From Parcubacteria group bacterium GW2011_GWB1_40_14 (GTDB lineage Bacteria; Patescibacteriota; Minisyncoccia; Terrybacterales; GWB1-40-14): DNA of 37,588 bases. The position numbers and the translations under genes were made by a program. Positions 1-37,588 of this stretch are shown one piece after another. Under the pieces are notes generated by a model. The model had not been told where the DNA came from and made no database searches. It worked only from the letters and a program-made list of their open reading frames with translations. The stretch spans positions 4,387-41,974 of the forward strand of contig LBYG01000010.1 in assembly GCA_000996085.1 (NCBI GenBank), read 5' to 3'. Numbering within the stretch: the stretch's first letter is position 1; each line of letters begins with the position of its first letter.

Positions 1-404
1 CAAAAAGAAGTTACTTGATCAAGAGTGAATTTGTTGAAGTGGGCGAGTGGAAATCGCCGCGACAGCGTAAAAGATATTTAAACAATAGCGAAGAGGACGT
101 CCAAGAGATAACTAACGCAAGTCTTTCGGCCAAAAGCGATAGGGCCAAGATTGGATATCTTCTAGCGCTGGATGGGGTTTCTTATCCCGTCGCTTCGGTC
201 ATTTTGCATTTTGCTTTCCCAGATTGTTATCCAATTCTGGATTTTAGGGCCCTGTGGTCCCTTGGTTGGGAAAAACCTTCAAGTTATAATTTCAAGTTTT
301 GGCAGAAATATTGCAGAAGAATACAGCAGTTGTCCAAAGACTTAAAGTTGTCAATTCGAATAATAGACAAGGCTCTTTGGCAATATTCCAAAGAAAATCA
401 ATAA
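1..404 (+). CDS. Partial HhH/DNA-glycosylase-like hypothetical protein (5' end outside window)
   Basis: The reading frame is open to the window edge (codons KRSY precede the TTG that the ORF track uses as start), so this is the C-terminal part of a longer gene. The stretch around LLALDGVSYPVASVILHF followed by YPILDFRALWSLGW resembles helix-hairpin-helix DNA glycosylase-fold proteins of unknown function (alpha-helical, G-V-x-x-P-V-A-S hairpin). No catalytic residue can be assigned. It ends 3 nt before the next gene, so the two are probably co-transcribed. The family call is by recognition only. Confidence 0.55.
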   Translation, partial: KRSYLIKSEFVEVGEWKSPRQRKRYLNNSEEDVQEITNASLSAKSDRAKIGYLLALDGVSYPVASVILHFAFPDCYPILDFRALWSLGWEKPSSYNFKFWQKYCRRIQQLSKDLKLSIRIIDKALWQYSKENQ

Positions 405-407
405 ATT

Positions 408-953
408 ATGGAACTTCTTAAGAAAACGGTTTTGGATTTGGAGGACAGGCGGAAGGATAATTCCGATAAAAAGGAGCTGTTTGCGAAAGACCGGCATCCC
501 AAGACGGCTAATTTTTATAAGGACCAATGGGCGTTCATTCACGACACGACGGTTCGGGAAAATATTGCCTATCAGATGCAGTATCTGGAGTTCATGATTA
601 ATCTTTATAACGATTATCAGATTTATCTCACGGTTGAGTCCTTGCTTTGCAAGGATATTATTTGTACCGTGGGCGGAATTATTGAAGCGGTTTTATTTGA
701 TTTGATTCAAAACGCAAAAGAAAAGGCCGGTCTTAAGCTTGATCGGACGGATTTTACAGCTTTATTGGGGTTGGCTTATCATGAATATAAGCTTATTGAT
801 GAAGAGATGTGGCATTTCTGTCACGAGTTGCGTAAGGTTCGAAATTTTGTTCACCTAAAAGCCGCAGACTTCAGAGAGCACCAGGCTTATTCCGCGGAAG
901 AGACAAACGATTGCCTAACCAAACTCGAACAATTCCGCGAACATCTGGCATAA
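408..953 (+). CDS. HEPN-like hypothetical protein
   Basis: A 181-residue, mostly helical protein. Near residue 145 it carries HELRKVRNFVHL, which fits the R-x(4-6)-H signature of HEPN domains with an Asn after an Arg. HEPN proteins are frequently RNases in toxin-antitoxin or defence systems, but many are not. No MNT nucleotidyltransferase partner is visible; the only upstream neighbour is the HhH-like partial gene 3 nt away. Function is therefore open. The gene ends just before the first palindromic repeat. Confidence 0.55.
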   Translation: MELLKKTVLDLEDRRKDNSDKKELFAKDRHPKTANFYKDQWAFIHDTTVRENIAYQMQYLEFMINLYNDYQIYLTVESLLCKDIICTVGGIIEAVLFDLIQNAKEKAGLKLDRTDFTALLGLAYHEYKLIDEEMWHFCHELRKVRNFVHLKAADFREHQAYSAEETNDCLTKLEQFREHLA

Positions 954-958
954 ACACA

Positions 959-990
959 ACATTCCAACATTCTTGAGAATGTCGGAATGT
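959..990 (+). repeat. Interspersed palindrome P1
   Basis: ACATTCC-a-ACATTCT-tg-AGAATGT-c-GGAATGT forms a near-perfect hairpin of about 15 bp. It is one of five family members between 959 and 2864. The loop contains TTGAGA, which sits 18 nt before GATAAA and could act as a -35 box for the mini-ORF at 1009. Confidence 0.9.
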
Positions 991-1002
991 CCAAAGGATA
1001 AA
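973..1002 (+). promoter_or_regulatory. Putative leaderless promoter formed by palindrome P1
   Basis: TTGAGA (973-978), an 18-nt spacer and GATAAA (997-1002) stand 6 nt before the ATG at 1009. The same -10-to-ATG distance is found at the arsR-type, MerR-GHKL and adk genes. Confidence 0.4.
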
Positions 1003-1008
1003 ATTTAT

Positions 1009-1074
1009 ATGACCCCATCAAATCAAAAATGTGCGCCGGGTGGAGTTTTTGGGTGGGGGAGAAATGAAGGTTAA
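1009..1074 (+). other. Mini-ORF A, repeat of the phhB start (MTPSNQKCAPGG...)
   Basis: A 21-codon ORF that begins MTPSNQKCAP. It closely matches the first codons of the pterin carbinolamine dehydratase gene at 5052 (MTLSNQKCVP) in DNA as well as protein. It then diverges into G-rich sequence resembling the promoter module at 1214. It is probably a remnant or a duplicated gene start, not a functional enzyme; a short leader peptide cannot be excluded. Confidence 0.45.
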
Positions 1075-1106
1075 TCGGCAGGAGCCCGGGCCGCCCACTC
1101 CTTATA

Positions 1107-1138
1107 ACATTCTCATATTCTGCAGAATACCAGAATGT
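1107..1138 (+). repeat. Interspersed palindrome P2 (variant with TCTGCAGA centre)
   Basis: ACATTCT-ca-TATTCTgcAGAATA-cc-AGAATGT is a hairpin of the same family as P1. The centre is different and TTGAGA is absent. It is followed by GTCC, as in P1 and P5. Confidence 0.85.
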
Positions 1139-1166
1139 CCGGGCGTTATTAAATTAGAAACTTTTT

Positions 1167-1220
1167 ATGACTCCATCAAACCAAAAATGTGCCCAGACGT
1201 TACGTCGGGGTTGTTTTTGA
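1167..1220 (+). other. Mini-ORF B, second repeat of the phhB start (MTPSNQKCAQ...)
   Basis: A 17-codon ORF, MTPSNQKCA then divergent. TAGAAA lies 6 nt before its ATG. Together with P2 it forms a tandem copy, about 150 bp later, of the P1 plus mini-ORF A unit. It ends inside the first copy of the duplicated promoter module. Confidence 0.4.
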
Positions 1221-1242
1221 TTGGGGCGGGGAGTGATAGAAT
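1214..1242 (+). promoter_or_regulatory. Promoter module, copy 1 (extended -10 TGATAGAAT)
   Basis: TTTTTGATTGGGGCGGGG followed by AGTGATAGAAT is 27/29 identical to 1675-1703. TG-A-TAGAAT is an extended -10 box; the -35 (TTTTTG at the correct spacing) is weak. It precedes the frameshifted membrane gene. Confidence 0.55.
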
Positions 1243-1258
1243 TGAATTGTGAGTAAAA

Positions 1259-1635
1259 ATGTCTTTTTTTATGTCTAATAGTTTATTGATCAAAATTGTA
1301 TACTGGCTGCCGAGGGTTTTGAGCGTGGCTTTTGTGCTGTTCTTGTCTTTGTTTTGTTCGCGCTTGATGTATTTGATTACTACAGGGGATGGGAAGTTGT
1401 TGCCGCTCTCTTTATGCATCTGTTGCCGTCTTTTGTTCTTCTGGCGGTGATTGCCGTTGCCTGGCGTTTTGAACTTGTGGGAACCGTTGTTTTTATTTCC
1501 GCTGCTTTTGGTTATATTTGGCTTGTCGGCTTTGACCGTCACTGGACGTGGTATGCTTTTATTTCCGGACCAGCATTTCTGCTCGGGATGCTCTATTTCA
1601 TAAGCTGGGCCGCAAAAAAGAAATACATAAAATAA
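1259..1635 (+). pseudogene. Frameshifted small membrane protein
   Basis: Two overlapping frames form one protein. Frame A gives MSFFMSNSLLIKIVYWLPRV... up to LSLF near 1354. Frame B continues as FALDVFDYYRGWEVVAALF through 1635, ending ISWAAKKKYIK. The joined product would be about 125 residues with roughly four membrane segments and resembles a small integral membrane family common in Parcubacteria (I recall it as DUF7670, unverified). The break is in TTTGTTTTGTTC; a missing T in the run (or a -1 slip) would restore SLFLFALDVF. It could be a true pseudogene, a homopolymer sequencing error or slippage. No canonical X-XXY-YYZ slippery heptamer is present. Confidence 0.65.
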
Positions 1636-1640
1636 TGAAC

Positions 1641-1679
1641 AGTCCAGTCCTAATTCTTAATTAGGGCTGGACTGTTTTT
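1641..1679 (+). terminator. Intrinsic terminator after the membrane pseudogene
   Basis: AGTCCAGTCCTAATT pairs with AATTAGGGCTGGACT (15 bp, one G-U), with a 3-nt loop, followed by GTTTTTG. Confidence 0.9.
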
Positions 1680-1703
1680 GGTTGGAGCGGGGAGTGATAG
1701 AAT
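1675..1703 (+). promoter_or_regulatory. Promoter module, copy 2, upstream of the AlkD-type gene
   Basis: A near-identical copy of 1214-1242 with extended -10 TGATAGAAT. It begins in the T-run of the preceding terminator and lies 14 nt before the ATG at 1718. Confidence 0.55.
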
Positions 1704-1717
1704 GAAAACGTATTTTT

Positions 1718-2440
1718 ATGCTTACCGCTAACTCTGTTATTAAAGATTTAAAAAGGAAGGGTACGGCCAAAAGAGCCAAAGCTTCCGCTTGGTTTTTTAA
1801 AACCGGAAAAGGGGATTATGGTTACGGCGACGTATTTTTTGGTGTAACAGTGCCGGAACAAAGAAAAATAGCAAAACGCTATAGCGTTTTGCCGCTTAGT
1901 GAAATAAGTAAGCTTTTAAAGAATAAAGTACACGAATGCCGCTTAACCGCGCTTTTTATTTTGGTCGGGCAATATAAACGTGCTGACGCAAAAGGAAAGG
2001 CGCGCATTGCCAAGTTTTATATTGTGAACAGAAAATACGTTAATAATTGGGATTTGGTTGATTCTTCAGCCGGGTACATTCTTGGCGATTATTTGTTGAA
2101 TAATCCGCCAGCTGGCGGAAAAAGCATTCTTTATAAGTTTGCTCGTTCAAAAAATTTATGGGAGCGCCGCATTGCGATTATTACTACGCAAGGATTTATA
2201 CGAAATAATGCCTATGCGGATACATTAAAAATCGCTAAAATTCTTCTTAACGACAAGCACGATCTTATCCATAAAGCAGTAGGCTGGATGTTGCGCGAAG
2301 TAGGGAATAGGTCTTTAGCTACCGAAGAGAAGTTTTTAAAGAAATACGCATTTAGAATGCCCCGCACTATGTTACGCTACGCAATCGAAAAGTTTCCAGA
2401 AAAAAAGCGAAAAACATATCTTTCCATCCGCCTCAAATAA
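1718..2440 (+). CDS. AlkD-type DNA alkylation repair protein
   Basis: 240 residues composed of repeated helical pairs (HEAT-like), matching the DNA alkylation repair (AlkD/AlkC) family. Recognisable segments are FFGVTVPEQRKIAKRY near residue 40, the helix NNWDLVDSSAGYILGDYL near 110, and KNLWERRIAIITTQGFIR near 145. AlkD enzymes excise positively charged alkylated bases using an aspartate in the W-D-L-V-D region, which is present here. It is monocistronic, with its own duplicated promoter. The codons for NPPAGGK lie in a perfect 16-bp palindrome (2104-2119) that looks like an in-frame insertion. Confidence 0.88.
   Translation: MLTANSVIKDLKRKGTAKRAKASAWFFKTGKGDYGYGDVFFGVTVPEQRKIAKRYSVLPLSEISKLLKNKVHECRLTALFILVGQYKRADAKGKARIAKFYIVNRKYVNNWDLVDSSAGYILGDYLLNNPPAGGKSILYKFARSKNLWERRIAIITTQGFIRNNAYADTLKIAKILLNDKHDLIHKAVGWMLREVGNRSLATEEKFLKKYAFRMPRTMLRYAIEKFPEKKRKTYLSIRLK
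2104..2119 (+). repeat. Perfect 16-bp palindrome TCCGCCAGCTGGCGGA inside alkD
   Basis: TCCGCCAG/CTGGCGGA, in frame, encoding PPAGG between two conserved helices. Related TCCGCC-loop-GGCGGA palindromes lie at 20265 and 26522. Confidence 0.7.
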
Positions 2441-2455
2441 TTCATCTTACCCAAT

Positions 2456-2494
2456 CACAACATTCCAACATTCTTGAGAATGTAAGAATGTTGT
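2456..2494 (+). repeat. Interspersed palindrome P3
   Basis: ACAACATTC pairs with GAATGTTGT, and an inner ACATTC-ttga-GAATGT hairpin completes the structure. The TTGAGA in the loop provides a -35 box for the next gene. Confidence 0.9.
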
Positions 2495-2502
2495 TGTATT
2501 GT
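2474..2502 (+). promoter_or_regulatory. Leaderless promoter of the ArsR-type gene
   Basis: TTGAGA (2474-2479, in the P3 loop), a 17-nt spacer, TATTGT (2497-2502), then 6 nt to ATG 2509. Confidence 0.6.
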
Positions 2503-2508
2503 ATTAAT

Positions 2509-2793
2509 ATGGAAAAGATCAAATCAGGTAAACAATTAGAACGTCACTTCAAGGGCATCGCCAACCACTGGAGGATAAATATATTATTGTTGGTTGGCGC
2601 CTCCGAAGGCATAACGCTTGAAGAAATGGCGGACCAACTTGGCGGGAATTTTAAAACCATTTCTGAACATACCCGAAGATTAGTCCAAGCCGGCCTTTTG
2701 AACAAAGCTTATCAGGGCAGGACAGTCCAGCATTCACTTTCGCCTTACGGCAAAAAAATCTTTACTTTCATCCGCACATTCCAACATTCTTGA
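2509..2793 (+). CDS. ArsR-like winged-helix transcriptional regulator
   Basis: A 94-residue winged-helix protein starting MEKIKSGKQLERHFKG. The HTH is ITLEEMADQLGGNFKTISEHTRRLVQAGLL, with the recognition helix at KTISEHTRRL and a wing at GRTVQHSLSPYG. No metal-binding cysteine pair is visible, so the ligand is unknown. ATG 2509 was chosen over the ORF-track start 2488 because 2488 lies inside the palindrome and upstream of the -10 box. The last residues (RTFQHS) and the stop codon are encoded by palindrome P4, suggesting that the repeat inserted at and replaced the original 3' end. Confidence 0.85.
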   Translation: MEKIKSGKQLERHFKGIANHWRINILLLVGASEGITLEEMADQLGGNFKTISEHTRRLVQAGLLNKAYQGRTVQHSLSPYGKKIFTFIRTFQHS

Positions 2794-2807
2794 GAATGTA
2801 AGAATGT
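2776..2807 (+). repeat. Interspersed palindrome P4, overlapping the 3' end of the ArsR-type gene
   Basis: ACATTC-caACATTC-ttga-GAATGTaa-GAATGT. It supplies the final codons and the TGA of the preceding gene. Confidence 0.9.
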
Positions 2808-2824
2808 TGAGCCCCGGCATCCGC

Positions 2825-2864
2825 GCATTCCAACATTCTCATATTCTGCAGAATGTCGGAATGT
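2825..2864 (+). repeat. Interspersed palindrome P5
   Basis: GCATTCCAACATTCT-CATATTCTGCAGAATG-TCGGAATGT. It combines the P1 outer arms with the P2 centre and is followed by GTCCAAAAG, as after P1. Confidence 0.85.
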
Positions 2865-2926
2865 CCAAAAGTAGAGATTTTCATGGCTATTCGGCTTCAA
2901 AATGCATACTTAGGAGCGATTAATGA

Positions 2927-2992
2927 GTAGATTACTATATTTTTGGGTAGATTATATGGCTACTTGTGTAGATTTAGATAGCATGCTATCAT
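2927..2992 (+). promoter_or_regulatory. Promoter with operator array of the MerR-GHKL gene
   Basis: Promoter TTGTGT (2964-2969), 17-nt spacer, TATCAT (2987-2992), then 6 nt to ATG, so the mRNA is probably leaderless. Three GTAGATT repeats start at 2927, 2947 and 2968, i.e. 20-21 bp apart (two helical turns). They are followed by the perfect 14-bp palindrome GATAGCATGCTATC (2977-2990), which overlaps the -10. This layout suits autoregulation by the HTH protein encoded next. Confidence 0.65.
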
Positions 2993-2998
2993 TTTTAG

Positions 2999-3718
2999 AT
3001 GGAAGAAAAGCTATTCACAATCGGCCAAGCCGCTGAATATCTTGGGGTTTCGTTAAATACACTTCGTCGTTGGGATGAAAACGGTAAGTTAGTGGCGATT
3101 AGAAAAGACGGTGGCACCCATCGATATTATCGCCAGCAGGACTTAGATTTATTTGCGAGCAATTTAATTAAGCTTGCTCATGACTGGACGACAGACGGAT
3201 CTGAATTGCCGGCTATGTTCTATTGTGCCAATAGCGCAGTTTTTCAAGCCAGACTTATTAAAATGCAGGACACTCTGGTACGATCCGGTCTTTCTGAAAA
3301 TCTGGTGCCTCTTATTGTTTCCGTTGCGGGCGAAATTGGCAATAACTCTTTCGATCATAACCTTGGCAAATGGCCGGATATTCCAGGTGTATTTTTCGGT
3401 TATGACGTCACTAAGAGGCAAGTTGTGCTTGCAGATCGTGGGCTTGGTATTTTAAGTACGCTTAGTCGTGTGCGTCCAGAGCTTAAAACTCACGTTGATG
3501 CGTTAAGAGTAGCATTCACGGAAGTTGTTTCCGGTCGGGCGCCTGAAGCGCGCGGTAACGGGCTCAAATTTGTTAGGAGGGTTGTTGCCGAGAATCCCGT
3601 CAGTTTATTTTTTCGGAGCGGTGACGCTGAGTTACGTCTTAAAAAAGATAACAATGAACTTTTTATCACGCGGTCGCAGAGTATTACCCGCGGATGCTTT
3701 GCGGTTATTGAATATTAA
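2999..3718 (+). CDS. MerR-type HTH fused to a GHKL (HATPase) domain
   Basis: 239 residues. Residues 5-50 are a MerR/excisionase HTH (FTIGQAAEYLGVSLNTLRRWDENGKL, then THRYYRQQDL). The rest carries GHKL ATPase boxes: an N-box-like GEIGNNSFDHN (111-121), DRGLGI (146-151, G1) and ARGNGLKFV (184-192, G2). No histidine-kinase phosphoacceptor domain or membrane segment is seen, so this is a cytosolic DNA-binding ATPase/switch. It is followed 29 nt later by a STAS-like protein, a pairing that recalls anti-sigma-kinase/antagonist partner switching. Function is inferred; the domain calls are from visible motifs. Confidence 0.8.
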   Translation: MEEKLFTIGQAAEYLGVSLNTLRRWDENGKLVAIRKDGGTHRYYRQQDLDLFASNLIKLAHDWTTDGSELPAMFYCANSAVFQARLIKMQDTLVRSGLSENLVPLIVSVAGEIGNNSFDHNLGKWPDIPGVFFGYDVTKRQVVLADRGLGILSTLSRVRPELKTHVDALRVAFTEVVSGRAPEARGNGLKFVRRVVAENPVSLFFRSGDAELRLKKDNNELFITRSQSITRGCFAVIEY

Positions 3719-3747
3719 AAAAAATATATTATTAATTCCCTTATACT

Positions 3748-4041
3748 ATGCGTATTGAATTAAAAAAATTTGGAACAACATTAATTTCTCGGCAGTCGGG
3801 CAAGGAGGCATTTGCAGCGCTTCAATCAACTGTCATCGATATCGCAGTAGATGAAATTATTGAGATAGATTTTGAAGGTGTTATAACATTCTCTCCGTCT
3901 TGGGGGGACGAGTTCCTAACGCCACTACTTAACCAATTCGGTGATCGGTTGGTTTTGCTCCCTACGAGTAATCCATCGGTAAAAATTACAATCAAGCTCC
4001 TCGAGGAGATCAATAAGGAGAGTTTTAAGGCAAAGTCATAG
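3748..4041 (+). CDS. STAS-like (DUF4325-type) protein
   Basis: 97 residues. IEIDFEGVITFSPSWGDEFLTPLLNQFGDRLVLL matches STAS-like DUF4325 proteins (strand D-F-x-G-V followed by S-P-S-x-x-D-E-F-L). It lacks the Ser-rich phosphorylation loop of classical SpoIIAA, although FSPSWGDEF occupies that position. It lies directly downstream of the HTH-GHKL protein and is probably its partner, acting as substrate or antagonist. No separate promoter is convincing: TATACT touches the ATG and is too close. Confidence 0.75.
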   Translation: MRIELKKFGTTLISRQSGKEAFAALQSTVIDIAVDEIIEIDFEGVITFSPSWGDEFLTPLLNQFGDRLVLLPTSNPSVKITIKLLEEINKESFKAKS

Positions 4042-4072
4042 CGTCTGTTTTAGCAATGGAAGAAAAATCTTT

Positions 4073-4132
4073 ATGAATCTATCAGATCAAAAATGCGCTG
4101 CGCTGATGAGAAATAGCACAAATTATATATGA
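4073..4132 (+). other. Mini-ORF C (MNLSDQKCAALM...), coupled to the rhodanese gene
   Basis: A 19-codon ORF whose start resembles that of phhB (MTLSNQKCVP). Its TGA stop overlaps the rhodanese ATG in an ATGA arrangement, so translation could be coupled. It may be a short upstream ORF or the decayed start of a dehydratase copy. Confidence 0.4.
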
Positions 4133-4572
4133 GAAATAAAATTTTTATATTGAGCATAATCACCCTTGTTATTTCGGGCGCGGTATTTTATACGGCAAAG
4201 AAAGAAGAGCCCGTCAGAGAGGACAGTAAACAAACAGTTCAGGAATACACTTCAATTTCTTCAGACGAATTGGAATCCATGCTTGCGGACAAAGATTTTA
4301 TATTTATTGATGTGCATACGCCTGAGCAGGAACATATTGCGGGAACTGATTTTGTTATTCCTTTTGATCAGACTCAAAAAATAACTTCGGTATTAAATAA
4401 TAAAAATACAAAAGTTGTACTTTATTGCCGGTCGGGTTCCATGAGTAAAATTGCGGCACAAACTCTTACAGATATGGGATATTCAAATGTTTATGAATTG
4501 ATCGGGGGACTGCACGATTGGATCTCTCGAGGAAGAAAAACTGTGCCGATCGGAAGCATTCCAACTCCGTAA
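4129..4572 (+). CDS. Membrane-anchored rhodanese-domain protein
   Basis: 147 residues. An N-terminal signal anchor (IFILSIITLVISGAVFY, no lipobox Cys) is followed by a single rhodanese domain, SSDELESMLADKDFIFIDVHTPEQEHIAGT. The active-site loop is CRSGSMS with Cys100. Rhodaneses transfer sulfane sulfur; the domain should lie outside the cytoplasmic membrane. The start overlaps the stop of mini-ORF C, and the next gene begins 1 nt after its stop. Confidence 0.88.
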   Translation: MRNKIFILSIITLVISGAVFYTAKKEEPVREDSKQTVQEYTSISSDELESMLADKDFIFIDVHTPEQEHIAGTDFVIPFDQTQKITSVLNNKNTKVVLYCRSGSMSKIAAQTLTDMGYSNVYELIGGLHDWISRGRKTVPIGSIPTP

Positions 4573-4573
4573 G

Positions 4574-5035
4574 ATGACAAATAATAAAAAGGCACAAAAA
4601 ATTAAATTGGATAAGAAAGATCATAAGGCGCTGGTATTATGGGCTGCGGATTGCGCTGAGCACGTACTTCCATATTTTGAAAAAGAATATCCCAAAGACA
4701 ATAGACCCCGTAAAGCTATTGAAGAGGCGCGCTCTTGGGCGCGAGGGGATGAGCCAATGAAAATGAGCGTGATTCGTTCTGCCGCACTTGCCGCGCACGC
4801 TGCTGCTCGTGCTACCGAAAATCCTGCGGCTCGCGCTGCTGCGCGCGCAGCAGGTCAGGCTGTCGCAACAGTTCATGTTGCCGGCCATGCCGGCGCTGTT
4901 GTTTACTACATCAACAAAGTAGTTGAGGCCGTCCTGGCCGGACAGGTAAATATTGCCCGGGAACGCGCGTGGCTCCGCCGTAAATTAGCAGATGAACGTT
5001 TTCAAAAACATCTTCGTTCAATAGTATTAAAATAA
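4574..5035 (+). CDS. Immunity-like alanine-rich protein
   Basis: 153 residues. The pattern DHKALVLWAADCAEHVLPYFE, then RKAIEEARSWARGDEP, an Ala-rich AAHAAARATENPAARAAARAAGQAVATVHVAGHAG, and a C-terminal R-K-L-x-D-E-R-F matches a family annotated as putative immunity protein. No toxin gene is adjacent, so the role is uncertain. Its start is 1 nt after the rhodanese stop, consistent with an operon. Confidence 0.6.
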   Translation: MTNNKKAQKIKLDKKDHKALVLWAADCAEHVLPYFEKEYPKDNRPRKAIEEARSWARGDEPMKMSVIRSAALAAHAAARATENPAARAAARAAGQAVATVHVAGHAGAVVYYINKVVEAVLAGQVNIARERAWLRRKLADERFQKHLRSIVLK

Positions 5036-5051
5036 TGATAAAATAAATTTT

Positions 5052-5372
5052 ATGACCCTTTCTAATCAAAAATGTGTACCGTGCGAAGGCGGAACTTTGC
5101 CTATGATGTTGAAAGAAGCGCAAAAATATCTTGCCGACCTTCCGGGCTGGGAATACAAAAGTGATCGCATAGCAAAAAACTATAAATTTAAAAATTTTGT
5201 TGAAACAATGGAATTTGTGAATAAAGTCGCAGCACTCGCTGAGGAACAAGGCCATCATCCCAATATTTCTATTGTTTATAATAAGGTAACTTTGGAGCTT
5301 TCAACGCACGCCATTGGCGGGTTATCCATTAACGATTTCATCATGGCTACCAAAATAGAGGAGATAAAATAA
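5052..5372 (+). CDS. phhB: Pterin-4a-carbinolamine dehydratase
   Basis: 106 residues, full length for the family. The C-terminal EEQGHHPNISIVYNKVTLELSTHAIGGLSINDF holds the catalytic His pair (H68, H69) and a third histidine (H86). The N-terminal MTLSNQKCVPCEGGTLP is typical of CPR members. It dehydrates 4a-hydroxytetrahydropterin, but no aromatic amino acid hydroxylase is present nearby, so the physiological substrate is unclear. TAAAAT lies 7 nt before the ATG. Copies of its first codons recur at 1009, 1167 and 4073. Confidence 0.92.
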   Translation: MTLSNQKCVPCEGGTLPMMLKEAQKYLADLPGWEYKSDRIAKNYKFKNFVETMEFVNKVAALAEEQGHHPNISIVYNKVTLELSTHAIGGLSINDFIMATKIEEIK

Positions 5373-5375
5373 TCT

Positions 5376-5873
5376 ATGAAAACCATTGTTGCTATTTTGG
5401 TCGCAATATATTTTATCTGGGCAGCGGCGCATCCGGTCGATTGGCGGTTCATAGATAATGCAAATCTGGCAATACATGAAGCCGGACATCTGGTGTTTAC
5501 GCCTTTTGGAGAGTTCATTAGCATTGCCGGCGGAACAGCGCTCCAATTGTTGGTGCCCGCACTTTGTATAATTTATTTTTTATTCCGCCGAGAATATTTT
5601 TCTTCAAGCCTTCTTTTATTTTGGCTTGGTGAAAATTTCTTAAATGTTTCTGTGTATGCCGCAGACGCGAAGAATATGAGCCTTAATCTTGTTTTTGGGG
5701 GCATACACGACTGGAATTATTTACTTATACATTTGGGCTTGATCGATAATGCTGAAACCGTGGGACAGATAATCCGTATCACAGGAATACTGATCATTAT
5801 AGCCGCTTCATTTTTGTCTATACTTACGTCGCGCGATTGGCGAAGCGCTCAGACGATGCATATAACTAAATAA
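5376..5873 (+). CDS. Integral membrane protein with HEAGH motif
   Basis: 165 residues with about four membrane segments. NLAIHEAGHLVFTPFGEF contains HEAGH, an HExxH zinc-binding motif, next to a hydrophobic stretch. A later FWLGENFLNVSVYAADA could supply the third ligand (the Asp). This is compatible with a small M50-like membrane metalloprotease, but the sequence is not clearly any characterised family. It starts 3 nt after phhB. Confidence 0.6.
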   Translation: MKTIVAILVAIYFIWAAAHPVDWRFIDNANLAIHEAGHLVFTPFGEFISIAGGTALQLLVPALCIIYFLFRREYFSSSLLLFWLGENFLNVSVYAADAKNMSLNLVFGGIHDWNYLLIHLGLIDNAETVGQIIRITGILIIIAASFLSILTSRDWRSAQTMHITK

Positions 5874-5875
5874 CA

Positions 5876-5907
5876 AAAACGCTCTGACTAATCAGGGCAT
5901 TTTTGTT
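5876..5907 (+). terminator. Intrinsic terminator
   Basis: AAAAAC-GCTCTGA-ctaa-TCAGGGC-ATTTTTGTTT: a 7-bp core with one G-U, flanked by A/T runs. Confidence 0.8.
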
Positions 5908-5959
5908 TGAAGGTATTAGTATTTTGGTTATTTTTGGGTTATAAAGAATTGATAATTTT

Positions 5960-6580
5960 ATGGATTACTCGTCTATAAATAAAAAAACATACGATAATTT
6001 AGCGCAAGAATACGAGGAACGGGTAGAGAGTTTAATGCCGGTAACAAAGGCTGCTATGGATTATTTTGCCTCATATATAAAGCCCAAAGGCCGTGTTTTG
6101 GATATCGGCTGCGCGGTGGGTATTGCGGTCAGTGTTTTGACAGAAAAGGGTTTTGAAGTTTGCGGAATAGATATATCTGAGTCGATGACAGGGTTTGCCA
6201 AAAAGAGAAATCCGAACTCAAAAATCATAACAGGAGATTTTTTAGAAACAGAATTTGAAGAAAAATTCGATGCCGTGCTTGCTTTTGCTTTTATACATCT
6301 TTTCCCAAAAAAAGAAGTTTTAAGGATAATAGATAAGATAAGCGCGGTTTTAAACAGCGGCGGAGTCGCGTTGTTGAGCTCCACGGAATCTGAAGAAAGT
6401 AAAGAAGGTTGGTATGTTAAAGATGATTTTAATAAAAAGGAAAAGCGATTCCGTAAATTTTGGACCGAAGAAGAGTTACGAGCCACAATACAGCAGGCCG
6501 GTTTTGAAGTTATAGACCTTAAGAAATTCCCTGATCCTTTCGGTAAAACCTGGATGGATTTTATAGCGAGAAAAATATAA
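5960..6580 (+). CDS. Class I SAM-dependent methyltransferase
   Basis: 206 residues. Motif I is VLDIGCAVGIAVSVL (from about residue 45), followed by the acidic loop CGIDIS, TGDFLE, and the post-motif DAVLAFAFIHLFPKKE. This is a Rossmann methyltransferase of the ubiquinone/menaquinone-like type; the substrate is unknown. It is followed 3 nt later by the flavoprotein gene, so the two are probably co-transcribed. Confidence 0.88.
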   Translation: MDYSSINKKTYDNLAQEYEERVESLMPVTKAAMDYFASYIKPKGRVLDIGCAVGIAVSVLTEKGFEVCGIDISESMTGFAKKRNPNSKIITGDFLETEFEEKFDAVLAFAFIHLFPKKEVLRIIDKISAVLNSGGVALLSSTESEESKEGWYVKDDFNKKEKRFRKFWTEEELRATIQQAGFEVIDLKKFPDPFGKTWMDFIARKI

Positions 6581-6583
6581 TTT

Positions 6584-7834
6584 ATGGAAGACTCTAAAAA
6601 TATATTTGATGTTATTGTTGTCGGCGGAGGCGCCTCTGGTCTCATGGCGGCCGGAAGAGCGGCAGAACGCGGTAAAAGCGTTCTGCTTCTCGAAAAGAAT
6701 AAAAAGCCCGCCGAAAAACTTAAAATTTCAGGCGGCGGAAGATGCAATATCACCAATGCCGAGTTTGACGAGCGCGAGCTGTTGAAAAATTACGGCAAAG
6801 GCGAACAATTTTTATATTCTGCTTTTGCCCAATTTGGCGTAAAAGATACGTTTTCTTTTTTTGAAAAATTGGGCCTGCCGCTTATTGTTGAAGCCAGAAA
6901 GCGCGCATTTCCAAATACCCAAAAAGCTTGGGATGTATATTTGGCGCTTGAGAAATATATAAACAAAGGAAAAGTTACGGTTAAAACCAGTTCACCGGTA
7001 TCCCGAGTGCTTACGCAAGGGAATAAAATAACCGCAGTCGTATCACGTGGACAAGAGTATAAAGCACATAATTTTATTTTTGCTACCGGCGGAATATCCC
7101 ATCCTGAAACAGGTTCAACGGGCGACGGATTTTCTTGGCTTGAAAAGTTGGGACATAAGGTTTCAAAGCCTACGCCAACGGTTGTGCCTTTGGCAGTTAA
7201 AGAGAAATGGATAAAAGAATTGTCCGGCATTTCGCTTTCATTCATGAAAATTACTTTTTATGTGGACGAAGTAAAACAATTTTCTAAGATCGGCAAGATC
7301 CTTTTTACGCATTTTGGCCTTTCGGGCCCGCTTATTTTAAACTTGGCCGGTAAGGTGGGGGATTTGCTGCATAACGGTATTGTTACCGCAAAAATAGACG
7401 CGTTTCCGCATACTGATCTTGGCGCGCTAGACCATGCGCTGGTTGTTTCTTTTGATAAGAATAAAAATAAATCGCTTAAGAATGCATTCCGAGAATTTGC
7501 ACCTGAGGGAACGGGCGCAAGCATTTTATCTATTTTGGAATCAGAAATTGATCCCGAGATAAAAGTTCATAGTGTCACTAAAGAACAACGTAAACGTATA
7601 TCGCATTTGCTGAAGGCATTACCGGTTACAATTAGCGGACTTATGGGATATGACCGCGCGGTTATTTCAGATGGCGGAGTCGCACTGACCGAAATTGATA
7701 CAAAAACAATGCGTTCCAAAAAAATCGAAAATTTATATGTTACCGGCGACCTTCTAAATATTAACCGCCCCTCGGGCGGCTACTCGCTACAACTTTGCTG
7801 GACAACAGGATTTGTGGCAGCGGAGCACGTATAA
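6584..7834 (+). CDS. BaiN/RdsA-family FAD-dependent oxidoreductase (HI0933-like)
   Basis: 416 residues. The N-terminal dinucleotide-binding motif is DVIVVGGGASGLMAAGRAAERG with the acidic LLLEK strand. The family-specific KLKISGGGRCNITNAE follows, and the C-terminal FAD segment is LYVTGDLLNINRPSGGYSLQLCWTTGFVAAEH. Members reduce diverse substrates and are often annotated as aminoacetone oxidase or BaiN; the physiological substrate here is unknown. No membrane segment is present. Confidence 0.9.
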   Translation: MEDSKNIFDVIVVGGGASGLMAAGRAAERGKSVLLLEKNKKPAEKLKISGGGRCNITNAEFDERELLKNYGKGEQFLYSAFAQFGVKDTFSFFEKLGLPLIVEARKRAFPNTQKAWDVYLALEKYINKGKVTVKTSSPVSRVLTQGNKITAVVSRGQEYKAHNFIFATGGISHPETGSTGDGFSWLEKLGHKVSKPTPTVVPLAVKEKWIKELSGISLSFMKITFYVDEVKQFSKIGKILFTHFGLSGPLILNLAGKVGDLLHNGIVTAKIDAFPHTDLGALDHALVVSFDKNKNKSLKNAFREFAPEGTGASILSILESEIDPEIKVHSVTKEQRKRISHLLKALPVTISGLMGYDRAVISDGGVALTEIDTKTMRSKKIENLYVTGDLLNINRPSGGYSLQLCWTTGFVAAEHV

Positions 7835-7852
7835 TTTTTTTGCGAAAAACTA

Positions 7853-7881
7853 TTTACTTTTTATTTAAATAATAGTATTCT
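7853..7881 (+). promoter_or_regulatory. Promoter upstream of 7918
   Basis: TTTACT (7853-7858), 17 nt, TATTCT (7876-7881). A Shine-Dalgarno AAGGAG at about 7907-7912 lies 5 nt before the ATG, unusual in this window where most genes lack one. Confidence 0.6.
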
Positions 7882-7917
7882 CTTTGAGAACTTTAAAAAA
7901 AGAAAAAAGGAGAAAAG

Positions 7918-8541
7918 ATGGCACATCCCTATAGCGATGAAATAAGACAAGATCGTTATGCAAGCGCACGTAAAAAACTTCGCGAGCTCAGGGGACAGCG
8001 TTTAACGCACGAGCAGATGAGAGAAATTTTCGGAAATTATAAAAACGGTGAATTAGCAAAAAATGCTAAGGAAGATCACGATGCGTTTATAGTGATACTT
8101 ATTGAAGGTTGGTTGATAGAAACCCGAGGTGGCTACATGGTCGCTGGCCGCGCTAGAAGCGAAGCCCAAACATTAAACGCTTCTGAAAAAGAGCAGTTGG
8201 CAAATATTATTCAAGATTGCGCCGAAGATATTGCAGCCTTAATTTTATCCAAAGCAAATGATGTTAAATATCGTTTTCCTCTAGCTGAATTTGTAAGTTA
8301 TCCTGATTATCCAAACACCAACACAAGAATTTGTTCTAATAGGCCGGCAATAGTTTTATCTACTGATAATAAGGACGCTTATCGAAGCGCCACAGTGCTG
8401 ACCCCCGAAGGTATTTTCGAATATAGATATGGCAGGGGACATGAAGATTACGCGCGTCTTGAAAGCAGAAGTGAAACAGCTGAACCTTTGTTATGGATTC
8501 GCTATGCAGAGCAGGCGCTTATTGAGTTAAACGGGCTTTAA
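7918..8541 (+). CDS. Hypothetical soluble protein
   Basis: 207 residues, no membrane segment and no recognised motif. The N-terminal 60 residues are basic and helical (RKKLRELRGQRLTHEQMREIFGNYKNG) and could be DNA- or RNA-binding. The middle is acidic and helical. The C-terminal half has short strands (RPAIVLSTDNKDAYRSATVLTPEGIFEYRYGRG). It is monocistronic, with its own promoter, a strong Shine-Dalgarno and a terminator. Confidence 0.8.
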   Translation: MAHPYSDEIRQDRYASARKKLRELRGQRLTHEQMREIFGNYKNGELAKNAKEDHDAFIVILIEGWLIETRGGYMVAGRARSEAQTLNASEKEQLANIIQDCAEDIAALILSKANDVKYRFPLAEFVSYPDYPNTNTRICSNRPAIVLSTDNKDAYRSATVLTPEGIFEYRYGRGHEDYARLESRSETAEPLLWIRYAEQALIELNGL

Positions 8542-8550
8542 TTAAAAATC

Positions 8551-8590
8551 AATCCGTTAACAGTAATATGTTAACGGATTTTATTTATAG
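8551..8590 (+). terminator. Intrinsic terminator
   Basis: AATCCGTTAAC-agtaatat-GTTAACGGATT (11 bp perfect) followed by TTATTTAT. Confidence 0.85.
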
Positions 8591-8621
8591 TGCTAATATT
8601 GAGTTATTAACTATTTAATTT

Positions 8622-9239
8622 ATGAATTACGACCAATTAGCGAGCCAACAAAGTATTGATAAAACGGTTGCCGCTTTAGCTGAGCGCAATGTTGAAGCCG
8701 TTGTTGTAGAGAACCGCACTGAAGCCATGGAGAAAATAAAATCTTTTATTCCTGTGGGCGCTTCAGTTATGAACGGCTCTTCAAGAACTCTTGAAGAAAT
8801 AGGTTTTATTGATTATTTAAAGAGCGGTCAGCACGGTTGGAATAATTTACACGAGGCAATACTCGCAGAACAGGACAAAGAAAAACAAGCGTTATTGCGG
8901 AAACAATCCGTTATTTCCGACTATTATTTAGGAAGCGTGCATGCGCTTGCCGAAACAGGAGAGATGGTTATTGCTTCAAATACCGGAAGTCAGCTGCCCC
9001 ACGTTGTTTATACTTCGCCCAATGTTATTTTTGTTGTCGGAATCCAAAAAATAGCACCCACATTGAGTGATGCTTTGAGGCGTCTTGAAGAATACGTTGT
9101 GCCGCTTGAAGACCAAAGAATGATGAAGGCTTATAATATGCATACGAATCAATCAAAGACGCTTATTTTTCGTTATGAAGCTCCTTTTAACGGGAGAAAA
9201 ATAATAATGATCCTTGTAAAAGAAAAACTCGGATTTTAA
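8622..9239 (+). CDS. LUD-domain protein (LutC-like)
   Basis: 205 residues. The LUD pattern is present: an ALAERNVEAVVVENRTEAMEKIKSFIPVGASVMNGSSRTLEEIG start, the central ALAETGEMVIASNTGSQLPHVVYTSPNVIFVVG, and a C-terminal I-x-P-T-L-x-D-A-L-x-R-L-E-E-Y. LutC-type proteins take part in lactate oxidation with LutA/LutB, but neither partner is encoded here, so it probably acts alone in an unknown role, as is usual for stand-alone LUD proteins. Confidence 0.88.
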   Translation: MNYDQLASQQSIDKTVAALAERNVEAVVVENRTEAMEKIKSFIPVGASVMNGSSRTLEEIGFIDYLKSGQHGWNNLHEAILAEQDKEKQALLRKQSVISDYYLGSVHALAETGEMVIASNTGSQLPHVVYTSPNVIFVVGIQKIAPTLSDALRRLEEYVVPLEDQRMMKAYNMHTNQSKTLIFRYEAPFNGRKIIMILVKEKLGF

Positions 9240-9254
9240 AAGATAACAGTTAGA

Positions 9255-9289
9255 ACCGCTCCGGCGGCCGTCGGAGCGGTTTTTATTTT
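9255..9289 (+). terminator. Intrinsic terminator
   Basis: ACCGCTCCG-gcggccgt-CGGAGCGGT followed by TTTTATTTTA. Confidence 0.9.
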
Positions 9290-9295
9290 AACTAT

Positions 9296-9324
9296 TTGCG
9301 CTTAAATGTTTATCTTGATATAAG
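9296..9324 (+). promoter_or_regulatory. Promoter of the cytochrome b pair
   Basis: TTGCGC (9296-9301), 17 nt, TATAAG (9319-9324) with extended TG. It lies 12 nt before ATG 9337. Confidence 0.6.
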
Positions 9325-9336
9325 AATAAAGGATTT

Positions 9337-9696
9337 ATGAAACCGATATTTATTATATTTTTAGGTATTTTTGCATTAAATTATATTAATGTTCCTTTTG
9401 TATATGCGCATGGCAATGAGCCCGCAGAAGAAACCGCAGCAGGAGCGCATCCCACACAAATAGGCTGGACCGAACAAGTTTCGGGGTCGCACCAAGGAAA
9501 AACCAGGGAAGCGGTTGCCGCAGGGGTTCATGAAACGCTTAACGTTGAAACTAAACTGGCTGTTTATAAGTTTTCTTTGCTTATTGTTTTTTTGCTTTTG
9601 CTTGCTAAGTTATTTTATCCGGGACAGCATTCGTTGCGCGAAAAAATTTCAGATTTGATCTTGGGTAAAAAACACCGGGAAAATATACCGGAATAA
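9337..9696 (+). CDS. Small membrane protein preceding cytochrome b
   Basis: 119 residues. A signal peptide (IFIIFLGIFALNYINVPFVYA, cleavage probably after YA-H) is followed by an extracytoplasmic His/Glu-rich segment, one membrane helix (VYKFSLLIVFLLLLAKLFY) and a short basic tail. It has no haem c CxxCH motif and no Rieske cluster ligands. It lies 7 nt upstream of the cytochrome b gene under one promoter and is probably an accessory subunit. No family recognised. Confidence 0.7.
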   Translation: MKPIFIIFLGIFALNYINVPFVYAHGNEPAEETAAGAHPTQIGWTEQVSGSHQGKTREAVAAGVHETLNVETKLAVYKFSLLIVFLLLLAKLFYPGQHSLREKISDLILGKKHRENIPE

Positions 9697-9703
9697 CCTT
9701 TTT

Positions 9704-10771
9704 ATGGAAAATATCAGCAAAAAAATTCAGTTAAGCGCGCGCCAAGCCAGTATGGTATTGGGCGGACTGCTTATTATTCTTCTGCTATTTTTAATTATTT
9801 CAGGAATATTGCTTTCGTTATTTTATAATCCAGCGCCGGAAAGAGCATATGAAAGCATGCTTACTATCTCAAACAGCGGATTTATGAGTCTTGTGCGTAA
9901 TTTCCACTATTGGTCCTCGGATGCACTATTGTTCATTATTTTTTTGCACATGACCCGCGTTGCGCTCACAAAACCCAGCGGCAAGGCAAGACGATATGCC
10001 TGGTGGATAGGCGTCGGTTTATTGATGCTGGTTGGAACAGAAATGTTAGCCGGTACGTTTTTGCGCGCTGATCAGGAATCATATGAGGCATATACTCATT
10101 TCTTTTTGGGAACCAATGCTATTGTGGCGAAGTATTTTTATATAGTAACCGCGTTTGCAAATTTTTTCTCGGAATCCTCGGCCCTTTTGCGTTTTCTTAT
10201 TGTACACGCGATACTTTTGCCTCTGGGCATTTTTGCTTTAATTTCTGTGCACGGTTTATTTGCGCCTTCGTTCCGCGGAATGCTTTCACCTTTCAAGAAA
10301 ATTACTGAGGGCACTATACGCGGCAACGCCATGCCGCCCAAAGATTTTTGGAAACATCCGATTATACAGAGACTGCTTTTGCTTACAGGAGTTACGTTCT
10401 TAATTATTTTAGTTTTGTCGATAGTTTTGCCGGCTCCGCTATATCCCGCGCCGTATTCCAATGTTGAAGTTACAAAACCGCCGTGGTGGCTTCTGTGGGT
10501 TGTGGCTTTGGAAAATCAATGGGGTCTTGGAGCTATTGTATTGGCGCCGCCGATTTTATTTGGAATTTTTGCCATCATTCCTTTTTTCGCAAAAGATAAG
10601 CCGGGTATCGATAAAAGCATTTTGATCTACGTAACAACAGTAGCTGTTGTTATCGCGCTTAGTTATTGGGCGGCAGTTGCTCCGCAAAAAGCTCATACCG
10701 AACATTACGCGCCCGGCGAGTCAACAATAACTCCTGTTCCGAATCCGGAGTCGCTACATCTTCAACATTAG
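9704..10771 (+). CDS. b6-type cytochrome b with subunit-IV-like C-terminus
   Basis: 355 residues with about eight membrane helices. Haem-ligand pairs are H68-x13-H82 (NFHYWSSDALLFIIFLHM) and H168-x14-H183 (HAILLPLGIFALISVH), the spacing of b6-type cytochromes. Residues 258-265 (TKPPWWLLW) match the start of subunit IV, so N- and C-terminal cytochrome b parts are fused. No Rieske protein, cytochrome c or ATP synthase is nearby. It could transfer electrons from quinol to an unknown acceptor; most CPR lack a respiratory chain. Confidence 0.87.
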   Translation: MENISKKIQLSARQASMVLGGLLIILLLFLIISGILLSLFYNPAPERAYESMLTISNSGFMSLVRNFHYWSSDALLFIIFLHMTRVALTKPSGKARRYAWWIGVGLLMLVGTEMLAGTFLRADQESYEAYTHFFLGTNAIVAKYFYIVTAFANFFSESSALLRFLIVHAILLPLGIFALISVHGLFAPSFRGMLSPFKKITEGTIRGNAMPPKDFWKHPIIQRLLLLTGVTFLIILVLSIVLPAPLYPAPYSNVEVTKPPWWLLWVVALENQWGLGAIVLAPPILFGIFAIIPFFAKDKPGIDKSILIYVTTVAVVIALSYWAAVAPQKAHTEHYAPGESTITPVPNPESLHLQH

Positions 10772-10785
10772 GATAATAGCTAAAG

Positions 10786-12342
10786 ATGAGCGTTACGCCT
10801 TCGAAAATTTTTACGGTTGCGTGCATTTCATTTATTGCGGGAATTTTTGTTTGTTCTCTTATTCCAATATCTATATTTTATGCGGCCATGTTAATATTTC
10901 TGGCTGTTCTTTTTTTGGTGGGCACTTTCCCGCTGCATGCCAAGTGGGGATCAAAAGTTTGGCTTTTGCCCTCGCTGGGTATTTTTATATTAATGTTTGT
11001 ATTTGGCGGAGGCGCGATGTCGTTAGCCAAAGCAGAAAAAGAATTGAAATATAAAGCTATTGAGCAGTTTATCGATAAAGAGAGCACGATCGAGGGGACT
11101 GTGGATAACTATCCGGACGTTCGCATGGCAAGCGCTCACATAGTCTTAAAAATATCATCTGTCGACGGACATGCACTTGGCCAAGAGTTTTCAAGCCGCA
11201 TACTTATATATACCGACAGGTTTTATGATTATGCTTACGGGAATAAACTTATAATTAAAGGAAAGTTAAGAGCGCCTGAGCCATTTAATAATTTTGATTA
11301 TCCTTCATATTTGGCAAAAGATAATATTTTTGCAGTTGTTTCAAAACCTGAAATTATAACTATAAATAAGAACGAGCCGGATAATATATTATTTTCGTAT
11401 TTGTTCAATATGCGTCAGCGCCTGGACAGGAGCGTAATGAGCGTATTGCCTTTTCGCGAAGCAGGAGTTTTAAAAGCGATTTTATTCGGAGATGAGGGCG
11501 CAATGTCCGAAGATTTTAAAACGAAACTTAATCAGGCCGGCTTGCGCCACATTGTGGCAATTTCGGGAATGAATATAACTTTGATAGCTTCGATTTTAAT
11601 GACCGTGTTTTTAAAAATGGGATTATGGCGCCGTCACGCGTTTTCTTTGGCGACTGCCGCAATTTTTTTGTTCGTGCTGATGATAGGCGCGCCCGCATCA
11701 GCCATGCGTGCGGCAATATTCGGTGTGTTTGTACGTTTTCAGGAAATAATAGGCCGGCTTTCAAATGCGATAAATATAACTTTGCTTGCAGCAATATTGA
11801 TGCTAACCGTTAATCCTTTAGTGTTGCGTTGGGATTTGAGCTTTCAGTTATCTTTTCTTGCCGTACTTGGTTTAATTCTTTTCACGCCGATGTTCATGAG
11901 AGTTTTTAGTTGGGTTCCGGATAAATTTATATTGCGTGATACGCTGGCGATGACATTTGCCGCACAGCTTGCGACATTCCCGCTTTTAATATCCAGTTTT
12001 AATAATTTTTCTTTGATTACGCCGCTTTCCAACGTTCTTATAGTTCCTTTGCTGCCGGCAATTACAATAGCCGGGGTTTTGTTGGCGATACTGAATTTGT
12101 TTATTCCGCCATTGGCTGTTATTTTGGCCACACCTCTTTTATTGGTGATGAAAATCGTATATTTTATAACTGAGCTTTTCGGTTCAATTAATCCGGTTAC
12201 GTTGAGGATAGATCAGGCAGCCGCAATATTATTCGGGATAATTTATTTAATATTTATGTTTTGGCTTATTTGGTACGAGAGAAACACTAAAAAGTGGCCA
12301 ATAGGCGAAATGGAAGAATTTAATAAAACTTATGGCGGATAA
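10786..12342 (+). CDS. comEC: ComEC/Rec2 channel domain (N-terminal half of a split comEC)
   Basis: 518 residues. Hydrophobic N-terminal helices, the extracytoplasmic DUF4131-like OB segment (IEGTVDNYPDVR... YDYAYGNKLIIKGKLRAPEPFNNFDYPSYLA), then the competence domain beginning FGDEGAMSEDFKTKLNQAGLRHIVAISGMNITLIA, the typical ComEC signature. It forms the membrane channel for single-stranded DNA uptake. The metallo-beta-lactamase part is on the next gene, overlapping by 11 nt. Confidence 0.92.
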   Translation: MSVTPSKIFTVACISFIAGIFVCSLIPISIFYAAMLIFLAVLFLVGTFPLHAKWGSKVWLLPSLGIFILMFVFGGGAMSLAKAEKELKYKAIEQFIDKESTIEGTVDNYPDVRMASAHIVLKISSVDGHALGQEFSSRILIYTDRFYDYAYGNKLIIKGKLRAPEPFNNFDYPSYLAKDNIFAVVSKPEIITINKNEPDNILFSYLFNMRQRLDRSVMSVLPFREAGVLKAILFGDEGAMSEDFKTKLNQAGLRHIVAISGMNITLIASILMTVFLKMGLWRRHAFSLATAAIFLFVLMIGAPASAMRAAIFGVFVRFQEIIGRLSNAINITLLAAILMLTVNPLVLRWDLSFQLSFLAVLGLILFTPMFMRVFSWVPDKFILRDTLAMTFAAQLATFPLLISSFNNFSLITPLSNVLIVPLLPAITIAGVLLAILNLFIPPLAVILATPLLLVMKIVYFITELFGSINPVTLRIDQAAAILFGIIYLIFMFWLIWYERNTKKWPIGEMEEFNKTYGG

Positions 12343-13183
12343 AAAAATAAAATTTTCAGCCGTCGCCTTGTCTGTAATTTTTGTTATTTTGGTTTACGCG
12401 CTTTTGGGCAAGCATGACGGATATTTACGCGTAAACTTTTTTGATATAGGACAGGGCGACGCGGCTTTTATTACAACGCCGCAGGGTTGGCAAATACTTA
12501 TTGACGGCGGACCTGATGCCTCTGTGTTGGCTAAACTAGGAGAAGAAATGCAGCCTTGGGACCGCTCAATAGATATGGTAATTGCAACCCATCCGGAAGC
12601 TGACCATATAGCGGGCTTAATTGATGTACTGAAAAATTACGAGGTTAGCTATATTGTCGAAAGCGGTTTAAGAAAGGAAACAAGCCTTTCTAATATATGG
12701 CGGGAAGCAGTTGAGACAGAAGGCGCTGAAGTTATTTTAGCCGACTCTCCAAAAAGAATTGTTCTGGAGGACAAAACATATATAGACTTATTGTGGCCGC
12801 TTGAAGGACACGATGGAGAGGTTAGCGCAAATCCAAACAACTCGGCAATTGTAGCAAAACTGTATTACGGGGATAGGTCATTTCTTTTTACCGCCGATAT
12901 TGAGAGGTGGGCTGAGCAGAATATTTTGGCTAATAATATAAATATTGATGCCGATATATTGAAAACACCGCATCACGGTTCAAAAACGTCTTCAAGTGAA
13001 TTGTTCCTGAGAGCCGTGAGTCCTGAGGCGGCGATAATTTCCGTGGGCAGAAAAAATAAATACGGCCATCCGCATGAGGCGATAGTCGAACGTTTTAATA
13101 AAATGAAAATACCCGTGTTGCGTACGGATAAAGGCGGAGATGTTATTTTAGAGAGTGACGGTAAAAATATATTTGTCCCGTAG
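12332..13183 (+). CDS. ComEC C-terminal metallo-beta-lactamase-type domain
   Basis: 283 residues. One N-terminal membrane helix (FSAVALSVIFVILVYALLG) is followed by VNFFDIGQGDAAFITTPQGWQILIDGGPD, the metal motif ATHPEADHIAG, and TPHHGSKTSSSELFL. These are hallmarks of the ComEC nuclease-like domain. In most bacteria it is fused to the channel domain; here it is separate but overlaps the channel gene by 11 nt and keeps its own anchor helix, so the two proteins likely assemble. Confidence 0.9.
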   Translation: MADKKIKFSAVALSVIFVILVYALLGKHDGYLRVNFFDIGQGDAAFITTPQGWQILIDGGPDASVLAKLGEEMQPWDRSIDMVIATHPEADHIAGLIDVLKNYEVSYIVESGLRKETSLSNIWREAVETEGAEVILADSPKRIVLEDKTYIDLLWPLEGHDGEVSANPNNSAIVAKLYYGDRSFLFTADIERWAEQNILANNINIDADILKTPHHGSKTSSSELFLRAVSPEAAIISVGRKNKYGHPHEAIVERFNKMKIPVLRTDKGGDVILESDGKNIFVP

Positions 13184-13220
13184 AATAAATTCAAACATGG
13201 TTTATATAATTCTGCGGGAT
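13178..13220 (+). terminator. Weak terminator-like hairpin after comEC
   Basis: CCCGTAGAAT ... ATTCTGCGGG (10 bp, one wobble, long loop) followed by ATTTC. The T-tract is poor. Confidence 0.35.
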
Positions 13221-13224
13221 TTCA

Positions 13225-13253
13225 TTGGCAAATGAATTAAGTTTTGATATGAT
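13225..13253 (+). promoter_or_regulatory. Leaderless promoter of ndk
   Basis: TTGGCA (13225-13230), 17-nt spacer, TATGAT (13248-13253), then 7 nt to ATG 13261. The ORF-track start (TTG 13225) is the -35 box itself. Confidence 0.7.
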
Positions 13254-13260
13254 GTCGAAT

Positions 13261-13854
13261 ATGGATAATCACCCAAAACAAGAAACAACATTATTACTGG
13301 TCAAACCTGACGGCGTTAAGCGCGGCCTGACAGGGGAAATAATAAGGCGTATTGAATTGCGCGGATTAAAAATCGTCGGTCTTGCTATGATCACGCCATC
13401 GCGCGATGAATTAGACCGGCACTACCCGAAAGATGATGCATGGTTAAGCCGCGTTGGCCAAAAAACCTTAAGTACGTATGAAAAATACGGTTATGATGCC
13501 AAAAAAGAATTGGGTACAACTGATGCTTTAGAAATAGGAAAAGAAGTCCGCGGATGGCTGCTGGATTTTATGACATCGGGTCCTATAGTTAAAGTTGCGG
13601 TACAAGGCATTCATGCTGTGGATATGGTACGAAAACTTGTCGGCGCAACAATGCCGTCTGCCGCTGAAATGGGAACAATACGAGGTGATTTTTCAGTGGA
13701 TTCTGCTGCTGCAGCAAATCGCGACAAGCGATCCGTTCATAATTTAGCTCACGCTTCAGAATTGATTGAAGAAGCAAAGAAAGAATTGATGCTTTGGTTT
13801 CAGGAAAACGAGATACATGATTATAAGAGAGCGGAGGAAGACATTATGTTTTAG
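13261..13854 (+). CDS. ndk: Nucleoside diphosphate kinase with internal insertion
   Basis: 197 residues from ATG 13261 (MDNHPKQETTLLLVKPDGVKRG), against about 140-150 for usual Ndk. The first strand TLLLVKPDGVKRG and the catalytic region GTIRGDFSVDS ... VHNLAHASE (the His of AHASE takes the phosphate) are present. Between RDELDRHYPK and SGPIVKVAVQG there is an extra lid-like segment of about 40-50 residues (DDAWLSRVGQKTLSTYEKYGYDAKKELG). It balances NTP pools. It is monocistronic, with a leaderless promoter and a structured 3' element. Confidence 0.9.
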   Translation: MDNHPKQETTLLLVKPDGVKRGLTGEIIRRIELRGLKIVGLAMITPSRDELDRHYPKDDAWLSRVGQKTLSTYEKYGYDAKKELGTTDALEIGKEVRGWLLDFMTSGPIVKVAVQGIHAVDMVRKLVGATMPSAAEMGTIRGDFSVDSAAAANRDKRSVHNLAHASELIEEAKKELMLWFQENEIHDYKRAEEDIMF

Positions 13855-13855
13855 C

Positions 13856-13977
13856 AGAACATAATGTCGAAGAGGGGGCCGGGGAGAAGTATTCTCCCCG
13901 TATTGGAAAACAGCGAAGCGCAAGAAACCGAGGGTTTCTTGGGAGCGAGCTCAAGCGAGCGACGGATATTATGTTCT
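13856..13977 (+). other. Multi-hairpin element at the ndk 3' end
   Basis: AGAACATAAT (13856-13865) pairs perfectly with ATTATGTTCT (13968-13977) and encloses two perfect hairpins: GGGGAGAA-gta-TTCTCCCC (13881-13899) and CAAGAAACC-gag-GGTTTCTTG (13921-13941). The 5' arm can also pair with ATTATGTT at the ndk stop region (13843-13850), so two alternative folds are possible. It could be a palindromic mobile repeat with a duplicated target, or a 3' UTR RNA. Confidence 0.65.
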
Positions 13978-14001
13978 AAATAGAATTCAGATTAAGAAAA
14001 A

Positions 14002-14030
14002 CCGCTCCGGCGATTGCCGGAGCGGTTTTG
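14002..14030. terminator. Bidirectional intrinsic terminator between ndk and the 6S-like RNA
   Basis: CCGCTCCGGC-gatt-GCCGGAGCGG (10 bp) with TTTTG on the plus side and a T-run on the minus side (AAAAA upstream on plus). It can serve ndk and the minus-strand RNA. Confidence 0.9.
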
Positions 14031-14047
14031 TTTATATATTTCTAAAT

Positions 14048-14213
14048 AAAAAAGTCCGGATGTACCATCCGTACCGAGGTGTTTTGGAAAGCAAAGTTAA
14101 GTGGGTTTCCGCAACCTTGCGCCACGGCGCACGATATTTAAGAATCCCTTGAAAAAACTACTTGAGCCAAAACCTCTTTGCGGATGGCGCATCCGGACTT
14201 TTAAGAACTTATT
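14048..14213 (-). ncRNA. ssrS: Probable 6S RNA
   Basis: Read on the minus strand, a long rod: AAAAGUCCGGAUG/CAUCCGGACUUUU, then CCAUCCG/CGGAUGG, then GAGGUUUUGG/CCAAAACaCCUC. The stems are separated by short symmetric loops and lead to a large central bubble. A small apical hairpin (UGCGC-CGUG-GCGCA) and GGUUGCGGAAACCCACUUAACUUUG follow on the 3' side. This rod-bubble-hairpin plan and the GGAAACCCAC segment resemble 6S RNA, which mimics an open promoter and binds RNA polymerase. An extended -10 TGATATAAT lies just upstream and a T-run ends it. The family call is by shape and memory, not by covariance search. Confidence 0.6.
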
Positions 14214-14219
14214 ACTTCT

Positions 14220-14228
14220 ATTATATCA
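14220..14228 (-). promoter_or_regulatory. Extended -10 promoter of the 6S-like RNA
   Basis: On the minus strand TGATATAAT; the expected start is at about 14213, just before the rod. The -35 is poor. Confidence 0.6.
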
Positions 14229-14276
14229 TATTTAATTATCCGTTGCGATCGTTAGCAAGACAAAATAACTTATATT

Positions 14277-15719
14277 TTATGCTTCATCGGCTAATTTTTC
14301 ATATAACTGGACATATTTTTTGGCAGAGGCGTTCCAGGAAAAATCTTCTGTCATGGCTTGGCGCTGCATTTGACCCCATTTCTTTTGATTGTCTTTGAAT
14401 ATTTTTAACGAATCTTTTAGGCAAACAGAAAGTTTATCACTGCTGTATTTGTTGAAACAAAAACCGTTCTTATTATTTTTAACAGTATCTTTTAGTCCCC
14501 CTGTTAGATGTGCTATTGGTAGGGTTCCATAGCGCATGGAAATCATTTGACTTAAACCACAGGGTTCAAAACGTGACGGCATTAAAAACGTGTCGGCTCC
14601 GGCATATATTTGATGGGCCAGAGCGTTGTTAAATTTATCAATGAACGCAACTTTTAGCGGAAATTCTTTTTTTAATTCTTTTATCTGGTCGGCTATATAT
14701 AGACTGCCGGTTGCAAGGATTACGACTTGGCAGGAAGCCTTTTTCAATATGCTTCGCAGAGAAGGTATTAATATATCAAAACCCTTTTGTTCGCTAAGAC
14801 GAGATACCATACCAAAAAGCATAGCGTTTTTTTCTACAGGCAAAGCAACTTCCTTTTGGAGACGTTCTTTGTTACGCGCCTTGTTTTCTAGTGAAGAAAC
14901 ATCAAAGTGAAAAGCAATATGGGCGTCGTTTTTCGGATCCCATTCTTCGGTATTTATGCCGTTTAGGATGCCGGAAAGATCTTTCGCTCGTTTGCCTAAA
15001 AATCCTTCAAGCCCGGCGCCAAATTCTGTTGTTAGTATTTCGTCTCTGTAGGAGGGGCTGACCGTATTTATTTTTTCTGCCGAGAGGATAGCGTTAAGTA
15101 AAGTATTAATATTTCCGTTATTTATAGCCAGAGGATTTATTTTTTCTAAAACCGCATTGATGGTTTTTTTTGCAAACTTTGCGGGATAAATTCCTTGATA
15201 AGCTAAATTGTGAACAGTAAGCAGATGTTTTGTTTGATATCCGGCATTTTGCATGAAGGCAGGCAGTAAACCGACGTGCCAGTCGTTAAGATGTATTATA
15301 TCCGGCTCAAGTGAAAAAATTCTTAGTAGTTCGGGTATAGCCGAACAAAAAACATTTATGCGCGCAAATTCCGGATCACTGCCTCCGCTTGAGGCATCGT
15401 TTTCAATATATATCCCTCCGGACGTTATGAATCTTTTTTCTTCTATAAAATAAACAGTTACCGTTGAATTCGGGAGTGTTGCAGTCCATACACGCGCCGT
15501 TAATTTTTCTTGTCCCCACGGCATCTCTATATTTTTACCGGAATCAACAAGACCCCAATCTTTTTCAGATATCGTCTGATACTTAGGCATTACTATTCTT
15601 ATATCGTAACCAAGTTGTTTTATTGCCGGAGGTAAAGAACCAGCCACATCGGCAAGTCCTCCGACTTTCGCAAAAGGTGTTACTTCAGCAGAAGCAAATA
15701 ATATTAATGGTTTTTTCAT
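14277..15719 (-). CDS. glgA: Glycogen/starch synthase, GT5 (second of the operon)
   Basis: 480 residues, full length. The N-terminal ADP-glucose-binding KVGGLADVAGSLP (K18) is present, LNDWHVGLLPAFM holds the mid-domain motif, and SRFEPCGLSQMISMRYGTLP carries the C-terminal EPCGL motif. It elongates alpha-1,4-glucan from an NDP-glucose. Its ATG overlaps the stop of the phosphotransferase gene by 4 nt (ATGA), so translation is coupled. No glgC or glgB is in the window. Confidence 0.93.
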   Translation of the reverse strand: MKKPLILFASAEVTPFAKVGGLADVAGSLPPAIKQLGYDIRIVMPKYQTISEKDWGLVDSGKNIEMPWGQEKLTARVWTATLPNSTVTVYFIEEKRFITSGGIYIENDASSGGSDPEFARINVFCSAIPELLRIFSLEPDIIHLNDWHVGLLPAFMQNAGYQTKHLLTVHNLAYQGIYPAKFAKKTINAVLEKINPLAINNGNINTLLNAILSAEKINTVSPSYRDEILTTEFGAGLEGFLGKRAKDLSGILNGINTEEWDPKNDAHIAFHFDVSSLENKARNKERLQKEVALPVEKNAMLFGMVSRLSEQKGFDILIPSLRSILKKASCQVVILATGSLYIADQIKELKKEFPLKVAFIDKFNNALAHQIYAGADTFLMPSRFEPCGLSQMISMRYGTLPIAHLTGGLKDTVKNNKNGFCFNKYSSDKLSVCLKDSLKIFKDNQKKWGQMQRQAMTEDFSWNASAKKYVQLYEKLADEA

Positions 15720-16717
15720 AATAGATTTTTAAAAAGATAAGTTAAAAATTTTTTTGATTGAAAGGGATTTCCCCATACGGCTATGTTGGCGATAGCTGCT
15801 ATACGAAAGTATTGGCGGAACAGCTTTATATGTTCGGCTTCTTTGGCCGAAAGCGAACCTACGACGTTTTCCCATGTTTTAAGGGCTAATTTTTGGTATT
15901 GTTCGCGTTTAGAGTTTGATATTTTCAGTTCGGGATAGGTTTCCAGCTGTGACATAAATCCGGCAATATCCCAAAAGCGAGGGGCAAGAAACGAACGGTC
16001 AAAATCGATAAGTTTTAATGACCCTTTTTTGCTTTTGTCTATATAGATATTTTTAGGGTTCATATCGCCGTGCGCGAAGCGCACCTCGAAAGATCCGTTT
16101 GAATTCTTTGTTTCCCACCATTTTTTCCAATTTGTCCATTTACGGTTTACGTATATAAAATTCGACGATGAAAGTTTCTTTTTGGCCAGTTTTAAATCTC
16201 TCTCTATCCATTTAAAATAAGGGGCGCGATCAAGGAAACCGAGGTTGCTGGTTTTTACTTTATCTAATTCTCTGAGAAGTTTAGCGATATCGCGAAAATT
16301 CTCCGGTTTAACATTTGAGTTATTTATGATTTCGCTTAGCGGACGGCCTGTAGCGAATTCCATAAAAAATACATTTTGGTTTCTATCTATTACATAGGCG
16401 CGAGGGATTTTTGTTTTAATACGCGTTTGTTTGTAAAGATATTTTAGTATCCTATATTCATAATCGCTGCGCTGTAGCGGCCGGTTAACGCCGATCATTT
16501 TTACCTGTTTTCGTTGATCTTTTACTGTGTAGGTCGCCACAAATGACCTGGTTTTAGGGTCAGGATTATTTTTTATTATTTGTATATTAATTTTGAATTT
16601 GTGGTCATCCGTTTTTTTGCCTAAAAACCCCGCCGAATGTTTTAACAGGAAGGCGCGGGCATTTTCGTGTTCAAGAAGCGGAAATACTGCAGGATATTTT
16701 TTGTTATCATTCTTCAT
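15716..16717 (-). CDS. APH-family phosphotransferase
   Basis: 333 residues. HGDMNPKNIYID is the catalytic loop and LIDFDRSFLAPRFWDIAGF holds the metal-binding Asp; both are typical of aminoglycoside/choline-kinase-type phosphotransferases. The N-terminal part has strands with a glycine-poor ATP loop. Its place between a GH57 enzyme and a glucan synthase, with 2-nt and -4-nt gaps, suggests a sugar (possibly glucose or maltose) kinase role. That is inferred from context only. Confidence 0.8.
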   Translation of the reverse strand: MKNDNKKYPAVFPLLEHENARAFLLKHSAGFLGKKTDDHKFKINIQIIKNNPDPKTRSFVATYTVKDQRKQVKMIGVNRPLQRSDYEYRILKYLYKQTRIKTKIPRAYVIDRNQNVFFMEFATGRPLSEIINNSNVKPENFRDIAKLLRELDKVKTSNLGFLDRAPYFKWIERDLKLAKKKLSSSNFIYVNRKWTNWKKWWETKNSNGSFEVRFAHGDMNPKNIYIDKSKKGSLKLIDFDRSFLAPRFWDIAGFMSQLETYPELKISNSKREQYQKLALKTWENVVGSLSAKEAEHIKLFRQYFRIAAIANIAVWGNPFQSKKFLTYLFKNLL

Positions 16718-16719
16718 AA

Positions 16720-18150
16720 TTAAATATCTCTGTGTTCCGGTTGTCCGGGCCGTATTTTTTTGTATTGTTCTTTGTATTTATCCATGATCTCGCGCAGTCG
16801 CCAATCCGGAACCTCTATGCGTAATAGATCCGTTGCATGTATCGCGTCATAAATATCATTTTTAGTTTCTAGCTTCCAAATCGCGTCACGCCATAAAATA
16901 GCTTTTTCATAATCTTCATTCTGTGAAGCTTCACGCATTTTATCTTTCATCATTTCTATGAAAGCATCGTAAACCTCGGGTTTGTTTTCGCCGACGGTTC
17001 TTTCTTTGAAGGGGATACGAGCCACGTTTTTATATTCCTGGGCCAGTTGTCTTATATAGCCGCTTCTTTGCCACGCAAAAGCCGTACTTATTATGTCGTT
17101 GTAAAATCTTTCACCTTCTTCGATGTCTTCTCCGGCTTCCTGAATACTTTTTAAGGTATCAAGTAATTTCCAGGCACCCTTTTCTATCATTTCAATTGAC
17201 CACCACGGTTTACCCGAAGCCCACCAGAATTGATCAGAAGCAAAAGCCTCATCCATTTTCATTCTGGTCTTATTTTGTAATTCCTCGGGGCCTTTGTACG
17301 CAATAACGCGCTGATGGACAAAATCAAGAAAATGCCATTGCATGGTATGGAGTGCGTTTTCTGGATCCTTCCAAGATCGGAATTGAGTGCCCTCTTCAAG
17401 ATCTTTTTCAGTTGAAGCCCAAGTTGAATTTTGGGGTATGCATTTTTTACTTTTTTTGAAATATTCAGGTATTTCTGATATGAGTATATGTTTGAACGAC
17501 GCTTCATCCCAAATATCAAACAGCAGTTTTTCTAAACCGGGCCGGTGATGGCCAAAGGTTTCCCCATCCATAGCTGTTAGAAGGTATCGATTATCGTTGT
17601 ATTCTTCACCAAGAGTTTCAATAAAAGATTTTGTCGAACGAGCCACTCCGCTCATTATTATGTTGGACGGTTTTCTTTCGCGAAAGAAAAATTTAAGTTT
17701 TGGAAATTCATCCGCAACAAAAAACGAATCATATGTAAGCTGTCCGGTTTTGCCGGATTCTGTTATTTCATCAAGAACCATCCATTCATAGCCCATGTCG
17801 CTTACCACATCGGCTACTTCCCGGCTGAAAGCCATTTCCGGAGAAAAGAATCCGCGAGGCTTGTATATTTCTCCAAATATACTTTTGTTGATTTTATGGT
17901 TAAGTTCGATCTGTCTTTTAATTTCGTCTTTAGGGATTAGCGGAAGAAACGCGTGATATTTCGCGCTTTCAGTGAATTCTAGTTGTCCTTTTTCCGAAAG
18001 ATAGCGCAAATCTTTTATTATATCTTCGTAGCCATGCTCCACTAAAAGCTCCGTAAGTATGGCGTTTACATTTAAAGTTAATTTGGCTCGCACAGAGGAT
18101 TTTAGTCGTTTTATGATCGGTCGATAGCTTTCATTAACAACGCGGTTCAA
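16720..18150 (-). CDS. GH57 family glucanase/transferase with missing canonical start
   Basis: 476 residues from TTG 18150. PRGFFSPEMAFS holds the GH57 nucleophile Glu, LTAMDGETFGHHRPG the Asp acid, and FWWASGKPWWSIE the C-terminal helical region. Upstream, the frame stays open to the glgA2 stop and encodes HIYQPAEQTQDI, the conserved first GH57 motif, but only ATA, ATT and TTA codons could precede it. The true start is therefore missing, non-canonical (ATT), or altered by a deletion. It acts on alpha-glucans with the two synthases. Confidence 0.85.
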   Translation of the reverse strand: MNRVVNESYRPIIKRLKSSVRAKLTLNVNAILTELLVEHGYEDIIKDLRYLSEKGQLEFTESAKYHAFLPLIPKDEIKRQIELNHKINKSIFGEIYKPRGFFSPEMAFSREVADVVSDMGYEWMVLDEITESGKTGQLTYDSFFVADEFPKLKFFFRERKPSNIIMSGVARSTKSFIETLGEEYNDNRYLLTAMDGETFGHHRPGLEKLLFDIWDEASFKHILISEIPEYFKKSKKCIPQNSTWASTEKDLEEGTQFRSWKDPENALHTMQWHFLDFVHQRVIAYKGPEELQNKTRMKMDEAFASDQFWWASGKPWWSIEMIEKGAWKLLDTLKSIQEAGEDIEEGERFYNDIISTAFAWQRSGYIRQLAQEYKNVARIPFKERTVGENKPEVYDAFIEMMKDKMREASQNEDYEKAILWRDAIWKLETKNDIYDAIHATDLLRIEVPDWRLREIMDKYKEQYKKIRPGQPEHRDI

Positions 18151-18204
18151 TATGTCCTGCGTTTGTTCAGCCGGCTGATAAATATGTTTTTGTAATAAAA
18201 TTAT

Positions 18205-19716
18205 TTAGTGTTGAGAAAATAATGACCAAAAATCCTTTGGTCGTATGTTTTCGAATCGGTGTTTTATCATGGCTTTTTTGAAAAGAGCTATATATTTGGT
18301 TGCCGGCAGCTCCCACGAATATACTTGTTTTAGAGCATTGGACATAAGCCCTTCCCATACCTCAGGATTACTTTTATAAAGTTCTAATGCGCGTATTATT
18401 GCGGCGAGAAGACTTTCTGGTTTGTAGGACGAAAACACAAAACCGTTCCCTTCGTTGGTTTTTGGTTTAAAATCCATAATTGTTTCTGAAAGACCGCCTA
18501 CCCGATGTACTATTGGTATAGAGCCATAACGTAAACTTAGCAGTTGCCCGAGGCCGCAGGGTTCAAAGCGTGAAGGCATCAGAAAAAAATTGGAGCCGGC
18601 ATAAACCAAAGTCTCGCGTTTTTGTTCAAAAGGTTTATAGCCGAATTTCCCCGCATATTTTTTTGTTGCATTCGTGAATATTTTTTCATATTTGTTATCT
18701 CCGCCTCCCATTATCGCTAATTGCAAATTTAGTTTCATTAGAGCCGGTAGTATTTCTATAAGCAAGTCAAAACCTTTTTGTTCTGTTATGCGCGAGACCA
18801 TTCCTGCGAGGGGTATTGAGGGGTTTACTTCAATACCAAAATACTTTTGTAGATATGTTTTATTTTTCCGATTCGCGCTGAAATTTTCAACACTGAATTT
18901 TTCTGGCAAACCCGGATCAGTTTGTGGATTATATTCGTTATAGTCTATGCCATTTATTATCCCGAAGAGCTCTTTTTTTCTTGTCTTTAGATGTTTATCC
19001 AAATTTTCCCCGAATTTTTTCGTCATTATTTCGCGGGCATAGTGTTCAGAAACTGCCGATATGATATCTGCATATAGGATTCCCCGCAAAGCAAAATTTA
19101 TTTTACTGACCTCTTCATTGTTGGAAAAAAGAGGAAGCGGAGTTGTCCCCAGATCTCTTTTGTTCTCGGGTATGGCCCACCAATCGCCTCCGAGTTGGAA
19201 GGCTAAATTATGCACCGTGAATATTGTAGCCGGGTTAAAATCTCTCGTTTTGTGTTTATGTATGAAGTTGGGTATTAAGGCGGTATGCCAATCGTGGCAT
19301 TGAATTATGTCTGGCTTAAAATTTATGGCTTTTAGGGTTGGTTTTATTGCTGCGTTAAAGAACAGGAATCTTTTATTGTCGTATTCAGAACTATAAATTG
19401 GTTCAAAATTAGAGAATAGATCCGGGTTATCAATAAAATATATTTTTACCGTACTATTCTCGAATCCGGATTCATAGATATCCGCATATAGTATATTTTT
19501 AGTATCTATCTCAATCTTTAAATTTTTATGAATCAGTTTTGGTGCCGGAGAATAATCTTTTATTTTATGGTGATATGGAGCAATAGCAATTACTTCATGG
19601 CCTAGTTTGGCCATGGCTTTGGATAGAGATTTCGTTACTTCTCCAAGGCCACCTGTTTTTACAAACGGCGCAATTTCCGCTGAAACGCTTACTATTTTTA
19701 ATTTATGTTGCGTCAT
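18205..19716 (-). CDS. glgA: Glycogen/starch synthase, GT5 (first of the operon)
   Basis: 503 residues. KTGGLGEVTKSLSKAM (K20) is the substrate loop, QCHDWHTALIPNFI the middle motif, and SRFEPCGLGQLLSLRYGSIP the C-terminal motif. It is a paralogue of the enzyme at 14277 (about 35-40% similar by eye), so one may make glycogen and the other another glucan. It is in the same frame as the following GH57 gene, separated only by the TAA. Confidence 0.92.
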   Translation of the reverse strand: MTQHKLKIVSVSAEIAPFVKTGGLGEVTKSLSKAMAKLGHEVIAIAPYHHKIKDYSPAPKLIHKNLKIEIDTKNILYADIYESGFENSTVKIYFIDNPDLFSNFEPIYSSEYDNKRFLFFNAAIKPTLKAINFKPDIIQCHDWHTALIPNFIHKHKTRDFNPATIFTVHNLAFQLGGDWWAIPENKRDLGTTPLPLFSNNEEVSKINFALRGILYADIISAVSEHYAREIMTKKFGENLDKHLKTRKKELFGIINGIDYNEYNPQTDPGLPEKFSVENFSANRKNKTYLQKYFGIEVNPSIPLAGMVSRITEQKGFDLLIEILPALMKLNLQLAIMGGGDNKYEKIFTNATKKYAGKFGYKPFEQKRETLVYAGSNFFLMPSRFEPCGLGQLLSLRYGSIPIVHRVGGLSETIMDFKPKTNEGNGFVFSSYKPESLLAAIIRALELYKSNPEVWEGLMSNALKQVYSWELPATKYIALFKKAMIKHRFENIRPKDFWSLFSQH

Positions 19717-19719
19717 ATA

Positions 19720-19754
19720 AAAAGCGAATTAATTAGTTCGCTTTTATTATATCA
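19720..19754 (-). promoter_or_regulatory. Promoter followed by hairpin-T-run in the glucan operon leader
   Basis: On the minus strand extended -10 TGATATAAT (19754-19746), then AAAAGCGAA-ctaattaa-TTCGCTTTT, a terminator-like hairpin, immediately before the ATG at 19716. It either ends the upstream receiver gene or acts as an attenuator. Confidence 0.55.
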
Positions 19755-19763
19755 CATTAATAT

Positions 19764-20147
19764 TTATTTATTCTTGCGCTGTTCTCGTTCTATTTCACCG
19801 AACGGATATTCTCTTTCACGAGCCGTAAGTAATTCTTCAGGGTGTTCTTTGCAGGTCTTAACATACCCTTCTATGTTTTTTCTTCCGTCGTAATCATCGG
19901 AATGAGATGTTATTTCAGAATTAATAATATATTCCGGATAATTTTCACCCAACCATTTAACCAGCGTATGTCCTGTTATTTCAGCGCCTGCCTCGTCAAA
20001 CTCGCCCAGATCGTGGTCAAAGGCAATAGCTTCAATGTTTATTTTTTCAGTTGTGGCCCTTGCAATAAGCGCTTTGAATTCGCCAGAATTTCTGGCGCCT
20101 GCCCAGCCTTCAGGTATTGCTCGCCGGTCATCCAAATATATTTTCAT
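19764..20147 (-). CDS. Cyclic-phosphate-processing receiver-type protein
   Basis: 127 residues. MKIYLDDRRAIPEGW, then IEAIAFDHDLGEFDEAGAEITGHTLVKWLGENYP. The paired acidic motifs (DDRR and FDHDLG) and G-x-x-L-V-K-W-L match the cREC-type receiver domain, a family thought to act on cyclic nucleotides or phosphates rather than as a two-component receiver. The C-terminal 25 residues are basic and charged. Its coding strand runs toward the glucan operon. Confidence 0.75.
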   Translation of the reverse strand: MKIYLDDRRAIPEGWAGARNSGEFKALIARATTEKINIEAIAFDHDLGEFDEAGAEITGHTLVKWLGENYPEYIINSEITSHSDDYDGRKNIEGYVKTCKEHPEELLTAREREYPFGEIEREQRKNK

Positions 20148-20253
20148 ATAACGTCATAATAGGATATGTAATATAAAAAATAAAGCGCTTTTGCCTTCGC
20201 TAGTTGGCGAGTGGCGGATTTGTGTTTTTAATTAATTTGTTACAAAAAAATAA

Positions 20254-20288
20254 AAAAACGCTTATCCGCCAGACGGCAGAGCGTTTTT
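20254..20288. terminator. Bidirectional terminator downstream of tRNA-Pro
   Basis: AAAAACGCT ... AGCGTTTTT with an inner GCC-agac-GGC; it works best on the minus strand, after tRNA-Pro. It contains a TCCGCC...GGC palindrome of the type also seen at 2104 and 26522. Confidence 0.75.
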
Positions 20289-20303
20289 AATTTTATGATA
20301 ATT

Positions 20304-20377
20304 TGGTCGGGGTGCCGAGAATCGAACTCGGACTACAAGACCCCCAGCCTTGCGTACTACCACTATACGACACCCCG
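20304..20377 (-). tRNA. tRNA-Pro (anticodon GGG), CCA encoded
   Basis: On the minus strand: acceptor CGGGGTG/CACCCCG with C1-G72 (a prolyl identity pair), D arm GTAT-AGTGGTA-GTAC, anticodon arm CAAGG-CTGGGGG-TCTTG (anticodon GGG, G37), T arm CCGAG-TTCGATT-CTCGG, discriminator A and encoded CCA. It starts 6 nt after rpmB and is probably processed from a joint transcript. Confidence 0.95.
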
Positions 20378-20383
20378 CTTTGT

Positions 20384-20593
20384 TTACTTGGTTTTAGATA
20401 GACTTTTTATGCAGCTAACGCAGGCAAGTATTTTTGTGCCCGCCGGGTAACCTTTTTTTGCAGAAGGTAAAGTTACCCATTGAAGGTTGGGATATTTCCT
20501 AACTCTGCTAGTTCTATTATAATGACCGCGTAGGAGTTTTCGGGTAGAAGCCATTACAGAGGTTTTATTGCAAATAGCACAGTGCTTTCTCAT
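20384..20593 (-). CDS. rpmB: Ribosomal protein L28 (zinc-binding form)
   Basis: 69 residues from ATG 20593 (MRKHCAICNKTSVMASTRKLLRGHYNRTSRVRKYPNLQW). CAIC near the N-terminus and CVSC near the C-terminus form a zinc site. The longer ORF-track start is rejected because it would include the hairpin element at 20592-20641. It is co-oriented with, and 6 nt from, tRNA-Pro. Its ATG is the last part of an inverted repeat (element R6). Confidence 0.93.
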   Translation of the reverse strand: MRKHCAICNKTSVMASTRKLLRGHYNRTSRVRKYPNLQWVTLPSAKKGYPAGTKILACVSCIKSLSKTK

Positions 20594-20641
20594 GCCGATG
20601 GTGCCCGTCGAAAGGCTTCGACGGATTGCAACATCGTGCAT
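20592..20641 (-). repeat. Start-codon inverted-repeat element R6 (rpmB)
   Basis: On the minus strand: ATGC-ac-GATG ... CCGTCGAA-gcct-TTCGACGG ... CATC-g-GCAT(G). The final ATG is the rpmB start. The 5' flank TAATCCCTCGACTTCGCTCGGGATGCAC matches the flank of element R5 before rpsG. Confidence 0.75.
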
Positions 20642-20659
20642 CCCGAGCGAAGTCGAGGG

Positions 20660-20665
20660 ATTATA
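20660..20665 (-). promoter_or_regulatory. Putative -10 box for rpmB
   Basis: TATAAT on the minus strand, immediately upstream of element R6; no clear -35. Confidence 0.4.
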
Positions 20666-20731
20666 TTATTGAAATTAACCATTCTATTATTACTTCATTT
20701 TTAATATTAAAGCAATAGCTATTATCGTATT

Positions 20732-21361
20732 ATGGACACATTATTAATATTACAACTAGTAATTTTGTTATTTTCCGTAGTTATTCACGAAGTGAGCCAC
20801 GGCGTGGTTGCTTTGTTGCAAGGGGACACGACCGCAAAATATGCCGGACGTTTAACATTAAATCCTATCAGTCATATCGATCCCATGGGCACGATCTTAT
20901 TGCCGATTATTTTGTTGGTAATAAGCGGGGGCTCTACTTTTTTCGGGTGGGCTAAGCCGGTTCCTTATAATCCGTATAATTTAAAAAATCAAAGATGGGG
21001 GGCAAGTTTGGTTGGTTTGGCCGGACCAGGTTCGAATATTATGCTGGCTTTAATTTTTGGTTTAATGATACGTTTTGGTTTTGGAATACTGCCGTCATTT
21101 TTTATCCAGGCCCTTGCCATGGCGGTAATGATAAATTTAAGTTTGGCCTTTTTTAATTTGATACCAATTCCTCCTCTGGACGGCTCCCGATTACTTTTAG
21201 CTTTCCTTCCGGCAAGTATTGCGGAACGGTGGGGAATGGTTTTGGAACGTTACGGAATGTTGCTTCTAATGTTCATGGTATTTTTTATGAGCAGTTTTTT
21301 TGCGATATTATCAGTGCCGATATCTTTTTTATTCCGATTATTTACCGGTTTTAATATTTAA
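20732..21361 (+). CDS. Site-2 protease (M50) family membrane protein
   Basis: 209 residues with about five to six membrane helices. HEVSH (19-23) in the first helix binds zinc, and NLIPIPPLDGSRLL has the N-P-x-x-P-x-D-G-like second motif with the third ligand Asp. GLAGPGSNIMLA is typical of the compact family without PDZ domain. It cleaves substrates within the membrane; the target is unknown. It runs divergently from rpmB. Confidence 0.9.
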   Translation: MDTLLILQLVILLFSVVIHEVSHGVVALLQGDTTAKYAGRLTLNPISHIDPMGTILLPIILLVISGGSTFFGWAKPVPYNPYNLKNQRWGASLVGLAGPGSNIMLALIFGLMIRFGFGILPSFFIQALAMAVMINLSLAFFNLIPIPPLDGSRLLLAFLPASIAERWGMVLERYGMLLLMFMVFFMSSFFAILSVPISFLFRLFTGFNI

Positions 21362-21402
21362 AAATTGAAGAATTGACTAAGCCGTTTTGAAACGATAATT
21401 TG

Positions 21403-21532
21403 ACCCCGTTAGAGATTTACAAAACTAGAAGCAGATTTCTTTTATCTCCAGATGCCATTTCTGTAAAAATAGTTTTAAAAGTCAGATGACTTTTAAAACG
21501 GTTAAAGATTAACCGTAAATCTCTAACGGGGT
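21403..21532 (+). repeat. Inverted-repeat element R1 abutting the rpsL promoter
   Basis: ACCCCGTTAGAGATTTAC (21403-21420) pairs perfectly with GTAAATCTCTAACGGGGT (21515-21532). Inside are GTTTTAAAAGTCA-ga-TGACTTTTAAAAC and CGGTTAA-aga-TTAACCG. TTTGAC is repeated at both edges (21399-21404 and 21532-21537). The arm core CCCGTTAGA is shared with element R2. Confidence 0.85.
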
Positions 21533-21561
21533 TTGACACAAGTTGCTCGGTTTGGTATTCT
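21533..21561 (+). promoter_or_regulatory. Promoter of the str operon (rpsL)
   Basis: TTGACA (21533-21538), 17-nt spacer, TATTCT (21556-21561). The -35 begins at the boundary of element R1. The 5' UTR is about 60 nt. Confidence 0.85.
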
Positions 21562-21630
21562 TTAATTCGTTTTAAGTAATAAGCAAAACGTTATTTTTTA
21601 GCTTTTCGCTTTTAGTTTTTAATTTTTAAA

Positions 21631-22044
21631 ATGCCAACATTACGACAATTGATAAGAAAACCACGCAAGCGCATCGGTAGAAAAAACAAAGCGCCGGTTT
21701 TGGCATATTCTTTTAATACAATTAAAAATCGTCCCAAAATGCATTCGTCTCCATTTAAACGAGGTGTTTGTATAAAGGTTACAACTGTTACTCCAAAGAA
21801 ACCAAATTCCGCATTACGTAAAGTTGCGCGCGTTCGTTTAACTAACGGCGGTGAAGTTACAGCTTATATTCCCGGAGAAGGACATAATTTGCAGGAGCAT
21901 TCGGTTGTTGTTCTTCGCGGCGGTCGCGTAAAAGATTTGCCGGGCGTTCGTTATCATATTGTACGTGGAGTTTTGGATACAGCAGGCGTTGAAAGCCGAA
22001 GAAGGTCGAGAAGTAAATACGGCGCCAAAGCACCCAAAGAATAA
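21631..22044 (+). CDS. rpsL: Ribosomal protein S12
   Basis: 137 residues: [74 protein letters not shown]. This is the decoding-centre protein with the conserved KPNSALRK loop (streptomycin-sensitive type). It is the first gene of the str operon. There is no Shine-Dalgarno before the ATG, only A/T-rich sequence. Confidence 0.98.
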
Positions 22045-22053
22045 TTATTAATG

Positions 22054-22124
22054 TAATCCTTCGACTACGCTCAGTATGCACACGATTGCAACTGCTCGCG
22101 TAGCTCGCAGGCAATCGTGGCATG
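22054..22124 (+). repeat. Start-codon inverted-repeat element R5 (rpsG)
   Basis: TAATCCTTCGACTACGCTCAGT is followed by ATGC-a-CACGATTGC (22076-22089), which pairs with GCAATCGTG-GCAT(G) (22111-22124). The last ATG is the rpsG start. The 5' flank is homologous to the flank of R6 before rpmB. Confidence 0.8.
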
Positions 22125-22589
22125 AGAAGACGCCCAGCTACACCCAGAAAAATTGATCCGGATTTTGTATATAGCAATATTCTTATTGCTAAATTTATCA
22201 ATTATATGATGTATGACGGTCAGAAACAGACTGCTCGCAAATTGGTCTATGGAGCGCTTAAGGTAATTGAGACACAAACCAAACAAAACCCTGTTGAAGT
22301 TTTTGAATTGGCAATTAAAAATGCCTCTCCGATGCTTGAAGTAAAATCCCGCCGCGTTGGTGGAGCGACATATCAGGTTCCGCGGGAAGTAAGAGGCGAG
22401 AGAAGAATGGCTTTGGCTTTTCGTTGGTTGATATCAGCTGCCCGCAACAGAAAAGCAAAGAATATGATCGAGAGTCTTTCTGCGGAAATTATTGATGCTT
22501 CAAATAATACCGGTCCTGCCATAAAGAAAAAAGAAGATACGCATCGCATGGCTGAAGCCAACCGCGCATTTGCTCATTTTGCATGGTAA
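22122..22589 (+). CDS. rpsG: Ribosomal protein S7
   Basis: 155 residues: [78 protein letters not shown]. It binds the 3' domain of 16S rRNA. The ATG lies at the end of the stem of element R5. fusA follows 5 nt after the stop. Confidence 0.97.
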
Positions 22590-22594
22590 ATGAT

Positions 22595-24709
22595 ATGAGC
22601 AATGACCGTTATCCAATTGAAAGAGTGCGCGATATTGGCATTATTGCCCATATTGATGCAGGCAAAACAACCGTTACCGAACGGATACTTTTTTATACGG
22701 GTATTTCTCATAAAATAGGCGAAGTGCATGAGGGTGATACTGTAATGGATTGGATGGAGCAGGAGAGGGAGCGCGGTATTACAATAACTGCCGCGGCAAC
22801 AACTTGTTTTTGGACGCCACGGGCCGTCGGGGACGATAAACCGCAAAAACATCGTATCAATATTATTGATACGCCGGGTCACGTAGATTTTACTGCCGAA
22901 GTTGAAAGATCTTTACGCGTGCTTGATGGTGGCGCTGTTATTTTCGACGGAGTTGCCGGTGTTGAGCCGCAATCAGAAACCGTATGGCATCAGGCGGATA
23001 AATATAAAGTTCCGCGCATTTGTTTTATAAATAAATTGGACAGAATGGGTGCCAGTTTTACCCGTAGCTATCAATCGATACTTGAACGCTTAACTCAATT
23101 TGCGGTCCCGATATTTTTGCCGATCGGTTTGGAAAGCGATTTTAAAGGTTTGGTAGATCTGATCGAGAAAAAAGCTTATACGTTTGAAGGCGAGCACGGC
23201 GAAAAAATTGTTGAAATAGAAATTCCGGAAAATATGAAAGAGGAAGTTGAAACCGCGCGCGCGATACTTATAGAAAAAGTTGTTGAACAGGACGATAAAT
23301 TATTAGCAGCATATCTTGGAGGGACAGAGCCTTCGGTAAAAGATTTGCATAGCACGTTGCGTAAGGCGACCATTGCAGGAACTATTGTTCCGGTTTTATG
23401 CGGCGCCGCATTAAGCAATAAAGGAGTTCAATTTTTGTTGGATGCGGTGGTCAGATATTTGCCCAGTCCTCTGGATGTTCCTCCGGTTATGGGCGAAAAT
23501 CCCAAAAACGGACAGCAAGAAGAGCGAAAACCTGAGGACGATCAACCGTTTGCCGGTCTGGCTTTTAAAGTAGCTACTGATCCTTTTGTCGGCCAACTTA
23601 CATATTGCCGTATATATTCGGGAAAACTTGCCCGCGGTACATATGTTTTAAATTCCAGCTCAGGCGATACTGAGCGTATCGGTCGTATTTTGCGTATGCA
23701 TGCCAATGAAAGAGAAGAGGTTGAAGAAATGTATCCGGGCGATATTGCGGGTTTGGTGGGTTTAAAAGCCACAACAACGGGCGATACTCTTGCTGATACC
23801 GAACGTCCAATAATTCTTGAGAGAGTGACATTTCCCGAGCCGGTTATTGCCATGCGCATTGAACCAAAAACAAAAGCCGATCAGGAAAGAATGGGCATTG
23901 CATTGAAACGTTTAGCTGAAGAAGATCCGACATTTAGAATTACTTCTGACCAGGAAACAGGAGAAACAATTATTGCGGGCATGGGCGAATTGCATCTTGA
24001 AATTATTGTTGACCGTATGTTCCGCGAATTTAAAGTTGAGGCAAATGTAGGCCGGCCGCAAGTTGCGTATAAAGAAACAATCCGCGCTGAAGCTGAAGCT
24101 GAAGGAAAATATATCCGTCAGACCGGTGGACGAGGTCAATACGGCCATGTGTGGTTGAAAGTTGAACCGCAAGAGCGTGGTAAGGGTTTTGAATTTGTGA
24201 GCGCCATTAAAGGAGGTTCTATTCCTCAGGAATATATTCCTGCGGTCGGAAAGGGAGTTAAGGAGGCATTGGATCGCGGTGTGCTTGCGGGCTATCCTGT
24301 TGTTGATACAAAAGTTACTTTATATGACGGCTCCTACCACGACGTTGATTCGTCCGAGGCGGCATTTAAGATAGCAGGCTCTTTAGCTGTTCAAGAAGCA
24401 GTAAAAAGAGCGCGTCCTGTTTTGCTTGAACCCGTAATGAAAGTTGAGGTTGTAACGCCGGATAATTTTTTGGGAGATGTTACCGGAGATTTGGCTGCCC
24501 GACGTTCGCGCATTGAACATTTGGGCGAGAGAGCAATGGTTAAAGTTATTGAAACAAAAACACCTTTGGCTGAAATGTTCGGTTATGCCACTCAGCTTCG
24601 TTCAATGACCCAAGGACGGGGTTCGTACGCAATGGAATTTGATCACTATGCTGAGGTTCCGGATAATATAGCCGCGACCATTGCGGAAGGCAAAAAACCC
24701 AAAAGATAA
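22595..24709 (+). CDS. fusA: Elongation factor G
   Basis: 704 residues from ATG 22595 ([36 protein letters not shown]). G1 is AHIDAGKTT, switch [12 protein letters not shown]4 NKLDRMG. Domains II-V are complete, ending with the [11 protein letters not shown] region. It drives translocation. The ORF-track ATG 22583 lies inside rpsG; 22595 fits the family start and a 5-nt gap. Confidence 0.97.
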
Positions 24710-24767
24710 TAGATAAAACAAGAATAAACCATAAAATTAAAGATAAAAATCAAATCAAGCGTGGGGG

Positions 24768-24796
24768 TTGACGACTTCTGGGAATTTAGCTAACAT
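24768..24796 (+). promoter_or_regulatory. Promoter of tuf
   Basis: TTGACG (24768-24773), 17 nt, TAACAT (24791-24796). The predicted 5' UTR is about 140 nt. Confidence 0.75.
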
Positions 24797-24806
24797 AAGG
24801 AACGTT

Positions 24807-24826
24807 GTTGCGCTTCTGAGCGCAAC
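24807..24826 (+). other. 5' UTR hairpin of tuf
   Basis: GTTGCGC-ttctga-GCGCAAC at the very start of the predicted transcript; no T-run follows, so it probably stabilises the mRNA. The rest of 24827-24941 is AT-rich and shows nothing else. Confidence 0.6.
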
Positions 24827-24941
24827 TTAAAATTTAGATAATTTTTAAAATTTACAAATAATCTTTTTAAAATAATCGATTTTTAAGATCACGATCAATT
24901 TCTTGCTCTTATATTTCGATCTATAATTTATAAAAACACAT

Positions 24942-26138
24942 ATGGCTGAGGGAAAATTTGAACGAAATAAACCGCATTTAAACGTCGGTACTATTGGTCA
25001 CGTCGACCACGGTAAAACAACTTTAACCGCGGCTATCACACACGTTCTTAAATTGAACGGACTTATTGATAAAGAAGAATCAGTAGATCAGATCGATAAT
25101 GCTCCGGAAGAAAAAGCACGTGGAATTACAATTGCTTTGCACCATTCTGAGTATCAATCAGAAAAGCGTCATTACGCGCACATCGATGCTCCCGGTCACG
25201 CCGATTACGTTAAGAACATGATCACCGGAGCCGCTCAAATGGACGGCGCTGTATTGGTTGTTTCAGCCGCAGACGGTCCAATGCCTCAAACTCGGGAACA
25301 CATTCTTTTGGCTCGCCAAGTAGGCGTCCCGGCTGTTTTGGTATTTTTGAATAAAGTGGATATGGTTGATGATCCGGAATTAATAGATTTGGTTGAAGCT
25401 GAAGTCCGTGACTTGTTAAAGAAATACGAATTCCCGGGCGACGAAACCCCGATCATACGCGGCTCAGCCTTGAAAGCTTTGCAAGCCACTTCGGCTGACG
25501 ATCCGGCCGCGAAAGCAGTTATGGAATTGGTCAATAAACTTGATGAATATGTTCCTGAACCGCAACGCGATATTGATAAACCTTTCTTAATGCCTGTTGA
25601 AGACGTGTTTTCTATTGAAGGACGCGGCACTGTTGTTACCGGCAGAGTTGAAAGGGGAGTTGTTAAAGTTAACGAAGAAGTTGAATTGGTGGGTTTGCGT
25701 CCGACAACAAAGACAGTTGTTACCGGAATTGAAATGTTCAGAAAGAGTTTGGATGAAGGCAGGGCCGGAGATAATGCCGGTGTTTTGTTGCGCGGTTTGA
25801 AGAAAGAAGATGTTGAGCGCGGTCAGGTATTAGCTAAGACAGGAAGCGTTACTCCGCATACAGAATTTGAGACAGAAGTTTATGTGTTGACCAAAGAAGA
25901 AGGCGGAAGGCATACTCCATTCTTTGCAGGATACAAGCCGCAATTTTATATGAGAACAACCGATGTTACCGGAGACGTTACTTTGCCGGAGGGTACTGAA
26001 ATGGTTATGCCGGGCGACACCGTTAGAGTTAAAGTTAAACTTTTAGCGCCTGTAGCTTTGGAAGAGAAACAACGTTTTGCTATTCGCGAGGGTGGCAAGA
26101 CTGTGGGTGCCGGCGTTATAACTAAAATAATTCAGTAA
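24942..26138 (+). CDS. tuf: Elongation factor Tu
   Basis: 398 residues: [21 protein letters not shown] (G1), [22 protein letters not shown] (switch II), NKVDMVDD (G4), GSALKAL (G5), and a C-terminal [37 protein letters not shown]. It brings aminoacyl-tRNA to the ribosome. It has its own promoter 150 nt upstream and is followed by rpsJ after 19 nt. Confidence 0.98.
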
Positions 26139-26157
26139 GTAAGATCTAATTTGCATC

Positions 26158-26499
26158 ATGGCTGCTGCCACAAAAAAACAAGAGAAAGAAGATTTGAAAC
26201 AGCGTTTGCGGATAAAAATTCGCGGATATGACCATAAGATTTTGGATATATCTACGCGTCAAATTGTTGAGACAGCCATGCGCGCTAACGCAGAAATAGC
26301 CGGACCCGTACCTTTGCCGACAGAAACTAGGCGCTATACAGTCAATCGCTCAACTTTTGTGCATAAAGATTCCCGAGATCAATTTGAGATAAGAGTTCAC
26401 CGCCGTTTGGTTGACATTTTTAACCCAACCCCTAAACTAATTGATGCATTAACGAACCTGACCTTACCCGCCGGAATAGATGTTGAAATTAAAATGTAG
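26158..26499 (+). CDS. rpsJ: Ribosomal protein S10
   Basis: 113 residues. LRIKIRGYDHKILDISTRQIVETAMRANAEIAGPVPLPTETRRYTVNRSTFVHKDSRDQFEIRVHRRLVDIFNPTPKLIDALTNLTLPAGIDVEIKM matches full-length S10, with an 11-residue N-terminal extension. It is probably transcribed with tuf; a strong terminator follows before rplC. Confidence 0.97.
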   Translation: MAAATKKQEKEDLKQRLRIKIRGYDHKILDISTRQIVETAMRANAEIAGPVPLPTETRRYTVNRSTFVHKDSRDQFEIRVHRRLVDIFNPTPKLIDALTNLTLPAGIDVEIKM

Positions 26500-26515
26500 T
26501 TAGTTTTCCGCACGG

Positions 26516-26536
26516 GGCGGATCCGCCTTTGGCGGA
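26516..26536 (+). repeat. Short nested palindromes after rpsJ
   Basis: GGCGGATCCGCC (26516-26527) overlaps TCCGCC-ttt-GGCGGA (26522-26536); these are flanked by TTTTCCGC...GCGGAAAA. They belong to the TCCGCC/GGCGGA palindrome type also seen in alkD. Confidence 0.6.
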
Positions 26537-26607
26537 AAATTAAATATCAATGATATTTTTCCAACTAGCTTATACTAGCTTTACCCATAAGCATAAGTAA
26601 GCATAGT

Positions 26608-26661
26608 AGAACTCTGAAAGAAGAGTTCTTTATGTGCCGACTTATGTCGGCACATTTTTTG
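26608..26661 (+). terminator. Tandem hairpins with intrinsic terminator inside the S10 cluster
   Basis: AGAACTC-tgaaagaa-GAGTTCT (26608-26629), then ATGTGCCGAC-ttat-GTCGGCACAT (26632-26655) followed by TTTTT. This splits rpsJ from rplC; it may be a true end or an attenuator for the L3 operon. Confidence 0.85.
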
Positions 26662-26675
26662 TGTCAAAAATATGA

Positions 26676-26807
26676 ATCCCGTTAGAAGTCTTCGGCACAA
26701 AAATTTAAAAATAAATTTTTATGCGCGGAATAACGGGAAATTAAACAAAGTCTGTATATATCTCGATGGTCAACCAATTATCAGCTAATACAGACTTCTA
26801 ACGGGAT
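26676..26807 (+). repeat. Start-codon inverted-repeat element R2 (rplC)
   Basis: ATCCCGTTAGAAGTCT (26676-26691) pairs perfectly with AGACTTCTAACGGGAT (26792-26807); the last two bases are the AT of the rplC ATG. An inner AAAAATTTA-aaa-TAAATTTTT hairpin is present. ATGAA occurs at both edges (26672-26676, 26806-26810). The left ATG opens a 38-codon ORF ending just before the right arm. Confidence 0.85.
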
Positions 26808-27411
26808 GAAATTTATTTTAGGAGAAAAAATAGGAATGACCAGAATGTTTGATGCCTCAGGCAACGTTGTGCCTGTTACTGTTTTGCGTGCGGGTCCGGT
26901 TGTGGTAACTCAAGTAAAATCAGTTGAAAAAGACGGATACAAAGCTGTACAGGTCGGCTACGGCAGAAGGAAGAGACTGGCTAAGCCGCAAAAAGGACAT
27001 CTTAAAGGAAAAGGTAATTTGAGTTGGCTTAAAGAATTTAAAATGGAAGATAGTAACGAATTCGCTCCAGGAACTCGTATAGATGTTTCTGGTTTTGAAC
27101 CGGGAGACAAGGTAAATATTCAAGGGATCTCAAAGGGCAAGGGGTTTGCCGGAGTAGTTAAACGTCATGGTTTTCGCGGTGGTTGGGCTTCGCACGGCAA
27201 TAAGCATATGTTGCGCGCACCGGGTTCCATAGGTATGTCTTGGCCTGAAAGAGTTCCTAAGGGAAGAAAAATGGCCGGTAGAATGGGTTACGATAAAGTT
27301 ACAGTTAAAAACTTAGAAGTCATTGAGGTAGACAGTAAAAACAATACTCTGGCATTGCGTGGTGCGGTACCCGGAAATAGGGGAAGTTGGATCGTAGTAG
27401 TTAAAAAATAA
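26806..27411 (+). CDS. rplC: Ribosomal protein L3
   Basis: 201 residues: MKFILGEKIGMTRMFDASGNVVPVTVLRAGPVVVTQ, GISKGKGFAGVVKRHGFRGGWASHGNKHMLRAPGSIGMSWPERVPKGRKMAGRMGYDKVTVKNLEV. It has the conserved loop that reaches toward the peptidyl transferase centre. It begins at the 3' end of element R2. Confidence 0.97.
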   Translation: MKFILGEKIGMTRMFDASGNVVPVTVLRAGPVVVTQVKSVEKDGYKAVQVGYGRRKRLAKPQKGHLKGKGNLSWLKEFKMEDSNEFAPGTRIDVSGFEPGDKVNIQGISKGKGFAGVVKRHGFRGGWASHGNKHMLRAPGSIGMSWPERVPKGRKMAGRMGYDKVTVKNLEVIEVDSKNNTLALRGAVPGNRGSWIVVVKK

Positions 27412-27421
27412 TTTGGTGAGC

Positions 27422-28063
27422 ATGAGCAAGATTAAACTATATACACAAAACGGAAAAGAGAAAGGATATCTGGATCTGCCGGAGGAGATTTTTGATGTTC
27501 CTATGAATAAAGATCTTTTATATCAGGCTGTTCGTGTTCTTACGGTACGAAAAAGAAAAACAATAGCAGACACCAAGACCCGTTCTGAGGTCCGTGGTGG
27601 CGGTAAAAAACCCTGGAGACAAAAAGGTACAGGAAGAGCCCGTCAGGGTTCTATCCGCGCCCCGCAGTGGCGGGGCGGAGGAGTTGTTTTTGGTCCCACC
27701 AAAGAAAAAATATATACAGCCAAATTACCTTTGAGAATGAAACAAAAAGCTACATGTATAGCTCTTTCTGCCAAAGTAAGGGATGGAGAAGTTATGGCTT
27801 TGGATAGTATTAAATTGGATGAAGCCAAAACAAAATATATGGCCGAAGTATTTAATAATTTAATGGCCGCCCACAAAGGCAAAAACAGAAATACTTTATT
27901 GGTTTTGGGAGAGCGCGATGAAACCGTTTTCCGCGCCTCGCGCAATTTAGCAGAAGTTGTGATAAAGGCAGCGGATCAGGTTAATTTACTGGATATTCTT
28001 TCAAGGAAGTTTCTTGTTATCACCCCGGAAAGTATTGCGGTTTTACAAAAACGTTTTACATAA
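27422..28063 (+). CDS. rplD: Ribosomal protein L4
   Basis: 213 residues from ATG 27422 (MSKIKLYTQNGKEKG). The central loop is TKTRSEVRGGGKKPWRQKGTGRARQGSIRAPQWRGGGVVFGP, typical of L4. In other bacteria L4 represses its own operon; no such site can be identified here. The ORF-track start 27413 (TTG) is less likely. Confidence 0.96.
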   Translation: MSKIKLYTQNGKEKGYLDLPEEIFDVPMNKDLLYQAVRVLTVRKRKTIADTKTRSEVRGGGKKPWRQKGTGRARQGSIRAPQWRGGGVVFGPTKEKIYTAKLPLRMKQKATCIALSAKVRDGEVMALDSIKLDEAKTKYMAEVFNNLMAAHKGKNRNTLLVLGERDETVFRASRNLAEVVIKAADQVNLLDILSRKFLVITPESIAVLQKRFT

Positions 28064-28072
28064 GATATAGTT

Positions 28073-28223
28073 ATGCCCAGAAATACAACTTCCAGTTGGA
28101 ACTGAGCAAAACCAAACAATAACTAATGAATATTTTATAAAATATATGGAATCTATTAATTATTTAAATATAAACTTTGACAAACGCTACGCGTTTGTCG
28201 CTGGAAGTTGATATACTGGGTAT
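28073..28223 (+). repeat. Start-codon inverted-repeat element R3 (rplW)
   Basis: ATGCCCAG (28073-28080) and CAACTTCCAG (28086-28095) pair with CTGGAAGTTG (28201-28210) and CTGGGTAT (28216-28223), one G-U pair and a 5-nt internal loop. A perfect GACAAACGC-tac-GCGTTTGTC hairpin lies inside. TATG occurs at both edges; the right one contains the rplW start. The left ATG opens only a 10-codon ORF. Confidence 0.8.
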
Positions 28224-28569
28224 GGCAATTTTTTCCAAAAATAAAACAGAAAAGGATAATAAGGCCGAAGAAAAAACAGTATCCAAAAGGCGGACTGTAT
28301 TTTTACCCCTATTCCCGCACGTAACCGAAAAAGCATCTGCGCAGGAAGATCAGAATAAATATGTTTTTCGAGTTCCCGCAGGCGCAACTTCTGGCCAGGT
28401 GATAGAGGAATTTGTGATGAGGTTTGGAATTAAACCCATTAAGGTTAATATTATTGCCGCAAGGAAAAAAGCCCGCCGCAGAGGAGCATTTGTTGGATAT
28501 AAGACCGGTCACAAAAAAGTAATTATAACTTTGCCAAAAGATAAAAAAATAGATATAGTCCCCAAATAA
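28222..28569 (+). CDS. rplW: Ribosomal protein L23
   Basis: 115 residues from ATG 28222 (MAIFSKNKTEKDNKAEEKTVSKRRTVFLPLFPHVTEKASAQEDQNKYVFRVP). The conserved KYVFRVPAGATSGQVIEEFVMRFGIKPIKVNIIAARKKARRRG is present. L23 forms the docking site for SRP and trigger factor at the exit tunnel. The N-terminal 30 residues are a charged extension. The ORF-track start 28177 lies inside element R3. Confidence 0.95.
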   Translation: MAIFSKNKTEKDNKAEEKTVSKRRTVFLPLFPHVTEKASAQEDQNKYVFRVPAGATSGQVIEEFVMRFGIKPIKVNIIAARKKARRRGAFVGYKTGHKKVIITLPKDKKIDIVPK

Positions 28570-28578
28570 TAAAAAGTC

Positions 28579-29406
28579 ATGAAGATCTATAAACCAACAA
28601 CACCAGGAAGACGTGGAATGACCGGTATTGATTACTCGGAGTTTTTGACCAGAAAAAAACCCGAGAAATCTTTAACCAGAGGCATTAAACGAAAAGCCGG
28701 CAGAAACCACCAGGGAACAATAACTGTTCGTTTCCGCGGAGGTGGTCATAAAGTTAGATATAGATTAGTGGATTTCAGACAGGACAAAATAAACATTCCG
28801 GCAAATGTTCAGTCTATAGAATACGATCCCAACAGAACAGCATTTATCGCTTTGATAAGCTATCTTGATGGAGAAAAACGTTATATTTTGGCTCCTCGTG
28901 GGTTAAAAGTAGGCGATCAAGTTTTGACTGCAGAAAAAACAGAACTTAAAATCGGTAACCGCATGATGCTGAAGAATATTCCGCCCGGTTCCGAAATACA
29001 TAATATAGAACTATTTCCGGGAAAGGGCGGACAAATGGTACGTGCAGCAGGTTCCGCCGCTCAGATCCTTGCTCACGATGCGGGTATAACCACTTTACGC
29101 ATGCCTTCAAGTGAGGTACGAAAAGTTTCTTCAATTGCTTATGCGTCGATAGGTTCTCTTTCTAATTCAGAACAGATAATGGTTAATTTAGGAAAAGCCG
29201 GCAGAAAACGATGGATGGGCAGAATGCCGCATAACAGAGGAACATCTATGAATCCTGTTGATCACCCGCACGGTGGCGGAGAAGGACGCTCAGGTGTTGG
29301 TTTGAAATATCCAAAAACCCCTTGGGGCAAACACGCGCATGGAGTTAAGACCAGAAATCGCAAAAAATTATCGAATAAATATATTGTTCAAAGAAGGAGT
29401 AAATAA
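28579..29406 (+). CDS. rplB: Ribosomal protein L2
   Basis: 275 residues: [81 protein letters not shown]. The conserved histidine loop (HPHGGG) near the peptidyl transferase centre is intact. It precedes rpsS by 2 nt. Confidence 0.98.
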
Positions 29407-29408
29407 AT

Positions 29409-29738
29409 ATGACTCGATCGCTTAAAAAAGGTCCATATATTGATGTAAAACTGTTAAAGAAGATAGGCAATTTGAAGCAGGGAGATAAAACTATAATTAA
29501 GACCTGGGCGCGTGCGTCTAGTATTGCCCCGGAAATGGTAGGGTTTACTATAGGCGTGCACAACGGCCGCGTTCATACCCCGGTATTTATACGTGAAGAA
29601 ATGGTAGGACATAAGTTGGGTGAATTTTCTCCTACGAAGAAATTTGTGAAACACGGCGGTAAATTACAAAAAGAAGTTGAAATGGCAGAAGCTACAAAAG
29701 CAGCCGCCGCACCTGCCGCCACAGAAGGAAAGAAATAA
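29409..29738 (+). CDS. rpsS: Ribosomal protein S19
   Basis: 109 residues: [19 protein letters not shown] ... [54 protein letters not shown]. It has an alanine-rich C-terminal extension ([17 protein letters not shown]) of about 20 residues beyond the usual length. Confidence 0.97.
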
Positions 29739-29752
29739 TTTTTGATTTATAT

Positions 29753-30298
29753 ATGGCTAAAGTTACAAATAAAAATAAAAAAGTACAGGCAACACTGAAT
29801 TATTTACGTATCAGCCCCAGAAAGGTTCGTGCTGTTGCCGGTTTGGTGCGGGATAAGTGGGCTTATGAAGCAGAAGAAATTTTAGTGCACACCAATAAGA
29901 AAGCCGCTTCACCGGTACTTAAACTTTTAAATTCCGCAGTGGCTAACGCCGTAAATAACACTAAATTGTCACAGGATAAATTATTTGTTCAGGAAATATT
30001 TGTTAATGGCGGACCGATATTTTCACGTTATATGCCGCGCGCAAGAGGTTCAGCCGCCGAAATTCAGAAGAAAACCAGCCACGTAACTATTATTTTAGCT
30101 GAAAAAGAAGGCGGAACGGCGAAGCGATCTGCGACATTTGTTCCCAAATCAAAAACAGTTAAAGCTCCTGCGACACGGACATCACCTAAGACTGATTCAA
30201 ATCAAGATAAGGGTTTTACGGCAACCCCTGAAAAAATAGCTCCGAAAAAGAGTTCGTCGGGTATAGGCAGACGTTTATTTACTCGAAAGGCAATCTAA
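29753..30298 (+). CDS. rplV: Ribosomal protein L22 with long C-terminal tail
   Basis: 181 residues; the family is normally about 110. YLRISPRKVRAVAGLVRDKWAYEAEEIL and the beta-hairpin region FSRYMPRARGSAAEIQKKTSHVTIILAEKE are intact. The remaining 70 residues are a basic, Ser/Thr/Pro/Lys-rich tail (TFVPKSKTVKAPATRTSPKTDSN) ending GRRLFTRKAI, as is common in CPR ribosomal proteins. Confidence 0.95.
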   Translation: MAKVTNKNKKVQATLNYLRISPRKVRAVAGLVRDKWAYEAEEILVHTNKKAASPVLKLLNSAVANAVNNTKLSQDKLFVQEIFVNGGPIFSRYMPRARGSAAEIQKKTSHVTIILAEKEGGTAKRSATFVPKSKTVKAPATRTSPKTDSNQDKGFTATPEKIAPKKSSSGIGRRLFTRKAI

Positions 30299-30313
30299 TT
30301 AATAAATTTTATT

Positions 30314-30997
30314 ATGGGAAATAAAGCTCAACCAATCGGTTTACGTCTAGGTATAAGCGCCACGTGGTCATCACGATGGTTCGATCCCCGTCACTTCCGA
30401 AGATATTTGAAAGAAGATATCGCAGTGCGTGATTTTTTGTCTAAGCGCTTAAAAACCGCAGAAGTAGAGTCTATTATTATTGAGCGTTCAGGCAAAAAAA
30501 CCACAGTTATTATTTCCACAGCCCGCCCAGGATTGATAATCGGCCGCGGAGGAGGCGGCGTTGAAGAATTAAGAAGGCATATTATAGATACGATTAAGAA
30601 AACGTCCGGCCAAGATGCTCCAAATATAGATACCGATTTGCGCCTTGAAGTGCAGGAAGTCAGACATGGCGAAAGTTCGGCTGCAATTGTTGCCCAACAG
30701 GTGGCAGATCAGCTTGAGAAAAGGCAGCCATTTAGACGTATTTTGAAACGGACAATTGAAAAAGTTTCTTCAGACCCTAAAGTACACGGCGTAAAAGTAG
30801 CCGTTGCAGGACGCTTGGGTGGTTCAGAAATGTCGCGTCGCGAATGGCTATCTTCCGGACGCTTACCACTGCATACGCTGCGTGCAAATATTGATTTTGC
30901 TCAGGTTCATGCGTACACTGCTTGGGGCGCGATTGGCGTAAAAGTTTGGATATATAAAGGCGAAGTATTTAAAGAAAAAGAAAAAAAGGAAGAATAA
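30314..30997 (+). CDS. rpsC: Ribosomal protein S3
   Basis: 227 residues: MGNKAQPIGLRLGISATWSSRWFDPRHFRRYLKEDIAVRDFL; KH domain TARPGLIIGRGGGGVEELRRHI; C-terminal GRLGGSEMSRREWLSSGRLPLHTLRANIDFAQVHAYTAWGAIGVKVWIYKGE. It lines the mRNA entry channel. Confidence 0.98.
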   Translation: MGNKAQPIGLRLGISATWSSRWFDPRHFRRYLKEDIAVRDFLSKRLKTAEVESIIIERSGKKTTVIISTARPGLIIGRGGGGVEELRRHIIDTIKKTSGQDAPNIDTDLRLEVQEVRHGESSAAIVAQQVADQLEKRQPFRRILKRTIEKVSSDPKVHGVKVAVAGRLGGSEMSRREWLSSGRLPLHTLRANIDFAQVHAYTAWGAIGVKVWIYKGEVFKEKEKKEE

Positions 30998-31000
30998 TTT

Positions 31001-31414
31001 ATGTTAATGCCAAAGAAAGTAAAACATAGAAAATGGCAAAAAGGCCGCAGACGGGGGATCGGTAAAGAAACCCGCGCAACAGCTTTGGCGTTCGGCTCTT
31101 TCGGTTTGCAGTCCCAAGATGCCAAATGGATCACTTCCAGACAAATTGAAGCCGCCAGAAGAGCATCTATTCGTTTTTTACAAAAAGGAGGAAAAATGTG
31201 GATACGGATTTTCCCGGATAAACCAGTAACTCAAAAAGGAACGGAAGTAGGTATGGGTGGAGGAAAGGGCGCCGTTGATCACTATGTGTTTGCGGTTAAA
31301 CCGGGAAGGATTATTTTTGAAATTGACGGAGTAAATAAAGAAACCGCTGAAGAAGCTTTGCGTCTGGCCAGTCACAAACTTCCTATTAGAACCAAGATAA
31401 TTACCAGAAGTTAA
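31001..31414 (+). CDS. rplP: Ribosomal protein L16
   Basis: 137 residues: [99 protein letters not shown]. It is a full-length L16 that positions tRNA in the A site. Element R4 follows before rpmC. Confidence 0.97.
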
Positions 31415-31423
31415 ATTGTTTTT

Positions 31424-31564
31424 ATGCCGGGTAGTGAAAATTCGACCGTTTCGCTAAGCGAAACAAATCGTAATCAATACATCGGAGATTATTAGAAATA
31501 TTTTATTAAATATTAATGAAGTCGAAATTTGGCAATATAAAGTCGAATTTCTACTACCCGGTAT
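31424..31564 (+). repeat. Start-codon inverted-repeat element R4 (rpmC)
   Basis: ATGCCGGGTAGTGAAAATTCGAC (31424-31446) pairs with GTCGAATTTCTACTACCCGGTAT (31542-31564): 20 Watson-Crick, 2 G-U, 1 mismatch. Inside are GTTTCGC-taa-GCGAAAC and a second GTCGAAATTT at 31521. TATG occurs at both edges; the right one holds the rpmC start. The left ATG opens a 23-codon ORF. Confidence 0.88.
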
Positions 31565-31748
31565 GAAAGCGCAAGAATTAAACAATAAATCAAATATAGA
31601 ATTAAATTCTTTATTGACCGAACAACAGGAGAAATTGAAATCTCTCCGAGTTCTTCATTCAGCCGGAAAAGTAAAAAATGTTAAAGAATTAAATTCTTTG
31701 CGTAAAGATATTGCCCGAATTAATACCGTTTTAGCGTCTAAAAGATAA
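31563..31748 (+). CDS. rpmC: Ribosomal protein L29
   Basis: 61 residues, two helices: MKAQELNNKSNIELNSLLTEQQEKLKSLRVLHSAGKVKNVKELNSLRKDIARINTVLASKR. Typical L29, at the exit tunnel. Its ATG lies at the end of a 23-bp inverted repeat, so the start may be masked in the mRNA. Confidence 0.93.
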   Translation: MKAQELNNKSNIELNSLLTEQQEKLKSLRVLHSAGKVKNVKELNSLRKDIARINTVLASKR

Positions 31749-31756
31749 ATAAAGTT

Positions 31757-32044
31757 ATGGATCAAAAACAAAGCCAAAAAAGAAAACTTTCAGGAACCGT
31801 TGTCAGTGATAAAATGGACAAAACGGTGGTTGTAGAATTGGTAAAACGTAAACTACATCCCAGAGTTAAACGCTATATAAACGTTTCCAAAAAATTCCTG
31901 GTAGATAATCCCGATAATGCCGCAAAAACAGGAGATAAAGTTATAATTGAAGAAACTCGCCCCCTGTCACGTTTGAAAAGATGGCGTGTAATAGAAATTA
32001 AGTCCAAAGCAAAATCAATTAATCAAGAACAAGAAACAAATTAA
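31757..32044 (+). CDS. rpsQ: Ribosomal protein S17
   Basis: 95 residues: [74 protein letters not shown], the complete OB fold, with a short polar tail. The broken rplN begins 5 nt after the stop. Confidence 0.96.
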
Positions 32045-32049
32045 ATTAT

Positions 32050-32231
32050 ATGATTCAACCGCGATCAATGTTAAATGTAGCCGATAACACAGGAGCAAAA
32101 CTCTTGCAGTGTTTTAAGGTGCTCGGCGGATCGCGCCGGCGTTATGCGGAAGAATTTTCGGACCAATACCCAGAGAACTTCGTGAAAGAGGGTATGCCAA
32201 GATAATATCTTTAGCTTCGGAAGTAGTATAA
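32050..32231 (+). pseudogene. rplN: Ribosomal protein L14 with internal deletion and frame change
   Basis: Frame 1 from ATG 32050 reads [34 protein letters not shown], a perfect L14 N-terminus. It then runs out of register and stops at 32205 after 51 codons. In another frame (from about 32155) [25 protein letters not shown] ending at 32231 is the L14 C-terminus. Compared with a 122-residue L14, about 60-64 residues (roughly 184-190 bp) are missing between RRYA and RIFGP. L14 is universal and essential, so this is either an assembly deletion or there is another copy. It is too short for the ORF track. Confidence 0.9.
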
Positions 32232-32241
32232 ATTTAGTTAT

Positions 32242-32571
32242 ATGAATATTAAAAAGGGCGACAATGTTTACATATTAAGCGGTAAAGATAGAGGAAAAAC
32301 CTCTAAGGTTGTTAAGGTTTTGCCGAAAAGTTTAGGTGTGGTAGTTGAGGGAGTTAACATTCATGTTAGGCATATGCGGCCGCGCAAGGCAGGCGAGAGA
32401 GGCCAAAAATTATCTATAGCAGCGCCCATACACACAAGTAATGTTATGTTGGTGTGCGCAAGCTGTAAGAAACCGGCAAGAACCAGAAATGTAAGAAAAA
32501 ACGATTCAGTCGCAAGAGTTTGTGTAAAATGCGGAGCCGTTGCGGATTCGATATCAGTTACAACAAGTTAA
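32242..32571 (+). CDS. rplX: Ribosomal protein L24 with zinc ribbon
   Basis: 109 residues: KKGDNVYILSGKDRGKTSKVVKVLPKSLGVVVEGVNIHVRHMRP (KOW domain). The C-terminal CASC ... CVKC pairs form a zinc ribbon. It starts an assembly nucleus of the large subunit. Confidence 0.96.
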   Translation: MNIKKGDNVYILSGKDRGKTSKVVKVLPKSLGVVVEGVNIHVRHMRPRKAGERGQKLSIAAPIHTSNVMLVCASCKKPARTRNVRKNDSVARVCVKCGAVADSISVTTS

Positions 32572-32578
32572 TTAAAAT

Positions 32579-33145
32579 ATGACCACCAGTCTTATAAGTG
32601 AAAAATATAATAAAGCAGTTCCGGTTTTGATGAAAAAATTCGGTATAGATAACAGGATGGCTGTGCCACGTGTTACAAAAGTTACTATTAACGTTGGTAT
32701 AGGAAAAATGTTGGGTCAAAAAGGTGTCGATGAGGATAAAATAATCGGAGCTATATCTGAAGATTTAGCCAGAATTTGCGGCCAGAAACCCGAAGTAAGA
32801 TATGCCAAAAAAGATATTGCAAATTTTAAATTAAGGCAAGGAGCTCCATCCGGATTGCGTGTAACTTTGCGAGGAAGGCGAATGAACGATTTTATAGGCC
32901 GGTTTGTAAATGTGGACCTGCCGCGTACAAGAGATTTTAAGGGAATTAAACTTTCTTCTGTTGATAAAGATGGAAATTTGAATATAGGCATTCCTGAACA
33001 AATAATTTTTCCGGAGGTGTCTCCGGACAGCATTCGTTTGATCTTTGGATTCTCTATAACCATCGGAACAAGTTCCGGGAACAGGGATGAGGCAATAGAG
33101 CTTTTTAGATTATTAGGATTTCCTTTTGAAAAGAGCGAATTATAA
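32579..33145 (+). CDS. rplE: Ribosomal protein L5
   Basis: 188 residues: [85 protein letters not shown], and [20 protein letters not shown]. It binds 5S rRNA. rpsN follows 2 nt later. Confidence 0.97.
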
Positions 33146-33147
33146 AT

Positions 33148-33333
33148 ATGGCCAAAACATCACAAATAGCGCGAGCTAATAAGAAACCAAAATATTCTTC
33201 TCGAACCGTTCGCAGATGTTTTAGGTGCGGGCGCCGCCGAGGATATATGCGCGCCTTTGATCTGTGCCGTATTTGTTTTAGAGAGTTAGCCAGAGTCGGT
33301 TATATTCCGGGTTTACGTAAATCTTCTTGGTAA
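33148..33333 (+). CDS. rpsN: Ribosomal protein S14, zinc type
   Basis: 61 residues with CFRC ... CRIC zinc ligands: [46 protein letters not shown]. It is the short zinc-binding S14 form, complete. Confidence 0.97.
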
Positions 33334-33346
33334 TTAAATTATTTTT

Positions 33347-33739
33347 ATGTTCACTGATCCAATCGCAGATATGTTAACAAGAATACGCAATGGTTATGCG
33401 GTTAAGAAAGAAACCGTATCTTTGCCATACTCGAAATTTAAATATGGCATTGCTCAGGTTTTGGCTAAAGAGGGCTTTATTGCTGAAGCAGAGCGTAAGG
33501 GCAGGGGCTCAAGCAGAACCCTATCTTTGAAGCTTAGTTATTTTGACGGCGAGCCCGCAGTTACAAATTTTATGCGCATTTCGAGGCCCGGCCAAAGAGT
33601 TTATACGAGCTATCGGGATATAAGCAGAGCCCGCCGGGGTTTTGGCGTTACGATTTTATCTACCCCCAAAGGATTACTTACGGACAAGGAAGCCAGAAAG
33701 AATAAATTAGGCGGCGAAGTTTTATGCGAAATATGGTAA
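33347..33739 (+). CDS. rpsH: Ribosomal protein S8
   Basis: 130 residues: MFTDPIADMLTRIRNGYAVKKETVSLPYSKFKYGIAQVLAKEGFI and SRARRGFGVTILSTPKGLLTDKEARKNKLGGEVLCEIW. Full length. In E. coli S8 represses the spc operon; no site is recognisable here. Confidence 0.97.
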   Translation: MFTDPIADMLTRIRNGYAVKKETVSLPYSKFKYGIAQVLAKEGFIAEAERKGRGSSRTLSLKLSYFDGEPAVTNFMRISRPGQRVYTSYRDISRARRGFGVTILSTPKGLLTDKEARKNKLGGEVLCEIW

Positions 33740-33751
33740 TAAATTATATTT

Positions 33752-34318
33752 ATGAGCAGAATAGGTAAAAAACAAATCAATATTCCAAAAGGAGTGACAA
33801 CGCAGATAAACGAAATAGATCGCGAAAAAGGTACTCGCGAGATTTTAATTACCGGTCCCAAGGGCACTAATCATGTTTTTATACCCCAGGAAATAAACGT
33901 TGCGGTTGAAGGAGATATTTTGACTTGTTCTCCTGCAATCGCCAGCAATAAAGTTTCGGCTTTATGGGGTCTCTCTAGGGCGCTTCTTGCCGGAGCCATA
34001 GTAGGAGTCACTCAGGGTTTTGTTAAAAAATTGGAAATTGAAGGAATAGGTTATCGTGCCAATATTGAAGGCACAACCCTTGTTCTGTCTCTTGGTTTTT
34101 CCCATCCCGTAAGACTGGAGTCTCCAAAAGGAATAGTTTTTTCTACCGAGAAAAACAGCATTCTTGTTTCGGGAATAGATAAGCAGATGGTCGGTCAGAT
34201 GGCCGCGCAAATACGATCTCTTAAGAAACCAGAGCCTTATAAGGGTAAGGGTATACGTTATGCCGGAGAAGTTGTTCGTCGTAAGGCAGGCAAAAAAGCA
34301 GCTGTAGCAGCTAAATAA
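33752..34318 (+). CDS. rplF: Ribosomal protein L6
   Basis: 188 residues: [94 protein letters not shown]. Complete two-domain L6. Confidence 0.97.
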
Positions 34319-34323
34319 AAAAT

Positions 34324-34671
34324 ATGAAACGCAATATCACAAAAAGAGCGGCACGACATCATAGAATAAGAGCTAAAATTTCAGGCGTATCAGCACGTCC
34401 GCGATTTTCCGTATTTCGTTCAAACGGACATATTTCAGCGCAATTAATTGATGATACTCTTGGCGTTACTTTAGTTTCTGCAAACGATAAGGAATTGAAA
34501 AGCTCTAAAGCCTCTAAATTGGAAATTGCTTTAGCCGTAGGTAAACTGTTAGCCAAAAAAGCTAATGATAAAAATATTAATGCGGTTGTTTTCGACAGGG
34601 GCGGTTATGCTTATCACGGCAGAGTTAAAGCTTTGGCGGATGGCGCACGAGAGGGCGGATTAAAATTTTAA
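34324..34671 (+). CDS. rplR: Ribosomal protein L18
   Basis: 115 residues: [33 protein letters not shown] and [28 protein letters not shown]. It binds 5S rRNA with L5. Confidence 0.96.
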
Positions 34672-34683
34672 TTTTTTAAATAT

Positions 34684-35202
34684 ATGAATAACGCAAAAGG
34701 AAATCAAAGAGGCGGCAGACGAGGTTCCGGCAAACCCGTTGATAAAGAATTTACAACTATCACTTTGGATGTTAGACGGGTTGCGCGTGTCGTTGCCGGC
34801 GGACGTAGATTTAGTTTTAGAACAACTGTTGCTGTCGGAGATAAAAAGGGCCGCGTTGGGGTTGGTGTAGCCAAAGGTAAAGATGCGTCCGCATCAGTTG
34901 AAAAAGCTACTCGTGAAGCAAAAAAATATATGGTTAATGTCCCGATGGTTAACGGCACTATTCCATATCAAGTTCACGCAAAATATAAAGCATCTTTTGT
35001 TATTTTAAAGCCAACGCGCGGGAGAGGAATTGTAGCGGGGGGACCGGTTCGTGCTGTTTGTGAGTTGGCCGGCATTAAAAATATAAGCGGTAAACTTACA
35101 TCCCGTACTACTAATAAATTAACCAACGCTCAAGCTGTTATTCAGGCATTCCGTATTCTTGGAGCCAGATATAATCGTGATGCGGCTAGAAATAAAAAAT
35201 AA
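34684..35202 (+). CDS. rpsE: Ribosomal protein S5
   Basis: 172 residues: VDKEFTTITLDVRRVARVVAGGRRFSFRTTVAVGDKKGRVGVGVAKGKDASASVEKATREAKK and GRGIVAGGPVRAVCELAGIKNISGKLTSRTTNKLTNAQAVIQAF. rplO follows after 2 nt with no rpmD (L30) between them, the CPR arrangement. Confidence 0.97.
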   Translation: MNNAKGNQRGGRRGSGKPVDKEFTTITLDVRRVARVVAGGRRFSFRTTVAVGDKKGRVGVGVAKGKDASASVEKATREAKKYMVNVPMVNGTIPYQVHAKYKASFVILKPTRGRGIVAGGPVRAVCELAGIKNISGKLTSRTTNKLTNAQAVIQAFRILGARYNRDAARNKK

Positions 35203-35204
35203 AT

Positions 35205-35642
35205 ATGCAATTGCATAATATTCAACAAAATAAAAAAAATAGGAAAAGCATAAGGGTTGGAAGAGGCGGCAAGCGCGGCACCTATTCAGGACGCGGTGTT
35301 AAAGGACAAAAAGCGCGCGCCGGTAATCGTGTGCGTCCTGCCATACGCGATTTGATTTTACGTACGCCAAAACTGCGTGGTCAGGCTTTTTGGGGCCGTC
35401 AAGCAAAAACTGTTTTTATAGTTAATCTTGACCAGATAGAAAAGAAATTCAAACAAAAAGAACTTATTAATCCCAAAACCCTGTTAAATAACGGCTTAAT
35501 ACCTGCAGCTTATGCTAAAAACGCAATTGTGAAAATACTTGGTGACGGAGAAATAACCAAGCCGCATGAGTTCCGCGGAGTTAAAGTATCTGCCAAAGCA
35601 AAAGAAAAAATAAAAGCTCAAGGAGGAGTTGTTCATGATTGA
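35205..35642 (+). CDS. rplO: Ribosomal protein L15
   Basis: 145 residues: RVGRGGKRGTYSGRGVKGQKARAGNRVRPAIRDLILRTPKLRG and ILGDGEITKPHEFRGVKVSAKAKEKIKAQGGVV. Its 3' end encodes the Shine-Dalgarno of secY and overlaps secY by 8 nt. Confidence 0.96.
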   Translation: MQLHNIQQNKKNRKSIRVGRGGKRGTYSGRGVKGQKARAGNRVRPAIRDLILRTPKLRGQAFWGRQAKTVFIVNLDQIEKKFKQKELINPKTLLNNGLIPAAYAKNAIVKILGDGEITKPHEFRGVKVSAKAKEKIKAQGGVVHD

Positions 35643-36933
35643 GCTTATCCGAAGAATTTGGAAAATGCCCGACTTAAGAACCAAATTATTGGTTGTTTTT
35701 GGACTGCTTGTGGTTTTTCGTTTTGCCGCAGCGATACCCGTTCCGGGAATTGATACCAGCAAGGTCGCCGGTTTTATACAATCTAATCAGATCTTCGGTC
35801 TTTTGAATTTATTTACCGGAGGCTCACTGGAAAGTTTTTCTATAGTTATGTTGGGCGTGGGTCCATATATTACCGCAACGATCATTTTCCAGCTTCTGAC
35901 AATGATTTTCCCAAAACTTAAGAAAATGTATTACGAAGAAGGGGAACGCGGCAGACAACGCTTTAATCAATATGCCCGTATTATTACGGTTCCTTTGGCC
36001 ATGCTGCAAGGATATAGTTTTTTAAGGTTGCTCGAATCCCAGCAAGTTATAACTCTTTCTGATCCATTAACTGTTGTTACGGATATCTTTGTAATTACCG
36101 CAGGAACTATTTTATTGATGTGGCTTGGGGAATTAATTTCCGAAAGAGGTATAGGCAACGGCGTTTCTCTGATAATATTTGCGGGCATTATTTCCAGTCT
36201 TCCGACCGTTGTTTACAGGCTTTTGAGCCAGGGGGACCAGATAAGCCATATCCCTGAATATATTTTATTTGCCGTAGTCGCTTTGATTGTTATAGGCGGA
36301 GTAGTTCTTATTAATGAGGGCCAAAGACAAATTCCTGTTTCCTACGCAAAGAGAATAAGAGGAATGAGAGTATACGGAGGAGTTTCTTCCCACCTCCCGT
36401 TAAGGGTAAATTCAGCAGGAGTTATACCAATTATATTTGCTCTATCTATATTATTATTCCCCGGCATTATTGCTCAGGTTTTAACTGTAGTTAATTTCGG
36501 TCCAGCTGTTAAAATAGCTGAAGCTGTTAATTTTGCTATACAAAATCAGGCCATATACGGTTTTCTGTACTTCTTTTTTGTTTTTGTTTTTACTTATTTT
36601 TACACATCAGTGGTTTTTGATGCCAAAGAAGTTTCTCAGAATTTACAAAAATCAGGAGGATTTATTCCCGGTATCAGACCGGGTCCAAGCACCGCAGTTT
36701 TTATTTCACATATTTTAAACCGCATTACTCTTGCCGGCGCAGTATTTTTAGGCAGTATTGCTGTATTGCCTACGGTTATACAAGGTATTGTTCCTATGGT
36801 TTTGCCCAGCGCCACAAACGTATCTAATTTAACTATCGGCGGAACAAGCGTATTGATCGTGGTATCGGTTGTTATAGAGACGTTTAAGCAGATAGGCGCG
36901 CAACTAAGTCTGCATGATTATGAGAATACATAA
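35635..36933 (+). CDS. secY: Preprotein translocase subunit SecY
   Basis: 432 residues, ten membrane helices: MIELIRRIWKMPDLRTKLLVVFGLLVVFRFAAAIPVPGID, the plug region FTGGSLESFSIVMLGVGPYITATIIFQLL, ISERGIGNGVSLIIFAGI and the cytoplasmic loop VSYAKRIRGMRVYGGVSSHLPLRVNSAGVIPIIFA. The start at 35635 is set by AAGGAGG 9 nt upstream, one of the few clear Shine-Dalgarno sites. The channel protein of the Sec pathway. A terminator follows. Confidence 0.97.
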   Translation: MIELIRRIWKMPDLRTKLLVVFGLLVVFRFAAAIPVPGIDTSKVAGFIQSNQIFGLLNLFTGGSLESFSIVMLGVGPYITATIIFQLLTMIFPKLKKMYYEEGERGRQRFNQYARIITVPLAMLQGYSFLRLLESQQVITLSDPLTVVTDIFVITAGTILLMWLGELISERGIGNGVSLIIFAGIISSLPTVVYRLLSQGDQISHIPEYILFAVVALIVIGGVVLINEGQRQIPVSYAKRIRGMRVYGGVSSHLPLRVNSAGVIPIIFALSILLFPGIIAQVLTVVNFGPAVKIAEAVNFAIQNQAIYGFLYFFFVFVFTYFYTSVVFDAKEVSQNLQKSGGFIPGIRPGPSTAVFISHILNRITLAGAVFLGSIAVLPTVIQGIVPMVLPSATNVSNLTIGGTSVLIVVSVVIETFKQIGAQLSLHDYENT

Positions 36934-36951
36934 GTTTAATATTTATATTTT

Positions 36952-36986
36952 AAAGAGCGGTTTTTTGATAAACCGCTCTTTTTTGT
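36952..36986 (+). terminator. Intrinsic terminator after secY
   Basis: AAAGAGCGGTTT (36952-36963) pairs with AAACCGCTCTTT (36970-36981), 12 bp, then a T-run. Its loop and 3' arm contain the -35 box of the adk promoter. Confidence 0.88.
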
Positions 36987-36992
36987 TAGGAT
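36965..36992 (+). promoter_or_regulatory. Leaderless promoter of adk
   Basis: TTGATA (36965-36970), 16 nt, TAGGAT (36987-36992), then 6 nt to ATG 36999. It overlaps the secY terminator. Confidence 0.65.
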
Positions 36993-36998
36993 GAAAGC

Positions 36999-37522
36999 AT
37001 GAACAGAAAGGCAACTACAATAATAATATTGGGCAGACCCGGTTCCGGTAAGGGTACGCAAGCCGCCTTGATAGCCAAAAAAATCAAAGCCGATGCATTG
37101 GGTACCGGCGATTTATTGAGAGATTTGGCTGATGAAAAGACTTATTTGGCAAAACAGCTGGCGCCCATACTTAAAAAAGGTAAGCTCGTTCCAACCTGGC
37201 TTGCTTCTTTTGTTTGGATAAGAGAATTGGGCAAGAATCGGTTAAACGCCTTTTGACCAGGAGAATATGCAGTTCTTGCCGCACTCCGGCTATAGAAGTC
37301 GCATACAAAGATACCGAAACAAGATGCCATATCTGTCGTGGAAAACTTATTCGCCGCACCGACGACAAACCAAAAGTTATTAAAAAAAGACTGAAAATAT
37401 TTGATAAAGACGTTACGCCTATAGTTAAACATTACCGTCTGAAAGGTCACTTGAAGATAGTTAACGGTAAACAAGATCCGGATAAGGTTACTAAAGATAT
37501 TCTAAAAATTATAAATTTATGA
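36999..37522 (+). pseudogene. adk: Adenylate kinase with internal deletion and frame change
   Basis: Frame 1 gives MNRKATTIIILGRPGSGKGTQAALIAKKIKADALGTGDLLRDL...GKLVPTWLASFVWIREL: P-loop plus AMP-binding part. A different frame then gives ESVKRLLTRRICSSCRTPAIEV...CHICRGKLIRRTDDKPKVIKKRLKIFDKDVTPIVKHY: zinc-type LID and C-terminus, ending at the TGA at 37520-37522. About 40 residues between them are missing, including the family's DGFPRT-x-x-Q segment with catalytic Asp, Arg and Gln. The join is near 37222-37230. Neither half could be an active kinase. Confidence 0.9.
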
Positions 37523-37588
37523 CACAGACGACCGTAAAAAATAATTTAAAAGTTGTTATAATATGCGGACCACCGGGGGCGGGAAAGG
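37519..37588 (+). CDS. Second P-loop kinase, probably adenylate-kinase-like (partial)
   Basis: MTQTTVKNNLKVVIICGPPGAGK then the window ends. The G-P-P-G-A-G-K P-loop and the preceding strand resemble nucleoside monophosphate kinases. Its ATG overlaps the adk stop (ATGA). If it is an intact adenylate kinase it could compensate for the broken upstream gene. The family is a guess from 23 residues. Confidence 0.6.
   Translation, partial: MTQTTVKNNLKVVIICGPPGAGK

Follow-up and report, generated by a model that had tools for sequence, protein, structure and literature searches.

A dispersed palindromic repeat and its putative cognate ArsR-fold regulator: a candidate minimal mobile DNA family of Patescibacteria

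Introduction

Why should less than 2 kb of a bacterial genome hold five copies of one palindrome, two of them placed at either end of the gene for a DNA-binding protein? The question is raised by a stretch of 37,588 nucleotides, hereafter the window, from contig C10 of a Patescibacteria genome of 944 kb. In the first-pass annotation, the copies had been read as portable regulatory and gene-end modules. Here we describe the palindromes of the window, the ArsR-fold wHTH protein encoded between two of them, and the distribution of both across related genomes.

Results

All five ATTC/GAAT palindromes that had been claimed for positions 959 to 2864 were found, each on the forward strand (P1, 959-990; P2, 1107-1138; P3, 2460-2491; P4, 2776-2807; P5, 2825-2864). 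Their building blocks are 8-bp half units (ACATTCNN ... NNGAATGT), five of which, three forward and two reverse, make up P5. As likewise claimed, two centre types occur: P1, P3 and P4 carry TTGA, while P2 and P5 are of a TGCA type with the centre sequence TCTGCAGA. The full pattern is present six times in the 944 kb genome, five times in the window and once on another contig (C5:23944-23971), and the reversed control pattern had no match in this or any other genome tested. The five palindromes are genuine, and their number far exceeds what chance would give.

P3 and P4 lie at the two ends of the wHTH gene, which is encoded on the forward strand (2509-2793; 94 aa). The list of open reading frames (ORFs) places its start at 2488, but homology favours 2509. 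P4 overlaps the end of the gene and supplies its stop codon (TGA, 2791-2793, forward strand), in line with the earlier claim, and the same arrangement was seen in dozens of homologous loci. In Pfam the protein matched HTH_20 and MarR below the cut-off. Its predicted structure (AlphaFold, AF2; pLDDT 91.6), the closest solved folds (CadC, SmtB, HlyU and CzrA; Foldseek TM ~0.8; 1u2w, 8qkf, 4k2e) and a phmmer match (6j0e, E=5e-6) place it in the ArsR winged-helix fold, with a predicted recognition helix at residues 48-60. The 94 residues include no cysteine for metal or thiol sensing.

P1 and P2 lie next to fragments of another gene. A 42-nt repeat that matches the pterin-dehydratase gene (5052-5372) at its start occurs four times, and three of the four copies lack the remainder of the gene. 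Two of these are truncated gene starts on the forward strand, directly 3' of P1 (993-1034; MTPSNQKC) and of P2 (1151-1192); the other two copies are at 4057-4098 and 5036-5077. Elsewhere in this part of the window, positions 1638-1676 hold a hairpin (AACAGTCCAGTCC...GGGCTGGACTGTT) that resembles a terminator and has T's after it; similar hairpins occur on contigs C8 and C27 and in genome G027. P5 is directly followed by the gene for a MerR-type HTH protein (2999-4041) whose C-terminal half is ATPase-like by eye, and then by one for a STAS-like DUF4325 protein; a putative Imm-5-like immunity protein (PF21805) is encoded at 4574-5035. No known RNA family was detected in positions 1-6000 of the window.

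P3 provides the -35 box of the wHTH gene. Its TTGAGA (2474-2479) is followed after 17 nt by a -10 box, TATTGT (2497-2502), which in turn lies 6 nt before the ATG, a leaderless start, all on the forward strand. The first-pass annotation had proposed a promoter of this kind for P1 as well as for P3. The claim stands for P3 and is weaker for P1, where TTGAGA (973-978) is followed after 18 nt by GATAAA (997-1002) and by ATG (1009-1011): this -10 is a poor match (4/6), and the ORF downstream is a copy of the start of the gene at 5052, truncated after about 20 codons and not intact. In loci homologous to that of P3 the spacing is conserved, with the -35 contributed by the upstream palindrome being TTGAGA for TTGA types and TTGGAA, from the right arm, for TGCA types. 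Among 30 copies upstream of a wHTH gene, 20 had a -10 after 16-18 nt (4.3 expected) and 18 had a -10 together with a start codon another 3-11 nt downstream (1.6 expected). For solitary intergenic copies, no excess was seen in 137 orientations, neither for a -10 at the right spacing (17 vs 17.2 expected) nor for a -10 with a start codon (6 vs 6.6 expected). Most copies lack a downstream -10 and ATG, which is the outcome that the first-pass annotation had named as refuting its reading. Enrichment is confined to the wHTH-upstream copies, and a promoter module common to all copies was rejected on these spacing statistics. From the geometry and from the covariation described below we infer, with good support, that the upstream copy serves as promoter and operator of the wHTH gene, which would thus be autoregulated.

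Most of the 60 unique wHTH matches have a palindrome on both sides, one upstream and one at or just 3' of the stop codon, and in most loci the two are spaced 275-320 bp apart. In the loci examined, no other gene was recurrently flanked by palindromes and no recurrently linked mobilising gene was found beside them. The commonest candidate neighbour is an ORF for a DUF559-like, Vsr-type nuclease (named by eye), which adjoins the wHTH gene in four loci. On one contig of another genome, a segment beside a wHTH palindrome is duplicated ~4 kb away, palindrome included, in pieces that are 87-91% identical.

Protein and site vary together. The centres upstream and downstream of the wHTH gene were TGCA/TGCA in 15 cases, TTGA/TTGA in 14 and variant/variant in six, the rest being mixes of TTAA, TCGA, TATA and TGGA; a mixed TGCA/TTGA pair was never found around one wHTH gene. 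Residue 57, within the predicted recognition helix, is arginine in 19 of 23 TTGA-type proteins and in none of the 18 of TGCA type (p=5e-8, kinship ignored), and a residue other than arginine mostly goes with a TGCA centre. Proteins with GEHTRRLYQ form a variant group whose genes are flanked at both ends by a variant palindrome, ACATCCTTACAAACTTGAG, and two proteins with NISQHTRRL have TATA/TTAA centres. With sites transcribed by hand, flanking copies counted and kinship ignored, 43 of 45 palindromes in 13 genomes matched the type of the resident wHTH. Only P2 and P5 of the window did not match. Operators beside the wHTH gene of another locus share the right half of P2, TGCAGAATACCAGAAT, and a wHTH of that type was not found in the window's genome. 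Together, these data give good support to the view that the wHTH family has the palindrome as its cognate site, which the protein would be expected to bind.

The exact 28-nt pattern was present in 77 of 384 genomes of the window's class (reversed control, 0), in 11 genomes outside the class in a phylum-wide draw, and at no fewer than 115 loci of the genome collection, mostly named Parcubacteria-group. The family is spread through many of the tiny, uncultured Patescibacteria, mainly those of the window's class. Matches at six loci fall in metagenome-assembled genomes (MAGs) labelled Verrucomicrobia, Kiritimatiellaeota/Kiritimatiellae or Omnitrophota, perhaps through misbinning or transfer. Genomes carry few copies (1 to about 13 each), and the palindromes measure about 32-38 bp. 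In solitary copies, the variable position pairs 7/26 and 8/25, and the two bases that adjoin the 32-mer on its outer side, are complementary far more often than in shuffles (z 5 to 9), which suggests that the symmetry itself is maintained, or that it is copied as a unit. Palindrome and wHTH co-occur in 50 genomes of the class (odds ratio 15, p=2e-21), an association that persists in genomes with and without Y1 transposases; no wHTH was detected in 27 of the 77 palindrome genomes, and of the 83 wHTH genomes 33 are without an exact match to the pattern, several of these having variant palindromes. A phage or plasmid origin was rejected, as the exact pattern had no match in viral contigs, no wHTH was found in phages, and plasmids yielded two weak ArsR matches.

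Sites away from wHTH genes are unevenly distributed with respect to gene orientation. Against expectations derived from intergenic length and based on crude ORF calls, 44 were tandem (47.7 expected), 24 convergent (13.2) and 5 divergent (12.1; p=0.001). At least 20 copies lie within long ORFs that read as conserved proteins, namely TsaD and YchF (three each), PGK, TrmD, MnmA, MurC, MurD, PurL, 6PGD (gnd), MetK, TspO and Tgt; PGK, TsaD, TrmD, 6PGD and YchF were confirmed against solved structures and the others were named by eye. One reading frame is strongly preferred, 21 of 24 in-gene copies being translated as xHSNIL(E/Q/K)NVGM (p=6e-8). Aligned to solved structures, the insert opens a gap of 10 residues in 6PGD and one of 11 residues in TrmD; the excess in PGK is less sharp, and the YchF palindrome adds no net length.

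At the metK and tspO sites, relatives lack the palindrome and the net difference is 9-21 bp. This is less than the length of the palindrome, so that native loop bases must differ or have been lost as well. The comparison, made for metK and tspO with other genera only, shows gain or loss rather than clean insertion, and neither a clean empty site nor a target-site duplication was found. Palindromes at the same place in the same gene were seen in different lineages, three for ychF and two for tspO; such copies may have been inherited, or may favour the site, instead of having inserted at random. All-against-all BLAST of the palindrome flanks returned mostly self-matches of the wHTH. Dispersal of the copies at the DNA level is well supported by the sequence data. 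Since a -10 with ATG is no commoner than expected after solitary copies, and since these are scarce between divergent genes and also lie within coding genes, the term portable promoter can apply only to the operator of the regulator; the in-gene copies and the divergent depletion argue instead for inserted palindromes. What stands of the portable regulatory and gene-end modules originally proposed is the wHTH's own operator and its stop-codon copy, not the solitary copies.

Discussion

We consider it probable that the palindromes are at once cognate sites of an ArsR-fold wHTH and a palindromic repeat of Patescibacteria that is mobile, selfish and minimal. At its core is a unit of palindrome, wHTH gene and palindrome. 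A wHTH dimer would occupy the upstream copy, over the -35 of the leaderless promoter; because of this overlap, the bound dimer would repress its own gene. The downstream copy overlaps or closely trails the stop codon. Single palindromes have spread, perhaps recently, and now occupy intergenic positions as well as protein-coding genes, in which they are read in frame. A further step, that this is a minimal mobile-element family with an ArsR-type DNA-binding regulator as its sole encoded protein, and that the wHTH not only represses itself but also helps to disperse the palindromes, with its own operator as the mobile unit and catalysis by a host or third-party enzyme, is conceivable and we put it forward tentatively, as rather doubtful.

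It seems unlikely that all copies are ordinary operators of an ArsR-type factor that autoregulates and controls a small regulon, for instance of neighbouring stress or repair genes. Such a regulon would account for the covariation of protein and site, the promoter geometry conserved among upstream copies and the match of sites to the resident wHTH type, and TspO is indeed encoded downstream of the wHTH in four loci. It does not fit the solitary copies, which have no excess of -10/ATG and avoid divergent genes, nor the copies within housekeeping genes in one preferred frame, nor the palindromes in genomes without a wHTH match. Bidirectional transcription terminators sharing their sequence by coincidence could explain the enrichment between convergent genes and the AAAC...GTTT edges of many copies. 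We regard this reading as very improbable, as it leaves unexplained the in-frame copies in essential genes, the covariation with the recognition helix and the near-identical sequence across many lineages.

Quite improbable, too, is the view of the palindromes as REP sequences that a Y1 tyrosine transposase (RAYT/TnpA_REP) encoded in the same genomes mobilises, the wHTH being an unrelated passenger. The palindromes do resemble REPs, and Y1_Tnp proteins are encoded in 232 of the 384 genomes of the class. Yet the association between palindrome and Y1 is weak (odds ratio 1.7, p=0.07), whereas that with the wHTH is strong whether or not Y1 is present, and 23 palindrome genomes, including that of the window, have no Y1 match. 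Moreover, no Y1 gene was seen to be recurrently flanked by palindromes, and the outer ends are A/T-rich with no GTAG head obvious by eye.

The palindromes, on the preferred reading a selfish repeat paired with its own binding protein, offer a family with an obvious cognate protein and a natural specificity series (TTGA, TGCA, TATA/TTAA, ACATCC) tied to the recognition helix, above all to one of its residues, so that binding, specificity and perhaps movement can be tested with short DNA and a 94-aa protein. No description of the palindrome-wHTH system was found in the literature searched, in which subscription journals were poorly covered. Our data suggest a very small family of mobile DNA, apparently undescribed, that comes with a regulator of its own.

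The protein resembles the ArsR/SmtB autorepressors (CadC, SmtB, CzrA, HlyU) in its fold and in having a site over the promoter of its own gene. It differs from them in the second site at the stop codon, in the dispersed copies inside genes and in the lack of a cysteine for a thiolate metal site. The overlap with the stop codon also prompted a comparison with integron attC-like sites and cassettes, which was dropped as no GTTRRRY core was seen by eye.

REP/RAYT (TnpA_REP) systems share with the palindromes a gene placed between two copies, covariation of protein and palindrome, and extra copies that are dispersed or clustered close to the gene (PMC2817692). Here, in contrast, the partner is an ArsR-fold wHTH without HUH nuclease or catalytic domain, and the palindromes are A/T-rich, low in copy number and present inside coding genes. 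Two-copy flanking with covariation is found in both, but a Y1 (HUH) partner is not: Y1 transposase PF01797 has no match in the window's genome and the association in the class is weak, on which grounds membership was rejected. By eye, no GT(A/G)G head like that of REPs was seen; the outer positions mostly read AAC...GTT. The palindromic repeats of Rickettsia (RPE, 105-146 bp; Ogata et al. 2000, as reviewed in PMC2229807) likewise occupy intergenic sites and, in frame, the genes of conserved proteins, and their mobilising enzyme is likewise unnamed (PMC2229807). Palindromes inside essential genes are thus already known from Rickettsia, where a mobilising partner has not been identified. The palindromes described here also lie in frame, with one frame preferred, within conserved genes, but are about 32-38 bp long, belong to Patescibacteria and flank a wHTH gene. 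The palindrome system behaves like both RPE and RAYT/REP and is a member of neither, being set apart from the former by size and host and from the latter by its non-Y1 partner.
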